From: Microbulbifer litoralis
GTDB taxonomy: Bacteria; Pseudomonadota; Gammaproteobacteria; Pseudomonadales; Cellvibrionaceae
Length of the DNA stretch: 64,000 nt
Assembly (NCBI RefSeq): GCF_023634065.1
Contig: NZ_JALKCV010000001.1
Span: forward strand, 558,001 to 622,000
Direction: 5' to 3'
In this document: positions 1-64,000 of the stretch, one piece after another
Position numbering within the stretch: position 1 is the first letter of the stretch
How the letters are laid out: each line of letters opens with the position of its first letter
Translations under genes and position numbers: made by a program
The notes under the pieces: model-generated
Seen by the model: only the letters and a program-made list of their open reading frames with translations
What the model was told of the DNA's origin: nothing
Databases searched by the model: none

Positions 1-333
1 CGACTCGCACTCCGGGCCCAACCCGGACAAGTAGCCCGGATGAAGCGCAGCGGAATCCGGGAGCCCCCTGCATCCAGGCTACGCCCTGTCGACTTGCACT
101 CCGGGCCCAACCCGGACAAGTAGCCCGGATGAAGCGCAGCGGAATCCGGGAGCACCCCTGCATCCGGGCTGCGCCCCGTCGACTTGCACTCCGGGCCCAA
201 CCCGGACAAGTAGCCCGGATGAAGCGCAGCGGAATCCGGGAGCGCGCCTGCATCCGGGCTGCGCCCTGTCGACTCGTACTCCGGGCCCACCCCGGACAAG
301 TAGCCCGGATGGAGCGCAGCGGAATCCGGGAGC
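1..333. repeat. Tandem array of about 90-bp intergenic repeat (3.7 copies)
   Basis: Four near-identical units begin at about 1, 90, 180 and 270, the last one partial. Each carries the imperfect inverted pair CCCGGATGAAG...GGAATCCGGG, so each unit can fold into a stem. Units differ by a few substitutions such as cgactcg versus cgacttg. The array is downstream of soxR (reverse strand) and may continue left of the window. I see no reason to call it coding, although it stays open in one frame because the unit length is close to a multiple of three. The core resembles short palindromic repeats scattered in gammaproteobacterial intergenic regions. Confidence 0.85.
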
Positions 334-368
334 CTTTCACCATCGCTCCCGGATCCGCCGCCATGTCT

Positions 369-845
369 CTACGACTTGCGGCGCACCTCTTCCAGGTACC
401 AGGCACCGCTACCCAGTTCCGCCGCCCTGTCGCCGGGATTGCGCAGGGGACAGCTTTTCATCGACAGGCAGCCGCAGCCAATACAACCGTCCAGGCTATC
501 GCGCAGCCTTGTCAACTGCTCGATGCGCGCATCCAGCTCCTCGTGCCACCGCGCCGACAATCTCGTCCAGTCTTTCTTGTTGGGTGTGCGGCCATCCGGC
601 AGAGTGTCCAGCGCCGCCTTGATTTCCGCCAGCGGGATACCGGTGCGTTGCGCGACCTTGATGATACTCACCCGCCGCAAGACATCCCGGGCGTAGCGCC
701 GCTGGTTGCCGCCGGTGCGCCAGCTTTTGATCAGCCCCTTGCTTTCGTAGAAATGCAGGGTGGATACCGCCAGGCCACTGCGCTCGGCCACCTCTCCCAC
801 ACTCAATTCGCGGTTGAGCTTGCTGCAACCGTCACCTTTCGCCAT
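369..845 (-). CDS. soxR: Redox-sensing transcriptional activator SoxR (MerR family)
   Basis: SoxR senses superoxide or redox-cycling compounds through a [2Fe-2S] cluster and activates target promoters by untwisting a 19-bp spacer. The 158-residue protein has the MerR winged helix at about residues 14-80 ([20 protein letters not shown]), a dimerisation helix, then the cluster motif [12 protein letters not shown] with Cys121, Cys124, Cys126 and Cys132. That spacing matches E. coli SoxR. I chose ATG 845 because GGAGG lies 7 nt upstream; a GTG at 851 sits too close to that site. It is divergent from the flavin reductase gene, with a SoxR-type promoter between them. No soxS is seen nearby, so it probably acts directly on its neighbours, as in pseudomonads. 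Confidence 0.96.
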
Positions 846-884
846 GACCACCCCTCCACAGCGGCAATAAATTGCCGTCGCCTA

Positions 885-915
885 TTGACCTAAAGTTAAC
901 TTGAGCTTTTACACT
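885..915 (+). promoter_or_regulatory. SoxR-regulated promoter with soxbox
   Basis: The -35 TTGACC (885-890) and the -10 TACACT (910-915) are separated by 19 bp, the over-long spacer typical of MerR-family promoters. Inside it lies CCTAAAGTTAACTTGAGC (889-906), an imperfect dyad around GTTAAC that closely matches the E. coli soxS SoxR box. It drives the flavin reductase gene at 953; soxR reads away on the other strand. Confidence 0.9.
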
Positions 916-952
916 GCCCGGTAACAGATTGCAACCAACGGGAGAAATCACC

Positions 953-1486
953 ATGGAAAATACGCTCCGCATTGCGCTGATCTACGGCAGCACCCGCGAG
1001 GGCCGCCTCTGCGACACCATCGTCAACTGGACCGCCGCGCGCCTCCGGGAACTGGGCGACTACCAGCTCGACCTGATAGACCCGGCGGCCCCGGGCGATC
1101 TCCACCAGCGCCTGGATCGGGCCGACGGCTTTATTGTCGCAACCCCGGAATACAACCACGGCTATCCGGCCCCTCTGAAGGCCCTGATCGATTCCGCCAA
1201 GGCCGAGTGGCAGGCCAAGCCGGTGGGCTTCGTCAGCTACGGCGGGATCTCCGGTGGCAGCCGCGCCGTAGAGCAGTTGCGCCAGGTGTTCGCCGAGCTG
1301 CACGCGGTCACGCTGCGGGACAGCGTCGGCTTTATCAATGCCTGGGAACAGTTCGACAACGGCCGCCTGCGCGAGCCGGAGCGGGCCAACCGCTCCCTGC
1401 AGCGGCTGGTCGCCCACCTGCACTGGTGGGCCTCGGCACTGCGCAGTGCACGCGCACAGGTTCCCTACGGGGAGGTCGTCGCATGA
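953..1486 (+). CDS. NADPH-dependent FMN reductase family protein
   Basis: A 177-residue flavodoxin-fold reductase. It starts with a beta strand and phosphate-binding loop (IALIYGSTREGRLCDTIV) and has the family motif TPEYNHGYPAPLKALID at about residues 63-79, followed by KPVGFVSYGGISGG. These bind FMN and support NAD(P)H-dependent flavin, quinone or azo reduction. ATG 953 is preceded by GGGAG about 8 nt upstream; an in-frame ATG at 929 is less well placed. The promoter carries a SoxR box, so the gene is very likely induced by redox-cycling agents, where two-electron reduction of quinones is protective. It overlaps the next gene by four bases (ATGA). Confidence 0.9.
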   Translation: MENTLRIALIYGSTREGRLCDTIVNWTAARLRELGDYQLDLIDPAAPGDLHQRLDRADGFIVATPEYNHGYPAPLKALIDSAKAEWQAKPVGFVSYGGISGGSRAVEQLRQVFAELHAVTLRDSVGFINAWEQFDNGRLREPERANRSLQRLVAHLHWWASALRSARAQVPYGEVVA

Positions 1487-1815
1487 CCGGGACACCGACC
1501 GCTGCCATCTTCCGGCTCGACCGGTTCAGGATTCCCGAGAGCGCACGCGCCGAGTTCCTCCACAGGGTGCGGGAAACCCACCGGCTATTGCGGCGGCAAC
1601 CGGGCTTTGTCCGCGACCTGTTGCTGGAATCACCACTGCCGGGGGATTATTTTACCCTGGTCACGATGGTCGAGTGGCAGAGCGCGGGCGCACTGGAGAG
1701 CGCCCGCGCCGTGGTGACGGCCCGGCACGAGAGGGACAACTTCAATCCCCGCACACTGATGGCACGGCTCGGTATCGAGGCCAGCCTCGGCAGCTTCACC
1801 GAACTCGACAACTGA
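1483..1815 (+). CDS. Putative ABM-domain (antibiotic biosynthesis monooxygenase-like) protein
   Basis: A 110-residue soluble protein resembling the dimeric alpha-beta barrel ABM fold: IFRLDRFRIPES at the start, a helix with FLHRVRETHRLLRRQPGF, then DYFTLVTMVEWQSAGALESA. ABM proteins are cofactor-free monooxygenases or small-molecule binding proteins that often act on quinones. It is translationally coupled to the flavin reductase through an ATGA overlap, so it is part of the SoxR-controlled unit. A role in quinone handling beside a quinone/flavin reductase is inference. Confidence 0.75.
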   Translation: MTGTPTAAIFRLDRFRIPESARAEFLHRVRETHRLLRRQPGFVRDLLLESPLPGDYFTLVTMVEWQSAGALESARAVVTARHERDNFNPRTLMARLGIEASLGSFTELDN

Positions 1816-1946
1816 CAGAAACAGGCAGACGAGTGGACAAAACTATGCAACTTCAATACAGCACATCGACATTTGCGTTAGGATGTCGATCTGTCCCGCG
1901 CCAGGTCGACAGGCTGGATGGGTCATACTGAAAAGGAAGAAATACA

Positions 1947-2912
1947 GTGGAATCGATTATCTCCGTCAAAGGGCTCGGCAAAACCTATGCCGGTGGGTTT
2001 ACCGCCCTGAAGAATGTGGACCTGGATATCCGTCGCGGCGAGATATTTGCGTTGCTGGGTCCCAACGGCGCCGGCAAGACCACATTGATCAGCATTATCT
2101 GCGGTATCGTCAATCCCACCAGCGGCACAATTACCGCCGACGGTTGCGACATCGCCCGCGATTTCCGTGTGGCGCGCAGCAAGATCGGGCTGGTACCACA
2201 GGAGTTGGCCACCGACTCCTTCGAGAGCGTCATGGCAACGGTCAAGTTCAGCCGCGGCCTGTTCGGCAAGGCCCCGAACCCGGCCTACCTCGAGAAGCTG
2301 CTGCGCCAGCTCTCCCTGTGGGAAAAGAAGGACAGCAAGATCATGGCGCTGTCCGGCGGCATGAAGCGCCGGGTGATGATCGCCAAGGCGCTGTCACACG
2401 AGCCGGACATCCTGTTTCTCGATGAGCCCACCGCGGGCGTGGATGTGGAGCTGCGCCGGGATATGTGGGAAATGGTACGCGGCCTGCGCGAATCCGGGGT
2501 GACCATTATTCTGACCACCCACTATATCGAAGAGGCCGAGGAAATGGCCGATCGCATAGGTGTGATCAATCGCGGCGAAGTGGTACTGGTGGAAGACAAG
2601 AACACCCTGATGCAGAAGATGGGTGAGAAGGAGCTGAGCCTGCACCTGCCGGAGCCGCTGCAGCAGGTGCCGGAGACACTGCGCGACCTGCCACTGACCC
2701 TGAACGAGGACGGCAGCCAGCTGATCTACCGCTTCGACATCAAGAGCAGCGATACCGGCATTACCGAATTCCTGCGCCGGCTGAACGAGGCCGACATCGA
2801 GTTCCGCGACCTGCACACGCGGGAGAGTTCCCTCGAGGAGATTTTCGTCGGGCTGGTGCACAACGCGCGCAGTGAGCAGGCAGAGCAGTTGACCAAGGAG
2901 ACGCAGGAATGA
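1947..2912 (+). CDS. ABC transporter ATP-binding protein (YadG-like exporter)
   Basis: The 321-residue nucleotide-binding subunit of an ABC-2 type exporter. Walker [10 protein letters not shown] is at about residues 40-48, the signature LSGGMKRR near 133 and Walker B ILFLDEP near 154, followed by an H-loop in [12 protein letters not shown]-terminal extension of about 90 residues follows the ATPase core, as in drug/polysaccharide exporters of this class. The start is GTG 1947 behind GGAAG. It overlaps the permease gene by ATGA, forming a two-gene exporter like E. coli yadGH. The substrate cannot be told from sequence. Confidence 0.93.
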
Positions 2913-3670
2913 ACTGGTACGGAATCCGAGCCATCTACAAATTCGAAATGGCCCGCACCTGGCGCACTCTGATGCAGAGTATCGCCTCGCCGGTGCTGTC
3001 GACGTCGCTCTACTTCATTGTCTTCGGCGCCGCCATCGGCTCGCGCATGGGGGATATCGACGGGGTCAGCTACGGCGCCTTCATCATTCCCGGGCTGATC
3101 ATGCTGTCACTGCTGTCGGAGAGCATCTCCAACGCCTCTTTCGGGATCTTTTTCCCGAAATTTTCCGGCACCATCTACGAGGTGCTATCGGCACCGGTGT
3201 CGGCGTTCGAGATTGTCGCCGGCTATGTCGGGGCCGCGGCCACCAAGTCGATCATTCTCGGCCTGCTGATACTGGTTACCGCGCGCTTTTTCGTCGACTA
3301 CCACATCGTGCACCCCTTCTGGATGCTGGGTTTCCTGGTATTGACGGCGCTCACGTTCAGCATGTTCGGCTTTATCATCGGCATCTGGGCCGACGATTTC
3401 CAGAAGTTGCAGGTGATCCCGCTGATGGTGGTCACGCCGCTCACCTTTCTCGGCGGCGCCTTCTATTCCATCAACATGCTGCCGGAGATCTGGCAGAAGA
3501 TCACCCTGTTCAACCCGGTGGTCTACCTGATCAGCGGTTTCCGCTGGGCCTTCTACGGCGTGGCGGACGTCAACGTGGGGGTCAGCCTGGGCATGACCAT
3601 GCTCTTCCTGCTGCTGTGCATGACCGGGATCTGGTGGATCTTCCGCACCGGCTACCGGATCAAGACGTAA
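2909..3670 (+). CDS. ABC-2 type transporter permease (YadH-like)
   Basis: A 253-residue integral membrane subunit with about six transmembrane segments and the ABC-2 signature region [20 protein letters not shown] near residues 209-228. It pairs with the ATPase encoded immediately upstream (four-base overlap), forming a complete inner-membrane exporter from one ATPase and one permease. The length fits YadH-type permeases. The next gene is on the opposite strand, so transcription of this unit ends near 3680. Confidence 0.92.
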
Positions 3671-3696
3671 CAGGCCGGCGGTGCGCACGGCGCACC

Positions 3697-4341
3697 CTAT
3701 TCGCGGGTTCCGTAGGCGCGCATGAACACCTGCACCGCCGCGGCGACCCGCTCGCGGTTTTCCGCCTCCGACGGCGCCTCGCAGCAGCCGATCAGTACCT
3801 GCACGTTCCGGCAGCCCCCCTGCAGCAGGCCGAAGAAAAACTCCGCCGCCGTAGCGGGGTCCTCCACCCGCAGCAACTCCAGTTCCTGCGCGCGGCGCAG
3901 GAAACGCTCCATCTGCGTCAGCGTGCGCCGCGGGCCGGCCTCGTAGAACAGCTGCGCCATCTCCGTATCGCGCCCGCCCATACCGCACAGCAGTCGCATC
4001 AGGCGCACTGAATCCTCACTGTCGATCATCTCCAGGAAGGCCTCGCCGATCCGCTGCAGCATCCCGGCCACCGAGGCCCCCTCCTCCAGGTCGAACATCG
4101 GCATCGGCATCTGGCTGCCGCACTTGGCCTCCACCGCGGCGCTGAACAGCGTCGCCTTGTCGGAAAAATGGCTGTAGACAGTCAGTTTTGACACGCCGGC
4201 GGCCGCGGCCACCGCATCCATACTGGTACCGGCAAAGCCCTCCGACAGGAACAGCCCCTTGGCCGCATCGAGTATCGCCCGGCGCTTGGCCGGGTCCTTC
4301 GGGCGGCCCCTCGACGCGGCCGGAGAAGACAGTTCAGACAT
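3697..4341 (-). CDS. TetR/AcrR family transcriptional regulator
   Basis: A 214-residue repressor. The N-terminal helix-turn-helix at about residues 17-63 reads AKRRAILDAAKGLFLSEG, then TSMDAVAAAAGVSKLTVYSHF, typical of TetR proteins. The C-terminal ligand-binding half resembles AcrR/TetR_C with AEFFFGLLQGGCRNVQVLIG. It is divergent from the RND adaptor and pump genes with only 110 bp between, so it very likely represses them and itself. Candidate operators lie in that gap. The inducer is unknown. Confidence 0.92.
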   Translation of the reverse strand: MSELSSPAASRGRPKDPAKRRAILDAAKGLFLSEGFAGTSMDAVAAAAGVSKLTVYSHFSDKATLFSAAVEAKCGSQMPMPMFDLEEGASVAGMLQRIGEAFLEMIDSEDSVRLMRLLCGMGGRDTEMAQLFYEAGPRRTLTQMERFLRRAQELELLRVEDPATAAEFFFGLLQGGCRNVQVLIGCCEAPSEAENRERVAAAVQVFMRAYGTRE

Positions 4342-4349
4342 AGTGCTCC

Positions 4350-4398
4350 ATATACTGGACTCGAGAGTTCAATAAAATTACTATACTCGCCAGTATAA
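4350..4398. promoter_or_regulatory. Candidate TetR operator region between regulator and efflux genes
   Basis: TATACT-CGCC-AGTATA is a perfect dyad at 4382-4397. A second half-site TATACTGG lies at about 4351-4358, facing CCAGTATA at 4390-4397. These dyads sit between the divergent start codons at 4341 and 4452, where a local repressor should bind. Assignment to this TetR protein is inference. Confidence 0.55.
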
Positions 4399-4451
4399 CA
4401 TTACCGGCGGGTCCGGCGCCCGTTGGCACCTGTAGAGGGAAGGGAGTTTCC

Positions 4452-5570
4452 ATGGTCCGATCGCTCACTCTCACCGGCATTGCCGCGGCGGCACTGGCTC
4501 TCGCCGCCTGCTCGCCACCGGAAGCCGATACCGGCGAACAACCGCGCCCCGCCATCGTCGTGCAGCCACAGCAGGCCGGCGTGGAGCGCGAGATCTATCC
4601 CGGCGAGGTGCGCGCCCGCTACGAGCCCGACCTCGCCTTCCGTATCGGCGGCAAGATCAGCCGGCGGCTGGTACAGGTGGGCGACCGGGTCAACCGCGGC
4701 GACCCACTGGCGGAACTCAACGCAGAAGACCTGCAACTGGAGCTGGACGGCGCCCGCGCCCAGCTCGATTCCGCACAGGCCGACCAGCGCCTCGCCAGCA
4801 ACGAACGGCAACGACACCGCTCGCTGCTGGAGCGCCAGCTGGTCAGCCAGTCCCAGTTCGATACCGTCGAGAGCCGCTACGATGCCAGCACCGCGCAGCT
4901 GGAGCGGGCCCGCGCCAACCTGGAAGTGGCCCGCAACCGCGCCGGCTACGCGGTATTGAAAGCGCCGCGGGACGGCGTGATCGCCCGGCGCCAGGCAGAG
5001 GCCGGCCAGGTGGTGGCCGCCGGCCAGACAGTGTTCACGCTGGCGGCGGACGGCGACCGGGAAGTGCGCATCGACCTGCCGGAACAACAGATCGACCGCT
5101 TCGCCGTGGGGCAGACAGTCACGCTGGAACTCTGGTCGCGCCCGGGCGAACCCTTCAACGGGCAGATTCGCGAACTCTCCCCCGCCGCCGATCCGGCCTC
5201 GCGCACCTTCGAGGCGCGGGTGGCCTTCGACAACGAAAAAGTCAAAGCCGACCTGGGCCAGAGCGCGCGCGTGTTTGCCGACACCGGTGAACGCCACGGG
5301 GCCCTGTCGATCCCGCTGGCGGCGCTGACCGCGGACAATGGCAACCCCTTCGTCTGGGTATTGGATCCGGACGGCAACACCCTGCACAAGACACCGGTTA
5401 CCGTGGGCGCCTTCGGCACGGAGCGGGTGCCGGTGCTGGATGGCCTGGCTCCCGACAACTGGGTAGTGGCCGCCGGCACGCAACTGTTGCGGGACGGCCA
5501 GCGGGTGCGGCCGGTAGACCGGATGAACCGGCCGGTGGAAATCGAGTCTTCGCAGCCCCGGCAGAATTGA
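4452..5570 (+). CDS. RND efflux periplasmic adaptor subunit (lipoprotein)
   Basis: A 372-residue membrane fusion protein. A signal peptide ends in the lipobox LAAC with Cys20, so it should be anchored in the inner membrane. It then has a lipoyl/barrel-sandwich half (IGGKISRRLVQVGDRVNRGD), an alpha-helical hairpin at about residues 90-165 rich in Q/E/R, the second lipoyl half (VLKAPRDGVIARRQAEAGQ) and a beta-barrel domain. It bridges the inner-membrane pump encoded next to an outer-membrane channel. No TolC-like gene is present, so a channel encoded elsewhere is presumably used. It is under a divergent TetR gene. Confidence 0.94.
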   Translation: MVRSLTLTGIAAAALALAACSPPEADTGEQPRPAIVVQPQQAGVEREIYPGEVRARYEPDLAFRIGGKISRRLVQVGDRVNRGDPLAELNAEDLQLELDGARAQLDSAQADQRLASNERQRHRSLLERQLVSQSQFDTVESRYDASTAQLERARANLEVARNRAGYAVLKAPRDGVIARRQAEAGQVVAAGQTVFTLAADGDREVRIDLPEQQIDRFAVGQTVTLELWSRPGEPFNGQIRELSPAADPASRTFEARVAFDNEKVKADLGQSARVFADTGERHGALSIPLAALTADNGNPFVWVLDPDGNTLHKTPVTVGAFGTERVPVLDGLAPDNWVVAAGTQLLRDGQRVRPVDRMNRPVEIESSQPRQN

Positions 5571-5578
5571 TGCGAGAA

Positions 5579-5630
5579 CCTGCCTGCATACAAACGGCCG
5601 GCGGGTTTCGACCCCTCGCCCGCAGGCAGG
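5579..5630. repeat. Intercistronic inverted repeat
   Basis: CCTGCCTGC (5579-5587) and GCAGGCAGG (5622-5630) are inverted arms between the adaptor and pump genes. The outer flank resembles the GTAGGAGCCTGCC palindrome near 39121, so this is probably a degenerate copy of the same dispersed element. It could modulate the relative expression of the two efflux genes. Confidence 0.6.
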
Positions 5631-5676
5631 CTCCCACAAGGCCCCGGCCGGGGGAAAACCTTCAGGAAGAATCACT

Positions 5677-8600
5677 ATGGCTTTCAATCTCTCCGAGTGG
5701 GCGCTGAAGAACCGCCCGCTGGTGCTCTACGCCATCGTCCTGATGGGACTGATGGGCATCTATTCCTATACGCAACTGGGCCAGAGCGAGGACCCACCGT
5801 TTACTTTCAAGGTGATGGTGGTCAATACCCTGTGGCCCGGCGCCAGCGCCGGGGAAGTCTCCCGCCAGATTACCGAGCGGGTGGAAAAAAAGCTGATGGA
5901 GACCGGTGACTACGACCGCATCACCTCCTTCTCCCGCCCCGGCCAGTCCCAGGTAATGTTCGTCGCCCGCGACGATATGCGCTCCAGTGAAATCCCCGAT
6001 CTCTGGTACCAGGTGCGCAAGAAGATCGGCGACATCCGCCACACACTGCCGCCGGATATCCAGGGGCCATTTTTCAACGACGAGTTCGGCACCACCTACG
6101 GCAATATCTATGCGCTGACCGGGGCCGATTTCGACTACGCGCTGAAAAAGGATTACGCCGAGCGCCTGCAGCTGGCGCTGCAGCGGGTCGAGGATGTGGG
6201 CAAGGTGCAGCTGGTCGGCCTGCAGGACGAGAAAATCTGGGTCGAGCTCTCCAATACCAAGCTCGCCTCGCTGGGCATTCCCATGTCCGCCGTGCAGTCC
6301 GCGCTGCAATCCCAGAACGCCGTCGCCGACGCCGGCTTTGTGGAGACCGGCAGCGACCGGGTGCGCATTCGCGTCAGCGGCCAGTTCCGTTCCGTCGACG
6401 AAATCCGCCGCTTCCCGATCACTGTCGGCGGCCGCACCCAGCAACTGGGCGATATCGCCGAAGTACAGCGCGGCTTTAGCGACCCGCCGCAACCGCGCAT
6501 GCGCTTTATGGGCGACGATGCCATCGGTATCGCCGTGTCCATGAAAGCCGGCGGCGATATCCTGGCACTGGGGGAAAACCTGGATGCCGCCTTTGCCGAA
6601 CTGCAACAGGACCTGCCGCTGGGGCTGGAACTGCGCAAGGTCTCCGACCAGCCGGCGGCGGTAAAACGCAGCGTGGGTGAATTCGTCAAGGTGCTGGCGG
6701 AGGCACTGGCCATCGTGATGCTGGTGAGTTTCTTCTCGCTGGGTATACGCACCGGCCTGGTGGTGGCCCTGTCGATCCCGCTGGTGCTGGCGATGACTTT
6801 CGCCCTGATGCAGTATTTCGATATCGGCCTGCACAAGATCTCCCTCGGCGCCCTGGTACTGGCCCTGGGGCTGATGGTGGACGACGCCATCATCGCCGTG
6901 GAAATGATGGCGATCAAGATGGAACAGGGTTTCAGCCGCCTCAAGGCCGCCGGTTTCGCCTGGACCAGCACCGCCTTCCCGATGCTGACCGGCACCCTGA
7001 TCACCGCCGCCGGCTTCCTGCCCATCGCCACGGCCCAGTCGGGCACCGGTGAATACACCCGCTCGATATTCCAGGTGGTCACACTCTCCCTGCTCGCCTC
7101 CTGGGTGGCGGCGGTGGTATTCGTGCCCTATCTCGGCGACCGCCTGCTGCCGGACCTGACCCGCCGCGACAGCAGCGGCGAGGTACAGGATCCCTACCAG
7201 AAACCGTTTTACCGGCGTTTCCGCCGGCTGGTGCAATGGTGCCTGAGCTATCGCAAAACGGTCATCGCGCTGACGTTGCTTGTTTTTGTCGGCTCACTGG
7301 CACTGTTCCGCTTTGTCCCGCAGCAGTTCTTCCCCTCTTCCGCACGCCTGGAACTGATGGTGGATATGAAACTGAGCGAGAGCGCCTCGCTGACCGCAAC
7401 CGAACGGCAGGCCGCGCGGCTGGAAAAACTGCTGGCCGAAAACCCGCTGGTGGACAACTACGTGGCCTATGTGGGCACCGGTTCGCCGCGCTTCTACCTG
7501 CCGCTGGACCAGCAACTGCCGGCGGCCAGTTTCGCGCAGTTTGTGGTGCTGACCCGATCGATCGAGGAGCGGGAGCAGGTGCGCAGCTGGCTGATCTCGA
7601 CCATGCACGAGCAGTTCCCCACGGTGCGCTCGCGTATCTCGCGGCTGGAAAATGGCCCGCCGGTGGGCTACCCGGTGCAGTTCCGCGTGTCCGGCGAACA
7701 TATTCCGGAAGTGCGGACAATCGCCCGCGAAGTGGCGGACCGGGTGCGGGAAAATCCGGCCGTGAGTAATGTGCACCTGGACTGGCAGGAGCCCAGCAAG
7801 GCGGTGCAGCTCAATATCGACCAGGCCCGCGCCCGCGCCCTGGGCGTGACCAGCGCCGATCTTTCCCGCGCACTGCAGAGTTCCCTGGCCGGCGTTGCCG
7901 TCAGCCAATACCGGGAGGACAACGAACTGATCGATGTACAGGTGCGCGGCAGCGACGGCGAGCGCGGTGCACTGGGCAGGCTGGGCAACCTGGCGGTGCA
8001 GACCGGGAGCGGTCGCAGCGTGCCATTGAACCAGATTGCGACGCTGGAATACGGCTTCGAGGAGGGCGTTATCTGGCACCGCGACCGCCTTCCGACGGTA
8101 ACCGTGCGCGCGGATATCTATGGAGAACAGCAGCCTGCCACCGTCGTGAACCAGGTCTGGCCGCGGCTGGACGAAATCCGCGCGTCGCTGCCGCCGGGTT
8201 ACCTGCTGGAAATCGGCGGCGCCGTGGAGGAATCCGCTCGCGGCCAGGAATCCGTCAACGCCGGTATGCCGCTGTTCGTGCTGGTGGTGGTGACGCTGCT
8301 GATGCTGCAGTTGCGCAGCTTCTCCCTGTCCACGATGGTGTTTTTGACTGCGCCGCTGGGTATTGTCGGCGTCACCCTGTTCCTGCTGGTCTTCCGCCAG
8401 CCGTTCGGTTTCGTGGCCATGCTCGGCACCATCGCACTGGCGGGCATGATCATGCGCAACTCGGTCATCCTGGTGGACCAGATCCAGCAGGACATCAAAC
8501 AGGGACTGGCGCCCTGGGAGGCGATTGTCGAGTCCACGGTGCGGCGTTTCCGGCCGATCGTGCTGACGGGCCTGACCGCCGTGCTGGCGATGATCCCACT

Positions 8601-8784
8601 GTCGCGCAGCGACTTTTTCGGTCCCATGGCGGTGGCGATCATGGGTGGGCTGATTGTGGCCACGGCGCTGACACTGCTGTTTTTACCGGCACTTTACGCG
8701 GCCTGGTTCAGAGTCCGGGAAGAGAGCAGCGAAACGACAGAATACCAATCGATGCGGCGGGGGGAGCTTGTCGGGGAATTGTAG
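5677..8784 (+). CDS. RND family efflux pump permease subunit
   Basis: A 1035-residue inner-membrane pump of the HAE/AcrB superfamily, the expected full length. There is one N-terminal transmembrane helix, a large periplasmic loop, a six-helix bundle with the proton-relay pair Asp402-Asp403 in GLMVDDAIIAVE (GAC GAC at 6880-6885), and a second half with the same topology ending LIVATALTLLFLPALYAAWF. By general resemblance it sits nearer the TriC/VexF-like branch, whose partner is a single lipoprotein adaptor, than AcrB itself. Export of toxic amphiphiles by proton antiport is the family role; the substrate is unknown. It is co-transcribed with the adaptor. Confidence 0.96.
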   Translation: MAFNLSEWALKNRPLVLYAIVLMGLMGIYSYTQLGQSEDPPFTFKVMVVNTLWPGASAGEVSRQITERVEKKLMETGDYDRITSFSRPGQSQVMFVARDDMRSSEIPDLWYQVRKKIGDIRHTLPPDIQGPFFNDEFGTTYGNIYALTGADFDYALKKDYAERLQLALQRVEDVGKVQLVGLQDEKIWVELSNTKLASLGIPMSAVQSALQSQNAVADAGFVETGSDRVRIRVSGQFRSVDEIRRFPITVGGRTQQLGDIAEVQRGFSDPPQPRMRFMGDDAIGIAVSMKAGGDILALGENLDAAFAELQQDLPLGLELRKVSDQPAAVKRSVGEFVKVLAEALAIVMLVSFFSLGIRTGLVVALSIPLVLAMTFALMQYFDIGLHKISLGALVLALGLMVDDAIIAVEMMAIKMEQGFSRLKAAGFAWTSTAFPMLTGTLITAAGFLPIATAQSGTGEYTRSIFQVVTLSLLASWVAAVVFVPYLGDRLLPDLTRRDSSGEVQDPYQKPFYRRFRRLVQWCLSYRKTVIALTLLVFVGSLALFRFVPQQFFPSSARLELMVDMKLSESASLTATERQAARLEKLLAENPLVDNYVAYVGTGSPRFYLPLDQQLPAASFAQFVVLTRSIEEREQVRSWLISTMHEQFPTVRSRISRLENGPPVGYPVQFRVSGEHIPEVRTIAREVADRVRENPAVSNVHLDWQEPSKAVQLNIDQARARALGVTSADLSRALQSSLAGVAVSQYREDNELIDVQVRGSDGERGALGRLGNLAVQTGSGRSVPLNQIATLEYGFEEGVIWHRDRLPTVTVRADIYGEQQPATVVNQVWPRLDEIRASLPPGYLLEIGGAVEESARGQESVNAGMPLFVLVVVTLLMLQLRSFSLSTMVFLTAPLGIVGVTLFLLVFRQPFGFVAMLGTIALAGMIMRNSVILVDQIQQDIKQGLAPWEAIVESTVRRFRPIVLTGLTAVLAMIPLSRSDFFGPMAVAIMGGLIVATALTLLFLPALYAAWFRVREESSETTEYQSMRRGELVGEL

Positions 8785-9106
8785 GGGCGAACCTGTGTTC
8801 ATCTCTGATTTCCGTGCCCCGAAACTGGATGTTCTAAGCAAATGCAGTGGCAGCCCTGATGCCGGGAAGGGTTTCGGGACACGCCGTAAATCCATCCCTG
8901 GAGGCTTGTCTGCGAGGTCCCTCTCGCAGACAGTCCCGAAACCCTTCCCGGCATCAGGGCCTTCTCATCGGCTTCATAGTTCTTTTTAGGCCCCGTACAG
9001 AGATAGATAGAAACTCTAATGTCGATGCGAAGGCGCCACTAAACTCTTTTACATCACGGCCCGAAGCGGCATTAACAAACAGAACGAACACAAGGTTCGT
9101 CCCTAC
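8781..9106. repeat. Nested inverted repeats between RND pump and GDPD genes
   Basis: This 318-bp gap holds no gene. The outer arms are GTAGGGGCGAACCTGTGTTC (8781-8800) and its near complement GAACACAAGGTTCGTCCCTAC ending at 9106. Inside is a perfect 28-bp inverted repeat: 8853-8880, starting GCCCTGATGCCGGGAAGGG, pairs with 8933-8960. The loop carries a further small hairpin (gtctgcgag...ctcgcagac). The outer arm family recurs at 37701-37787, so this looks like one dispersed element that received another. Confidence 0.8.
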
Positions 9107-9996
9107 GGATTGAAATCCGGATCGGGGGTTTCTTCCAACAGGGCCATTAACCTGTCCGGCCGGTTGGTGACGATGCCGTCCAGCCCCAGCTCGATATAGT
9201 CGCGCATATCCTCCGGTTCATCGACAGTCCACACGGACAGGTGCAGGCCGCAGTTGCGCGCCGCGTTGACAAAACGCGCTGAAAAAACCGGAATGCCGTA
9301 GTAGTGCATGGGTAATTGCATCGTCTGGTAGGCCGGGCTCAACAACCGTTCGGCGAAAAGCCACTGGGCGATAAAAAACAGCAGTGCTTCCGGCATGGTG
9401 GCACCGGTGGCCACCCGCGGCGACAGGCGGCGGAACTCGCGTATCACGCCGCGGTGGAAAGAGGACACGATCACGCGTGCCTCGCAGCCGGCTTTTTCGA
9501 TCGCGTCGCTGAGCACCCGCGCCGCCAGCGGATCGTCGTTTTTCAGTTCGATAACGATCGGCGTCTCCGGCAGGGCCGCGAAGACTTCGTCAATGGTGGC
9601 AATGCGCAGCGGACTGTCGCGATAGGGATAGCGACCTCCATCACTGCTCCAGCGATGGGCCACGTTCAGCTCTCGCAACTCGTCCAGCGTCATTTCAATA
9701 ATGGCACCGCTACCGTCGCTGGTGCGGTCGACGGTACCGTCATGCATCAATACCAGATGGCCATCTGCGGTGAGATTCAGGTCCAGCTCCAGCGCATCCA
9801 CCCCCAGTTCGACCATCTTCTGCAGGTAGAACAGTGTATTGCCGGGATAGAGGCCGTTGCCGGCGTCGTCGCCGTGGGAGATGACCAGTGGGTGATGGCG
9901 GTGCGCCAGCGAGAGCGACGTCAAGGGTACAGGGCGCGCAGTGGCGTAGCACCAGAGCAGGAAAACGACGATTGCAAAGAGTGCCAGCCAGAGCAT
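9103..9996 (-). CDS. Glycerophosphodiester phosphodiesterase family protein, membrane-anchored
   Basis: A 297-residue protein with an N-terminal membrane helix (residues 1-17) followed by a GDPD TIM barrel. The metal/catalytic landmarks are present: ALELDLNLTADGHLVLMHD (Glu and Asp ligands plus the second catalytic His), VIELKND (third Glu) and SVWTVDEPEDM near the end. The first motif reads SHGDDAGNGLYPGNT instead of the usual HRG...PENT, so the first catalytic His is kept but the Arg and Glu are replaced. This marks a divergent subfamily. Family members hydrolyse deacylated phospholipid headgroups to glycerol-3-phosphate and an alcohol; the actual substrate here is uncertain. Confidence 0.85.
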   Translation of the reverse strand: MLWLALFAIVVFLLWCYATARPVPLTSLSLAHRHHPLVISHGDDAGNGLYPGNTLFYLQKMVELGVDALELDLNLTADGHLVLMHDGTVDRTSDGSGAIIEMTLDELRELNVAHRWSSDGGRYPYRDSPLRIATIDEVFAALPETPIVIELKNDDPLAARVLSDAIEKAGCEARVIVSSFHRGVIREFRRLSPRVATGATMPEALLFFIAQWLFAERLLSPAYQTMQLPMHYYGIPVFSARFVNAARNCGLHLSVWTVDEPEDMRDYIELGLDGIVTNRPDRLMALLEETPDPDFNP

Positions 9997-10041
9997 CTGA
10001 AGCCTTATTCAAAGTACACGCGCGGGAGGCGCCGCGGCGCC

Positions 10042-10692
10042 TTACGGCAGGATTTTTTCCAGCCGCTCCAGGTCGTTGATCACCCGCCAGCTGCCACCGC
10101 TTTTCTCCACCCGGCTCTGCCAGTCCTGCAGACGTCCCAAGTATTCGTTCGGGTCGATATTGTCGCTGCGCAGCTTGGTCACGTTCAAGGCGACCAGGTT
10201 GAAGCCATCCAGTTGCAGCGGCACATCGCGGTTGTAGCCCTCCTTGATCTCCTCCTTCAGGTCGGAAAATATCAGGATGGTCTTGGTGCCGGGCCGCTTT
10301 TCATTCAGGTATTCCACCGCCTGCAACAGGCCGCCGGTGATGTCGGTATAGGAGGCCGGCTCGGTATTGTCCACAAATTGCTGGATGGACTGCTGGAATG
10401 CCTGCTTCTGCTTGTTGGTCACACTGGGGCGGTCATCGAAGGTGACCTTGGCCTGGATATTTTTCTCGCTGAAACTGCCGGTGTTGATACTGGCCACGGC
10501 GAAGGTATCGCCGGGGTTCAGCTTGGCCAGGGTGTAGTTGATCACCTGCTGCGCCTTGTCCAGTTCCTCGGTATAGGTGCCGGAGGTGTCGATCAGCATA
10601 TAGACACCGCGATTGTGCGCCACTGGCTCGCCGCAGGCGCTCAGCAGCAGGCTGCAGGCCAGTGCCGCAATGGTTGGCAGTGAAATTTTCAT
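10042..10692 (-). CDS. Lipoprotein with von Willebrand factor A-like domain
   Basis: A 216-residue lipoprotein: signal peptide with lipobox LSAC and Cys20, then a VWA-like fold with a MIDAS-type motif in YMLIDTSGTYTEEL, a supporting Thr in YTDITGGLLQA and a strand TILIFSDLKEE. Such domains bind metal and protein partners. The start codon overlaps the stop of the upstream membrane protein gene (ATGA, 10689-10692), so the two are translationally coupled and probably form one complex. The specific function is not recognised. Confidence 0.75.
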   Translation of the reverse strand: MKISLPTIAALACSLLLSACGEPVAHNRGVYMLIDTSGTYTEELDKAQQVINYTLAKLNPGDTFAVASINTGSFSEKNIQAKVTFDDRPSVTNKQKQAFQQSIQQFVDNTEPASYTDITGGLLQAVEYLNEKRPGTKTILIFSDLKEEIKEGYNRDVPLQLDGFNLVALNVTKLRSDNIDPNEYLGRLQDWQSRVEKSGGSWRVINDLERLEKILP

Positions 10693-12098
10693 TGGGCTTT
10701 CTCCGCGTTTGTCGGCTCGACGGTCCGGGCGCGCCAGTCGAGCACTTTGTTTTCCAGCCACAGGGGAAAGAAGATAACGATATCGTAGAGCCGCACCAAC
10801 AGGGTTCCGGCGCGCAGCGCCGCGGTACCGGTGAGGCGCAGGGTCACGGACAGGATTCGCAGAGCGAAGGAGGTGACCACACCGATCACCGTGCGGGCGG
10901 ACGCGATGAAATTCTCCAGCGGAATCGCGACAAAAGTCAGCGCAAACGGAAGGATAAAGCCCATGCCCATCTGCGCCGCGGTGGTGATCCAGTAGACTCC
11001 GCCGGTCTGGGCCGCCACCTCGTCCCCGCGAAGCTGGGCGCTGACCGCCAGGTCCTCCTGCATCAGTATTTCCCGCATGAAGGCGAGCCCCGCCTCTACA
11101 CTGGCGAGGAAAAACAGCAATACGAATGCGGCCCACATCATGCGCATGCGCAGCTTGTCGTTCAGCGCCCCGATCACCGGGAAGAGCCGCGTGATACGCA
11201 GGCACTCCATCACGAACAGCCCCATGGTGATTTCCACCAGGATAATCACCAGTGCCGAGATATCCGCCACCTTGAAACTGCCGATATAGCTGGTGCCGCC
11301 GACCATCTCGGTCATCGGCCGCGCGATCAGGTGAAAATTGATCAACGCGCCGCCCACGGCGATCGCCAGCACGAAGGCGGCGATGAAGAACTGGCTCAGG
11401 GAGGAGGAGGACAGCATGCGCAGGGCGCGGTCGCTGCCCTGCTCGATTTCCTCGTAGCGCTCCATATGGCCATCGATGGCCTTGGCCCGGCGGGTCACCG
11501 ATTCAACACTCTTGTTGACCCGCCCGAGCGTGGTCAGCATCGAGCGCCAGTTGGGCATCATGCGCTTCAGCAACTGGTGGCGCTCCCGCGCCGATTCGCG
11601 GTAGGCCTCCAGCGCCTTGGACTCCGCCTTGCGCATCGAGTGGTGGATGGTCTCGAGCACGTCGCCCACCACCGGATCCTGCTTGGCCGGGATATCCGCC
11701 ACCGCCTTGATCGCCTTGGCCCAGTTGGTGGGCTCCGGCGGTACCTCGGCGCTGCGCACATAATCCTCGTCGATGGCGGTGAGCTGTTCGCACAGGCGCC
11801 GGTGCAGGGCCGGGTACTGCGCCAGCTCCTTTTTCATCGTGGCTTCGATACGGTCGAACTCGCGCTCCACGTGGCGCTCGGCGGCCTCGCGCCCCACCGC
11901 CAGCAACACCTCGCGGTTGCGCTCCTGCAGGCGCTGTTCGGCACCGGCCACGGCATTGGCCCCCAGGCGCAGGGACTGGTGAAAGAAACGCGCCAGGGAA
12001 AAGATGCCCTGGTGCACCGGCTTGCGCGCGACAAACAAGGCCACCAGCGCCAGCAGAAACCACAGCCAGAGCGGCAGGCTATCCATTAGTGCGGTCAC
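10689..12098 (-). CDS. Membrane protein with long coiled-coil, partner of VWA lipoprotein
   Basis: A 469-residue protein I cannot assign to a named family. It has a transmembrane helix at residues 9-24, a long charged helical region at about 50-225 with coiled-coil character (AEQRLQERNREVLLAVGREA, RESARERHQLLKRM), then four hydrophobic segments near 236-256, 277-298, 320-341 and 369-392, and a short C-terminal tail. The start is GTG 12098 behind GAGG at 7 nt. It is coupled to the downstream VWA lipoprotein. The layout recalls envelope-spanning scaffolds that pass a signal or force, but that is inference. Confidence 0.7.
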   Translation of the reverse strand: MTALMDSLPLWLWFLLALVALFVARKPVHQGIFSLARFFHQSLRLGANAVAGAEQRLQERNREVLLAVGREAAERHVEREFDRIEATMKKELAQYPALHRRLCEQLTAIDEDYVRSAEVPPEPTNWAKAIKAVADIPAKQDPVVGDVLETIHHSMRKAESKALEAYRESARERHQLLKRMMPNWRSMLTTLGRVNKSVESVTRRAKAIDGHMERYEEIEQGSDRALRMLSSSSLSQFFIAAFVLAIAVGGALINFHLIARPMTEMVGGTSYIGSFKVADISALVIILVEITMGLFVMECLRITRLFPVIGALNDKLRMRMMWAAFVLLFFLASVEAGLAFMREILMQEDLAVSAQLRGDEVAAQTGGVYWITTAAQMGMGFILPFALTFVAIPLENFIASARTVIGVVTSFALRILSVTLRLTGTAALRAGTLLVRLYDIVIFFPLWLENKVLDWRARTVEPTNAEKAQ

Positions 12099-12383
12099 GG
12101 TGTTGCCTCCTCGGTTATTGTGTTTTTCAGTTAATCCTAACAGCAGTAGGCAGCACTATCGCCCTTCAGTTCACAGTTTCCCTGCGATGAAAAGTCCGAC
12201 CGCCCGGCCGCTAACCATTTGGCACGAATATCGACGACTATCAGGTCGATAGATATTTCCAATCATAACTCGCGTCAAAATAATGAACCGGACGGATACC
12301 CTCGCGGTAAATACACATATTGTGTCAATTACCGATCTTTCTGGTCACTTTTCACCCAAATTCTCAAGGAAAGGGACATATCG

Positions 12384-13127
12384 ATGATGTTCGCCAACCA
12401 CGACCTGCTGCTGGTGGGCCTGTCCTACGCAGTTTCCGTGCTCGGCTCCTATACCGCACTGGAACTGGCCACCGCCATACCGGCTGCAGCCTCGCGCAGG
12501 GAAAAATATTCAGCCATTCTCCGTGCCGCGGCAGTGATGGGCGGTGGCGCCGTCTGGAGCATGCACTTTATCGCCATGCTCGCCTTCGACATGGATATCG
12601 CGGTGTCCTACGACATCCTCGTCACACTGCTCTCGGCGCTGATCAGTATCGGCGCCTGCACGATGGGCTTCATGATCGCCGGGATCGGCCGCTACCAGTT
12701 GATCAACCTGCTGCCGGCAGGCTGCATCATGGGTTGCGGTGTAGCCGGTATGCACTACGCCGGCATGGCGGCGATGCTGATGCCGATGGAAATCGACTAC
12801 AACCTGAATACCCTGTTGATCTCGGTGATCATCGCCGCCGTTGCCTCCTGCACAGCCCTGTGGATGGCCTTCTGTATGCGCGGCTACTGGCAGAAGCTGG
12901 TCAGCGCGCTGGCGATGGCCGTGGCCATCTGCGGTATGCACTATACCGGCATGGCCGCGGCCAGCTACCGCCCCAGCGGAACCACTCCCACAGACAGCGG
13001 CCTCGGCGCAGTCAGCGGAGACTATCTGGGCCTGGCCACCTTCACGATTGCAACATTACTGCTCGCGCGGGTATTGCTCAAAACCGTTTCCGCCCGACGC
13101 GAGAGTGGATCTGTAATCTCGAGCTAA
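12384..13127 (+). CDS. MHYT-domain integral membrane sensor, stand-alone
   Basis: A 247-residue protein with seven predicted transmembrane helices and three copies of the MHYT signature: MHFIAM (60-65), MHYAGM (123-128) and MHYTGM (185-190). MHYT domains are proposed to bind copper and sense O2, CO or NO, and usually precede GGDEF/EAL or kinase domains. Here the protein ends soon after helix seven with no output domain. ATG 12384 follows the purine-rich AAGGAAAGGGA. It overlaps the convergent FG-GAP gene by four bases at the 3' ends. The 285 bp upstream (12099-12383) contain no gene I can support. Confidence 0.88.
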   Translation: MMFANHDLLLVGLSYAVSVLGSYTALELATAIPAAASRREKYSAILRAAAVMGGGAVWSMHFIAMLAFDMDIAVSYDILVTLLSALISIGACTMGFMIAGIGRYQLINLLPAGCIMGCGVAGMHYAGMAAMLMPMEIDYNLNTLLISVIIAAVASCTALWMAFCMRGYWQKLVSALAMAVAICGMHYTGMAAASYRPSGTTPTDSGLGAVSGDYLGLATFTIATLLLARVLLKTVSARRESGSVISS

Positions 13128-14926
13128 AAGGTTGTCGGGGGCCGCTGATCACGCACACTGGTAACAGATGATCGAAGCCCCTGTACAAAGATGAACACTG
13201 TCGCCGTGCTCCGCAGACCATCATCGTCTTCGACCTCGAGTTCAAATTCCAGGATTCTCACCTGCTGTAAGGGGCCGCCGAAAACCGGGGCGACGAATGT
13301 GGCAGAGCCATTCGGGAAGGATTCGATATCGACCGCGGTCCCGGAAAGCTGGCGCCAGTGAAATTCGACAATCGTGCCGTCCGGGTCGTGGGATGAGGAC
13401 CCGTCGAGTATCACCTGGTCTCCCGCCGTCACGGTTTGTACCGGCTCCACATCGGCAGTTGGCGCCAGGTTGCCCTGCACTGCGACCGAAACTGTATCTG
13501 TCGACGCGAGACCACTGCTATCCTCAACCTCGAGTTGAAATTGCAGTAACAGGTTTTCACCGGGAGAGTCCGGCGCGACAAAGGTCGCGGTGCCGTCCCC
13601 CGCGGCATTCAGGCTGACGGAGGGGCCGAAAGTCTGCGTCCAGTGATACCCGACAATCTCGCCATCGCTATCGGAAGATCCCCTGCCATCGAGCAATACC
13701 AGCGCGTTGCCCGAAACCGATTGATCGACACCCGCATCGGCGACAGGTGGTTCCTGCTCCGCAGTTTCCGCTCCAGGCAAAACCACAAGCCCCCGATTGT
13801 AATCTGCCACCACCACGTCGGGAATACCGTCGCCGTTGATATCGCCGGTATCCAAACCCTGCGGGTTGTAATGCGACGCGTAGGGGATACCGAACAGGGA
13901 TTCTCTGCCCAGTGTGCCGCCTTCAAGCTGCTCGTATACACCCAGCTTGTTCGAGCCGCCGTGTAAAACCAGTAGATCGTCTGTCGAATTCCCGTTGATA
14001 TCCGCGGTGACAATGGTCTCGGGGATATCATAGCTGGGTAGTACCTGCGGTTGCTGCAGCAGACCGTCGTTTCCCTGGTGGAAAACGGCGATCGAGGCTG
14101 CCGGCTGGTTGCCCCCAAAGGTGACCGCGACATCATTCAGGCCATCGCTGTCAACATCGCCGATGGTGACAGCATTTGTCAGCTCGTTGCCACCGAGATC
14201 GTAGAAAGCCACCGACTTGAAACCACCCTGTCCGTCCGATGCGACCACGGCCAGGTTGTCCGCGAAAGTCTGCCCGCTCATCACGACGATATCGTCGGCA
14301 CCGTCCGCGTTGACATCGCCAAGCACAAGATCGTCGTTGCCTCCATGCGGTGCGTAGTGCAATTCCGCTTGGTGGCTGATACCCAGTTCTTCCTGGTAGA
14401 AAACTCCTACACTGTCATCGCCCCAGCCAATACCGGCGATATCGTCGAGGCCATCGCCATTCAGGTCGGCCACGGCGATACGCGTGGAAAGAGGAGTGTC
14501 GATGGTATCGGCGCTGAAGAGAGTGCCATCCGTATATTGCAGGAATATCTCGATATGGCTGCGGTCCATACCGACGGCGATATCCAGTAGCCCATCGCCA
14601 TTCAGGTCTCCGGCGGCGATCGTCTTCGGTTGGCTCGTGTATTCCGCATCGACCGCGTAACTGACCGGTGGCCGCAAGTTGCCGTTCTCATCCTGCAGGA
14701 ACACCTTGAGCTTGTAATCATTTTCCGGATCAAAATACGTCGAGGTATTCAGCAATACATCGTTGCGACCGTCGTTATTAAAATCCCCGATAGTCACTGC
14801 CTCCGGATGGGAACCTGTCGCGTGGGCGAAATAGGGCAGCAGTTCAACATCCGCGCGCACAGTTGCGGCGATCAGGAAAGTAGCCGACGACAGGCCGGCG
14901 AAATGAATAAGCTTTCTGAGTTTCAC
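13124..14926 (-). CDS. Secreted FG-GAP/VCBS repeat protein with two PKD-like domains
   Basis: A 600-residue exported protein. A signal peptide at residues 1-25 (ending TVRA) is followed to about residue 395 by FG-GAP/VCBS beta-propeller repeats with Ca-binding loops such as DFNNDGRND, DLNGDGLLD, DINGDGIPD and DVNADGADD. Two immunoglobulin-like PKD/REJ domains follow (about 400-495 and 500-590), each starting with the pattern PxADAGxDQxV and containing LDGxxSxDxDGxI. The start is GTG 14926 behind GGAG. Such proteins are cell-surface or secreted adhesins or carbohydrate-binding proteins. I see no sorting signal at the C-terminus. Confidence 0.85.
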   Translation of the reverse strand: MKLRKLIHFAGLSSATFLIAATVRADVELLPYFAHATGSHPEAVTIGDFNNDGRNDVLLNTSTYFDPENDYKLKVFLQDENGNLRPPVSYAVDAEYTSQPKTIAAGDLNGDGLLDIAVGMDRSHIEIFLQYTDGTLFSADTIDTPLSTRIAVADLNGDGLDDIAGIGWGDDSVGVFYQEELGISHQAELHYAPHGGNDDLVLGDVNADGADDIVVMSGQTFADNLAVVASDGQGGFKSVAFYDLGGNELTNAVTIGDVDSDGLNDVAVTFGGNQPAASIAVFHQGNDGLLQQPQVLPSYDIPETIVTADINGNSTDDLLVLHGGSNKLGVYEQLEGGTLGRESLFGIPYASHYNPQGLDTGDINGDGIPDVVVADYNRGLVVLPGAETAEQEPPVADAGVDQSVSGNALVLLDGRGSSDSDGEIVGYHWTQTFGPSVSLNAAGDGTATFVAPDSPGENLLLQFQLEVEDSSGLASTDTVSVAVQGNLAPTADVEPVQTVTAGDQVILDGSSSHDPDGTIVEFHWRQLSGTAVDIESFPNGSATFVAPVFGGPLQQVRILEFELEVEDDDGLRSTATVFIFVQGLRSSVTSVRDQRPPTTF

Positions 14927-15115
14927 AACATCTCCTTGTTATCAGGTTGTACCAGCCGCAGATGGCTGACAGACAAAACCCTAACACGGAGAAGAGGATA
15001 AATTGTGCATTTCAAATGCGGGATAATGACGAAAGATAGCAGAATCCCAAGCGTCGACATAATAAAGGAATAAATTCGAAATCCGTATGCCCGAAAATCG
15101 CAAACAGGAAATATT

Positions 15116-16222
15116 TCAATCCAGTCGCTTCCGGAAACGCAATATCGCAAACGCCATCATCAGCACGATAAACACTACCAGCGCCAACAGGTCCGGCCAT
15201 AGCTCCAGCAGGTTGGCACCACGCAGCATGACGCCGCGAATCAGGCGCAGGAAGTGGGTCAGCGGCAGCACTTCGGCGATCCACTGTGCCGCCCTGGGCA
15301 TGCCGTCGAACGGGAACATGAAACCGGACAGCAGGATCGAGGGCAGGAATACGAAGAAAGTCATCTGCATGGCCTGGAACTGCGACTGGGCGCGGGTGGA
15401 AATCAGCAGGCCCATGCTCAGGTTGGCGAGAATCAGCAGTATGCCGGCCCAGTAGACATCGAGTACGCTGCCGCGGATGGGGACGTCGAACAGCAGCATG
15501 CCGAGAATCAGGATCAGGCTGGTCTGTACCAGGCCGATCACACCGTAGGGCAGCACCTTGCCGATCATCAGTTCGGCGCTGCTGACCGGGGTGGCGATCA
15601 GCAATTCCATATTGCCCCGTTCGCGTTCGCGCACGATCGCCACCGCGGTGAACATCACCATGGTCATGGTGAGGATGATGCCGATCAGGCCGGGAACGAT
15701 ATTGATTGCCGAGACCCGCTGCGGGTTATAGAAACTCACCACGCTGATCTGTGGCGCCGGCAGTGGCACCGAGGAATCCCGCGGTTCACCGGGCGTATAG
15801 GTCAGAGGCATCTGCGCGAGCTGCACGGCGGCGCTCTGCACCACGGTGTCGCTGCCGTCCACCAGTACCTGCACGGCCTCGTCACCGGCGGCCAGGCGGC
15901 GCTCGAAATCCTGCGGGATCACGACACCGACGCTGATCTCGCCGCGGCGCAGCAGGGTCATCAACTGCTGCGGGCTGCTGGCCTCGGTCACCGGCTCTAT
16001 CACGCCGGTGGCGAGCATATCCATCACCACCTGGCGCGAGCCGCTGGTCAGCGCCTGGTCGGCCACCGCCGCCGGCAGGTGGCGCAGGTTCAGGTTGATG
16101 GCGTAGCCGAACAGCACCAGCTGCATGACCGGGATACCGATGATCATCGCCAGGGTGATCCGGTCGCGGCGGATCTGGCGCAACTCCTTGATCACCACTG
16201 CCCAGAGGCGCCGCAGGTTCAC
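15116..16222 (-). CDS. ABC-2 type exporter permease (YbhS/YbhR-like)
   Basis: A 368-residue permease with the ABC-2 membrane architecture: an N-terminal helix after ELRQIRRDRITLAMII, an extracytoplasmic domain of about 150 residues, then five hydrophobic segments, with the conserved TPVSSAELMIGKVLPY and LSGFMFPFDGMP regions. It is the last gene of a four-gene reverse-strand operon (TetR, HlyD-like, ATPase, permease) and overlaps the ATPase stop by ATGA. E. coli ybhGFSR has two permeases; only one is present here, so it probably acts as a homodimer. Confidence 0.92.
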   Translation of the reverse strand: MNLRRLWAVVIKELRQIRRDRITLAMIIGIPVMQLVLFGYAINLNLRHLPAAVADQALTSGSRQVVMDMLATGVIEPVTEASSPQQLMTLLRRGEISVGVVIPQDFERRLAAGDEAVQVLVDGSDTVVQSAAVQLAQMPLTYTPGEPRDSSVPLPAPQISVVSFYNPQRVSAINIVPGLIGIILTMTMVMFTAVAIVRERERGNMELLIATPVSSAELMIGKVLPYGVIGLVQTSLILILGMLLFDVPIRGSVLDVYWAGILLILANLSMGLLISTRAQSQFQAMQMTFFVFLPSILLSGFMFPFDGMPRAAQWIAEVLPLTHFLRLIRGVMLRGANLLELWPDLLALVVFIVLMMAFAILRFRKRLD

Positions 16223-17172
16223 GAGTGCTCCGAGGGCTGTTGTTGCGGTTGTTTATTGGTCACGGCGACGAAGACATCCTCGAGATTCGGCGCGGCCGGG
16301 ACCACCTCGGCGTCGACACTGGCATTCGCCAGTGCGTCCTGAATTCGCGCCGCGCAATCTCCGGCCTCGGCGCAGAGCACGCGCAGGCTGTTGCCGATCT
16401 GCGCCGCGCTGATCACGCCGGATACGGTCAGCACGATGTGCTTCGCCTGCCGCGGGTGCTCGCCCTTTATCTCCAGCGTACGGTCGGCCAGCCTGCCGGT
16501 GAGTTCCGCCGGGCTGCCATCGGCGACCAGCACGCCGCGATCGAGAATCGCCAGTCGGTGGCAGCGCTCCGCCTCGTCCATATAGTGGGAAGAGACCAGT
16601 ATGGTGGTGCCGGCGTCCGCCAGCTCAAACAGCTTTTCCCAGAAATCCCGCCGCGACTCCGGATCCACGGCGCTGGTGGGCTCGTCCAGGAACAGCAGTT
16701 CCGGGTTGTGAATGACACTGCCGGCCAGCGCCAGGCGCTGCTTCTGGCCACCGCTCATGGTACCGGCCAGCTGGTTGGCGCGGTCGCTGAAGTGGTATTC
16801 CTCCAGCAGTTCGTCCACCCGCTCGCGCGCCTTCTTCGGCGGCAGGTTCTGTACCGCGGCCAGGAACTCCAGGTTTTCCTGCAGGGTCAGGTCGGCAAAC
16901 AGGGAAAATTGCTGGGTCATGTAGCCGATACGCTGGCGCAGGGTTTCCGCCTGTTCGGGAATGCGCAGCCCCAGCACCTCGATCTCGCCGTCGGTCGGTG
17001 TCAGCAGGCCACAGAGCATGCGGATACTGGTGGACTTGCCGGAACCATTGGGACCCAGGAAACCGTAGACCTGGCGCCGCTCCACGGTGAGGTCCACATC
17101 GTCGACTGCGCGCAGCTCGCCAAAACATTTGGTCAGGCCGCGCGCACGAATGGCAATGTCGCCACCGCTCAC
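16219..17172 (-). CDS. ABC exporter ATP-binding protein (YbhF-like, single NBD)
   Basis: A 317-residue ATPase: Walker A GPNGSGKST near residues 39-47, Q-loop YMTQQFSLFADL, signature MSGGQKQRLALA, Walker B LLFLDEP and switch His in SSHYMDEAERC. A C-terminal domain of about 100 residues follows. E. coli YbhF carries two nucleotide-binding domains; this protein has one. The start is GTG 17172, overlapping the end of the upstream HlyD-like gene by four bases. It energises drug or lipid-like substrate export with the adjacent permease. Confidence 0.93.
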   Translation of the reverse strand: MSGGDIAIRARGLTKCFGELRAVDDVDLTVERRQVYGFLGPNGSGKSTSIRMLCGLLTPTDGEIEVLGLRIPEQAETLRQRIGYMTQQFSLFADLTLQENLEFLAAVQNLPPKKARERVDELLEEYHFSDRANQLAGTMSGGQKQRLALAGSVIHNPELLFLDEPTSAVDPESRRDFWEKLFELADAGTTILVSSHYMDEAERCHRLAILDRGVLVADGSPAELTGRLADRTLEIKGEHPRQAKHIVLTVSGVISAAQIGNSLRVLCAEAGDCAARIQDALANASVDAEVVPAAPNLEDVFVAVTNKQPQQQPSEHS

Positions 17173-18203
17173 GGTTGCATCCCCCGGGGGGCGCCGCGCC
17201 CGCGGCTACTGATCAGCAGCTCCGGCGGTGGCAGGAACTGCGCACTCTCGCGCCGGCCAAACTCCGCGCGCAGGGGCAGACCGGCCGGCAGGTCGACCGC
17301 ATCCTCGCCCAGCTGGATTTCCGCCAGGTAGCTGAGACGCGCCACATCGTCACCGGTCAGCGCGTAGTAGGGAGTGAAGCTGGGCTCGCTGCGGATCATG
17401 CGTACCCGGCCGAGAAATGGCTGGCCGATACCCTCTACATGGACCCGCGCAGAGTCGCCGACACGCACATCCGCCCGCAGGGGCTCGGGAATATAGACCC
17501 GCGCATAGGGCGTATCCCCCACCAGCATGATCGCCAGCGGTCCGCCGACCGGCGCCTCGTCACCCAACTTATAGGGCAGGCTGTCTACCAGGCCGTTCCG
17601 CGGCGCCTGTACCTGGAGCTTGTCCAGGAGAACCGCCTGGGCGCGGGCGTCGGCCTCCGCCTGGGCCAGTTGCGCCTGCCCCTGGGCGATTTCCTCGCTG
17701 CGGGTGCCTCGCTGCAACTCGAGCAGGGCCGCCCGGGCCGACTCCACCTGCGCCGCGGCCGAATCGGCAGCCGCCTTCGCGCTGTCGATGTCCGACTGGG
17801 AGACATAATCCTTGTCGCCGAGGGCGCTCAGGCGCCGGTAGTTGTCCCGCGCGTCTCTCTCCTGTGCACGCGCCTCGCGCAGGCTGGCCTCGGCACGCTC
17901 TATCTCCTCGATGCGCGGGCCCGCATCGAGCTCTTCGAGGAAAGCCCGCTGTCGCTCGACCTGTGCCCGGTTGGCGGCGAGCTGGGCACGGGTGCGGCGT
18001 TCATCCAGTTGCAACAGGGTCTGTCCCGCCTCCACGCGCTGGCCCTCGCTTACCTGGATCGCGACGATCCTCTCCGCCGCCGGGGCCGGCAGCGCAATGC
18101 GATCCCACTCCAGGGTTCCCAGGGCCCGGTCGCGCTCCGGCTGGCAGCCCGCCGTCAGCAGCAGTGCCAGCGCGGGCGGAATCAGGTACCGAAACACAAC
18201 CAT
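17169..18203 (-). CDS. HlyD/YbhG-family periplasmic adaptor lipoprotein
   Basis: A 344-residue secretion adaptor with a lipoprotein signal (LTAGC, Cys20), split lipoyl halves (RIVAIQVSEGQRVEAGQTLL and VQAPRNGLVDSLPYKLGDEA) around a long helical hairpin at about residues 80-200 rich in Ala/Gln/Arg/Glu, then a beta-barrel region. ATG 18203 is chosen because it gives a proper signal peptide; GGAGG lies rather far (13 nt) upstream. It belongs to the CecR-YbhGFS type operon and connects the inner-membrane ABC exporter with an outer-membrane channel encoded elsewhere. Confidence 0.9.
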   Translation of the reverse strand: MVVFRYLIPPALALLLTAGCQPERDRALGTLEWDRIALPAPAAERIVAIQVSEGQRVEAGQTLLQLDERRTRAQLAANRAQVERQRAFLEELDAGPRIEEIERAEASLREARAQERDARDNYRRLSALGDKDYVSQSDIDSAKAAADSAAAQVESARAALLELQRGTRSEEIAQGQAQLAQAEADARAQAVLLDKLQVQAPRNGLVDSLPYKLGDEAPVGGPLAIMLVGDTPYARVYIPEPLRADVRVGDSARVHVEGIGQPFLGRVRMIRSEPSFTPYYALTGDDVARLSYLAEIQLGEDAVDLPAGLPLRAEFGRRESAQFLPPPELLISSRGRGAPRGMQP

Positions 18204-18226
18204 CGCCGCGATGAATCCTCCCTTAT

Positions 18227-18865
18227 TCAAGGTTGCAACTCGAGTCCCCGCGACAGCAATGCCAGTGCATGCCGCTGCAGGTCCTCGCTGGTGATATCGT
18301 CCGCGCCCAGCGCCTCGCGCCAGATATGGCTGCCGGCGGCGGGGAAGAGCGTCAGGCCCAGCAGCGAGACGATCAGCAGGCGCGGATCCAGCGCCGCATT
18401 CAGCCGCCCGGCGCGCTGGGCCGCGGCGAAGCGCTCCGTCATGACGGCGGTGAAGTCGCGCACCACCTGCTCGATCACCAGCTCCCTCAGGGCCCCGCCC
18501 TCGCTCAGCACCTCGCGCACCCAGAGCGCCGGCCACCACGGGTTCTGTGTCACCGCCTCCCCCATCGCGGCGACAAAGGTGGTCACAAACTGGCCAACAT
18601 CATCGCCGGCGGCCTCGAGCTTTTGCTGCACTTCCGCCAGCAGCGGCAGCACCCGCTCCCCGACCACCGCGTCCCGCAGTTGATCGCGGTTGCCAAAATA
18701 GTAGTGCAGCAGCGCCGGGGTGACGCCGGCCTCAGCGGCGATCGCCTTGACCGAGGTGGAGGCGATGCCCTCCCGGGCATAACAGACCAGGGCGGCGTCC
18801 AGCAGGGAGTGGCGCAGGTCGGCGGAATCCCGGGCGGGGCGACCGGGTGAGCGGGCTTTGGTCAT
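18227..18865 (-). CDS. TetR family regulator (CecR-like), first gene of export operon
   Basis: A 212-residue repressor: HTH at about residues 16-62 (LRHSLLDAALVCYAREG, TSVKAIAAEAGVTPALLHYYF) and a long ligand domain. It is the promoter-proximal gene of the operon encoding the adaptor, ATPase and permease, like E. coli cecR ahead of ybhGFSR. A 26-bp AT-rich palindrome lies 40 bp upstream of its start and is the likely operator, giving autoregulation of the whole exporter. Confidence 0.92.
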   Translation of the reverse strand: MTKARSPGRPARDSADLRHSLLDAALVCYAREGIASTSVKAIAAEAGVTPALLHYYFGNRDQLRDAVVGERVLPLLAEVQQKLEAAGDDVGQFVTTFVAAMGEAVTQNPWWPALWVREVLSEGGALRELVIEQVVRDFTAVMTERFAAAQRAGRLNAALDPRLLIVSLLGLTLFPAAGSHIWREALGADDITSEDLQRHALALLSRGLELQP

Positions 18866-18905
18866 TTCGGCTCCACGGGCAGAGATGGATCAGTCGATAT
18901 CCCTA

Positions 18906-18931
18906 AATTTAATTAACTAATTAATTAAATT
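18906..18931. promoter_or_regulatory. Palindromic operator for the CecR-like TetR regulator
   Basis: AATTTAATTAA (18906-18916), spacer CTAA, then TTAATTAAATT (18921-18931): a perfect 11-bp dyad in otherwise GC-rich DNA, immediately upstream of the tetR start at 18865. TetR proteins bind such dyads as dimers. Assignment is by position. Confidence 0.7.
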
Positions 18932-19735
18932 CAAGCCTCTTCTGCCCAGGCGCAAGCATGGGGGGTTGCACCTTCACCGGGGCAACAAGGTGCAATCCCA
19001 TCATCCCCTGGGAATCCAGGGTCACGGCGCTCCATCGGCTTCAAAGCTGGCCCGGGAACAACTGACCGGAACTGGTGAACACAGTGAGTCCGACGGATGC
19101 CAGGAAAATGGCACTTTTGTACCATCTGCGGAATAAACCAGAAATTATCCGAAAGATTGAATCTCTACGATATCCCCGATACCGATTTCCCATCGGACAC
19201 AACCGGTTTAAACGCCAGAACACCGAGCGAACTAACCGCTACAAACAGAGTTTTTAATCGGTTGGAACTTAACTGTACGTTCTGCTGAGAAGAATTTCCC
19301 AGCCCGACCATACCAATGTCCTACCCCCCGGGACACACCTCGTTCTTACCCGAACAACCCGCCAAAAGACGCACGAATGTCTCAAAATGAAAACCCCAAA
19401 AAACAGGCAGAAGAAAGAGCCCCGGCTCAAATTGGAACTGACTTTCCAGCAAAAAAGAACTATATCCGACCCGGGAAGTAACAACGCATTACACCGTTTA
19501 AAAAGTGGCAAGAATTAAAACGGAGTGGAGGCCATTTGCCCCGTGTGCGACTGGATAGTGTCTACACTCCAAACCAAACTCTCAGATGATGAGTGATTCA
19601 TCTCAAACAACAACGATCTCCTGCGCCACGGCGCAGTTGACATGGGGTTAAAAGGTGACAGGGCCCGGACGGGAAAACCGGCATCAAGGCACAGGCATTC
19701 CGGACCGCGGGTCATTGTCAAAAATGGAGCGGCTT
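18932..19735. other. Long AT-rich intergenic region upstream of csgD
   Basis: About 800 bp without a supportable gene: short frames on both strands lack family features and ribosome sites. Base composition is clearly lower in GC than the flanks, and runs such as TTTTTAATCGGTTGG, AAAACCCCAAAAAAC and GTTTAAAAAGTGG recur. In enterobacteria csgD has one of the largest intergenic control regions known, with many regulators binding there. This region probably plays the same role. Confidence 0.5.
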
Positions 19736-20329
19736 ATGCCAATTCTTTTCTTCAGCGGTTCAGGCCTGCAAGGTGAACTGCTCTACTCACTGGTCTCAGA
19801 CGCGCTGCCATTCAACTGGGAAAAATCGGAAATCGGGAAACAGAAAAACTGCCTGCAGAATTATCGCGCCATCGTCATCGACTGCTGGCACCTGGCGACG
19901 AACGGAGAGGCCGGCAATATTCTCGACCTGTTGAGAAAGCTGAACCACCCGAGAATCCTCCTGATCAACTACCCGGCGGAATCCTCTATTCGCCTTGGCC
20001 AACAACTGAAGGGCAACAATACGCTACTGCTCTGTGATGCCAGTACCGATCGGGAAAGCCTTATCCGAAAACTGGGTACGGCCCTGCAGAACAGTGATCA
20101 TCCACCTCCCAATGAAACACGCGGCCAGTTGCTTTTGACTCCCCGGGAGCAGGAGATACTGACACAATTGACCACCGGTGAACCGAACAGTGTTATCGCA
20201 TCAAAGCTCCACCTGAGCGAGCACACCGTGAAGAACCATATGTACAACATCTTCCGCAAGATCGGCGTCAAAAACCGTTTGCAGGCGAGCAACTGGGCCA
20301 AATTGCATCTCCAGGCCGAGAAGATATGA
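19736..20329 (+). CDS. csgD: LuxR-family biofilm regulator CsgD
   Basis: A 197-residue regulator with an unorthodox N-terminal receiver-like domain (about 1-125, MPILFFSGSGLQGELLYSL) and a C-terminal LuxR/FixJ helix-turn-helix (LTPREQEILTQLTTGEPNSV, then ASKLHLSEHTVKNHMYNIF) at about 135-190. E. coli CsgD (216 aa) activates the curlin genes and cellulose synthesis. ATG 19736 has GGAG 6 nt upstream; in-frame ATGs at 19655 and 19724 are alternatives. It overlaps csgE by ATGA. All csg genes here run in one direction, unlike the divergent enterobacterial arrangement. Confidence 0.9.
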   Translation: MPILFFSGSGLQGELLYSLVSDALPFNWEKSEIGKQKNCLQNYRAIVIDCWHLATNGEAGNILDLLRKLNHPRILLINYPAESSIRLGQQLKGNNTLLLCDASTDRESLIRKLGTALQNSDHPPPNETRGQLLLTPREQEILTQLTTGEPNSVIASKLHLSEHTVKNHMYNIFRKIGVKNRLQASNWAKLHLQAEKI

Positions 20330-20766
20330 AACGCATGGCACTGTTATTCCTGCTTTTCCAACTGCCGTTGCAGGCCCAGGAAGAGACCGGGGACCCACAG
20401 GCTGTCGGCGAAAAACTGGATGACAGCGGGCGTATCGAGAATGAAATCAGCGGCTTCAACATCGACCGGACCATCACACGGACGGGCCATGACTTCGCGC
20501 GCTATATGAGTGCCTATCGCAATCTCCACTACCCCGACAGCGACTATAACCTCACGATTTACGAGAGGCCCTCCGCCCGCTGGGGCAACCTGATCTGGGT
20601 CACCTACAACAACAAGACCGTTTTCCGGCGCTTTATCAGCCCCAGCACGAACGATATCCGAAAGCTGGCGGAAGAGGTATCGAAACATGTCCACGAAGTA
20701 GTGCTACAGGAAAAGGTGCGCAACGCGCTGATCGATCACTACGACCTCGGAAAGGATGAATTCTGA
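20326..20766 (+). CDS. csgE: Curli assembly chaperone CsgE
   Basis: A 146-residue periplasmic protein with a signal peptide ending near LQA. The family hallmark is in the middle: YERPSARWGNLIWVTYNN, nearly matching NERPSARWGSW of E. coli CsgE, and the C-terminus ends in KDEF like the HDEF of E. coli. CsgE caps the CsgG channel from the periplasm and selects curlin substrates. It is coupled to csgD (four-base overlap) and to csgF (one-base TGATG overlap). Confidence 0.95.
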   Translation: MKRMALLFLLFQLPLQAQEETGDPQAVGEKLDDSGRIENEISGFNIDRTITRTGHDFARYMSAYRNLHYPDSDYNLTIYERPSARWGNLIWVTYNNKTVFRRFISPSTNDIRKLAEEVSKHVHEVVLQEKVRNALIDHYDLGKDEF

Positions 20767-21191
20767 TGAAGACGACAGATCCAAAATGGCGGGCCGCTCC
20801 ACTGGCCCCATTACTTCTCCTGAGCGGCGGACTGGCCTCGGCCACGGAGCTGATCTATGAGCCGGTAAACCCCAACTTCGGCGGCAATCCGCTGAACGGC
20901 AGCTACCTGCTGTCCAACGCCCAGGCGCAGGACACGCACGAGGATCCCGATGCGCCGGAAGACCTCTATGAACAGCCCAGCCCGCTGGACCGCTTCACGG
21001 ACTCCCTGGAAACGCGCCTGCTGAATCAGTTGCTGACCGATGTGGGTAACGGTAACAGCGGCGAGCTGGTGACCGACGACTTCATTGTCCAGATCCTCGA
21101 CAACGACGGCGTACTGACGGTACTGGTAACCGACCGCAACACCGGCGACAAAAGTGAAATCGTAGTCAGCGGACTGAACCCGACAAATTAA
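20766..21191 (+). CDS. csgF: Curli assembly/nucleation factor CsgF
   Basis: A 141-residue exported protein. After the signal peptide comes the CsgF N-terminal segment YEPVNPNFGGNPLNGSYLL, then SNAQAQD, then SPLDRFTDSLETRLLNQLL, DDFIVQI and VLVTDRNTGDKSEIVVSGL, all close to E. coli CsgF motifs. The N-terminal segment inserts in the CsgG channel while the rest anchors the nucleator at the cell surface. It sits between csgE and csgG as in other curli loci. Confidence 0.96.
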   Translation: MKTTDPKWRAAPLAPLLLLSGGLASATELIYEPVNPNFGGNPLNGSYLLSNAQAQDTHEDPDAPEDLYEQPSPLDRFTDSLETRLLNQLLTDVGNGNSGELVTDDFIVQILDNDGVLTVLVTDRNTGDKSEIVVSGLNPTN

Positions 21192-21234
21192 CGCCTCAGC
21201 TTCACTCTGATAAGAATTACTGGAGAGAAAGGCA

Positions 21235-22104
21235 ATGCGTATTGCGATAACAAGGTTTGCCTTGCCCCTGCTGGCAACCGCAGTCACATTGGGCGGCTGC
21301 ACCGCCGTCAAGAGCACTGGCGACGCGTTGTTCGGTCCCGGGAAAAGTGACGCCCAGCTGACCCCGAGGACGGGCACCTACAAGGACCTGATCAACCTGC
21401 CCCAACCCAAGGGCAAGATACTGGCGGCGGTCTACGGTTTCCGCGACCAGACGGGCCAGTACAAGCCCGCCCCGAACAGCAGCTTTTCCACTGCGGTAAC
21501 CCAGGGCGGCGCCTCCATGTTGATGGATGTGCTCAATGAATCCGGCTGGTTTATCCCGCTGGAACGCGAAGGCCTGCAGAACCTCCTGACAGAGCGCAAG
21601 ATCATCCGTGCCGGCCTGAACAAACCCAATGCCCCCGCCAACAACAACAGTCCGCTGCCGTCGCTGGTGGCCGCCAATATCCTGCTGGAAGGGGGAATCG
21701 TCGCCTACGACACCAATATCCGCACCGGCGGTGCCGGGGCCCGCTACTTCGGCATCGGTATCGACGACCAGTATCGTGTGGACCAGGTGACCGTCAACCT
21801 CCGCGCCATCGATATCCGCTCCGGCCGCATACTGCACTCGGTACTGACCTCCAAAACGGTCTATTCCAAGGCCATCAGCGCCGATGTCTATCGCTTCATC
21901 AAGTTCCGGCGGTTGCTGGAAATGGAGGCCGGCACCACCACCAACGAGCCGGCGCAACTGGCCATGTTGTCGGCAATGGAGTCGGCGGTCATCCACCTGA
22001 TCAGCGAGGGAATTGTCAGCAATTCCTGGGCCCTGGCCAATCCGGACGAGATCAACAACCCGATTCTGCAGTACTACCTCAACGAAAGCACTTACATCAT
22101 GTAA
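21235..22104 (+). CDS. csgG: Curli secretion channel lipoprotein CsgG
   Basis: A 289-residue outer-membrane lipoprotein with lipobox LGGC (Cys22). Typical CsgG segments follow: ILAAVYGFRDQTGQYKP, FSTAVTQGGASMLMDVLNES, WFIPLEREGLQNLLTERKI, LEGGIVAYDTNIRTGGAGAR and VNLRAIDIRSGRILHSV. Nonameric CsgG forms the diffusion channel through which unfolded curlin subunits leave the cell. The length is close to E. coli CsgG (277 aa). It lies 43 bp after csgF and 73 bp before the first curlin-repeat gene. Confidence 0.97.
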   Translation: MRIAITRFALPLLATAVTLGGCTAVKSTGDALFGPGKSDAQLTPRTGTYKDLINLPQPKGKILAAVYGFRDQTGQYKPAPNSSFSTAVTQGGASMLMDVLNESGWFIPLEREGLQNLLTERKIIRAGLNKPNAPANNNSPLPSLVAANILLEGGIVAYDTNIRTGGAGARYFGIGIDDQYRVDQVTVNLRAIDIRSGRILHSVLTSKTVYSKAISADVYRFIKFRRLLEMEAGTTTNEPAQLAMLSAMESAVIHLISEGIVSNSWALANPDEINNPILQYYLNESTYIM

Positions 22105-22177
22105 ACCGGTGCCGCTATTGAACATTGCCGATGCACGCAGCCTGCGCCGGCCGGGCGCCAGAGTGAGATTTCCACCG

Positions 22178-22723
22178 ATGAGAATTGCGCATTCAATTGC
22201 CGTCCGCGCACTGACCCTGCTGTTTGCCGGCGGCCCCTGTGGTATTGCCGGTGCCCAGGACCTGGCGCCCGGCTCGGAACTGGCCAACAGCAGCGAGCTG
22301 GATTACAGCAGTACAGCTTCATTGGCCAACCTGGCAATGATTCTCCAGGACGGCAATTTCAACCGGGTGGATGCCAGACAATACGGCCTGCTGAACTACC
22401 TCTCCGTTCTCCAGAGTGGCCAGCAGAATACCCTGTCGGTCATCCAGTCCGGGGGGGAGAATTCGGTGATTGCCCGCCAGTTGGGCGAAAGCAACATCGC
22501 CGCACTGCTGCAGGCCGGGTATGAAAACTTTATCCAGCTGAACCAGGTGGGCTACGCCAATACCGCGGGCGTATCCCAGGTCGGCATCCGGAACTCCGCC
22601 CAGGTCAGTGAAATAGGCGTTCGCCACAATGTGGACATCTACCAGAGCGGCAATGGCCTGACGACCTCGGTGACCGTCACCGGCGCCACTGCCGCCAATG
22701 TAACGGTCAATCAATACGACTGA
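22178..22723 (+). CDS. csgB: Curlin-repeat protein, CsgB-like nucleator (minor subunit)
   Basis: A 181-residue exported protein. The signal peptide ends about IAGAQ; the mature part holds about ten curlin half-repeats with the pattern Q-x-G-x-x-N, for example ILQDGNFNRVDARQYGLLN, VLQSGQQNTLSVIQSGGEN and NQVGYANTAGVSQVGIRN. The size and position directly after csgG and ahead of larger curlins suggest CsgB, the surface nucleator. ATG 22178 is weakly supplied with a ribosome site. It ends in NVTVNQYD rather than the positively charged tail of E. coli CsgB, so the assignment is by repeats and context. Confidence 0.75.
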   Translation: MRIAHSIAVRALTLLFAGGPCGIAGAQDLAPGSELANSSELDYSSTASLANLAMILQDGNFNRVDARQYGLLNYLSVLQSGQQNTLSVIQSGGENSVIARQLGESNIAALLQAGYENFIQLNQVGYANTAGVSQVGIRNSAQVSEIGVRHNVDIYQSGNGLTTSVTVTGATAANVTVNQYD

Positions 22724-22742
22724 TAAAGGTTGGGAACTCAAC

Positions 22743-23633
22743 GTGAAAATCCTTTCCGCAACTGCCGCGCCACTGCTGCTGATCGCGAGCGTTACCGCAA
22801 CCGCGGCCGACAACAGCGCCGAACAGACCCAGGATGGCACGGGCAATACCGCCTACGCCGAACAGATCGAGCCCGGCGCTTCCGACAACAGCCTGATCCA
22901 GGAACAGGACGGAGCCTACAATACCCTTACTGCGGGCCAGAGGGAGGAGTCCGACAGCAGTATCGAACAAATCCAGGAAGGCTTCCTGAACTCTGCCACC
23001 AGCCTGCAGCTGGGGGGGTCCGGCAATAGCAGCGCGATCTACCAGCTGGGCGTCCGCAACAGCGCCGGCACCCTGCAGAAGGTCGCTGTGGACAACCGCG
23101 CCATCTCCGAACAGCGGGGTTACGACAACCAGTCCGAAATCCAACAGGACCTCGGCATCGGCAACACGGCGGCTACAGAGCAGCGCGGGCAGGTGCACAG
23201 CGCCTCCATCTCACAGGTCTCCAGCTATCACAGCGAGGCCTATATCGATCAGCACGGCACCGACAACGAGGCCGATATCGCGCAGACCGGCGTCGGTCAT
23301 TTTTCCAGTGCCGGGCAACAGGGTGCCTTCAACCGTGCCGACATAGACCAGGCGGGCGAATTCCAGGAAGCCGATATCGCCCAGAGCGGCTTTGCCAACG
23401 GCACTGTTGTGATCCAGGAAGACCTGTACAACAGTGCCATCGTGACCCAGGATGGCTCTTTCAATACGGCCGCCGTGCGGCAGACCGGCACCCTCGGTAT
23501 GGGCGGCAGCCACCTTTCCGTGATCAGCCAGTCCGGCAGCCTGAATGAAACCGCGATCATCCAGGCCGGCTCCTCCTCCTCGGCAATAGTGACCCAATCG
23601 GGCAGCGGTAACTCCGTGTCTCTGGTGCACTGA
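22743..23633 (+). CDS. Curlin-repeat amyloid subunit 1 (CsgA-like)
   Basis: A 296-residue exported protein: signal peptide to about ATAA, then roughly 22 curlin half-repeats of 11-12 residues (QTGVGHFSSAGQQGAFNRA, IVTQDGSFNTAAVRQTG). E. coli CsgA has five full repeats in 151 residues, so this subunit should form a much longer beta-solenoid. It shares a block with subunit 3 (SYHSEAYIDQHG...NEADIAQ and GSHLSVISQSGSLNE), showing paralogy. The start is GTG 22743, 19 bp after the CsgB-like gene, so the two are co-transcribed. Confidence 0.88.
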   Translation: MKILSATAAPLLLIASVTATAADNSAEQTQDGTGNTAYAEQIEPGASDNSLIQEQDGAYNTLTAGQREESDSSIEQIQEGFLNSATSLQLGGSGNSSAIYQLGVRNSAGTLQKVAVDNRAISEQRGYDNQSEIQQDLGIGNTAATEQRGQVHSASISQVSSYHSEAYIDQHGTDNEADIAQTGVGHFSSAGQQGAFNRADIDQAGEFQEADIAQSGFANGTVVIQEDLYNSAIVTQDGSFNTAAVRQTGTLGMGGSHLSVISQSGSLNETAIIQAGSSSSAIVTQSGSGNSVSLVH

Positions 23634-24234
23634 ACAAGACCCGCAGTGCACTCCGGCAACGCCGGGTAAAACCTTCCATTCCGGGGCGCGGCGTATGCGC
23701 CCCATCGACGAAACCACAGTCGATTCCCCACAGCAGGCAACCCCGGACGGAAACAGCGACTCCCCCGGGCACCCCCTGCCCCGTTCCCAGCATCCAAAAG
23801 CACAACTGTTCAAAAATCGAACTTTTTTCCTAGTGTTTCGACACTTCTCTCCTATGGCCACCTCCCGATTGAGCAGCAAGACTCAATACATCTTCAGGTC
23901 AAACTTTGAACAGTTTGATTGATTTGTAAACTCCCAACCAAAGTCACCGTCGCCTGAGTCGCCGCCAGCGGAGCCTCTACCGGCAGTACTACAGGGAGCC
24001 AAGGCCACCTTCAGACGAATCGGGGCCAGTCGGGTTTCCCCATCCGGAAACGTGCCGTTGCGCGGGATGGGAAAGATGAAAAGTTTCAGCAGCGAAGCCA
24101 GTGGCGGGCCGGGTGACGACCGCCACTCCGCTGACCCAGACATGGTGCAGGGATCTGCGCCATTGTAAATCGGTACGGCCAGCAGGGTACGTACTGATTC
24201 TTCCAACGTCGGACGTAAGTGAAAGGAGCAACAC
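23634..24234 (+). promoter_or_regulatory. Intergenic leader upstream of curlin subunit 2
   Basis: Six hundred bases with no supportable gene. GGGGCGC (23683-23689) and GCGCCCC (23697-23703) form a hairpin after subunit 1. From about 23811 the sequence CAAAAATCGAACTTTTTTCC and the CACTTCTCTCCTAT that follows resemble 26566-26615 upstream of subunit 4, in the same order. Subunit 2 therefore probably has its own promoter and a long 5' leader related to that of subunit 4. No binding site was identified with certainty. Confidence 0.5.
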
Positions 24235-25116
24235 ATGAAGACGTTTTCCCCGATCGCCGCAGCAGTACTTCTTGCAGCAAGCGGTAGTGTTCTGGCAGAC
24301 AACAACATGGCCACCAAAAGCCAACTGGGTATCGGCAACGATGCCATTTCCGTTCAGGCTGGCGGTGACGTAAACAACAACGAAACCAACCAAACCCAGG
24401 TAGGTCTCTTCAACGACTCCCTGGCAATCCAGACTGGTGGTGAAGATTTCGGTGATATCGATCACCTGCAAATCGGCATTGCCAACGACGCTTTCTCCCT
24501 GCAGGCGGGCGGTAACTTCAACGATGCCACAGTGACCCAAGTGGGTGCCGGCAACGATGGTGCCACCGTACAGCTGGGCGAAAACTTCAGTGACGCCACT
24601 GTCATGCAGGTCGGCTTTGGCAACGACGGTGTCGTTCGCCAGGTTGGTGGTGCCTTCAACGATGGTGAAGTCAACCAGACAGGCGCAGGCAACGAAGGTG
24701 AAGTCAACCAGATCTTCGCTTTCTTCTCCGACGCCCTGGTGGACCAGGACGGTATTGCCAACGATGCCGACACTGACCAGAGCGGCGCCTTCCACGATGC
24801 CGAGACCTACCAGAACGGTATCGCCAACGACGCGTGGACTGACCAGGTCGGCCTGGGCCACGACTCACTGACCGTACAGAATGGTATCGTGAACGATTCC
24901 GACGTGACCCAACTGGGTGCGTTCCACGATCAGTACACCTTCCAGACCGGTCTCGCCAACGACTCTGTAACCTTCCAGGCCGGATTCAATCAGCTGTCTG
25001 TTACCAGCCAGCTGGGTATTGCCAACGACAGCATCACCCTGCAGTTCGTTACCAACAGCAATACTTCCATTACCGGACAGGTTGGTATCGGCAACTTCGC
25101 TTTGACAGTCCAGTAA
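24235..25116 (+). CDS. Curlin-repeat amyloid subunit 2, Asp-rich (CsgA-like)
   Basis: A 293-residue exported protein with a signal peptide ending VLA and ATG 24235 behind AAAGGAG. Its half-repeats are unusual: the Asn position is nearly always followed by Asp (GIGNDAIS, GLFNDSLA, GIANDAFS, GFGNDGVV, GIANDSIT), giving a highly acidic mature protein, and Gln-x-Gly strands alternate with them. About 22 half-repeats are visible. The acidity could favour Ca2+ or salt tolerance in seawater (inference). It has its own upstream region and a strong hairpin downstream, so it is probably an independent transcription unit. Confidence 0.87.
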   Translation: MKTFSPIAAAVLLAASGSVLADNNMATKSQLGIGNDAISVQAGGDVNNNETNQTQVGLFNDSLAIQTGGEDFGDIDHLQIGIANDAFSLQAGGNFNDATVTQVGAGNDGATVQLGENFSDATVMQVGFGNDGVVRQVGGAFNDGEVNQTGAGNEGEVNQIFAFFSDALVDQDGIANDADTDQSGAFHDAETYQNGIANDAWTDQVGLGHDSLTVQNGIVNDSDVTQLGAFHDQYTFQTGLANDSVTFQAGFNQLSVTSQLGIANDSITLQFVTNSNTSITGQVGIGNFALTVQ

Positions 25117-25139
25117 GCGCGTTTTATTGCTGGAACAAT

Positions 25140-25164
25140 GGGGCGGCCACACGGCCGCCCCTTT
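25140..25164 (+). terminator. Rho-independent terminator after curlin subunit 2
   Basis: GGGGCGGCC (25140-25148), loop ACAC, GGCCGCCCC (25153-25161), then TTTG. The stem is strong with a short T tract, and nearly the same stem recurs after subunit 4 at 27858. Confidence 0.75.
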
Positions 25165-25254
25165 GTCGATCTGAAATTGCGATACCAGTGGTAACGGCAA
25201 CAACCGGCCCACCAGTAAACAGATCCTTTGAAGTGAGAAGTAAAGGAGCCACCG

Positions 25255-26136
25255 GTGAAAACACTTACTCCTATCGCCGCCACACTGATGTTGGCCACAA
25301 GCGGACTTGTTGCAGCGGCAGACAATACGGCGATTACCAACCAGAATGGCATCGACAACGAGGCCGTGGCCGACCAGGACGATCCGGGATCCAGCGGAAA
25401 CCTGATCCAGCTGGAACAGGGCGGCGCCTTCAACAATGCCGAGGCCAGCCAGCGCGGAGAAACGGAAAGCCATATCTACCAGGTGCAGGACGGGTTGGCG
25501 AACGAGGCCTACTCCCTGCAGATGAACGGCACCGGCAATATCGCCAACATTCACCAGTCCGGGGCCTTCAACGAGGCCTCCACCTGGCAGCTGGACAACG
25601 ACGACAGCGAGGCAACCATCCGGCAGAATGGCTTTGCCAACGATGCCGAGATTTACCAGGTGGCCGGCGGAGACAATGTGGCGGTCATCGAGCAGATGGG
25701 CTCCGTTCACGGCGCCTCCATCGGCCAGTATGCCAGTTACAACTCCGATGCCTATATCTACCAGAGTGGTGTCGGCAACGAGGCGGACATCCTGCAATCG
25801 GGTACCGGGCACTACTCGAGCATTCACCAGGACGGCCTTGCCAACACGGCGATCTCTGCCCAGGGTGACCTCCACAACACATCCGAGATTTACCAGAGCG
25901 GCTTTGGCAATGAGGCCCAGGTGACCCAGGTATCCTGGTACAACACCGCGGTCGTCAACCAGCGCGGCTTTCTCAACAGCGCCGATGTCTATCAGTTCGG
26001 CCCGAGCGGCAGTCACCTGGCAATCATCAACCAGTCCGGTGGTCTCAACGAGGCGACCGTCATACAGAGCGGCTACGCCGAGACGGCGAACATCACTCAA
26101 AACGGTATAGGAAATAACGCTGTCGTTATCCAGTGA
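25255..26136 (+). CDS. Curlin-repeat amyloid subunit 3 (CsgA-like)
   Basis: A 293-residue exported protein starting at GTG 25255 behind AAAGGAG; the signal peptide ends near VAAA. About 22 half-repeats follow (YQSGVGNEADILQSGTGHY, IYQSGFGNEAQVTQ, ITQNGIGNNAVVIQ). It is most similar to subunit 1: both have the SYxSxAYIxQxG and GSHLxxIxQSGxLNEA blocks at equivalent positions. It lies 138 bp after subunit 2, beyond a terminator-like hairpin, and shares the MKT-(L/F)-(S/T)-PIAA signal start with subunits 2 and 4. Confidence 0.88.
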   Translation: MKTLTPIAATLMLATSGLVAAADNTAITNQNGIDNEAVADQDDPGSSGNLIQLEQGGAFNNAEASQRGETESHIYQVQDGLANEAYSLQMNGTGNIANIHQSGAFNEASTWQLDNDDSEATIRQNGFANDAEIYQVAGGDNVAVIEQMGSVHGASIGQYASYNSDAYIYQSGVGNEADILQSGTGHYSSIHQDGLANTAISAQGDLHNTSEIYQSGFGNEAQVTQVSWYNTAVVNQRGFLNSADVYQFGPSGSHLAIINQSGGLNEATVIQSGYAETANITQNGIGNNAVVIQ

Positions 26137-26177
26137 CGCAAGGCGCACTAAACCGTTTGCAGGCGGTGGATCGTCGG

Positions 26178-26200
26178 GGCGGATGCCCTGGCCGTCCGCC
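26178..26200 (+). terminator. Hairpin after curlin subunit 3
   Basis: GGCGGA (26178-26183) and TCCGCC (26195-26200) form a GC-rich stem 40 bp after the stop codon. There is no clear T tract, so terminator activity is a guess from its place. Confidence 0.4.
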
Positions 26201-26235
26201 GCTCCACTTCCCCGGATTACTGTCTTGAGCCCCTG

Positions 26236-26399
26236 CTAGTGGTCCATGCGGAAAGTTTGGTGACTAAGGAGCACAGCCAAAGTGTTCAGATCAAGGCGAG
26301 AAAGCGCAGGAATAGTGGTTCTATTTCAAGCTTTCTCAACGCAGAGCTGGACGCTTTGGCGACGCGAACAGTTACACAACTTTCCGCATGGACCACTAG
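26236..26399. mobile_element. MITE-like element with 22-bp perfect terminal inverted repeats
   Basis: CTAGTGGTCCATGCGGAAAG (first 20 bases of 26236-26257) is exactly inverted at 26378-26399. The 164-bp element lies between curlin subunits 3 and 4, has no coding capacity and has lower GC than the flanks. Its interior (aaagcgcaggaatagtggttc) reads like a decayed or non-autonomous transposon. If CTAG is a target duplication the element proper starts at 26240; because CTAG is itself palindromic, the sequence cannot decide. Confidence 0.7.
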
Positions 26400-26909
26400 G
26401 GCTGCTCTGCATGCCTTCTCTTCAGGGCGGCTTTTCAGAACCACTTCCCCGACCTGGTTCCGCACCAACTTTACCGTCTCTCACAGGTGCCGCTCACCCT
26501 ACTGACGGCTCCAACCAAAAGAATCATGGCTGTAATTTTTCAGGAAATGACAGTTGCGCAATTTTCATCAAAAACAAGACTTTTTTCCCACCATATTTGG
26601 CACTTCCCTCTCATAGCGAAAGCAAAACGCCACGACAAGAATAATGGGGAGACAACCTGTTTTTAAGGATCTTCAGCCACCAATGGATTGGCCTTCCGAA
26701 ACAACCCTATTGATCCCGTCCGGAAACGCGACCTCCCGAGCAGGCCGCGGGCGGGGAAGATTTACAGCGGGCTTACGTGCCGGACCGGCATTGCTCCTCC
26801 GCTGTAAAGCCCGATGGCACCGGCACTGGTGCCATTTCAAGCCGGCTTGATTCAAGCCGGAATTCATCGACGTCAGAGCTCATTGAAGTTTGTAGTAATG
26901 GAGACACTC
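26400..26909 (+). promoter_or_regulatory. Intergenic leader upstream of curlin subunit 4
   Basis: No gene is supported. CAAAAACAAGACTTTTTTCC at about 26566, with the GGCACTTCCCTCTCAT that follows, matches the region 23811-23860 upstream of subunit 2. GTCCGGAAACGCG at about 26717 parallels ATCCGGAAACGTG at about 24042. The shared order of motifs suggests a duplicated promoter and leader. The start-proximal part contains short inverted repeats (gccggcttgattcaagccgg). Confidence 0.5.
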
Positions 26910-27788
26910 ATGAAGACGTTAACCCCCATCGCCGCGGCCATTTTGCTGACCATCGGCGGTACGGCATTTGCCGAGGACAACACCGCGGTGCAGAACCAGG
27001 TCGGTGTAGGCAACTCGGCTTCCGCAACCCAGACAGGCCACGCCACCAAGAAGAACCTGATCGAACAGGATCAACACGGTTTCTTCAACAACGCGGATGC
27101 CACCCAGAGTGCCGAACGCCACAGCACCATTTACCAGCAGCAGGACGGCGCCCATAACGACGCCTACTCCCTGCAGGCGCACGGTGCCCACAATACCAGC
27201 ACCAGTATGCAGAGTGGCATTGGCAACTATTCCAGCACCACCCAGATTTCCCAACTCGGCAGCACCGCCACCACCATGCAGTACGGCGTGGGCAACAAGG
27301 CCTCTACACTACAGCTGGCAGGTGTCGGCAATACGTCCACCATTGACCAGTCCGGCTTCTTCAACAAGGCCGACGTAACCCAGGTCCTGAGCTTCCACTC
27401 CAATGCCTCGATTACCCAGACAGGTCTGGGTAATGATGCCTCGGCCAAGCAGAGCGGTTTCGGCCAGGACTCAAGCATCGACCAGGATGGCAAATTCAAC
27501 CATGCCAGCACTACCCAGCTGCACGGGTTCGGCAACGATGCGACCATCCTGCAATCCGGCTTTGGCAACAAGGCATCCATGCTTCAGATAGGCATCCACA
27601 ACGAGGCACTGGGCTTTCAGAAAGGCTTCGCGAACAAGCTGAATGTATGTCAGGACGGGGTCGGCCACCTGGCTGTTTCCTCCCAGCTCGGCCTCTTCAA
27701 CAAGGTGAGCATTTCCCAGGTAGGCCATCACGAGTCGGCCTACACAACCCAGGTGGGTATCGCCAACCACGCCAAGGTCTGGCAGTAA
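26910..27788 (+). CDS. Curlin-repeat amyloid subunit 4 (CsgA-like)
   Basis: A 292-residue exported protein; ATG 26910 follows GGAG at 6 nt, and an upstream in-frame ATG at 26814 would spoil the signal peptide. The signal peptide ends AFA. About 23 half-repeats follow, such as NQVGVGNSASATQTG, MQYGVGNKASTLQLAGVGN and ILQSGFGNKASMLQIG. It is richer in Lys and His than the other three and has a single Cys in LNVCQDG, unusual for curlins. It ends in GIANHAKVWQ. It could be a specialised major or capping subunit (inference). Confidence 0.87.
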   Translation: MKTLTPIAAAILLTIGGTAFAEDNTAVQNQVGVGNSASATQTGHATKKNLIEQDQHGFFNNADATQSAERHSTIYQQQDGAHNDAYSLQAHGAHNTSTSMQSGIGNYSSTTQISQLGSTATTMQYGVGNKASTLQLAGVGNTSTIDQSGFFNKADVTQVLSFHSNASITQTGLGNDASAKQSGFGQDSSIDQDGKFNHASTTQLHGFGNDATILQSGFGNKASMLQIGIHNEALGFQKGFANKLNVCQDGVGHLAVSSQLGLFNKVSISQVGHHESAYTTQVGIANHAKVWQ

Positions 27789-27857
27789 CCCTGCGAACCT
27801 GTTGACGTGGTTTACTGTGCAGATAACAGCAATCACTTTGCGCAGTCCACAAAAACC

Positions 27858-27886
27858 AAGGGCGGCCAGAGGCCGCCCTTGTTTTT
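27858..27886. terminator. Bidirectional terminator between curlin subunit 4 and greA
   Basis: AAGGGCGGCC (27858-27867), loop AGA, GGCCGCCCTT (27871-27880), then GTTTTT; on the other strand the stem is followed by GGTTTTTG. It serves the convergent csg and greA transcripts. Confidence 0.9.
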
Positions 27887-27909
27887 ATCACTCGAGAACA
27901 GATACGGTG

Positions 27910-28386
27910 TCAGAGATGCTCAACGGCATCGATTTCATACTCCACCGCACCGGAAGGCGTGTGCACTTCCACCACATCCCCGATCTCCTTGCCGATCAGC
28001 GCGCGGGCGATGGGGGAGTTCACTGAAATTTTCTGCTGTTTCACATCCGCTTCGTCATCACCGACAATCTTGTAGGTAACTTCCGCATCGTCATCCATAT
28101 GGATAATGGTCACGGTCGTGCCGAAAATCACCTTACCGCTGGGCTCGATGGTTTTGACATCGATCACCTGTGCATGGGACAGCTTGCCCTCGATTTCCTG
28201 GATGCGCCCCTCGATAAAACCCTGCTTCTCACGCGCGGCGTGATACTCGGCGTTCTCCTTCAGGTCGCCGTGCTCGCGCGCTTCCGCGATGGCCTGGACA
28301 ACCGCCGGACGCTCGACCTTTTTCAGTTTTTCCAGTTCAGCGCGCAGTGCGTCGGCGCCTTCAATGGTCATTGGTACCCGGTTCAA
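27910..28386 (-). CDS. greA: Transcription elongation factor GreA
   Basis: A 158-residue cleavage factor, the same length as E. coli GreA. It rescues backtracked RNA polymerase by stimulating transcript cleavage. The N-terminal coiled coil carries the acidic tip motif [20 protein letters not shown], and the C-terminal FKBP-like domain includes [20 protein letters not shown] and [10 protein letters not shown]. The start is TTG 28386: GGAGG lies 7 nt upstream and translation gives [18 protein letters not shown], aligning with MQAIPMTLRGAEKLREEL of E. coli. Starting at the internal ATG would remove five conserved residues. Confidence 0.96.
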
Positions 28387-28415
28387 TGTGGGACCTCCAA
28401 TTCTTATTACTAGAA

Positions 28416-28448
28416 AGCCGGGTTCCGCCCGCTGTGCGAAACCCGGCT
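28416..28448 (-). terminator. Hairpin between carB and greA
   Basis: AGCCGGGTTCCGC (28416-28428) and GCGAAACCCGGCT (28436-28448) form a long stem with one G-T pair. On the reverse strand it is followed by TTCTAGTAATAAG, which is not a true T tract, so it may attenuate rather than terminate carB transcription into greA. Confidence 0.5.
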
Positions 28449-28513
28449 GCTCTTTTCTTGAGAATTTCTCTCCGGGATCCCGCCCTGCAGGCTCCCGGAT
28501 TGGCGCCGACCGG

Positions 28514-31500
28514 CTATTCCGGCAACTTGACCACGCGCTGGTGCAGGTCCTGCAAACGGCGTACCGCCAGCGACTCACCCTGCTGCATCGCCAGGGCCAT
28601 GGCCTTGGCCGCGGCCAGCGTGGTGGTGTAGCACACCTGGTGGTTCTCCGCGCTGCGGCGGATATCGGCGGAATCGCGAATGGCCTGGCGCCCCTCGGTG
28701 GTATTGACCACCAGTGCAATCTCGTCGTTCTTGATCATATCGACGATATGCGGGCGCCCCTCGCTCATCTTGTTGACGGTTGTAACGGGAATATCGGCAT
28801 CTTGCAAGACCCCGGCGGTACCGCGGGTAGCCACCAGCTCGAAACCGAGGCCCGCCAGGTCGCGCGCCACGCCCACCACTTCGGGCTTGTCGAAGTCGCG
28901 CACCGAGATGAACACCTTGCCGGATTCCGGCAGGGTATCGCCGGCGGCCAGCAGGCCCTTGTCGAAGGCCTCGGCGAAGGTGGCGCCCACGCCCATGACC
29001 TCGCCGGTGGATTTCATCTCCGGGCCCAGGATCGGGTCCACCTTCGGGAACTTGTTGAACGGGAATACCGACTCCTTCACGGAGAAGTAATCCGGCACGA
29101 TTTCCTCGGTAAAGCCCTGCTCTTTCAGGCTGATACCGGCCTGCACGCGCGCGGCCACCTTGGCCAGGGAGGTGCCGATACACTTGGAGACGAAGGGCAC
29201 GGTGCGGGAAGCGCGCGGGTTCACCTCGATCACAAAGATCTCGCCGTCCTGGTAGGCCAGCTGGGTGTTCATCAGGCCCACGACGCCCAGTTCGCGTGCC
29301 ATGGCCTTCACCTGCTCGCGCATCAGGTCCTGCACATCCGCCGCCAGGCTGTAGGGCGGCAGCGAGCAGGCGGAGTCACCGGAGTGCACACCGGCCTGCT
29401 CGATATGCTGCATGATGGCGCCGATCACGACATCCTCGCCATCGGAAACCGCGTCGATGTCCACCTCGATGGCGGCATTGAGGAAGTTATCCAGCAGCAC
29501 CGGTGAGTCTTCGGAGACCTCCACCGCTTCCTTCATGTAGTTCAGCAGCTCGTCTTCCTTGTAGACGATCTCCATCGCGCGGCCGCCCAGCACATAGGAG
29601 GGGCGCACCACCAGCGGGTAGCCCACTTCCTTCGCTTCACGGACAGCCTCGTTGACCGAACGCACGATGGCGTTTTTGGGCTGTTTCAGGCCCAGGCGCA
29701 CGATCATCTGCTGGAAGCGCTCGCGGTCCTCGGCGCGGTCGATCTGCTCCGGTGTGGTGCCGATGATCGGCACCCCCTCGGCGGCCAGGAAGCGCGCCAG
29801 CTTCAGCGGTGTCTGGCCACCGAACTGCACGATCACGCCTTCCGGCTTTTCCTTGTGCACGATTTCCAGTACGTCTTCCAGTGTCACCGGCTCGAAGTAG
29901 AGGCGGTCGGAAGTGTCGTAGTCGGTGGAGACTGTCTCCGGGTTGCAGTTGACCATGATGGTCTCGTAACCGTCCTCGCGCATCGCCAGCGCCGCGTGCA
30001 CGCAGCAGTAATCGAACTCGATGCCCTGGCCGATACGGTTGGGGCCGCCGCCGAGCACCATGATTTTCTTGTTCCCGGACGGATTCGATTCGCACTCCTC
30101 GTCGTAGGTGGAGTACATATAGGCGGTGCTGGTGGCGAACTCGGCCGCACAGGTATCCACCCGCTTGTAGGACGGGAAGACGCCCAGCTTGTGGCGGAAT
30201 TCGCGCACGGTCTTCTGGCTGACACCCAGCAGGTTGGCCAGGCGCATATCGGAGAAGCCCTTGCGCTTCAGGAAGCGCATGGTGGCCGCATCGATGGCCG
30301 AGGTGGGCATCGACTTGAGCGGCTGCTCTATTTTGATCAGCTCCTCGATCTGCACCAGGAACCAGGGATCGATACCGGACAGCTCATAGACTTCCTGGAC
30401 GCTCATATCCATGCGGAAGGCGTCCCCCACATACCAGATGCGCTCGGCACCGGGCACGGACAGCTCGCGGCGCAGGCGCTCCCTGGCGCCCTCTTCGTTC
30501 GGGTCGATTTTGCTTTCCAGGCCGTAGCTGCCCACTTCCAGGCCGCGCAGGGCCTTCTGCAGCGACTCCTGGAAAGTGCGGCCGATGGCCATCACCTCGC
30601 CCACGGATTTCATCTGCGTGGTCAGGCGCGCGTCCGCTTCGCCGAATTTCTCGAAGGTGAAGCGCGGGATCTTGGTGACCACGTAATCGATGCTGGGCTC
30701 GAAGGAGGCCGGCGTCGCGCCGCCGGTGATTTCGTTCTGCAGTTCGTCCAGCGTATAGCCGACCGCCAGCTTGGCGGCTACCTTGGCGATCGGGAAACCG
30801 GTGGCCTTGGAGGCCAGCGCCGAGGAGCGGGATACCCGCGGGTTCATCTCGATCACCACCATGCGGCCGGTGTTCGGGCAGACCCCGAACTGCACGTTGG
30901 AGCCGCCGGTCTCCACGCCGATCTCGCGCAGCACCGCCAGGGAGGCGTTGCGCATCAGCTGGTATTCCTTGTCGGTCAGGGTCTGCGACGGCGCCACGGT
31001 GATGGAGTCGCCGGTGTGCACGCCCATCGGGTCAAAGTTCTCGATCGCGCAGACGATGATGCAGTTGTCGTTCTTATCGCGCACCACCTCCATCTCGTAC
31101 TCTTTCCAGCCGAGCAGGGATTCGTCGATCAGCAATTCGTTGATCGGCGACAGGTCGAGGCCGCGCTTGCAGATTTCCTCGAATTCCGGCCAGTTGTAGG
31201 CCACACCGCCGCCGGAGCCACCCATGGTGAAGGACGGGCGGATGATGACCGGGAAGCCGTATTCCTCCGGCACCTTCTTCGCCTCTTCCAGGGAGTGCAC
31301 GATCTTCGCGCGCGGCGTTTCCAGGCCGATGGCCTTCATCGCCTTGTCGAACAGGTCGCGATCCTCGGCCTTCTCGATCGCGTTCTTGTCGGCGCCGATC
31401 AGCTCCACGCCGAACTTTTCCAGCACGCCGTGTTTGTCCAGGTCCAGCGCGCAGTTCAGCGCGGTCTGCCCGCCCATGGTGGGCAGGATCGCATCCGGGC

Positions 31501-31744
31501 GCTCCTGTTCGACGATCTTGGCCACATTGCGCCACTCCACCGGTTCGATGTAGGTGGCGTCGGCCATGGCCGGGTCGGTCATGATGGTGGCGGGGTTGGA
31601 GTTCACCAGGATCACCCGGTAGCCCTCTTCCCGCAGCGCCTTACAGGCCTGCGCACCGGAATAGTCGAATTCGCAGGCCTGGCCGATGACGATGGGGCCG
31701 GCGCCGATAATCAGAATGCTTTTGATGTCTGTGCGTTTTGGCAT
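28514..31744 (-). CDS. carB: Carbamoyl-phosphate synthase large subunit
   Basis: The 1076-residue synthetase subunit makes carbamoyl phosphate from bicarbonate, ammonia and two ATP for arginine and pyrimidine synthesis. Two homologous ATP-grasp halves are visible: the first begins [20 protein letters not shown] and contains [18 protein letters not shown]; the second begins [20 protein letters not shown] and contains [17 protein letters not shown]. The C-terminal allosteric MGS domain ends in VKLPE. ATG 31744 has GGAG 6 nt upstream and overlaps the stop of the inserted four-helix-bundle gene (TAATG), so translation remains coupled. Confidence 0.98.
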
Positions 31745-32147
31745 TAGTAACTCCGGGACTCGGGACTCGGGACTCGGGACTCGGGGTCCATTCTGGTTGT
31801 CAGTGCGCGGTGGAGCTTTAACAGCATCTGGCCCACTCTGTTGCATGTGGCCAAAGTGTCATCAATTGCGTTTGGGTTTCCCAATGCCAACTCCCTACTC
31901 AGAAATAATTGGGTCTGCAATTCTGCGCAGGATCCCTGCGCCATTGAAATAAAGCGCGCGTAATCTCGCGTGCTGCCGCGGGCATTGCCCTCGGCAATAT
32001 TCGACGGAATCGATACTGACGAACGTTGCAACTGAGAGCTAAGCCCATAGCGCTCCTCACGAGGAAAATCCGCCGTCAGCGAATAAACCTGCGTTGCGAG
32101 GCTCATGGCCAAACGCCACACCTCTAATTCACGAAAGTGAGATACGC

Positions 32148-32151
<4 letters not shown>
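31744..32151 (-). CDS. Four-helix bundle protein (23S rRNA intervening-sequence family) inserted between carA and carB
   Basis: A 135-residue protein of the TIGR02436 four-helix-bundle type: [59 protein letters not shown] and [16 protein letters not shown]. The function is unknown; homologues occur in rRNA intervening sequences and as solitary genes. It starts at TTG 32151, overlapping the carA stop (TTGA), and its stop overlaps the carB start. Its last residues ([12 protein letters not shown]) are encoded by the GAGTCCC heptad, and another heptad run lies at its 5' side. This looks like a cassette inserted into carAB while keeping coupling. Confidence 0.85.
31755..31782. repeat. Heptad repeat GGGACTC, 4 copies
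   Basis: Four exact 7-bp copies (plus strand GGGACTC) within the 3' end of the four-helix-bundle gene. They are opposite in orientation to the copies at 32164-32198 on its other side, so the gene is bracketed by inverted heptad runs. Confidence 0.92.
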
Positions 32152-33380
<1,229 letters not shown>

Positions 33381-33427
33381 ATTGATCTCCAGTGCTTGCG
33401 GGCGTAACTTTTTGCGGGCTCCAATTG

Positions 33428-33470
33428 TAAAAAAGCGAGATGAAACACCTGGGCTTCATCTCGCTCTTTT
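33428..33470. terminator. Rho-independent terminator after the YfiR-like gene
   Basis: AGCGAGATGAA (33434-33444) and TTCATCTCGCT (33455-33465) are perfect arms. The reverse strand continues with TTTTTTAC, giving a U tract for the YfiR-like transcript upstream of carA. The plus strand also has TTTT. The rest of the 262-bp gap holds only carA promoter space. Confidence 0.85.
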
Positions 33471-33642
33471 CAATTCTTCACGCGCGGCTCTCACTCTGTG
33501 GCCGGCGCTTGCCGCCGGCGTTGACGGGCAGCCGTCGCCGCGACAGGAGGTCGCGAGGCCAGCCCAAACCGGGCGCAGATTCTACGCCAAACCGGCAGCC
33601 GATTCCAGTACAAATTTCCGCCGGCGCTTTCGCGGGGCGCGC

Positions 33643-34224
33643 TCAGCGCAGCTTGCGGCTCAGGCGGAAGAGACTGTCGCCGATCTTGAGTTCCGCCCGC
33701 TCGAGCATGGTCTTGTTCAGTTGCAGGGCCACATTGGCGCCGCTGCCGGCGAACTCCACCATGCCGCCGGTCACCGCGAAGCGGTCGGCGTCGCTGACGG
33801 TCAGCACCGGGAAGAACTCCAGCGCTCCCATGGTCTTCAACAGGTTGGCGCGCTCCATGGCGCCGAATACCAGGATCTGGCAGCTGCGCGCACGGGTTGT
33901 CTCGCCCTCTTCGACCCGCAGCAGCTCGACCCGGCGGCCACCCACGCGGTGGCGGTCGAGCCGTTCCGTCAGAGGCTCGAATAATTCCGCGCCCCCCATC
34001 ACGCAGATGCGAAACGGCGCGTCGGTGCCGGTAAAGGCCGCGATCGGCCACTGCAGGTGGTGGGCGAAGTGGACGATATAGTCGACCATGACCCGGCGGC
34101 CGGCGGTGGAATCGGACAGGCGGTTCGAGGCCTGGGCCGGGGCCGCCACCAGCGCCATCAGCAATAACGGGTATACGACCAGTGATCCGGGGCGGACCGG
34201 GCAAACGCGGAAGGGGTGTTTCAC
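33643..34224 (-). CDS. YfiR-like periplasmic protein (DUF4154)
   Basis: A 193-residue exported protein with a signal peptide ending PAQA. The DUF4154 pattern is clear: VDYIVHFAHHLQWP, FRICVMGGAELFEPL, GGRRVELLRVEEGE, CQILVFGAMERANLLKTMG, VLTVSDADRFAVTGGMVEF and NKTMLERAELKIGDSLFRL. In Pseudomonas YfiR holds the diguanylate cyclase YfiN inactive in the periplasm. No YfiN or YfiB gene is adjacent, so this is an orphan whose partner must be elsewhere. It is followed by a terminator and stands alone. Confidence 0.85.
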   Translation of the reverse strand: MKHPFRVCPVRPGSLVVYPLLLMALVAAPAQASNRLSDSTAGRRVMVDYIVHFAHHLQWPIAAFTGTDAPFRICVMGGAELFEPLTERLDRHRVGGRRVELLRVEEGETTRARSCQILVFGAMERANLLKTMGALEFFPVLTVSDADRFAVTGGMVEFAGSGANVALQLNKTMLERAELKIGDSLFRLSRKLR

Positions 34225-34422
34225 CGCACGACTCCAAGCCGGTCACCGGGGCCGCGGCGCCTGGTGCCGAGCCCACTGGCCATCCCTGGCGACCAGTCAC
34301 ATGACATTGTCGGCCTGCGCCAGGCCGGGGTGGGAAGATGCGCCGGAATGCCTTTTCCGGCCTCACCAAAGATTAGTCGCGGTGAAAACGCTTCGCCAAG
34401 CGGGGTGGAGGCGGGCAACGCC

Positions 34423-34446
34423 AGCGGGCACCGGCCGGTGCCCGCC
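34423..34446. other. GC-rich hairpin downstream of the RimK-like gene
   Basis: GCGGGCACCGG and CCGGTGCCCGC are perfect inverted arms at 34424-34445, just past the stop codon of the RimK-like gene (reverse strand). No T tract follows on that strand, so this may be a transcript-stabilising stem rather than a terminator. Confidence 0.5.
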
Positions 34447-34470
34447 GGGAGAACAGCGGTGGCAGCGGGT

Positions 34471-35880
34471 TCAGCTCTCCTGTGACGCGGTATCGGCGTT
34501 GGCGGCGGCGGGCCGCCACTTCAGGGCCTTCTCGATCGACACGATCATCGAACCGGCCACATCCTTGCGCGTGGCGCTCTCGATCCCCTCCAGGCCCGGC
34601 GAGGAGTTGACCTCCAGTAGCAGCGGGCCCTTCTTCGAGCGGATGATATCCACACCGGCGACCTTGAGCCCCAGCGCCTTGGTCGCCTTGACCGCCAGGC
34701 GCTTCTCGTCCGGTGTCACCTTGACCACGGAGGCGGTGCCGCCCTGGTGGATATTGGCGCGAAATTCACCCGGTGCCGCCTCCCGCTGGATAGACGCCAC
34801 CACCTTGCCGTCGATCACGAACAGGCGCAGGTCCTTGCCCTGGGCCTCGCGGATAAACTCCTGTACCAGCAGGTTGGCCTTCAGGGACTTGAAGGCGTTG
34901 ATCACCGACTCGCCGGCCTTGCGGGTCTCCGCCAGTACCACGCCCCGGCCCTGGGTGCCCTCGAGCAGTTTCACGATCAGCGGCGCGCCGCCGACCATCT
35001 CGATCAGCTCGTTGGTATCCACCGGCGAGTTGGCAAAACCGGAGGTGGGAATATTCAGCCCGGCCTGCTGCAGCAACTGCAGCGAGAACAGCTTGTCGCG
35101 CGACTGGCTGATGGCCGAGGAACCGTTCAGGGCGAAGACGCCGAGACTCTCGAAGTGGCGCGTCAGGGCGCAGCCGTAGAAAGTCTGGCTGGGCCGGATA
35201 CGCGGAATCACCGCATCCAGGTTGTTGAGGATGCGGCCGTCGCGGTAGTGCACTTCCGGATCGTTGGCGTCCAGTTTCATATAGCACTGGCGGATATCCA
35301 GGAAGCTCATGCGGTGGCCGCGCTCGGCACCCGCCTCCATGATGCGCTGGTTGCTGTACAGGTCGGGGTTGGACGCCAGCAGGCCGATACGCAGGCCGGT
35401 GCCGGCCATATGGTGCTCGTCCCGGTAGTACTCCTCCAGCTCGCTGGGGCGGATTTCACCGAGACAGAAGCTCTCCGACGGGTCCACCATCATGCGCCCG
35501 AGCATCGCCTCGCGCCCCAGCAGCATACGGTAGCCCATGGTGTCGCGGTTGGTCAGGGTCAGCTCGATGTCCCAGACACTGCCGCCGATGGACAGGGCGG
35601 TGCGGATCACCGGGCGCCGCTCGCTCTCGCCGGAGGAGCTGCGCACCGTACGCTTGTCCAGCAGCTTGGCCTCGCAGCGCACCGACGGGCGGCGCAGGTG
35701 CTGCAGGGGGTGGGCCTCGAAGCTCACCCAGGGGTCGCCGTCGCGCTTGAAAGTCTGGATGTTATAGGCGTGCAGCGACGAGGTCTTGGCCCCGGAATCC
35801 ACTCGCGCCTTGATGGCGGGCACCCCCAGGGAGGGCAGACCGCACCACTCTTCACTGCCGACAATCAGTTTCTTTTCCAA
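34471..35880 (-). CDS. Fusion of RimB-like retropepsin domain and RimK-type ATP-grasp ligase
   Basis: A 469-residue two-domain protein. Residues 1-150 form a retropepsin-like aspartic protease domain (DUF785/RimB type) with VDSGAKTSSLHA (Asp28) and RMLLGREAML. Residues 160-455 are a RimK-like ATP-grasp ligase: IGLLASNPDLYSNQRIMEAG, IPRIRPSQTFYGCALTRHF, LIVKLLEGTQGRGVVLAET and LLLEVNSSPGLEGIE (Mg-binding). RimK adds glutamates to ribosomal protein S6, and RimB trims poly-glutamate, so the fusion plausibly makes and edits the same tail. It lies 13 bp after dapB in the same direction. The substrate is inferred. Confidence 0.88.
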   Translation of the reverse strand: MEKKLIVGSEEWCGLPSLGVPAIKARVDSGAKTSSLHAYNIQTFKRDGDPWVSFEAHPLQHLRRPSVRCEAKLLDKRTVRSSSGESERRPVIRTALSIGGSVWDIELTLTNRDTMGYRMLLGREAMLGRMMVDPSESFCLGEIRPSELEEYYRDEHHMAGTGLRIGLLASNPDLYSNQRIMEAGAERGHRMSFLDIRQCYMKLDANDPEVHYRDGRILNNLDAVIPRIRPSQTFYGCALTRHFESLGVFALNGSSAISQSRDKLFSLQLLQQAGLNIPTSGFANSPVDTNELIEMVGGAPLIVKLLEGTQGRGVVLAETRKAGESVINAFKSLKANLLVQEFIREAQGKDLRLFVIDGKVVASIQREAAPGEFRANIHQGGTASVVKVTPDEKRLAVKATKALGLKVAGVDIIRSKKGPLLLEVNSSPGLEGIESATRKDVAGSMIVSIEKALKWRPAAANADTASQES

Positions 35881-35893
35881 TTCGGAATCCTCG

Positions 35894-36775
<882 letters not shown>

Positions 36776-36951
36776 TCACTGGCACCGCGTCGGCAAAAAC
36801 GGCCCGGCCCACCACCATGGAAACCAACGGACAGGAACAATTCAAGCAGAGGCCGCCGCCGATGCAATCCGGGCGAGCCCAACCCAACGGGATTTCACGG
36901 CACGAACTGCAGTATGCACTCTCTCGGACCGGTCCCGCCCTGCACATCTGC

Positions 36952-37200
36952 TAGCCCGGATATTTCACCAGGCCGCTTAGTATTCAGCGTAACTCTATGT
37001 TTTCGTTAATGTCTTCAGGGATCTCCGCGGGGACAGATTGTCACCGGCCAACGCTGGCCACGCCCTCGCTTGATCTCTGCACGCTCAGCACATTTTTGCG
37101 GCTAATACGTGCAATAAGCATGCATGTACGCCACAAAAATGCACTGAGCGCACAGATCTCGGCGCGATCATCGTGGCCCCTGATGAAATATCCGGGCTAG
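36952..37200. mobile_element. MITE-like element with about 22-bp terminal inverted repeats
   Basis: CTAGCCCGGATATTTCACCA (start of the left arm 36952-36973) pairs with the right arm 37179-37200 with one mismatch in 22 (CACC versus CATC). The 249-bp interior has no gene; it contains a second dyad (cgctcagcacatttttgcgg against ccacaaaaatgcactgagcg). CTAG at both ends could be a 4-bp target duplication or part of the repeat. It lies in the dapB/Spy-like intergenic region, which holds no other feature. Confidence 0.75.
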
Positions 37201-37233
37201 GCTTCAGATAGATGGATGATTGGAGCGCCAACC

Positions 37234-37686
37234 ATGCAAGTATTCACTCACCCCGGCACCTTTGCCCGGCTGTTCCCCGTGCTGCTCGCCGTCAGCCTGC
37301 TGTTCTGCGCCATGCAGCTCAGGGCGGACGACGAGGGCCTCGGCGAGAACTTCTGGGAAAAATACGACGATATCGCCGACTGGCTGACCCTGCGCCTGAA
37401 GCTGACACCGGAACAGGAAAACAGCGCACTGCCGATACTGGAGCAGAACTTCGAGAAAAAGAAAGCAATGCTGAAGGAATACGGCTTCCTGAGCGGCGAT
37501 ATACCGACACTCGACCAAAAACAGAAAGAGGAAATCGACGCGAAGATGATCGCGATTCGCGCGGAGACGCGGGCACAGCTGGTCAGTGTGCTGGACGAGC
37601 GGCAATTGGAGGAACTGAAGAAAGTACAGCGGGAGTATCACGAGGAGTTCCGGCGCCGCTTGAAACAGCATACCGACGACGGCTGA
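37234..37686 (+). CDS. Small periplasmic helical protein, Spy/LTXXQ-like
   Basis: A 150-residue exported protein: signal peptide ending LRA, then an all-helical, highly charged domain. LTLRLKLTPEQENSALPILE carries an LTxxQ motif as in Spy/CpxP stress chaperones, with a second helix LDERQLEELKKVQREYHEEF of similar type. Assignment to the Spy/CpxP group is tentative because the two motifs are degenerate. ATG 37234 has GGAG 8 nt upstream; ATGs at 37212 and 37216 are alternatives. It sits beside dnaJ in the opposite direction, next to a mobile-like element. Confidence 0.6.
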   Translation: MQVFTHPGTFARLFPVLLAVSLLFCAMQLRADDEGLGENFWEKYDDIADWLTLRLKLTPEQENSALPILEQNFEKKKAMLKEYGFLSGDIPTLDQKQKEEIDAKMIAIRAETRAQLVSVLDERQLEELKKVQREYHEEFRRRLKQHTDDG

Positions 37687-37700
37687 ACCGGGGCGACCAA

Positions 37701-37787
37701 GGGGCGAACCTTGTGTTCGCCCTGGACGAGGCGGGTAACAGCGGGAAATCGGACCACTGCGGGCCGGGCGAACACAAGGTTCGCCCC
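37701..37787. repeat. Perfect 22-bp inverted repeat
   Basis: GGGGCGAACCTTGTGTTCGC begins the left arm (37701-37722); the exact complement is at 37766-37787. The arm itself contains the dyad GGCGAAC...GTTCGCC. The same arm sequence, slightly decayed, bounds 8781-9106. It is a dispersed palindromic element and may act as terminator for the Spy-like gene. Confidence 0.88.
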
Positions 37788-37813
37788 TACAGTGACTCCG
37801 GAGCGCTCCGTCC

Positions 37814-37904
37814 GAGTCCCGAGTCCCGAGTCCCGAGTCCCGAGTCCCGAGTCCCGAGTCCCGAGTCCCGAGTCCCGAGTCCCGAGTCCCGAGTCCCGAG
37901 TCCC
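37814..37904. repeat. Heptad microsatellite GAGTCCC, exactly 13 copies
   Basis: Thirteen perfect head-to-tail 7-bp units (91 bp) lie between the stop codons of the convergent Spy-like gene and dnaJ, ending 3 bp before the dnaJ stop. This is the longest of four runs in the window. The perfect identity implies recent expansion by slippage. Confidence 0.97.
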
Positions 37905-37907
37905 GAC

Positions 37908-39029
37908 TTACAGTTTCATATCGCCAAAGAAATTCTTCACCCCTTCAAACCAGCCGGTCTGGCGCGGTGAATTTTTCTTTTCGCTGAGCGTGCTGGAGAA
38001 CTCTTCCAGCAGCTCTCTCTGCCTGCCGCTCAGGTTGACCGGGGTCTCCACCACCACGCGACACAGCAGGTCGCCGGGAGCGCCGCCACGCACCGGGGTG
38101 ACGCCCTTGCCGCGCAGGCGGAACAGCTTGCCGGTCTGGCTCTCGGCCGGGATCTTCAGTTTGACCTTGCTTTCCAGTGTCGGCACTTCCAGTTCACCGC
38201 CGAGCGCGGCAGTCACAAAACTGATCGGCACCTCACAGTACAGGTTCTTGCCATCGCGCTGGAACAGCTCGTGCTCCTTGACCACCACCTGCACATACAG
38301 GTCCCCGGGCGGGCCGCCGTCCGGTCCCGCCTCACCCTCGCCGGTCAGGCGGATACGGTCGCCGGTGTCGACGCCCGGCGGCACCTTGACCGACAGGGTC
38401 TTGGTCTCCTCCACACGACCGCGACCGTGGCAGCTTCCGCAGGGATCGGTGATGATGGTGCCGCGGCCGCGACAGTTGGGGCAGGTCTGCTGCACCGAGA
38501 AGAAGCCCTGCTGCATGCGTACCTGGCCGATACCGCCGCAGGTGCCGCAGGTCTGGGGGTTGGAACCCGGCTTGGCGCCGGAGCCGTCACAGGTGCCACA
38601 GGCGGCCAGGGTGGGTACGCGGATCTTGACGTTGGTGCCGCGCACCGCGTCTTCCAGGTCCAGCTCCAGGTCATAGCGCAGGTCGGAACCCCGCGCCGGG
38701 CCGCCGCGACGGCCGCCACCGCCGCCGAAGATATCGCCAAACACATCGCCGAAGATATCGGAGAATCCACCGAAACCGCCGGCGCCACCGCCGCCCATCT
38801 GGCCCTCGACACCGGCATGGCCGAACTGGTCGTAGGCCGCCTTTTTCTGCGGGTCGGACAGGACTTCGTAGGCCTCGTTGGCCTCCTTGAACTTGTTCTC
38901 CGCTTCGGCATCATCGGGATTGCGGTCCGGGTGATATTTCATCGCCACCCGCCGGTAGGCTTTTTTCAGCTCCTTTTCATCCGCCCCCTTGGAGACGCCG
39001 AGGACTTCGTAATAATCGCGTTTGGACAT
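37908..39029 (-). CDS. dnaJ: Chaperone protein DnaJ
   Basis: The 373-residue Hsp40 co-chaperone stimulates DnaK ATPase activity and delivers unfolded substrates. The J domain (residues 1-70) has the HPD motif in [13 protein letters not shown] Gly/Phe linker follows ([19 protein letters not shown]), then four CxxCxGxG zinc repeats: [24 protein letters not shown] and CGSCHGRG, then the substrate-binding domains. All class I DnaJ parts are present. It lies 197 bp downstream of dnaK with a large palindrome between. Confidence 0.98.
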
Positions 39030-39120
39030 ATCGAGTGTGTTCTTTATTTAAGCGCTTTTTAACGGCATAAGGCGCGGCGGCTTTTCCGCAGAATTGCCAC
39101 CGCGCCTTTCGAGCTATTTT

Positions 39121-39198
39121 GTAGGAGCCTGCCCTGCAGGCGAAAGCGAACGAGCCCTATGGATCGCTCAGTCTTTCGCCTGCAGGGCAGGCTCCTAC
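39121..39198. repeat. Long perfect palindrome between dnaK and dnaJ
   Basis: GTAGGAGCCTGCCCTGCAGG begins a 26-bp arm (39121-39146) exactly inverted at 39173-39198, with a 26-bp loop. Each arm also contains CCTGCAGG-like internal dyads. It is similar to the CCTGCCTGC...GCAGGCAGG pair near 5579. In the dnaK-dnaJ transcript it would fold into a very stable stem and could reduce dnaJ relative to dnaK. Confidence 0.9.
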
Positions 39199-39226
39199 CA
39201 AGAGGAGGTAAGCTGGCGCTTACCTT

Positions 39227-41167
<1,941 letters not shown>

Positions 41168-41241
41168 CTGTAAAATCCTCGCTTGTGTTTCGCGCCGGCC
41201 ATCGGGGCCCCGCCGCGCGTTTTGCATTCGGTGATGCCAGC

Positions 41242-41270
41242 TATATTGGTGCCGGCCCTACAATTTCAAG
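41242..41270 (-). promoter_or_regulatory. Sigma-32 heat-shock promoter of dnaK
   Basis: On the reverse strand CTTGAAA (41270-41264) and CCAATATA (41249-41242) are separated by 14 bp, close to the consensus CTTGAAA-N(11-16)-CCCCATnT. The site is 75 bp upstream of the dnaK start. Confidence 0.8.
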
Positions 41271-41308
41271 GGGCTTTTTGCCCGATCCTCCGGATCTCTT
41301 GCGGAGAT

Positions 41309-42013
41309 CTACGGAGCTTTGCTGACCACGACCATCGCCGGGCGCACCAGGCGACCGTTGAGGCGGTAGCCCTTCTGGAACACATCCAGCACGGTGTTCG
41401 GCTCCACATCGCCGTTGGGCACCTGGGTCATGGCCTGGTGCAGTTCCGGGTCGAAGGGCTCGCCGGCCGGATCCACCACTTCCACGGCGTATTTCGTCAG
41501 GGTGTCGACGAAAGACTTGTGGGTCAGCTCTATCCCCTCGACCACCGCCTTGTTGGCTTCGTCGCCGGTGTCGATGGTGGACAGCGCCCGCTCCAGGTTG
41601 TCGACCACCGGCAGCAGGTCCTGCAGCAGTTTCTCCACGGCAAACTTGTGCGCTTTTTCCACATCCTGCTGCGCGCGGCGGCGGGCGTTCTGCGCCTCGG
41701 CCTGGGCGCGCATGGCCATGTCCCGCTGAATTGCCAGCTGTTCCTGCAGCTTGACGATGTCCTCGTGCAGCGCATCGGGGCTCTCGCCGGCCTCGTGCAG
41801 GGCCTCCTCGGCCCGGTGCTGCTCCTCGGCAGTCGGTTCTTCCATCTCTGCGGAAGCCCCTTCGCCGGCGGGCGTATGCTCGTCGGTCAGGACTTCTGCC
41901 CCATCAGAGGATGCATCCCCCCGCGCTGAGGGCTTTTCTCCCTGCGCTGAGGGCTCTTCTCCCAACGCTGAGGGCTCTTCAATCTGATCTTCTTCGCTGC
42001 GCTCTTTGGCCAC
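41309..42013 (-). CDS. grpE: Nucleotide exchange factor GrpE
   Basis: A 234-residue co-chaperone that releases ADP from DnaK. The conserved half has a long coiled coil ([40 protein letters not shown]) and the C-terminal beta-wing region ([40 protein letters not shown]). The start is GTG 42013, 6 nt after GGAG. The N-terminal tail is acidic and carries three tandem copies of about seven residues ([21 protein letters not shown]) from 21-bp DNA repeats, not typical of GrpE. It has its own sigma-32 promoter and is divergent from recN. Confidence 0.97.
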
Positions 42014-42080
42014 TGCTTTCTCCGTCGCGTCGACTGTCAGTTTCAATAAAAACTGCCCGCCAGGCGGGCACTGCCCACCT

Positions 42081-42108
42081 ATATGGGGCCCGGACCCCAC
42101 AGTTCAAG
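42081..42108 (-). promoter_or_regulatory. Sigma-32 heat-shock promoter of grpE
   Basis: On the reverse strand CTTGAA (42108-42103) and CCCCATAT (42088-42081) are spaced by 14 bp, an almost perfect sigma-32 promoter located 68 bp upstream of the GTG start. Confidence 0.88.
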
Positions 42109-42305
42109 TGGTCTTTTGCCCCCCGGGGGGCGAATCCATCCCCGGACGCCCCGCTGTCACCCTGGCGCCGGGCCCTCAGGGCAGGTTAATGTGGCCCGGC
42201 ACGGCTGGCTAACCCCACCCGAATACTGTATAAATAACCACTGATTCGACTGCCGGGAGCGCCCGGCCACCTACAGCAACCCCAATAACAAGGGCCACGA
42301 TTCCT

Positions 42306-43973
42306 ATGCTGCTGCACCTGTCGATCAGCCAATTCACCCTGGTGGACCAACTCGAACTGGAGTTCGGTCCCGGCACCAGCACCCTCACCGGCGAAACCGG
42401 CGCCGGCAAATCCATCACCCTGGACGCCCTGGGCCTGGCACTGGGCGACCGCGGCAACGCCGAACTGGTTCGCGCCGGTGCCAAACGCGCCGACATCCAC
42501 GCCACCTTCGATATCAGCGATCACCCGGAGGCGGCCGCCTGGCTCGAAGAGCAGGAGATGGACGCCGGGCGCGAGACCATCCTGCGGCGGGTGATCGGCG
42601 CCGACGGCCGCTCGCGGGCCTATATCAACGGCCAGCCGGTGACACTGCTGCAGCTGCGCGCCCTGGGCGAGCAGTTGATCGATATCCACAGCCAGCACGA
42701 ACACCAGTCGCTGCTGAAGAAGGACACCCACCGGCGCCTGCTGGACGAATTCGCCCACGCCCAGGAGCTGTCCGCCGAAACCCGCATCCACTTCAAGACT
42801 TGGCAGGACCAGCATCGCCGCTACCGCAGCCTGGCGGACAGCGCCGAGGAAACCGAGGCCCGCCGCCAGCTGCTGCAATACCAGTTGGAGGAGCTGGAGC
42901 AACTGGACCTGCAGCCGGGCGAGATAGAGGAACTGGAGAGCGAGCAGCGCCAACTGGCCAACGCCGGCCAGATCCTCAGTGGCAGCTACCAGCTGGCGGC
43001 CATGCTGAGCGGTGGCGAGGGGGATATCGCCGAGCACCTGCACCGCGCCCTGCAACTGTTGACGGCGATGCCGGAGCAGTCGCCGGCACTGGCCGAGGTG
43101 GCACAGATGCTCGACAGCGCACGCATCCAGGTGGACGAGGCGGCCGGCACCCTGTCGCGCCATATCGACCGCTTCGAGATGGATCCCGAGCGCCTGGCCG
43201 AGGTGGAGGAGCGCCTTAGCGCCATCTACCAGGCCGCGCGTAAACACCGCGTGCAGCCGCCCGAGCTGCCGGCGCTGCAGGCGCAACTGCAGGCAGAGCT
43301 GGACGATATCGGCGCGCCGGACACCCTCGACCGCCTGGCGGCCGAGTGCGAAAAACTGGAAAAAACCTTCCGTACCAGCGCCGGCAAACTCAGCAGGTTG
43401 CGGGCGAAAGCCGCTGCGCGACTGGCCGACGCCGTCAACGCGCAGCTGGCGGACCTGGCCATGCCGCACGCGAAGGTGGAGCTGGCCCTGCAGCCGCAGG
43501 AGAAGCCGACCTCCAGCGGCCTGGAGGAGGTGGAGATACTGATCGCCACCAACCCCGGCCAGCCGCCGCGCCCGCTGGGCAAGATCGCCTCCGGCGGCGA
43601 GCTGTCCCGGGTCAGCCTGGCGATCCAGGTGGTCACCGCGCAGACCTCGCGCACGCCGACGCTGGTATTTGACGAAGTGGACGTGGGTATCGGCGGCGCC
43701 ACCGGCGACGTGGTCGGCCGCCTGTTGCGCCAGTTGGGCGAGCACCGCAATGGCCGCGCCGGCCAGGTGATCTGCGTGACCCACCTGGCACAGGTGGCGG
43801 CGCGCGCCCACCGCCAGTACCTGGTGGAGAAACACAGCGACGGCCAGGCCGCGTTCGTGTCACTGCGGGAATTGAAGGACGGCGAGCGCCGCGAGGAAGT
43901 GGCGCGCATGCTCGGCGGCGAGACCACCGCCCAGTCCCTGGCACACGCCGGGGAAATGCTGGAGCGCAGCTGA
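42306..43973 (+). CDS. recN: DNA repair protein RecN
   Basis: A 555-residue SMC-like ATPase used in double-strand break repair. Walker A TGETGAGKSITLDALGLAL is at about residues 28-46, the central part is a long coiled coil broken by a hinge, and the C-terminal half carries the signature IASGGELSRVSLAIQVVTAQ and Walker B PTLVFDEVDVGIGG. The length matches E. coli RecN (553). It is divergent from grpE across a 292-bp gap that holds the grpE heat-shock promoter; no clear LexA box was noticed. Confidence 0.98.
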   Translation: MLLHLSISQFTLVDQLELEFGPGTSTLTGETGAGKSITLDALGLALGDRGNAELVRAGAKRADIHATFDISDHPEAAAWLEEQEMDAGRETILRRVIGADGRSRAYINGQPVTLLQLRALGEQLIDIHSQHEHQSLLKKDTHRRLLDEFAHAQELSAETRIHFKTWQDQHRRYRSLADSAEETEARRQLLQYQLEELEQLDLQPGEIEELESEQRQLANAGQILSGSYQLAAMLSGGEGDIAEHLHRALQLLTAMPEQSPALAEVAQMLDSARIQVDEAAGTLSRHIDRFEMDPERLAEVEERLSAIYQAARKHRVQPPELPALQAQLQAELDDIGAPDTLDRLAAECEKLEKTFRTSAGKLSRLRAKAAARLADAVNAQLADLAMPHAKVELALQPQEKPTSSGLEEVEILIATNPGQPPRPLGKIASGGELSRVSLAIQVVTAQTSRTPTLVFDEVDVGIGGATGDVVGRLLRQLGEHRNGRAGQVICVTHLAQVAARAHRQYLVEKHSDGQAAFVSLRELKDGERREEVARMLGGETTAQSLAHAGEMLERS

Positions 43974-43975
43974 TC

Positions 43976-43989
43976 GGGACTCGGGACTC
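43976..43989. repeat. Heptad repeat GGGACTC, 2 copies
   Basis: Two exact copies immediately after the recN stop codon, followed by a partial one. This is the same unit as at 31755, 32164 and 37814, again at the 3' boundary of a housekeeping gene. Confidence 0.8.
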
Positions 43990-44153
43990 CAGTAGGGTGC
44001 GCCGTGCACACCATCCTCCCAAACCTTTTCGCCGCCGGGGCCGATTCCCGCACCCGACATCCATCCGCAGCAATAGGCCGAAAATGACCGGGAACAGCGG
44101 CAAAGTTCGCCTATACTGCAGCGCCATCAGAAGTAGTGAGTTCGGCCCGATCC

Positions 44154-44747
44154 ATGCGAAGAACGATTTTCAACACCCCCATCGTGACCCCGATACTGCG
44201 CCAGGGCGCGCGCCTGTTGCTGAGACTGCACGGCTGGCGCGTGGTCGCGGACGAGCAGGCCCTGAAGCTGAAGAAGTACGTGCTGCTGGGCGCACCGCAC
44301 ACCAGCAACTGGGATGGCTACTACTTTATCCTCGCCGCGCTCAAGCTCAGGGTCACCCCCCACTGGATGGGCAAGGACAAACTGTTCCGCTTCCCGCTCG
44401 GCGGCGCCATGCGCTGGTTCGGCGGTATCGCCGTGGACCGCAGCAGGGCCAACAACCTGGTGCAGGGCACCGTCGACCAGTTCAATGCGAGCGACGAACT
44501 GGTGGTGGCGGTACCGCCGGAGGGCACCCGCGGCCGCCGGGAGCGCTGGAAGACCGGTTTCTACCATATCGCCCGCGGCGCGCGGGTACCGGTGGTGTGC
44601 GGCTTCGCCAACTACGCCAGGAAGGAAGTCGGTATGGGCGCGGTGATGGAGATGGGGGAGAACCTGGTGGCGGAGTTGGAACGCCTGCGGGACTTCTACG
44701 CGGACAAGATCGGCAAGTTCCCGGAGCGCTATACGCCGCCGGCGTGA
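44154..44747 (+). CDS. Lysophospholipid acyltransferase family protein (PlsC-like)
   Basis: A 197-residue acyltransferase. The catalytic HxxxxD motif is in APHTSNWDGYYFI and the phosphate-binding motif is PPEGTRGRRERWKTG; a third block GGIAVDRSRANNLVQ lies between them. Such enzymes transfer an acyl chain to 1-acylglycerol-3-phosphate or related lysolipids at the inner membrane. I start at ATG 44154 (MRRTIFNTPIVTP), the more usual family start; GTG 44136 would add six residues. No strong ribosome site precedes either start. It is a single-gene unit. Confidence 0.88.
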   Translation: MRRTIFNTPIVTPILRQGARLLLRLHGWRVVADEQALKLKKYVLLGAPHTSNWDGYYFILAALKLRVTPHWMGKDKLFRFPLGGAMRWFGGIAVDRSRANNLVQGTVDQFNASDELVVAVPPEGTRGRRERWKTGFYHIARGARVPVVCGFANYARKEVGMGAVMEMGENLVAELERLRDFYADKIGKFPERYTPPA

Positions 44748-44826
44748 TGCCGGGCGCCGGGGCCCGGCTCGGCAGGCGGGCGGGCCTGCGGCCTGCAAGC
44801 GGAGCTGGAGCTCCGCGCTCCCGGGA

Positions 44827-45231
44827 TCACTTTTTCTTGACGTAGAGCACCAGGCTGTGGCCGGTGAGTTCGTAACCGTGCTCCTCGGCGATCTGCTCCT
44901 GCAGCCGCTCGATCTCCTCGTTGTGGAATTCGATCACCTTGCCGGTATCGGTACAGACCATGTGGTCGTGATGCTCGCCGCGGTCCAGCTCGAACACCGA
45001 GTGGCCGCCGTCGAAATTGTGGCGGATCACCAGGCCCGCGCTCTCGAACTGGGTCAACACCCGGTAGACGGTCGCCAGGCCGACGTCCTCGCCCGCCTCC
45101 AGCAGCATCTTGTAGACATCTTCGGCGCTCAGATGCGGCTCGGTGGAGCTCTCCAGCAGTTGCAGGATCTTGACCCGTGGCAGGGTGACTTTGAGGCCCG
45201 CTTTGCGCAGTTCCTGATTTTCAGTAGACAT
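44827..45231 (-). CDS. fur: Ferric uptake regulator Fur
   Basis: A 134-residue iron-responsive repressor. The N-terminal winged helix includes KVTLPRVKILQLLES and EDVGLATVYRVLTQFESAGL; the metal-binding C-terminal half has GGHSVFELDRGEHHDHMVC, then TGKVIEFHNEEIE. The second Cys of the CxxC seen in E. coli Fur is Thr here (CTDTG), as in several non-enteric Fur proteins. ATG 45231 gives MSTENQELRKAGLKVT, the normal start. It is divergent from bamE, a conserved arrangement. Confidence 0.97.
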   Translation of the reverse strand: MSTENQELRKAGLKVTLPRVKILQLLESSTEPHLSAEDVYKMLLEAGEDVGLATVYRVLTQFESAGLVIRHNFDGGHSVFELDRGEHHDHMVCTDTGKVIEFHNEEIERLQEQIAEEHGYELTGHSLVLYVKKK

Positions 45232-45573
45232 GAATAGACAATTCCCGACAGGATTCTGGTTGAATCTTTCAGTTTCAATGGTTCGTTCGCACAGCCCGGG
45301 GGCTGTCGGCCGACTCGACAACGGCCTTCGGCAAGGCCGTGCCCGGACTCCGCGGAGATCTCTGTCAGCGGGCGAACACTTCGGGTATTATCCCACGCCC
45401 AGCGGAGTTAGCGGAACCCCGGGCACTGGATGGTCGCACCGCGGAGGCGCCGAACCGCCACATTTGCGGCCAACTCCACGCCCCCGCGGAACTTTCTTCG
45501 ACGGTGGGCGCCCTAACCGCAGATAGTCGTCCCGGCGGCGAGCACCGACCGGAAAACCATAATGGAGCAATGA
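45232..45573. other. Divergent promoter region of fur and bamE
   Basis: 342 bp with no gene I can support. It holds the promoters for fur (reverse) and bamE (forward); GTATTAT at about 45384-45390 is a candidate -10 for bamE. A clear 19-bp Fur box was not found by eye. Confidence 0.45.
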
Positions 45574-45921
45574 ATGCCGTCTAGCCTGAGAATCCTCGCC
45601 ATCGTCGGCCTGAGCGCCATGCTCGGCGCCTGCAGCCTGTTCAAGTTTCCCGGCGTACACCGCATCGAGATACAACAGGGCAATATCGTCACCCAGGAGA
45701 TGGTGGACCAACTGAAACCGGGCATGACCCGCCGCCAGGTCCGCTTTGTGCTCGGCACGCCGCTGATCGAGGACACCTTCAATCCCAACCGCTGGGATTA
45801 CCTCAACCGGGTGCGCGATCCGGACGGCGAGGTTTCCCAGAAGCGCTTCAGTGTCTACTTCAACGGCGACATCCTGATCGCCACCAGCGGCGACTGGCAG
45901 CCGGCGGGCTGGCCGGAGTAA
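45574..45921 (+). CDS. bamE: Outer membrane protein assembly factor BamE (SmpA/OmlA)
   Basis: A 115-residue lipoprotein of the BAM complex, which folds beta-barrel proteins into the outer membrane. The lipobox is LGAC (Cys20). The SmpA/OmlA core reads RIEIQQGNIVTQEMVDQLKP, GMTRRQVRFVLGTPLIEDTF and RWDYLNRVRDPDGEVSQKRF. Length and gene position (beside fur, facing rnfH-ratA) are as in other gammaproteobacteria. Confidence 0.97.
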   Translation: MPSSLRILAIVGLSAMLGACSLFKFPGVHRIEIQQGNIVTQEMVDQLKPGMTRRQVRFVLGTPLIEDTFNPNRWDYLNRVRDPDGEVSQKRFSVYFNGDILIATSGDWQPAGWPE

Positions 45922-45952
45922 CCGCCGCCCCGCGGGCGGGCCGCCGGCGCAG

Positions 45953-46291
45953 CTACTGCTGTTGCTGCTTGCCGGCCTGCCGTTTCGCCTTCTCTGCGCG
46001 CTGCCTGCGCGCCTCCTTGGGATCCGCGATCAGCGGGCGATAGACCTCGACCCGGTCGCCCGGCTGCAGCTCGTACTGATCCGCCGGCGCCAGCCCCTTG
46101 GTTCCCAGCGCCTGGCCGAAAATCCCCAGCCTGGCCGTGTCCGGATCCACCTCCGGGTACTCCTCCGGAATGCCCGAGCGTACCAGCGCCTCCCGGGCCG
46201 TGGTGCCGGGCGCAACCAGCAGGCGCATCAGGCGCTGTTCGTGGGGCAGCGCATAGACCACCTCCACGGCAATTGTCTTGATATCCGTCAT
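45953..46291 (-). CDS. rnfH: RnfH family protein (UPF0125, RatB)
   Basis: A 112-residue beta-grasp (ubiquitin-like) protein: IAVEVVYALPHEQRLMRLLV, then TAREALVRSGIPEEYPEVD and LQPGDRVEVYRPLIADPKEA, followed by a basic Gln-rich tail. The molecular role is unknown. It overlaps the upstream ratA gene by ATGA (46288-46291), the conserved ratA-rnfH pair. It converges with bamE. Confidence 0.95.
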   Translation of the reverse strand: MTDIKTIAVEVVYALPHEQRLMRLLVAPGTTAREALVRSGIPEEYPEVDPDTARLGIFGQALGTKGLAPADQYELQPGDRVEVYRPLIADPKEARRQRAEKAKRQAGKQQQQ

Positions 46292-46740
46292 GGTGATTTC
46301 CCTTCCTGTTTTCCGTACACCTGCTCCGCGCGCGCACTCATGACCCCCACCATCTGGTTGGCCAGTTCACTGAACAGCTTGCCCGCGGCGGCAGCAACCA
46401 GCCGGTTTTTCAGGCTGAACGACAGCGAAAAGGTCACCTTGCAGGCATCCACCGCCAGCGGCGTGAAATGCCAGAGGCCGGTAAAATCGGTAAACGGCCC
46501 CTCCACCAGCTTGAGGGTCATGCGCAGTGGCCGCTCCAGCTGGTTGCGGGTCACAAACGTCTGGTGGATGCCGGCGCGCGCCAGCTCCAGCCGCGCCTCC
46601 AGGGTGTGTTCGTCGCTGTACAAAACTTCGGCGCTGCGGCAGCCGGGCAGGAACTGCGGGTAACTGGCCACGTCATTGACCAGGTCGAACATCTGCTCCG
46701 CACTGAACATTACCAGCGCACTGCGCTCTATTTCAGTCAT
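46288..46740 (-). CDS. ratA: RatA family protein (START/COQ10-like)
   Basis: A 150-residue START-domain protein: MTEIERSALVMFSAEQMFDL, VNDVASYPQFLPGCRSAEVL and GLWHFTPLAVDACKVTFSLS. E. coli RatA was described as a toxin blocking 70S assembly, while homologues act as ubiquinone-binding COQ10 proteins; either role is possible here. It is the first gene of ratA-rnfH and normally sits divergent from smpB; here a sodium symporter gene has been inserted between ratA and smpB. Confidence 0.95.
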   Translation of the reverse strand: MTEIERSALVMFSAEQMFDLVNDVASYPQFLPGCRSAEVLYSDEHTLEARLELARAGIHQTFVTRNQLERPLRMTLKLVEGPFTDFTGLWHFTPLAVDACKVTFSLSFSLKNRLVAAAAGKLFSELANQMVGVMSARAEQVYGKQEGKSP

Positions 46741-46918
46741 TACTGCTATCTATTCCAATTCTTCGAGCCAATTTGCCTTTCCTGATCAACGAGCGGGCAA
46801 TTTTGCCAGTCGGCGCTACTCAAGCAAGGCAATTCCTGCAACAATCGCAGTTTTTATTCGGCCGGCCCGGGGCCGGACAGAACCCAAATGACAAGAATAA
46901 CAGGCAAGCGAGAGTACT

Positions 46919-48337
46919 ATGGCCGCAGCTAGAGAACATTTTGGATCGCGACTCGGGTTTATCCTGGCCGCAGCCGGGTCCGCCGTCGGCATCGGCAACC
47001 TGGTGGCCTTTCCGGTGGCCGCCACCAAAAGCGGCGGCGGCGCCTTCCTGCTGGTCTATGCCCTGTTCGTATTCTTTATCTGCCTGCCGGTCATGATGGC
47101 GGAACTGGCCCTGGGCCGGAAGTCCGACAAGGACCCGGTGGGCGCCTACCGCCAGGTGTCCGGCGGCTCCCGGTTCTGGTCGCTGCCGGGCTGGCTGGCC
47201 CTGGTCACGCCGTTCATGATCGCGGTCTTCTACCTGGTGGTCACCGTGTGGATTCTCGGCTACCTGGTGGAAGCCCTGCGCGGCAACCTGGACCAGCTCG
47301 CCACCGGAGCCTACTTCGGCCAGTTCATCAACTCGCCGATGGTGTTTGTCTACCTGATTGTTGTCATGCTGGGGATCAACGGCATCCTGACCCTAGGCGT
47401 GAAGGACGGCATCGAGCGCGCGGCGAAAACCCTGATGCCGATGCTGTTCGTAATGCTGCTGGCGCTGGTGATCTTCGTGCTCACACGGGAGAACGCCATG
47501 CTCGGGGTCAAGTACTACCTGATTCCGGACTTCAGCAAAATCAACCCGGAGGTCATCAGCAAGGCCATGGCACAGGCCTTTTTCTCCCTGTCGCTGGGCA
47601 TGGGCATCATGATCACCTACGGTTCCTATATGAAGAAGCAGGATTCCATTCCCAGCTCTTCCCGTGCAGTGGCCATCACCGATACCCTGGTGGCGTTTAC
47701 CGCGGGCCTGCTGATTCTGCCGAGTATTTTCCATTTCAACCCGCAGATTAACCCAGCGGAACTGAGCGATTCCTCTGCCGGCATGATTTTCCTGTTCCTG
47801 CCCAAGATCTTCTACGCGCTGCAGAGCAGTATCGGTTACTTCGGGGCCAGCGCCTTCGCCGCCGTGTTCTTCTTCCTGGTGCTGGTGGCCGCGCTGACCT
47901 CGCTGGTATCGATCATCGAAGTGCCGGTCGCCACCCTGCGCGACGAGCGCAACATGGACCGCAAGAAGGCGATCTACACCATCGCCGCGGTACAGCTGGT
48001 ACTCGCCATCTGCTGCGCCGTGTCCTTTGGCCTGGTGCAGTGGTTCACCGAGTTTGCGACCATCGCCGGCGAGAACAAGTCTTTCTTCGACCTGGTTGAA
48101 ATGATCTTTTACGACACCATACTGCCGCTCAACGGCCTGTTGGTATGCCTGTTCGTGATCTACAAGTGGAAACGGGCCAACTTCGACCGGGAACTGCAGG
48201 AGGGCGACAGCGGCTTTGCCGGGACCTTCTCGCAGAAGTATGTCAATTTCTCCCTGGGCACGTTCATCCCGTTGATTCTGCTTTTGATCTTTATCAACAC
48301 GCTCGCGCTCAAATTCTTCGGACACAGTTTCATCTAG
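46919..48337 (+). CDS. Sodium-dependent transporter, SNF family (1)
   Basis: A 472-residue neurotransmitter:sodium symporter-type transporter of the LeuT fold. The N-terminal signature SRLGFILAAAGSAVGIGNLV then FPVAATKSGGGAFLLVYALF forms the sodium and substrate site around broken helix 1; helix 6 is in FFSLSLGMGIMITYGSYMKK. About 12 transmembrane helices. These take up amino acids or related amines with Na+. It lies between ratA and smpB, 15 bp upstream of smpB, and could share its transcript. Confidence 0.94.
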   Translation: MAAAREHFGSRLGFILAAAGSAVGIGNLVAFPVAATKSGGGAFLLVYALFVFFICLPVMMAELALGRKSDKDPVGAYRQVSGGSRFWSLPGWLALVTPFMIAVFYLVVTVWILGYLVEALRGNLDQLATGAYFGQFINSPMVFVYLIVVMLGINGILTLGVKDGIERAAKTLMPMLFVMLLALVIFVLTRENAMLGVKYYLIPDFSKINPEVISKAMAQAFFSLSLGMGIMITYGSYMKKQDSIPSSSRAVAITDTLVAFTAGLLILPSIFHFNPQINPAELSDSSAGMIFLFLPKIFYALQSSIGYFGASAFAAVFFFLVLVAALTSLVSIIEVPVATLRDERNMDRKKAIYTIAAVQLVLAICCAVSFGLVQWFTEFATIAGENKSFFDLVEMIFYDTILPLNGLLVCLFVIYKWKRANFDRELQEGDSGFAGTFSQKYVNFSLGTFIPLILLLIFINTLALKFFGHSFI

Positions 48338-48352
48338 GCAATCGTTGTATCC

Positions 48353-48832
48353 ATGGCCAAAAAGAAAAAAGCCCAGTCTTCCAGCACCATCGCGCTGAAC
48401 AAGAAGGCCCGCCACGACTACTTCATCGAGGAGCGGTTTGAGGCCGGCCTGGAACTGCAGGGCTGGGAAGTCAAAAGCTGCCGCGAGGGCAAGGCGCAGC
48501 TCACCGACAGCTACGTGATTTTCAAGCGCGGCGAGGCCTTCCTGCTGGGCGCGCGCGTCCAGCCGCTGCCCAGCGCCTCCACCCACTTCGTCACCGAACC
48601 GGACCGCACCCGCCGGCTGCTGCTCAACAAGCGCGAACTGGCCAAGCTGGTCGCCGCCGTCGAGCAGAAGGGCCACACCGTGGTGGCCACCGCACTCTAC
48701 TGGAAAAAACACCTGGTCAAGTGTGAGATCGCCCTGGCCAAGGGCAAGGCCAAGCACGACAAGCGCGAAACCGAGAAGAATCGCGACTGGAATCGCGAGA
48801 AGCAGCGCCTGATGCGCACCGAGAACCGCTAA
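48353..48832 (+). CDS. smpB: tmRNA-binding protein SmpB
   Basis: A 159-residue partner of tmRNA in ribosome rescue. It has [57 protein letters not shown] and the basic C-terminal tail [20 protein letters not shown], which enters the empty mRNA channel. Its RNA partner ssrA lies 1.5 kb downstream, separated by a second SNF transporter. Confidence 0.98.
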
Positions 48833-48841
48833 GTAGCGGGC

Positions 48842-48886
48842 CCCCTGCCCCAGCCTCCCCTCGAGGGGGAGAGGCAGGGGTAGGGC
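48842..48886. repeat. Hairpin element after smpB
   Basis: CCCTGCCCC...CCTCCCCTCGAGGGGGAGAGG...GGGGTAGGG folds into a nearly complete stem around CTCGAG. It matches the style of CCCTC-rich dispersed stem elements in proteobacteria and has no T tract. It separates smpB from the second SNF transporter. Confidence 0.6.
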
Positions 48887-48922
48887 GCCGCAGAAAATAA
48901 AAGAATAACGAAGAGATTCACA

Positions 48923-50269
48923 ATGAGTGCACCGCGAGGACAGTTCAGCTCCAACATCGGTTTCCTGATGGCCGCGGCGGGCTCCGCCGTGGGGCTCGGC
49001 AATATCTGGGGCTTCCCCACCAATGTGGCCGCCAACGGCGGCGCCGCTTTCGTGCTGGCCTACCTGGTGCTGGCTTTCCTGCTCGCCTACCCGGCGCTGA
49101 TGGCGGAACTGACCATCGGCCGCCACGCGCGCCGCAATATGGTCCAGGCACTGCGCGGCATCGCCACCGGCCCCACCAGCCGTTTCTTCGGCGGCCTGGC
49201 CGGCTTCGGCGGCATCGTGGTGGCCTCGTTGATCCTCAGCTTCTACGCCATCGTCGCCGGCTGGATGGTCGCGCACCTGGTGGGCCCCTTCGCCAGCCTC
49301 GCCGGCGCCGAGGGCGCGGTGGAGTGGCTGACCGGCAACAGCACCGCACGCAACCTGACCTTCACGGCCATCTTCAGCGGCATGACCATGCTGATCATTG
49401 CCAGCGGCGTGGAGAAAGGGATCGAGCGCTGGTCCACCCTGCTGATGCCGGCGCTGATCGTGCTGCTGCTACTACTGATCGTCTACGTACTGACCCAGCC
49501 CGGCGCCATGCAGGGGCTCGAAGCCTACCTGATGCCCGACTTCAGCCTCTTCTCGCCGCAGCTGATGGTCTCCGCCATGGGGCAGGCATTCTTCTCGCTA
49601 TCGCTCGGCGTGGGCACCATGCTGATCTACGGTTCCTACCTGAGCCGGCAGGAAAGCCTGCCGCGACTGGGTGCCCTGGTGACCCTGATCGACGTCGGCA
49701 TCGCCTTTACCGCCGGCCTGCTGATACTGCCGGCGATGTATGTGGCGCAGGAAGCCGGCACCCGGATCTATGCCGACAGCGGCGAACTGATCGCCGGCCC
49801 CGGACTGATTCTGCAGGTGCTGCCGGCCCTGTTCGACACCATGGGCACGGCCGGCCTGTTCGTGGCCATCGCCTTCTTCGCACTGATGGTGATCGCCTCC
49901 CTGACCTCGTCCATCTCCATGCTCGAGGTACCGGTGGCCTTCGCCATCGAGAACCTGAACGTGCCGCGCCGCCTGGCCACACCGCTGGTGGGGATCATCA
50001 TCTTCGCCATCAGCAGCGTGATCATCTTCAATTTCGACGCCCTGTTCGGGCTGGTGGTCAGTGCCAGCACCGAGTTCGGGCAACCCCTGCTGGGTGTGGC
50101 CCTGTGTATCTTCGCCGGCTGGATCTGGCGCCGCGACCAGTTGCTGGCGGAACTCCGGGAGGGGCACCCGGGCATCGAACACACCTTGTTCTGGAAGATC
50201 TGGCCCTGGTATGTTCGCATTGTCTGCCCACTGCTGATCCTGGCCGCATTCGTCCAGTCGGTCATGTGA
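48923..50269 (+). CDS. Sodium-dependent transporter, SNF family (2)
   Basis: A 448-residue paralogue-like LeuT-fold transporter: FSSNIGFLMAAAGSAVGLGN, IWGFPTNVAANGGAAFVLAY, the helix 6 region FFSLSLGVGTMLIYGSYLSR and the helix 8 region SLTSSISMLEVPVAFAIE. It resembles the transporter at 46919 in family and in the GMGIM/GVGTM segment, but sequences diverge over most of their length, so this is not a recent duplication. Substrate unknown. The two transporters flank smpB. Confidence 0.94.
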   Translation: MSAPRGQFSSNIGFLMAAAGSAVGLGNIWGFPTNVAANGGAAFVLAYLVLAFLLAYPALMAELTIGRHARRNMVQALRGIATGPTSRFFGGLAGFGGIVVASLILSFYAIVAGWMVAHLVGPFASLAGAEGAVEWLTGNSTARNLTFTAIFSGMTMLIIASGVEKGIERWSTLLMPALIVLLLLLIVYVLTQPGAMQGLEAYLMPDFSLFSPQLMVSAMGQAFFSLSLGVGTMLIYGSYLSRQESLPRLGALVTLIDVGIAFTAGLLILPAMYVAQEAGTRIYADSGELIAGPGLILQVLPALFDTMGTAGLFVAIAFFALMVIASLTSSISMLEVPVAFAIENLNVPRRLATPLVGIIIFAISSVIIFNFDALFGLVVSASTEFGQPLLGVALCIFAGWIWRRDQLLAELREGHPGIEHTLFWKIWPWYVRIVCPLLILAAFVQSVM

Positions 50270-50301
50270 CTGCGGAGCCATAATCAGACAAACAGGGCAT
50301 A

Positions 50302-50328
50302 TTGTAGAGGGCGTATTTGCGGTATAAT
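50302..50328 (+). promoter_or_regulatory. Promoter of ssrA
   Basis: A perfect -10 TATAAT (50323-50328) with TTGTAG (50302-50307) 15 bp upstream as a weak -35. It lies about 25 bp before the mature 5' end of tmRNA. Confidence 0.65.
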
Positions 50329-50353
50329 CCGCTTACACAAATGAGTTTCTATC

Positions 50354-50742
50354 GGGGATGACTTGGATTCGACGCCGGTAACGAAACCATGGGTGCATGC
50401 CGTGATGGCAGCCAATCACGTAAATCCAAAGCTGCAATTTATTAGTTGCCAACGACGACAACTACGGTGCCCAACTGGCTGCGTAAGCAGCCCGTGAAGC
50501 ACTAACTAAGGGTTCGCCCTTAGCGGCCTTCAGCAAGGTTCCAGTACCGCGCTGCAGGCTGTCAGACAGAACTGGATCGCTGTGAACCGCGCCTGTCGGG
50601 GATCAGCTAAAACTTAAACAGGCTCGCCAATTACGTCCTGCCCGTTGGGCTGTATGCGGCTAAATCAATAGACGGAACTAAGCATGTAGAGCCTCTGGCA
50701 GAGTGCTGACGGACGCGGGTTCGACTCCCGCCATCTCCACCA
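50354..50742 (+). ncRNA. ssrA: Transfer-messenger RNA (tmRNA)
   Basis: The 389-nt RNA has the canonical ends: GGGGATGACTTGGATTCGAC at the 5' end and a T-arm GCGGGTTCGACTCCCGC with CCATCTCCACCA at the 3' end. The tag reading frame begins at GCC 50448 and ends with TAA 50484-50486: ANDDNYGAQLAA, slightly longer than ANDENYALAA of E. coli but with the same protease-targeting LAA end. It rescues stalled ribosomes with SmpB. The 3' end is a known integration site, and an integrase remnant follows. Confidence 0.98.
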
Positions 50743-50765
50743 ACTACCTGTCCCAGACAGACCAC

Positions 50766-50802
50766 AAAAGCCCCGGAGGCCCAGTGCTCTCGGGGCTTTT
50801 GC
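50766..50802 (+). terminator. Rho-independent terminator of ssrA
   Basis: AAAAGCCCCG (50766-50775) and CGGGGCTTTT (50791-50800) form the stem, ending in a run of T, shortly after the CCA end. Confidence 0.9.
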
Positions 50803-50830
50803 TTATCAGACCCATCCCAGTTAATCTAAT

Positions 50831-50909
50831 CCAACCCGTCCAAATCTAACCCCAGTTGGCCGGGTTATTGGACGGGTTGAGCCCACCGACACCGTCCAAC
50901 CCGTCCAAA
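50831..50909. repeat. Candidate integrase arm sites: repeated CCAACCCGTCCAAA
   Basis: CCAACCCGTCCAAA occurs at 50831-50844 and 50896-50909 in direct orientation, with an inverted 12-bp copy TTGGACGGGTTG at 50868-50879. They lie between the ssrA 3' end and the integrase remnant, where arm-type binding sites for a P4-like integrase are expected. Function is inferred from position. Confidence 0.6.
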
Positions 50910-50931
50910 CCCCAGCAAGGAAGGCGCAGCC

Positions 50932-51078
50932 ATGCCCCTGTCAGATACCAAGATCCGGGCGCGCAAGCCCCGCGACAGGAAGTACATCGAGGCCGACGAG
51001 AAAGGCCTGGCCGTTGAGGTCACCTCTACCGGCCTCTACCGGCACAAAGCGCTGGGTATTCCGCTTCCGCCTCCAATT
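50932..51078 (+). pseudogene. Remnant of a P4-type tyrosine integrase (DUF4102 N-terminus)
   Basis: MPLSDTKIRARKPRDRKYI then EADEKGLAVEVTSTG is the start of an ssrA-type integrase. The 10-bp unit CCTCTACCGG is duplicated (51023-51032 and 51033-51042), shifting the frame. Removing one copy restores VTSTGTKRWVFRFRL, the expected GSKxWRFRYR-like continuation. Homology then stops at about 51078, where the LysR gene begins on the other strand. The catalytic domain is absent, so the island has lost its integrase. Confidence 0.85.
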
Positions 51079-52003
51079 ATTCATTCACGAAATCATCACG
51101 CTGCTCCACCAGAAAATCAATCAAAACCCTTATCTTAGCCGGCATCTGTGCTCTAGAAGGGACGTACAAAAAGAATCCCGGAAAAGGCTTACACCAGCTC
51201 TGCAACACCCTCACCAGCGAGCCCTCTGCAAGATACTGCTGCACGCATAGATCCAAGTGCTTTATCACACCCACACCGTTGAGCGCCGCGTGCAGCATAC
51301 TTTCGTCATCATTGAACACTCCATTACCCTTCGGCTCGAACACCAGAATGCGCTTGTCAGCATCCGACGACGTGAAGGTCCAGCGGTCGATGGTGCCACT
51401 GGAGGTAAAACGAAAGGCAAGACAGTTGTGTTGCAGTAGGTCATCGGGTGATTCCGGGGTGCCGTGCTTCGCGAAATACTCCGGGGAGCCAACGATCGCC
51501 ATCGACATCGGCGGTGTTACCGGCACAGCCACCATATGCTCAGCGAGGCTTTCCCCCAGGCGAATACCTGCGTCCACTCCACTCGAAATGATATTGGAAA
51601 GGCCATCATCCAGGATCAATTCCAACTTTAATTTGGGGTAGCGCGCCAGGAATGATTCCATCTTTGGCTCCAGCAATAACCTGGCTGCCACCCTCGACGT
51701 ATTGATACGTATTACCCCGGACGGCTCTGCCTGCGACTCCCCCACCTCAGCGACTGCCCGGTCGACCGACTCAATGGCCGGGGTAAGAACGTCAAACAGT
51801 CGCTGCCCCTCCTCTGTTAGCGACATGCTGCGCGTGCTGCGGTTCAGCAGCCGCACATTCAGCTGCTGTTCCAGCGATTTCAGGTGCTGCGACAGGGCTG
51901 CGCGTGACACTTCACCCTCCTCCGCCGCCCTGGTAATGCTGCTGTGACGCGCTATACGCACAAACCATACTAGAGACGGATACAGCGAGGGATCGATGGC
52001 CAT
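51077..52003 (-). CDS. LysR family transcriptional regulator
   Basis: A 308-residue regulator: N-terminal winged helix (PSLVWFVRIARHSSITRAAE, EVSRAALSQHLKSLEQQLNV) and a periplasmic-binding-like effector domain from about residue 90. It is divergent from three successive hydrolase/oxidoreductase genes and most likely controls them in response to a small-molecule inducer. A dyad CTTAA-N7-TTAAG lies 15 bp before its start. GC is lower than in the flanking backbone, in keeping with an island gene. A second LysR of the same type survives only as a fragment at 58310-58396. Confidence 0.93.
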   Translation of the reverse strand: MAIDPSLYPSLVWFVRIARHSSITRAAEEGEVSRAALSQHLKSLEQQLNVRLLNRSTRSMSLTEEGQRLFDVLTPAIESVDRAVAEVGESQAEPSGVIRINTSRVAARLLLEPKMESFLARYPKLKLELILDDGLSNIISSGVDAGIRLGESLAEHMVAVPVTPPMSMAIVGSPEYFAKHGTPESPDDLLQHNCLAFRFTSSGTIDRWTFTSSDADKRILVFEPKGNGVFNDDESMLHAALNGVGVIKHLDLCVQQYLAEGSLVRVLQSWCKPFPGFFLYVPSRAQMPAKIRVLIDFLVEQRDDFVNE

Positions 52004-52017
52004 ATTGTTAACCTGGA

Positions 52018-52034
52018 CTTAACACAGATTTAAG
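52018..52034. promoter_or_regulatory. Candidate LysR-type operator
   Basis: CTTAA-CACAGAT-TTAAG, a 17-bp dyad of the T-N11-A class, in the 139-bp gap between the divergent lysR and hydrolase genes. GTTAAC at about 52007 is a further half-site-like sequence. Confidence 0.55.
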
Positions 52035-52142
52035 TTTTAGCACGTTTTTTCAAATAAGTCCCGCCATTAGTATTCCCCCTGTCTGAGCAGAACCGCTCAG
52101 AAGAACACTGAGACCGAAGCTACCAACATGAAGGGCACCATC

Positions 52143-53060
52143 ATGAAAAGCATCAGCATCAAGAACCTCAATGGCCAGGGCGTCACTATCGCCGCCAACG
52201 TGTACTTCCCTGCCGACTTTGATGAAAGCCAGCAGTACGCCGCACTGGTGGTATCCCACCCCGGCGGTGGTGTTAAGGAGCAGACAGCTGGCCTCTATGC
52301 CGAGCGACTGGCAGAGAGTGGCTTGGTCACGGTTGCATACGACGCTTCTTACCAGGGAGCGAGCAGCGGTACGCCGCGTCAGCTGGAGAACCCCTACATC
52401 CGCACTGAGGATGTCAGTGCCGTGATCGACTATCTGACCACACTGCCATACGTCGACAACAGCCGCATCGGCGCCATGGGAGTCTGTGCTGGCGGCGGCT
52501 ACTCCGCCAATGCCGCGATCACCGACCGTCGTATCAAATCCCTGGCCACCGTCAGTGCGGTGAACATCGGCCAGATGTTCCGCAACGGCTGGGAGAACAA
52601 TGTGAAGGATGCCGACGCATTGGCGTATGTCGTGGCGGGCTCCGAAGCGCGCACCAGCGACGCCAACAGTGATGAGCTGGGCACCCTGCCCCTCGCCCCA
52701 ATGAAGGAGGAGGATGCACCCAATGAAGAGCTGCGCCAGGCCTGGGAGTACTACCACACCGATCGCTGCCAGCACCCGAATGCGCCCGGATTTATGACCG
52801 CTCGCAGCCTGAACCAGATCATCACCTATGACGCCTACAACCTGGCTGAGGCCTTCCTGACACAACCGGTACTCACCATTGCCGGTGACCAGGCGGGAAG
52901 CAAGTGGATGAGTGATGATCTGATCGCCCGCGCAGCCAGCAGCGACAAGACCATGCATGTCGTGAAAGGTGCGAACCACATGTCACTGTACGACGTGCCT
53001 GAGTATGTGGACGAAGCAGTATCCGTACTGACCCCGTTCTTCGCACGCACGCTGAAGTAA
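52143..53060 (+). CDS. Alpha/beta hydrolase, dienelactone-hydrolase-like, copy 1
   Basis: A 305-residue cytosolic hydrolase. The nucleophile elbow is GVCAGGG with Cys115 in place of the usual Ser, as in dienelactone hydrolases; the acid is in IAGDQAGSKW and the His in GANHMSLYD. ATG 52143 has AAGGG 7 nt upstream and gives the same length as copy 3; ATG 52128 is possible. It is the first gene opposite the LysR regulator. The family resembles E. coli YcjY, of uncertain substrate. Copies 2 and 3 share the same layout. Confidence 0.87.
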   Translation: MKSISIKNLNGQGVTIAANVYFPADFDESQQYAALVVSHPGGGVKEQTAGLYAERLAESGLVTVAYDASYQGASSGTPRQLENPYIRTEDVSAVIDYLTTLPYVDNSRIGAMGVCAGGGYSANAAITDRRIKSLATVSAVNIGQMFRNGWENNVKDADALAYVVAGSEARTSDANSDELGTLPLAPMKEEDAPNEELRQAWEYYHTDRCQHPNAPGFMTARSLNQIITYDAYNLAEAFLTQPVLTIAGDQAGSKWMSDDLIARAASSDKTMHVVKGANHMSLYDVPEYVDEAVSVLTPFFARTLK

Positions 53061-53129
53061 CTGTATTGAAGGCAATTAATATCGGGGCACATTCTGTATG
53101 TGCCCCGATAAGAATTCGAGGTGATTTAA

Positions 53130-54065
53130 ATGAGTAAGGTAAACGTCCAACACGTTAATTATCAGAACCTGGGATGGGAGTCGGCTGCTGACCTCTACCT
53201 GCCGCCGGGTTTTGATGACACTAAAAAATACCCGGCCATCGTCAGCACGCATCCGATCGGAAGCTGCAAGGAGCAAACCTCCGGCAATATCTATGCGAAG
53301 GCCTTGGCGGAGGCTGGATTTGTCGCCCTCGCGTTTGATGCAAGCTTTCAGGGCGACAGTGGTGGCTCCCCGAGATTTATCGAGGACCCGTCGATTCGCA
53401 CATCCGATATCCGCTTTGCTATCGATTACCTGGTAACACTGCCCTATGTGGATCAGGACCGTATCGGGGCCATCGGCGTTTGTGGTGGCGGCGGCTACAC
53501 CATTCACGCGGCGATTACCGATCACCGCATCAAGGCTCTGGCCTCAATTACCGGCGTGAACTTCGGGCGTTTGATTCGTGAAGGGTTTAGTGAATTCGAT
53601 CCGGTGTCTGCCCTGCAGGCCATGGGCAAGCAGCGCACCGCTGAAGCACAGGGCGCAGAGCGCCATGTCATTGACTACCTGCCTGCTTCGGTGGAAGAAG
53701 GGCGGGCCAGTGGCATCACCGACAGGGATGTGCTGGAAGCCACGGATTACTACAAGACCGCGCGCGGCCAGCAGCCAAACGGTGCGACGAGTGGCCTGTT
53801 TTCATTTAACAGCGCTGCCATGGGATGGGACGCATTCCTCAATGCGGAAAGCCTGCTGACACAACCGTTGCTTGTCGTCACCGGTGATAAGCCCGGCGCC
53901 TTCGGTGCCTATCGGGATAGCTGGGAAATCTACGGACGCGCCGCCTCGAAAGACAAGCAGATCTTCGTGACTGAGGGCTACTCCCATTACGACCTCTACG
54001 ACAAGTCCGAGCCCGTAGCACTGGCTATGACTGAGATCCTCCCATTCTTCGAGCAGCACCTCTAA
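53130..54065 (+). CDS. Alpha/beta hydrolase, dienelactone-hydrolase-like, copy 2
   Basis: A 311-residue paralogue of the preceding gene, closer to copy 3 (58566). It has STHPIGSCKEQTSGN, nucleophile GVCGGGG (Cys118), VVTGDKPGAFGAYR with the acidic residue, and EGYSHYDLYDKSEP with the catalytic His. The conserved FDASFQGDSGG region is also shared. A ribosome site (GAGG) precedes ATG 53130. It lies 69 bp after copy 1 and is probably in the same transcript. Confidence 0.87.
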   Translation: MSKVNVQHVNYQNLGWESAADLYLPPGFDDTKKYPAIVSTHPIGSCKEQTSGNIYAKALAEAGFVALAFDASFQGDSGGSPRFIEDPSIRTSDIRFAIDYLVTLPYVDQDRIGAIGVCGGGGYTIHAAITDHRIKALASITGVNFGRLIREGFSEFDPVSALQAMGKQRTAEAQGAERHVIDYLPASVEEGRASGITDRDVLEATDYYKTARGQQPNGATSGLFSFNSAAMGWDAFLNAESLLTQPLLVVTGDKPGAFGAYRDSWEIYGRAASKDKQIFVTEGYSHYDLYDKSEPVALAMTEILPFFEQHL

Positions 54066-54189
54066 CTGTCGCCGAGTTAGTTGAGAGAAAAACTAGGGTT
54101 CCAGACTCCCTGGCTGGAATCCTCTTCAGACTAAATGGAGATACACGCGCATGCATGCTGCGGATTCTCCGGAATGTGGAAAACAATCC

Positions 54190-54828
54190 ATGAAAAATGT
54201 TCTCGTATTGGGCGCAAACGGACAGATCGCCCGCTGGGTTATCGCGAAGCTAACAGATCAAAAAGATATATCTTTGACTCTTCTGCAACGCAACCCGAAC
54301 AAACTTACGGGGTGGGAACCTGCTAATGGACAGATCGTAATTGGCAACGTACTTGATCGTAAGCTGATGCGAGGAGCAATGACTGGCCAGGACATCGTAT
54401 ATGCCAACCTCATAGGAGAGGACCTGGATATACAGACAAAACGCGTGATCGAAGCGATGCAGAACGCAGGCGTAAAGCGCCTGGTGTTCATACTTTCGCT
54501 TGGCATTTACGATGAAGTACCGGGTCGATTCGGTCAGTGGAACAACGAGATTATTGGCAAAGACCTCGAACCATACCGCAGGGCCGCAGATGCCATCGAG
54601 AGTTCAGGCTTGGAATACACCATCCTGAGACCAGCTTGGCTGACTGACGAACACGAAGTGGACTATGAAATCACAGCCAAGGGGGAGGCGTTTAAAGGAA
54701 CGGTGGTATCGCGCAAGAGTGTGGCCGACCTGGTTTCCAAGATCATCGTGTCACCTGAGCTGCATCTGGGCGAGAACCTGGGGGTAAATAAACCCGGCAC
54801 TGAGGCTGACAAGCCGTATTTCATGTAA
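54190..54828 (+). CDS. NAD(P)-binding protein, NmrA/atypical SDR family
   Basis: A 212-residue Rossmann-fold protein with the atypical-SDR glycine motif NVLVLGANGQIARWVIAKLT at the N-terminus and AGVKRLVFILSLGIYDEVPG, SSGLEYTILRPAWLTDEHEV further on. Such proteins bind NAD(P)H and act as quinone or sugar-nucleotide-type reductases or redox sensors. ATG 54190 is preferred (GGAAAA upstream) over ATG 54151, which would add 13 poorly conserved residues. Codon use and GC are lower than in the backbone. Confidence 0.85.
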   Translation: MKNVLVLGANGQIARWVIAKLTDQKDISLTLLQRNPNKLTGWEPANGQIVIGNVLDRKLMRGAMTGQDIVYANLIGEDLDIQTKRVIEAMQNAGVKRLVFILSLGIYDEVPGRFGQWNNEIIGKDLEPYRRAADAIESSGLEYTILRPAWLTDEHEVDYEITAKGEAFKGTVVSRKSVADLVSKIIVSPELHLGENLGVNKPGTEADKPYFM

Positions 54829-54898
54829 GGAGGCGGTTGAGCCCCCCCTTTTACCGCCGCGCTCAGAAACAAGTCGCTTGTAAACGAGGACATCATGA

Positions 54899-55798
54899 AT
54901 GCCACTTGAAATTGCAAAGACCAGGATTGGTGATGCTGAAATAATCCAGATCATCGAAATGGATGTTGGCCATCATTTCGACTGGTTTCTGCCGGACAAC
55001 AACCCGGAAGCGATCCGCCAAATCACGTGGCTCGACGAACCCTATCGCACGGCTGATTACCGCCTGAACGGACTCTCTCAGAGTTTCATCATCAAGCACG
55101 CAGGCCGGATACTCGTTGTCGATACCTGTATCGGTAACGACAAGACGGTAGATGAGATCGAGGAGTGGAATGCCCTGCAGATCGATTTCCTGGGGCAACT
55201 GGAACGAGCCGGAATAGACAGGGAGAAGGTGACAGACGTGCTCTGCACTCATTTGCATGTCGATCATGTCGGTTGGAATACGCACTTGAAAGACGGACTG
55301 TGGCTGCCGACCTTTGCCAATGCAAAATATCATTTTGCGCGCGATGAATACGACTTCTGGCTCGATGCGCTAAAGCAGGATGAGGAAGGAAGCATGCAGT
55401 CTGCTTCTTTCCACGAATCCGTTTTACCCATCGCAGAGGCGGGTCTTGCCAATTTTATCGATCCGCCGACGGATTTGGGGGATGGCATTACGGTTATACC
55501 CACACCCGGCCATACACGTGCGCATGTCGCCGTGGTGGTGGATGCTGGCGGCGAACGCTTGGTGATTGCCGGTGATGCCATACATCACCCCTGCCAGATC
55601 GCGCGGCCCCACTGGGCCACCGTTTCCGACTACGACAAGGATCAATCGGCCGCGACACGTGTGAAGCTATTGGGTGATCTTGCCGGAACACCGACGCTGG
55701 TGGCAGATATTCATTTCAACGTACCTTCCTTCGGTCGCATAGAGGTCGCGGTGGGTGAAGACGGGTTTGTCTTTGTGCCGAGAAAAGAATCACATTGA
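54899..55798 (+). CDS. MBL-fold metallo-hydrolase
   Basis: A 299-residue metallo-beta-lactamase-fold protein. The zinc motif THLHVDHVGW gives His118, His120, Asp122 and His123. Further ligands are in PTPGHTRAHVAV and IAGDAIHHPCQI. It resembles lactonases and related hydrolases of the class B family, not antibiotic-resistance enzymes in particular. GAGG precedes the start by 9 nt; another ATG at 54895 runs into a stop after four codons. It lies inside the island redox cluster. Confidence 0.88.
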   Translation: MPLEIAKTRIGDAEIIQIIEMDVGHHFDWFLPDNNPEAIRQITWLDEPYRTADYRLNGLSQSFIIKHAGRILVVDTCIGNDKTVDEIEEWNALQIDFLGQLERAGIDREKVTDVLCTHLHVDHVGWNTHLKDGLWLPTFANAKYHFARDEYDFWLDALKQDEEGSMQSASFHESVLPIAEAGLANFIDPPTDLGDGITVIPTPGHTRAHVAVVVDAGGERLVIAGDAIHHPCQIARPHWATVSDYDKDQSAATRVKLLGDLAGTPTLVADIHFNVPSFGRIEVAVGEDGFVFVPRKESH

Positions 55799-55825
55799 AA
55801 TCAAGTATTTAAAGGAAATTCCCCT

Positions 55826-56692
55826 ATGGCAAACGTTTGGTTAGTGACCGGCAGCGGAAACGGGCTGGGTCGCACGATTACAGAACAGGCTTTATCCGCA
55901 GGCAACTCAGTAGTCGCAACGACTCGAAAACCAGAACAGCTTGATGATCTGGTCGCGCGCTACGGAGATAAAATTCGTACAGTCCGGCATGATGTTACGA
56001 GCGAGGAGGAATGTCAGGCCGCCGTGCAGGCTGCACTGGAAGCTTTCGGTCGAGTAGACGTTCTGGTGAATAATGCAGGCTATGGCGATGTTCGCCCGTT
56101 TGAACAGACACCGGCGGAGGACTTCCGCAAACTTGTCGAGACCTGCTTGTTTGGCACAGTCAACATGACACGCGCAGTTCTGCCAGTCATGCGGAATCAG
56201 CGCAGTGGCCATATTTTCCAGATATCGTCGATTGGTGGTCGCGTAGCCTTTGCCGGTAACGCTTCCTATCACGCCGCGAAGTGGGGCGTAGGCGGCTTTG
56301 CCGAAGCCATTGCCCAAGAAGCGGCGCCATTCGGTGTTGTCGCTACCACGATCGAGCCGGGTGGCATGCGTACCGGCTTTGGCACTACGGCGACGAAGGA
56401 CATAGAGCTTTTACCCGACTATGAGCCGTCGGTCGGGCAAGTCATGGCAATGCTTGGTCAGAGCTTTGGCCACGAGGCTGGCGATCCCGAAAAAGTAGCA
56501 AAATTGCTTTTGGTATTAGCCGAGCAAACAGCGTTGCCGCCCCACATTGTTCTCGGTCGCGTCGGGCTTGAGACGGTCAAAGCGGTTGAGGGTGTGCGTG
56601 CGGCGACCCGTGACGCATGGCAAGCGGTGGGCGACTGGATCGATTTTGATGTGACCGGAGAATTACCGCCGCTGCCTAATCGGCAGGCGTAG
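55826..56692 (+). CDS. Short-chain dehydrogenase/reductase, copy 1
   Basis: A 288-residue classical SDR: cofactor motif TGSGNGLG (8-15), NNAG (82-85), catalytic Ser in QISSIGG (Ser134/135) and YHAAK with Tyr148 and Lys152. It likely uses NADP(H), because Arg and Lys follow strand two (ATTRKPEQ). The substrate is unknown. It lies 27 bp after the MBL gene and 57 bp before a second SDR that is clearly related but not identical. Confidence 0.92.
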   Translation: MANVWLVTGSGNGLGRTITEQALSAGNSVVATTRKPEQLDDLVARYGDKIRTVRHDVTSEEECQAAVQAALEAFGRVDVLVNNAGYGDVRPFEQTPAEDFRKLVETCLFGTVNMTRAVLPVMRNQRSGHIFQISSIGGRVAFAGNASYHAAKWGVGGFAEAIAQEAAPFGVVATTIEPGGMRTGFGTTATKDIELLPDYEPSVGQVMAMLGQSFGHEAGDPEKVAKLLLVLAEQTALPPHIVLGRVGLETVKAVEGVRAATRDAWQAVGDWIDFDVTGELPPLPNRQA

Positions 56693-56749
56693 ACAACGCC
56701 GCACAGGCAACCGACAAGAAATTCCGAATCGAAAGAGAGGAAACACACG

Positions 56750-57580
56750 ATGAGCCGTATCTGGTTTGTCACCGGTGCCACGCGTGGCATGGGTGTTGAA
56801 ATCGTAAAAGCTGCGTTGTTGCGTGGTGACAAGGTTGCCGCTACCGGGCGCAACCTGGAAAAACTTCGTGAGGAATTCAGTGAGGTGCCGCCAAGCAGCA
56901 TCGCACTGTTGCCTCTAGATGTTCGGGAAGAACGACAGGCAAAGGACGCGGTAAAAGCCGTCTTGGAGTGCTTTGGTCGTATCGACGTTCTTGTCAACAA
57001 CGCGGGTTATTGCCTCCTTGGGCGCTTCGAAGAAGCCAGTGCGGCCCAGATTGAGGAGCAATTCTCAACCAACGTCTTTGGCATGGCCAACGTGTTACGT
57101 GCCGTGCTACCAGTCATGCGTGACCAAGGTAGCGGACACATCATCAACACCTCCTCCATCGCGGGAGTTAAAGCAGTGGCCAATGCCACTTTCTACTCCG
57201 CATCGAAGTTTGCCGTGGAAGGCATGACGCTGGCGCTGGCCGACGAGGTCGCGCCACTGGGTATAAAAGTCACCGCGATAGAGCCGGGGTTCTTTCGTAC
57301 TGAATTCTTGAGCGACAACTCGGCCCAGTATGGCGAAAGGCAAATTGCCGACTATGTGCCTTACGGCAATGCCCGTTCCTTGCTGGCATCCGCTGATGGC
57401 CAACAACAGGGAGACCCCGCGAAGCTGGCACAGGTTGTGATGCAGTTGGCTGCTATGGACAACCCACCGAGACAGCTGCTGATTGGCAACGATGCGCTGG
57501 ACTTTGTCATGCCTTCATTACTAGCCCGCATAGAAGAAACACGCAGCTTCGAGTCCTTGACCAAGACGACCGATTTTTAA
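56750..57580 (+). CDS. Short-chain dehydrogenase/reductase, copy 2
   Basis: A 276-residue classical SDR: TGATRGMG (8-15), NNAG (83-86), TSSIAG for the catalytic Ser, and YSASK with Tyr149 and Lys153. Arg34 in ATGRNLEKL suggests NADP preference. GAGAGGAA lies just before ATG 56750. It shares the EPGxxRTxF and FGRxDVLVNNAGY segments with the gene upstream, consistent with an older duplication. Confidence 0.92.
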   Translation: MSRIWFVTGATRGMGVEIVKAALLRGDKVAATGRNLEKLREEFSEVPPSSIALLPLDVREERQAKDAVKAVLECFGRIDVLVNNAGYCLLGRFEEASAAQIEEQFSTNVFGMANVLRAVLPVMRDQGSGHIINTSSIAGVKAVANATFYSASKFAVEGMTLALADEVAPLGIKVTAIEPGFFRTEFLSDNSAQYGERQIADYVPYGNARSLLASADGQQQGDPAKLAQVVMQLAAMDNPPRQLLIGNDALDFVMPSLLARIEETRSFESLTKTTDF

Positions 57581-57625
57581 TTCTCCCGCGAGACCTCTCG
57601 CGCGTTCCAAATGGTGGTGAAGACA

Positions 57626-58285
57626 ATGTCATTTCTGCACTGGCTTGCTTTAGCTCTGGCACTGGTTGTCGTTGCTATAGTGGGCGTGTTGTTCGGCGTT
57701 ACCCGGATAGAAAACTACCAGGCCCGGCATCTGAAGGCTGTCGGGCCAGGCATACCGGCCGCATCGGGCTCCAAGAGTGTTGCCGTCGTGTTTTTTTCAC
57801 GTTCGGGTAACACCGGGTTGGCCGCCCGTCACCTGGCTAAACAGCTCGATGCGCATCTGGTGGAACTGCAGGCCGCTGAATACGAGTTGGGAATGGCAGG
57901 TCTTGCCAACGCGCTCAAAGATGCCAACACGTTAAAAGGCAATCATCAGGCGCTGCCCGATATCCAGCCGCACACTGTTGACCTATCGTCCTTTGATACT
58001 GTCTACCTGGGGTCACCGATTTGGCTCTATTCACCGGCGCCGCCAATTTGGGCGTTTATTGAAAACAACCGTTTTGATGGAAACCATGTGGTTTTATTCA
58101 ATACGTTCAACAGCAACTTCAGCCAGGAACGAATTGAATCCTTCCGCAGCAAAGTAATGAACCGGGGAGCCAAGTCCTTCACGCATCTTCAGTTCAAGCG
58201 CGGAAGGATGACACAGCAAAAGACTCCAGATGAGATGCTGGAGGCAATCAACACACAATGGATGCCGATTATTGAGCGCCCCTAG
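57626..58285 (+). CDS. Membrane-anchored flavodoxin-like protein
   Basis: A 219-residue protein: N-terminal transmembrane helix (HWLALALALVVVAIVGVLFG), a short linker, then a flavodoxin-like domain with VVFFSRSGNTGLAARHLAKQ (FMN phosphate loop) and YLGSPIWLYSPAPPIWAFIE (isoalloxazine loop). It may pass electrons at the membrane to the neighbouring oxidoreductases (inference). An in-frame ATG at 57611 would add five residues. A short CGCGAGA/TCTCGCG dyad precedes it at 57587-57602. Confidence 0.85.
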   Translation: MSFLHWLALALALVVVAIVGVLFGVTRIENYQARHLKAVGPGIPAASGSKSVAVVFFSRSGNTGLAARHLAKQLDAHLVELQAAEYELGMAGLANALKDANTLKGNHQALPDIQPHTVDLSSFDTVYLGSPIWLYSPAPPIWAFIENNRFDGNHVVLFNTFNSNFSQERIESFRSKVMNRGAKSFTHLQFKRGRMTQQKTPDEMLEAINTQWMPIIERP

Positions 58286-58309
58286 GGCTGTAAAGTAAGG
58301 AAGACGTCG

Positions 58310-58396
58310 GGGTAAACAAGCCGCGGCCTTGGTAAGGCTGCGGTGATGAGCGATATGGGCGAACCATGCCAGGGAGGGAAGAAGCGACGGATCCAT
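58310..58396 (-). pseudogene. LysR N-terminal fragment
   Basis: On the reverse strand from ATG 58396 the translation reads MDPSLLPSLAWFAHIAHHRS then LTKAAA, the first helix of a LysR protein and closely similar to the intact regulator (DPSLYPSLVWFVRIARHSS, ITRAAE). Similarity ends about 29 codons in; the recognition helix and effector domain are missing. It is divergent from hydrolase copy 3 exactly as the intact lysR is from copy 1, so it is the relic of a duplicated regulator-hydrolase pair. Confidence 0.85.
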
Positions 58397-58565
58397 CAGG
58401 TAACCCGATTGTAAAGTTTCACTTACCACTATTTTCACGATTAGCACCTTTTTCAGCGCCAATCAGATGCCTACTATTCGTTCACCAACTGCAAGTCGCC
58501 GGTTGGGGCCAACGTCAGTTGGGCAATGTGTCAGCGACCACCCCAAACCGTAATTGGAGAAGACT

Positions 58566-59483
58566 ATGCAAACGGTCATGATCAAGACCCAGTACTGGGC
58601 CATCGCAGCCAACATCTACTTTCCCCCCGGCTTTGACGACCAGAAGCAATACCCGGCCATTATCAGCGCTCACCCCATCGGGAGCTGCAAGGACCAGACA
58701 GCGGGCAACGTTTATGGCGAAGCCCTCGCGAAGGAAGGTTTTGTCGTCATTGCTTTCGACCGCAGCACACAAGGGCAGAGCGGCGGTGAGCCCCGCTATA
58801 CCGAAGACCCGGCGTTAGCCGTAGAAGACTTTAGCCGCGTAACCGACTATCTGGTGACTCTGCCGTACGTGGATGCCAACCGCATCGGGGTGCTGGGGAT
58901 CTGCGGCGCCGGCGGCTATGCCATCAATGCGACCATGATCGAGCGCCGCATCAAGGCCCTTGTCAGCATTACCGGTGTCAATTTCGGCCGCCTGTGCCGT
59001 GAAGGCTTCAGTGGTTTCGACCCCATCGGCCAGATGGAAGCGGTGGCTGCACAACGCACTGCCGAGGCCAGGGGAGAAGCACTCAAGGTCGACCTGTTCG
59101 TCCCCCCTTCCTTGGAAGCGGCAGCCGAAGCGGGTATTACCGACGTCGACGTGCTTGGTGCCACCGACTACTACCGTAATCGCTGTGTCAACGACAATGC
59201 CGGCACGCGCGCATTGTTCTCCCGTCGCGCCGCCTCCGCTGCCTGGGATGGCTTCCATCTTGCCGAGACCCTGCTGACAACGCCGATGATGGTGGTGGTC
59301 GGCGACATACCTGGTGGCTTTGGTGCCTATCGCGATGGCCTGGAGATTTACGCGCGCGCTGCGTCGAAGGTCAAGGAACTGGTGGTCGTCGAGGGTTACT
59401 CCCACTACGACCTGTATGACCAGCCGGAGCCAGTGTCTCAGGCTCTGGCCAAGTTAATCCCTTTTTATAAGGAAAACCTATAA
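58566..59483 (+). CDS. Alpha/beta hydrolase, dienelactone-hydrolase-like, copy 3
   Basis: A 305-residue paralogue of copies 1 and 2: SAHPIGSCKDQTAGNVYGEA, FDRSTQGQSGGEPRY, nucleophile GICGAGG (Cys113), VVVGDIPGGFGAYRDGLEIY for the acid and EGYSHYDLYDQPEP for the His. It is nearest to copy 2 in sequence. GGAGA precedes ATG 58566. Upstream lies the LysR fragment in divergent orientation, so it once had its own regulator; today it may depend on the intact LysR 6 kb away. Confidence 0.88.
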   Translation: MQTVMIKTQYWAIAANIYFPPGFDDQKQYPAIISAHPIGSCKDQTAGNVYGEALAKEGFVVIAFDRSTQGQSGGEPRYTEDPALAVEDFSRVTDYLVTLPYVDANRIGVLGICGAGGYAINATMIERRIKALVSITGVNFGRLCREGFSGFDPIGQMEAVAAQRTAEARGEALKVDLFVPPSLEAAAEAGITDVDVLGATDYYRNRCVNDNAGTRALFSRRAASAAWDGFHLAETLLTTPMMVVVGDIPGGFGAYRDGLEIYARAASKVKELVVVEGYSHYDLYDQPEPVSQALAKLIPFYKENL

Positions 59484-59585
59484 CAGCAGCGTGAGGGCGT
59501 GGATTCACCGCGCCCAATTCGATATCCACTTTGGACACATCTGAGTCACCTCTTTCGGCAAATGACACCATCGGAGTTATTTAAG

Positions 59586-60749
59586 ATGACAGTCAAACAT
59601 TCCGACACAGTATTTAAGCCTTTTACCTTTAAAAACGGCACTACCCTGCGCAATCGAATTGTGATGGCGCCAATGACAACGTGGTCTGCCAACCCGGATG
59701 GAAGCGTTTCCGACCAGGAGCTTGACTACTATCGCCACCGCGCCAACGGTGTCGGCTTGGTGCTAACGGGATGCACCCACGTAATGGAAAACGGCATTGG
59801 CTTCACGGATGAGTTTGCGGCACATGATGACCGATTCATCCCGAGTTTGCGGAGTCTCGCCCAGGCCGCGAAGAGCGGCGGTGCTCCAGCCATCCTGCAG
59901 ATATTTCATGCGGGTAATAAGGCGGTCCCTGGCCTGGTACCCGGCGGTAAAATCGTGAGTGCCAGTGCACTGAAGGCGCAACCAGGTCCATTCAATAGCG
60001 GGGAAGTTACGAGCCTCGCACTGACTCATGAGGAAATCCTGGAAGTAATTCGGGCATTTGGTGAAGCCACTCGACGTGCCATCGAAGCCGGATTTGATGG
60101 TGTTGAGCTGCATGGCGCACATGGGTTCCTGATCCAAAACTTTTTCTCGCCCATGTTCAATCAGCGTACAGACGAGTGGGGTGGCTCTCTGGAAAATCGC
60201 ATGCGCTTCCCTTCAGCCTTGGTTAAGGAAGTACGTAAGGTAATCGACACGCACGCCAAGCAGCCATTCCTGCTCGGGTATCGCATTTCGCCCGAAGAGT
60301 CCGGGGAAGGCACACTGAGGATTCACGACTCCTACGCACTCATTGATCGCCTGATCGAGAGCGGATTGGATTACGTACATGTTTCGCTAGCGGACATTCT
60401 GAACGCGACACCGATCGATGCCACGGCAGATCAGCTGACTGCCGAGTTGATCACTGCACATGTAGCCGACCGCATACCGATTATTGCAGCAGGTAACGTT
60501 CGTACGCCTTCTGAGGCTGAAGAAGCACTGAACCTTGGCCTGTCACTGGTCGCCGTCGGGAAAGGACTGGTGATGAATCCTGACTGGGTAGAGCTGGCGC
60601 AAAATCAGCGGGACAGTGAGATTGATACGGAGTTGGCGCCAGAAAAAGTGCCCGGTTACGTTATCCCTGACAAGTTGTGGGGTGTCATCGAGGCTTCCAG
60701 GGGAAACGGCTGGTTCACATTTCGTGAAGATAATCTCGTTGATGCTTAA
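59586..60749 (+). CDS. NADH:flavin oxidoreductase, Old Yellow Enzyme family
   Basis: A 387-residue TIM-barrel flavoprotein that reduces activated C=C bonds or nitro groups with NAD(P)H. FKPFTFKNGTTLRNRIVMAP starts the barrel; catalytic and FMN residues are in VELHGAHGFLIQNFFSPMFN, QRTDEWGGSLENRMRFP and IIAAGNVRTPSEAEEALNLG, where the phosphate site lies. ATG 59586 follows GGAG at 9 nt. It is the last cargo gene before the IS element, 32 bp from the left IS end. Confidence 0.93.
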   Translation: MTVKHSDTVFKPFTFKNGTTLRNRIVMAPMTTWSANPDGSVSDQELDYYRHRANGVGLVLTGCTHVMENGIGFTDEFAAHDDRFIPSLRSLAQAAKSGGAPAILQIFHAGNKAVPGLVPGGKIVSASALKAQPGPFNSGEVTSLALTHEEILEVIRAFGEATRRAIEAGFDGVELHGAHGFLIQNFFSPMFNQRTDEWGGSLENRMRFPSALVKEVRKVIDTHAKQPFLLGYRISPEESGEGTLRIHDSYALIDRLIESGLDYVHVSLADILNATPIDATADQLTAELITAHVADRIPIIAAGNVRTPSEAEEALNLGLSLVAVGKGLVMNPDWVELAQNQRDSEIDTELAPEKVPGYVIPDKLWGVIEASRGNGWFTFREDNLVDA

Positions 60750-60789
60750 CCAGGATCCTGAAGTATTGGTTCGCGGAAAGTTGTAGTGG

Positions 60790-61964
<1,175 letters not shown>

Positions 61965-62037
61965 TTATTCACCTGATCTTCGTTGAGAGTGATAATATCA
62001 CTCAAAGTCAGGTGGCCAAATTCGCTATGCCACTACA

Positions 62038-62205
62038 CAGCTGCGCAACAACACCGCCGAGCAGGCCATGTTGGGTAACTTTCCCAAGGCCGTCGTAAAG
62101 GCAATGATCGAGCCGAGAAGCGCCCACCATGACCAGTCGACCCAATTACTTTCCGATGAACAAAAGATGCGGATTTCCAGCGAGAGATGTAAGTGGCGAA
62201 TATGA
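62038..62205 (+). pseudogene. C-terminal remnant of a type I restriction enzyme HsdR
   Basis: Immediately right of the IS, the plus strand reads QLRNNTAEQAMLGNFPKAVV then KAMIEPRSAHHDQSTQLLSD and a stop at 62203. It matches the final part of HsdR proteins, where NNTAEQAMLGDFPKA and QMMQLLSD are usual. Everything upstream is missing and no hsdM or hsdS is present, so a former restriction system at this island end has been lost. Confidence 0.78.
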
Positions 62206-62846
62206 CGACACCAAAAACAACCACCAACACGGCCCTGCCCCACGCCAGTGTGGGAACCCGATGGCATCAATTGTCTGCGATTCTGGGCTTTCTGCTGATA
62301 GGGCCGCTGGCGGGCTGGCAGATGTTATCGCTGGTCGAGCGGCAGCAGCTCCCCGTCTGGCTGTGCTTTCTGGTCGGCGGCCTGGGAATGGTGATGCCGG
62401 GTGCGCTGGCGATGATATTGCAGCCGATGCGCCAGAGTGTTTCCGTAGGCGCTGGGGGACTGCGCTTCGGGCGGCACGGCTGGGTGCCTTTCTCCGAAAT
62501 CGATCAGTTCCGCCACCAGAGTTTCCTCACCCTGCACCGGTCCGGCAGGGCGACCCTGATCGTCCAACAGGGCAAACACGATCTGGAGGCATTCGACCAC
62601 TTCTGCGAGACTGCCCTGAGTCGCTGGCTCGACTGGCGGCGCCTGCACGGCAGCCCGCCCAGCGCGCAACGGCGGACCGCCCTCTACGACAGGGCAAAGG
62701 TCGCCGGCCTGTTAACGGTCGGGGCGACACTGCTTGTCGGGTTCCTCGCCCTGACCTTCAGCTTGACACTACCTGCCGCTGCGCTTCTGATCTTGGCGGG
62801 CCTGTTTATAACCGGGCTGATATGCGCCGTTTTCTATGGTGCCTGA
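62202..62846 (+). CDS. Hypothetical membrane protein
   Basis: A 214-residue protein of no family I recognise. Two transmembrane helices are near the N-terminus (LSAILGFLLIGPLAGWQML and LPVWLCFLVGGLGMVMPGAL), a soluble stretch of about 80 residues contains VPFSEIDQFRHQSFLTLHRS, and two more helices (LLTVGATLLVGFLALTFSLT and ALLILAGLFITGLICAVFYG) end the protein. The middle part looks like a PH-like fold typical of bacterial membrane proteins, but that is a guess. GTG 62193 is an alternative start. GC returns to backbone level. Confidence 0.6.
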   Translation: MTTPKTTTNTALPHASVGTRWHQLSAILGFLLIGPLAGWQMLSLVERQQLPVWLCFLVGGLGMVMPGALAMILQPMRQSVSVGAGGLRFGRHGWVPFSEIDQFRHQSFLTLHRSGRATLIVQQGKHDLEAFDHFCETALSRWLDWRRLHGSPPSAQRRTALYDRAKVAGLLTVGATLLVGFLALTFSLTLPAAALLILAGLFITGLICAVFYGA

Positions 62847-62922
62847 AGGCCCGGATGCGAATGCGGCCCGCCATTGAAAAGGGAATATCATGATTCCGGC
62901 GAGAGCCAGTGTGTGAATGGTT

Positions 62923-63240
62923 TCATGACCCAGACAATTTCATCAGCACCAGCCCGGAAACAATCAGCATCGCGGCAGTGACCCGCATCGCGTTCAGCGG
63001 TTCCGCCAACAGGATTACTCCCACCAGAAAAGCCCCGATTGCGCCAATGCCGGTCCAGATGGTGTAGGCCGTGCCGAGCGGGATGGTCCGCATCGCGATC
63101 GCCAGGAGTCCGAAGCTGCCGAGCATTGTGACCAGTGTGACGAGAGAGGGTGCCAACCGGGTGAAGCCGTGGGACTGCTTCATGGAGTAGGCCCATATCA
63201 CTTCAAGGGCGCCGGCAACGAGGAGGTAGATCCAGGGCAT
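62923..63240 (-). CDS. gdx: Guanidinium exporter Gdx (SugE), SMR family
   Basis: A 105-residue small multidrug-resistance transporter with four helices: MPWIYLLVAGALEVIWAYSM (with the essential Glu13), LGSFGLLAIAMRTIPLGTAY, IWTGIGAIGAFLVGVILLAE and VTAAMLIVSGLVLMKL. The KQSHGFT after helix 1 is as in SugE. Gdx proteins exchange guanidinium for protons. A guanidine-II riboswitch lies directly upstream, which confirms the subtype and shows guanidine-inducible translation. Confidence 0.93.
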   Translation of the reverse strand: MPWIYLLVAGALEVIWAYSMKQSHGFTRLAPSLVTLVTMLGSFGLLAIAMRTIPLGTAYTIWTGIGAIGAFLVGVILLAEPLNAMRVTAAMLIVSGLVLMKLSGS

Positions 63241-63259
63241 TGACCGCTCCGTATTCAAA

Positions 63260-63318
63260 CAGGGCCAGGTCGTCCTGGGCATCAGTACCCGATTATGGGG
63301 GAGGTCGTCCTCCTTCAG
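63260..63318 (-). ncRNA. Guanidine-II (mini-ykkC) riboswitch
   Basis: On the reverse strand two hairpins with ACGA loops occur in order: GGAGG-ACGA-CCTCC (63313-63300) and CCAGG-ACGA-CCTGG (63278-63265), separated by 21 nt. Both show the ACGR tetraloop pattern that defines this riboswitch class. The ribosome site GGAGCGG and ATG 63240 follow 25 nt later. Guanidine binding brings the loops together and exposes the ribosome site. Confidence 0.93.
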
Positions 63319-63426
63319 ACAGCGGCACGATAGCTCGCGGATACTATTTGAGCAAACGGTTTTTATCGGATCGACGCCCGCCAAGGTGTTACAACTCGCG
63401 AGCCGGGACGCCGAGTCACCCTTCGC

Positions 63427-64000
63427 TCAGGCACTCGCGCCCACCAACTGTGCCGCCTTGGCCCGGCGTTTCTCCCGCGCGGCGCGGCGCTTGCTGCGGC
63501 GCCGGTTCCAGATATAAATGCCGGTCACTGACAGCAGCAGTGGCGATAATCCCACCACACACCAGATGACCTTGCTCACCAAGCCGGCGAAGTTGCCGAA
63601 GTGCAGGCGGCGGTAGGTATCCAGGATGGTGGCACCCAGGCTGGCCTCTCGAATATCGTAGTTCGACAGGTGCTCGCCGCTCTGGGCGTTGTAGCTCACC
63701 ATACTGGCGTACTGGCTCTGCAGCGGGTTGCCGCTGTGTACATCCCCCCAGAAAGTGAAGTTGGTACCCGGCTCCCAGGGGAAGGAAATATAGGTGGTTT
63801 CGAAACCGTCCAGTTGGCGGCTGGCATCGTTCATCAGGCCCTGCAGGGAGAGGTCGTCGTTGTACAGGCGCTCGGCCATTTTGTAGTGCTCGGCACCGTC
63901 GGCGTGATGTTCCAGTTCGTGGGCGAAGTGCTCGATATTCCACCAGGCGCCGGTAAAGCCGAGAATCAGCAGCACCGGCGCACCGATGATGCCGGTCATT
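63427..64000 (-). CDS. PepSY-TM domain protein (partial, runs off window)
   Basis: At least 190 residues of a PepSY-associated membrane protein; the 5' end is probably beyond 64000. A helix at GAPVLLILGFTGAWWNIEHF is followed by a periplasmic region, then HFGNFAGLVSKVIWCVVGL, PLLLSVTGIYIWNRRRSKRR and a basic tail. The LRFGNxxG and GxYxWxRRR pattern is typical of iron-regulated PepSY_TM proteins linked to siderophore reduction. The function is inferred from family only. Confidence 0.8.
   Translation of the reverse strand, partial: MTGIIGAPVLLILGFTGAWWNIEHFAHELEHHADGAEHYKMAERLYNDDLSLQGLMNDASRQLDGFETTYISFPWEPGTNFTFWGDVHSGNPLQSQYASMVSYNAQSGEHLSNYDIREASLGATILDTYRRLHFGNFAGLVSKVIWCVVGLSPLLLSVTGIYIWNRRRSKRRAAREKRRAKAAQLVGASA

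Follow-up and report, generated by a model that had tools for sequence, protein, structure and literature searches.

The 64,000-nucleotide stretch of Microbulbifer litoralis DNA analysed here (the window) carries a curli (type VIII secretion) locus, and two of its four long curlin genes, A2 and A4, each lie behind the same upstream direct-repeat element and the same putative RNA leader. This arrangement points to joint production of A2/A3 and A4 and away from a choice between them, and, judging from sequence, it is the putative regulation by element and leader shared by A2 and A4 that looks new. We give a probability of about 0.6 to the whole account, a curli locus with co-controlled A2/A3 and A4 genes and co-assembling subunits. 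Curli are a model functional amyloid and have been studied mostly with one CsgA; the several near-equal-length Microbulbifer paralogues under one control element are a natural system for the question of mixed fibres, for that of what determines the subunit ratio, and for that of control of an amyloid subunit by a structured leader RNA.

The locus and its export genes

The nine genes, csgD, E, F, G, B and A1–A4, occupy positions 19724–27788, all on the + strand. The first five are:

19724–20329, +, csgD-like LuxR/GerE-type regulator (GerE 69.4 bits; CsgD model PRK10100 81.6 bits)
20326–20766, +, csgE (Pfam CsgE 101 bits)
20766–21191, +, csgF (Pfam CsgF 110 bits)
21235–22104, +, csgG secretion channel (Pfam CsgG 254 bits)
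22178–22723, +, csgB-like curlin protein of 181 amino acids, presumed nucleator (Curlin_rpt 50.4 bits)

The CsgG channel (89% identity to Microbulbifer donghaiensis), the CsgE and CsgF accessory proteins and the curlin-repeat subunits that mark type VIII secretion are all present. Genes and Pfam matches thus confirm the one-directional locus with csgDEFG, a 181-residue CsgB-like protein and four curlins of 292–296 residues that was described in the first-pass annotation, which took the csgD start to be the Met at 19736; the Met before it, at 19724, is the first in the short form. The 81.6-bit match to PRK10100 (an NCBIfam equivalog) is under the curated cut-off of 250 and covers the C-terminal DNA-binding part only, so the gene is called csgD because of its position and this partial match. 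The reported absence of csgC also stands, since a search that does detect E. coli csgC finds no match anywhere in the genome. Among the Gammaproteobacteria csgC has been found in Enterobacteriales and Aeromonadales only, according to the excerpts of Dueholm 2012 (PMC3521004), and it therefore does not define a curli system.

The curlin subunits

22743–23633, +, subunit A1, 296 amino acids, GTG start, 19 nt behind csgB (Curlin_rpt 93.8 bits)
24235–25116, +, subunit A2, 293 amino acids (Curlin_rpt 23.7 bits; AlphaFold model)
25255–26136, +, subunit A3, 293 amino acids, GTG start, 138 nt behind A2 (Curlin_rpt 101 bits)
26910–27788, +, subunit A4, 292 amino acids, least acidic and richest in His and Lys (Curlin_rpt 82.2 bits)

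CsgB and A1–A4 all score above the Pfam Curlin_rpt cut-off of 20.7 bits, A2 narrowly and with no individual stretch that passes alone; the eight curlin-repeat matches in the whole genome at E ≤ 0.001 are all in the csg locus and none is from A2. The repeats also show as a ladder of glutamines, which at steps of 10–14 residues has 20, 24, 24 and 24 rungs in A1–A4 and 8 in CsgB. With steps limited to 11–12 the chains have 18, 20, 18 and 22 members (8 in CsgB), well above the maxima of 7, 6, 6 and 6 (5 in CsgB) in 500 composition shuffles. A2–A4 thus have about 24 half-repeats, not the roughly 22 given in the first-pass annotation. Structure prediction, a check proposed there, yields confident 24-strand solenoids for A2 and A4 (AlphaFold). 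Among solved structures the A2 model is best matched (Foldseek) by Pontibacter korlensis CsgA (PDB 8c50; E 2.4e-8, TM 0.60 by query length), on which it superposes with an rmsd of 12.5; the E. coli CsgA fibril 8enq is among its matches at E 0.95 only. In the A1, A2 and A3 groups mean column entropy is 0.0–2.0 bits at the motif positions (N at -6, -4 and -2, Q at 0, G at +2) and 2.0–2.8 bits at the positions in between (-5, -3, -1, +1, +3). Each of A1–A4 is predicted to be a solenoid of about 12 rungs (10–12 in A1) whose core hardly varies while its surface is free to change, the fold being modelled for A2 and A4 only. Signal peptides were assessed by a hydrophobicity rule alone.

The idea that charge distinguishes the four subunits is not supported. 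All four are acidic, with net charges (K+R-D-E) of -24, -32, -27 and about -6. Across the 128 Microbulbifer subunits compared (12 of 140 with lengths outside 260–330 were left out here and in the tree) the values are -14.3 ± 3.9 for A1, -13.8 ± 6.9 for A2, -18.0 ± 4.9 for A3 and -14.2 ± 6.3 for the fourth-slot group; charge is not conserved per slot and was rejected as a mark of slots.

Subunit paralogues across Microbulbifer

Four long paralogues are a layout common in the genus. Three or four long subunits are found in 33 of the 39 Microbulbifer loci that have subunits (140 in all), and in a tree they cluster for the most part according to their place in the locus, from which we conclude that the paralogues are old. 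The phylogeny, a check proposed in the first-pass annotation, supports four old, divergent paralogues; they share the solenoid core. Applied to 71 csgG loci from other genera, the curlin pattern used here detects no subunit in 29; it is thus insensitive in Pseudomonas and gives no copy-number comparison.

Within the genus there is also much that would fit a simple dosage effect or neutral birth-and-death evolution, by which copies add to one kind of fibre and diverge without separate roles: the number of subunits ranges from 1 to 7 per locus (the single-subunit locus, L176, is near a contig end), A1 is absent from 10 of the 39 loci, a subunit is shortened to a 239-codon frame in L157, and the tree shows a heterogeneous fourth slot. 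We nevertheless consider this explanation rather unlikely, because the order A1, A2, A3 is kept in 28 of 39 loci, the sequences group by slot, and length is held at 280–299 residues in 101 of 140 subunits.

An element upstream of A2 and A4

23821–23858, +, curlin upstream element before A2, direct repeat ACTTTTTTCC / ACTTCTCTCC
26579–26617, +, curlin upstream element before A4

The element is a direct repeat of 38–39 bp. The 48 Microbulbifer genomes contain 60 copies of its exact pattern, spread over 38 of them and each before a curlin gene; 50 are inside the csg locus and 10 at other loci, and curlin-repeat frames lie downstream of all of them. The reversed pattern occurs at no place in the same 48 genomes, and the exact pattern is in none of the seven genus genomes without a csgE match. 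Elsewhere in the order, 286 genomes gave no copy of the exact pattern, and the 71 csgG loci from other genera have none even with up to three substitutions allowed. In the window's own genome the 12-spacer form with up to three mismatches finds the A2 copy only. At a looser limit the element precedes all 38 A2-group genes with a gap of at least 200 nt, 15 of 20 fourth-slot-group genes (five are without it) and 11 of 12 unclassified subunits, and it precedes none of 29 A1, none of 37 A3 and none of 40 short curlin genes, of which 39 are csgB-like and one is a 115-residue fragment. It is always on the coding strand (57/57 places; 66/66 at the looser limit), and keeps about 20 positions across the genus. 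For one of the 66 looser places (L174) the curlin pattern detects no subunit in the nearest 1000 nt. The element sequence contains no clear -35/-10 pair, and it may be an operator that lies apart from the promoter. As a side observation, the element alone, by its DNA, led to curlin genes outside the main locus at all 10 such places in the genus.

A putative two-hairpin RNA leader

24125–24214, +, two-hairpin RNA leader before A2 (model R1 51.9 bits)
26797–26878, +, two-hairpin RNA leader before A4 (model R1 50.8 bits)

The long gaps before A2 and A4 are putative leaders. Folded as single strands, the A4 region (26745–26912) has a z of -2.65, and the A2 leader alone is moderately better than chance (z -2.09; 5 of 200 shuffles as good). 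A short anchor gave 45 candidates among the 140 subunits, of which 42 were aligned and three dropped (two that were judged to be chance, one ahead of A1 in L155 and one ahead of A3 in L161, and a weak copy in L150 at 11443–11523). In this alignment 93.0% of cells are paired, against 23.5–48.2% in slid controls and with none of 500 shuffles as high, and both sides change in 10 of 13 pairs; these pair counts are uncorrected for relatedness, for which the slid control corrects in part.

The 42 aligned leaders match their own model by construction. Leader-position matches outside the alignment are in L156 before A2 (46.3 bits), L173 (29.0), L150 (23.0) and L178 (19.4). Run across the genus, the model gives matches in 32 of 48 genomes, 44 in total and every one within the csg locus by coordinate; seven csg-bearing genomes (G003, G004, G009, G010, G014, G049 and G051) have none. 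It finds no leader before the ten element-bearing curlin genes outside the csg locus (best E 0.14) or in the 71 non-Microbulbifer csgG loci (best E 0.76). Among 194 genomes of the order it matches three of five Microbulbifer and, weakly (23.5–30.9 bits), five of 189 others, so the model alone is not fully specific. Two of these five are wholly inside a long reading frame and three are intergenic (genes named by eye), one of the latter resembling a terminator behind a chaperonin gene; none has a curlin frame nearby, and we take all five as chance matches to plain stem-loops. Neither leader matches a family in Rfam 15; a single weak match there, to RAGATH-5 at 20.7 bits against a cut-off of 50, is at 26179–26213, outside the leader.

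Two further candidates were rejected. Hairpin 1 often opens with ATGG as a short frame, by eye, but a leader peptide is not indicated, as neither frame nor stop is conserved and several rows lack the ATG although their stem persists; a third hairpin 20–60 nt behind the element (38 sequences) is a sequence motif at best. A GGA of the CsrA/RsmA type was seen by eye in the first leader loop of a minority of aligned sequences.

Other hairpins, promoters and terminators

23683–23703, +, G+C hairpin with no T run, 49 nt behind A1
25135–25166, +, strong G+C hairpin in the A2–A3 gap, terminator- or stabiliser-like, weak T tail
27857–27881, +, terminator-like hairpin behind A4, readable on both strands (consensus match only)

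Of 29 A1 genes only 2 have a strong hairpin behind them, one being the window locus (without a T run), so transcription may run on from csgDEFG-csgB-A1 into A2. A scan found three promoter-like sites against 3.9 expected and nine terminator-like sites against 10.8 expected, and is therefore uninformative.

How the subunits may be controlled

The locus appears to be split into a machinery and nucleator part (csgDEFG-csgB-A1) followed by subunit units A2-A3 and A4, each of the two units behind the same element and the same leader (conserved sequence and covariation). By family, CsgG, E and F would export the curlins, CsgB would nucleate, and A1–A4 would be the fibre subunits. One activator, perhaps CsgD, may switch on A2/A3 and A4 jointly through the element, and the hairpin leader may set mRNA stability or translation. 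CsgD in this role is a guess; no binding site for it was found in the excerpts of PMC6611641 and PMC10002515. The subunits might then extend common fibres seeded by CsgB, either intermixed or in blocks, and the fibre surface would differ with the paralogue; that fibres are heteropolymeric in this way is pure inference. More tentatively still, the leader may be a new class of cis-regulatory RNA, specific to Microbulbifer curli genes, that with the element forms a dedicated amyloid-subunit regulon and determines in what ratio the subunits assemble together in a mixed curli fibre.

The alternative raised in the first-pass annotation, switchable fibres, would have each of the four subunits answer its own condition and give its own fibre surface. 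Surface positions do vary freely over a kept core, the 601- and 773-nt gaps give space for separate control, and A1, A3 and csgB are without the element, so at least A1 may answer other signals. We think this alternative unlikely, however, because A2 (with A3 138 nt behind it and without an element of its own) and A4 share both element and leader, from which joint expression is predicted, and because slot charge is not conserved. That element and hairpins are passive remnants of one gene duplicated with its 5' region is conceivable for paralogues that both have both parts upstream, but is made very improbable by compensatory changes in 10 of 13 stem pairs, by the roughly 20 positions kept genus-wide on the coding strand only, and by ten further sites at which the element, with no leader match, precedes a diverged curlin gene.

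Comparison with other curli systems

The locus resembles csgDEFG-csgBAC of E. coli and Salmonella in having csgD, E, F, G and B with curlin subunits, a CsgB-like nucleator and the repeat core. It differs in its one-directional genes, in the lack of csgC, in the element and RNA leader shared by A2 and A4, and in its four subunits of about 24 half-repeats, where E. coli and Salmonella have one of 4–5 repeats (excerpts of Dueholm 2012, PMC3521004). There is no support for regarding long or numerous subunits, one-directional layout and absence of csgC, which the first-pass annotation had singled out, as unusual in kind. The excerpted parts of Dueholm 2012 (PMC3521004) and Sleutel 2023 (PMC10192328) describe CsgA homologues that reach 529 residues and 22 repeat motifs, with as many as six csgA/B homologues (the former), up to 30 CsgA copies per genome (the latter), and one-directional curli operons in Aeromonadales and Oceanospirillales. 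The same portion of Dueholm 2012 (PMC3521004) proposes that extra csgA copies modulate fibre properties and places them often in additional operons, whereas A1–A4 are in one locus. A shared cis element or RNA leader is not mentioned in the excerpts of PMC3521004 or PMC10192328, and among the literature matches listed, as excerpted, none concerns Microbulbifer curli or a structured csgA leader; three papers mention both Microbulbifer and curli, each no more than once or twice.

Tandem glycine/c-di-GMP-I riboswitches precede curlin-related genes, csgG included (excerpt of PMC9481103). They are alike in placing RNA-level control ahead of curli-related genes, if by analogy the leaders here have such a role, but they belong to known classes whereas our leaders match no Rfam family. 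Pontibacter korlensis CsgA R15.5 (8c50) shares the solenoid fold (Foldseek) and, according to the excerpt of PMC10192328, acidic ladders; it differs in having 15.5 repeats in one protein and in coming from another phylum.

The curli locus and its subunit proteins

The window's curli locus runs csgD, csgE, csgF, csgG, a csgB-like gene and four long curlin subunit genes (A1, A2, A3 and A4), all on the + strand and all with family matches, which bears out the one-directional locus described in the first-pass annotation (the name csgD reflects position and a DNA-binding domain, its score being under the cut-off of the CsgD model). The absence of csgC noted there also holds, as a search of the source genome for it gave no match. 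All eight curlin-repeat matches in that genome (E ≤ 0.001) lie within this locus. The genome is assigned to Microbulbifer because the nearest csgG loci belong there (89% to M. donghaiensis). Close to the window end there is a Guanidine-II riboswitch (63265–63316, − strand; 35.6 bits, which reaches the gathering score).

Long and numerous CsgA copies are already known. Glutamine ladders with steps of 10–14 residues have 24 rungs each in A2, A3 and A4 and 20 in A1. With strict steps of 11–12 residues, A1–A4 give chains of 18, 20, 18 and 22, respectively, against no more than 7 when each protein was shuffled 500 times. AlphaFold predicts a 24-strand solenoid for both A2 (mean pLDDT 93.6 from 11 sequences; five models, 76.6 to 93.6) and A4 (pLDDT 94.1 from 6 sequences). 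Among solved structures, Pontibacter CsgA is the top match of the predicted A2 fold (8c50; E 2.4e-8, rmsd 12.5, TM 0.60 by query length); the E. coli CsgA fibril (8enq) is matched only at E 0.95. The half-repeats of A2, A3 and A4 are more alike at the same place in different paralogues (0.412) than at different places (0.311; A1 left out), the pattern that duplication of entire genes with about 12 repeats would leave.

Subunit genes across Microbulbifer

A csgE gene is present in 41 of 48 Microbulbifer genomes, and for 40 of these we extracted the region surrounding the better csgE match, up to 20 kb long, the 41st being the window's own. Two of the 40 loci have no curlin gene by our curlin pattern: L187, a 6.7 kb piece ended by a contig boundary, and L186. 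In the latter no csgF, csgG or curlin gene was recognised by eye among the ORFs beside the csgE-like gene (2378–2851), possibly a remnant of a lost curli locus. The other 39 loci, window included, hold 140 long subunits, 101 of them 280–299 residues long; 18 loci have three and 15 have four, with one (near a contig end), two, six and seven in one locus each and five in two. A second, distant csgE match (34–39% identity), perhaps marking a second curli system, occurs in 11 of the 48 genomes (G003, G004, G006, G009, G010, G014, G049, G051, G056, G058 and G059); G003, G004, G009, G010 and G014 have 24–45 curlin-repeat matches, compared with 8 in the source genome.

In a tree of the 128 subunits of 260–330 residues, groups largely follow gene position. 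The first-slot genes (A1) form a clade of 29, the second-slot genes (A2) fall in a clade of 42 that includes some extra copies, and the third-slot group (A3) numbers 37, with the A1 clade nested inside it; the remaining 20, mostly last-slot genes, are scattered over several places. A1 is present in 29 of the 39 loci and A2 and A3 in 37 each, and the order A1-A2-A3 is kept in 28. Thus at least A2 and A3 predate the spread of the genus, A1 is absent from a quarter of loci, and the last slot has a more mixed past. Within each of the groups A1, A2 and A3, variation is low at motif positions and high at those in between, in agreement with the CsgA pattern outlined by Sleutel et al. (PMC10192328). 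Charge, which had been thought to distinguish the four subunits, is a stable mark of no slot when compared across the genus. A gap of 69–157 nt precedes A3 in 29 of 37 cases, and the gaps upstream of A2 and of A4 mostly reach several hundred nt.

An element upstream of curlin genes

A direct repeat, ACTTTYTTCC...ACTTCYCTCCTATAGC, occurs in the gap ahead of A2 and again in that ahead of A4; its two halves mostly lie 22 bp apart, start to start. A fuzzy pattern for it has 57 matches in the 41 loci and a looser limit 66, the coding strand being matched in every case. At the looser limit the element precedes all 38 A2-group genes with a gap of at least 200 nt and none of the four with a shorter gap, 15 of the 20 last-slot-group genes and 11 of 12 unclassified subunits; it precedes none of 29 A1, 37 A3 or 40 short curlin genes (39 csgB-like and one 115-residue fragment). 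Two of the 66 places have no subunit inside 1000 nt by the curlin pattern.

The exact pattern occurs at 60 places in 38 of the 48 genomes, and its reversed control at none. Fifty places are in csg loci, 49 of them 212–454 nt upstream of a subunit; the other, one of the two exceptions just mentioned, precedes a 239-codon curlin frame missed by the curlin pattern. This frame (L157, about 10670–11386, reverse complement; counted stop to stop) is a shortened last-slot gene that retains the METLMK start and the element. All ten places outside csg loci (L188–L197) precede a curlin-repeat frame, 233–579 nt upstream of its first possible start; judged by eye, the five frames at L188–L192 resemble a single conserved gene about 300 residues long, and the three at L195–L197 another of 451 residues. 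The exact pattern is found in 38 of the 41 genomes with csgE and none of the seven without a csgE match, and among 293 genomes of the order, six of the seven Microbulbifer carry it and none of the other 286 does. This distribution marks it as a cis element of Microbulbifer curlin genes. We infer that it may be an activator site, with CsgD perhaps the activator. A conserved block lies 20–80 nt behind the element (window 23877–23936 and orthologues) and contains CAAnACTC and GATCA motifs; the real promoter may be there.

A two-hairpin leader

A2 and A4 are each immediately preceded by a pair of hairpins together with a conserved AACGTC box. In an alignment of 42 such leaders 93.0% of the cells in the two stems are paired, against 23.5–48.2% on sliding by 1–3 columns; both sides have changed in 10 of the 13 pairs, and not one of the five measures is reached in 500 shuffles. 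Taken singly, the sequences fold no more than moderately better than their shuffles (z −2.09 before A2, −2.65 before A4). Across the source genome as a whole, a covariance model gives strong matches at two sites, one upstream of A2 (51.9 bits, E 3.0e-10) and one upstream of A4 (50.8 bits, E 5.9e-10); the third match, at 19.9 bits (E 0.11), is no better than chance. The model finds 44 places in 32 of the 48 Microbulbifer genomes, all within the csg locus by coordinates, and none in 71 csgG loci of other genera; weak matches (23.5–30.9 bits) in 5 of 189 genomes sampled from the order outside Microbulbifer have no curlin frame nearby. No Rfam family matches the leader. Tandem riboswitches provide a precedent for RNA-level control of a curli gene (PMC9481103). 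Among the titles and abstract openings covered by a limited literature check, none dealt with the leader RNA, with the genus-wide element or with the curlin genes that this element precedes elsewhere in the genomes.

Probable joint control and possible mixed fibres

A3 begins 138 nt behind A2 with a strong hairpin between them, and such a hairpin lies within 70 nt behind 37 of the 42 A2-group genes; csgB and A1 are without the upstream element. A2 together with A3, and A4 by itself, appear to form two units that share one control, apart from the csgDEFG-csgB-A1 stretch; this favours the fibre subunits being made jointly. A core in common and surfaces that diverge would allow the subunits to form mixed fibres; that extra CsgA copies tune the fibre is an idea already raised by Dueholm et al. 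2012 (PMC3521004).
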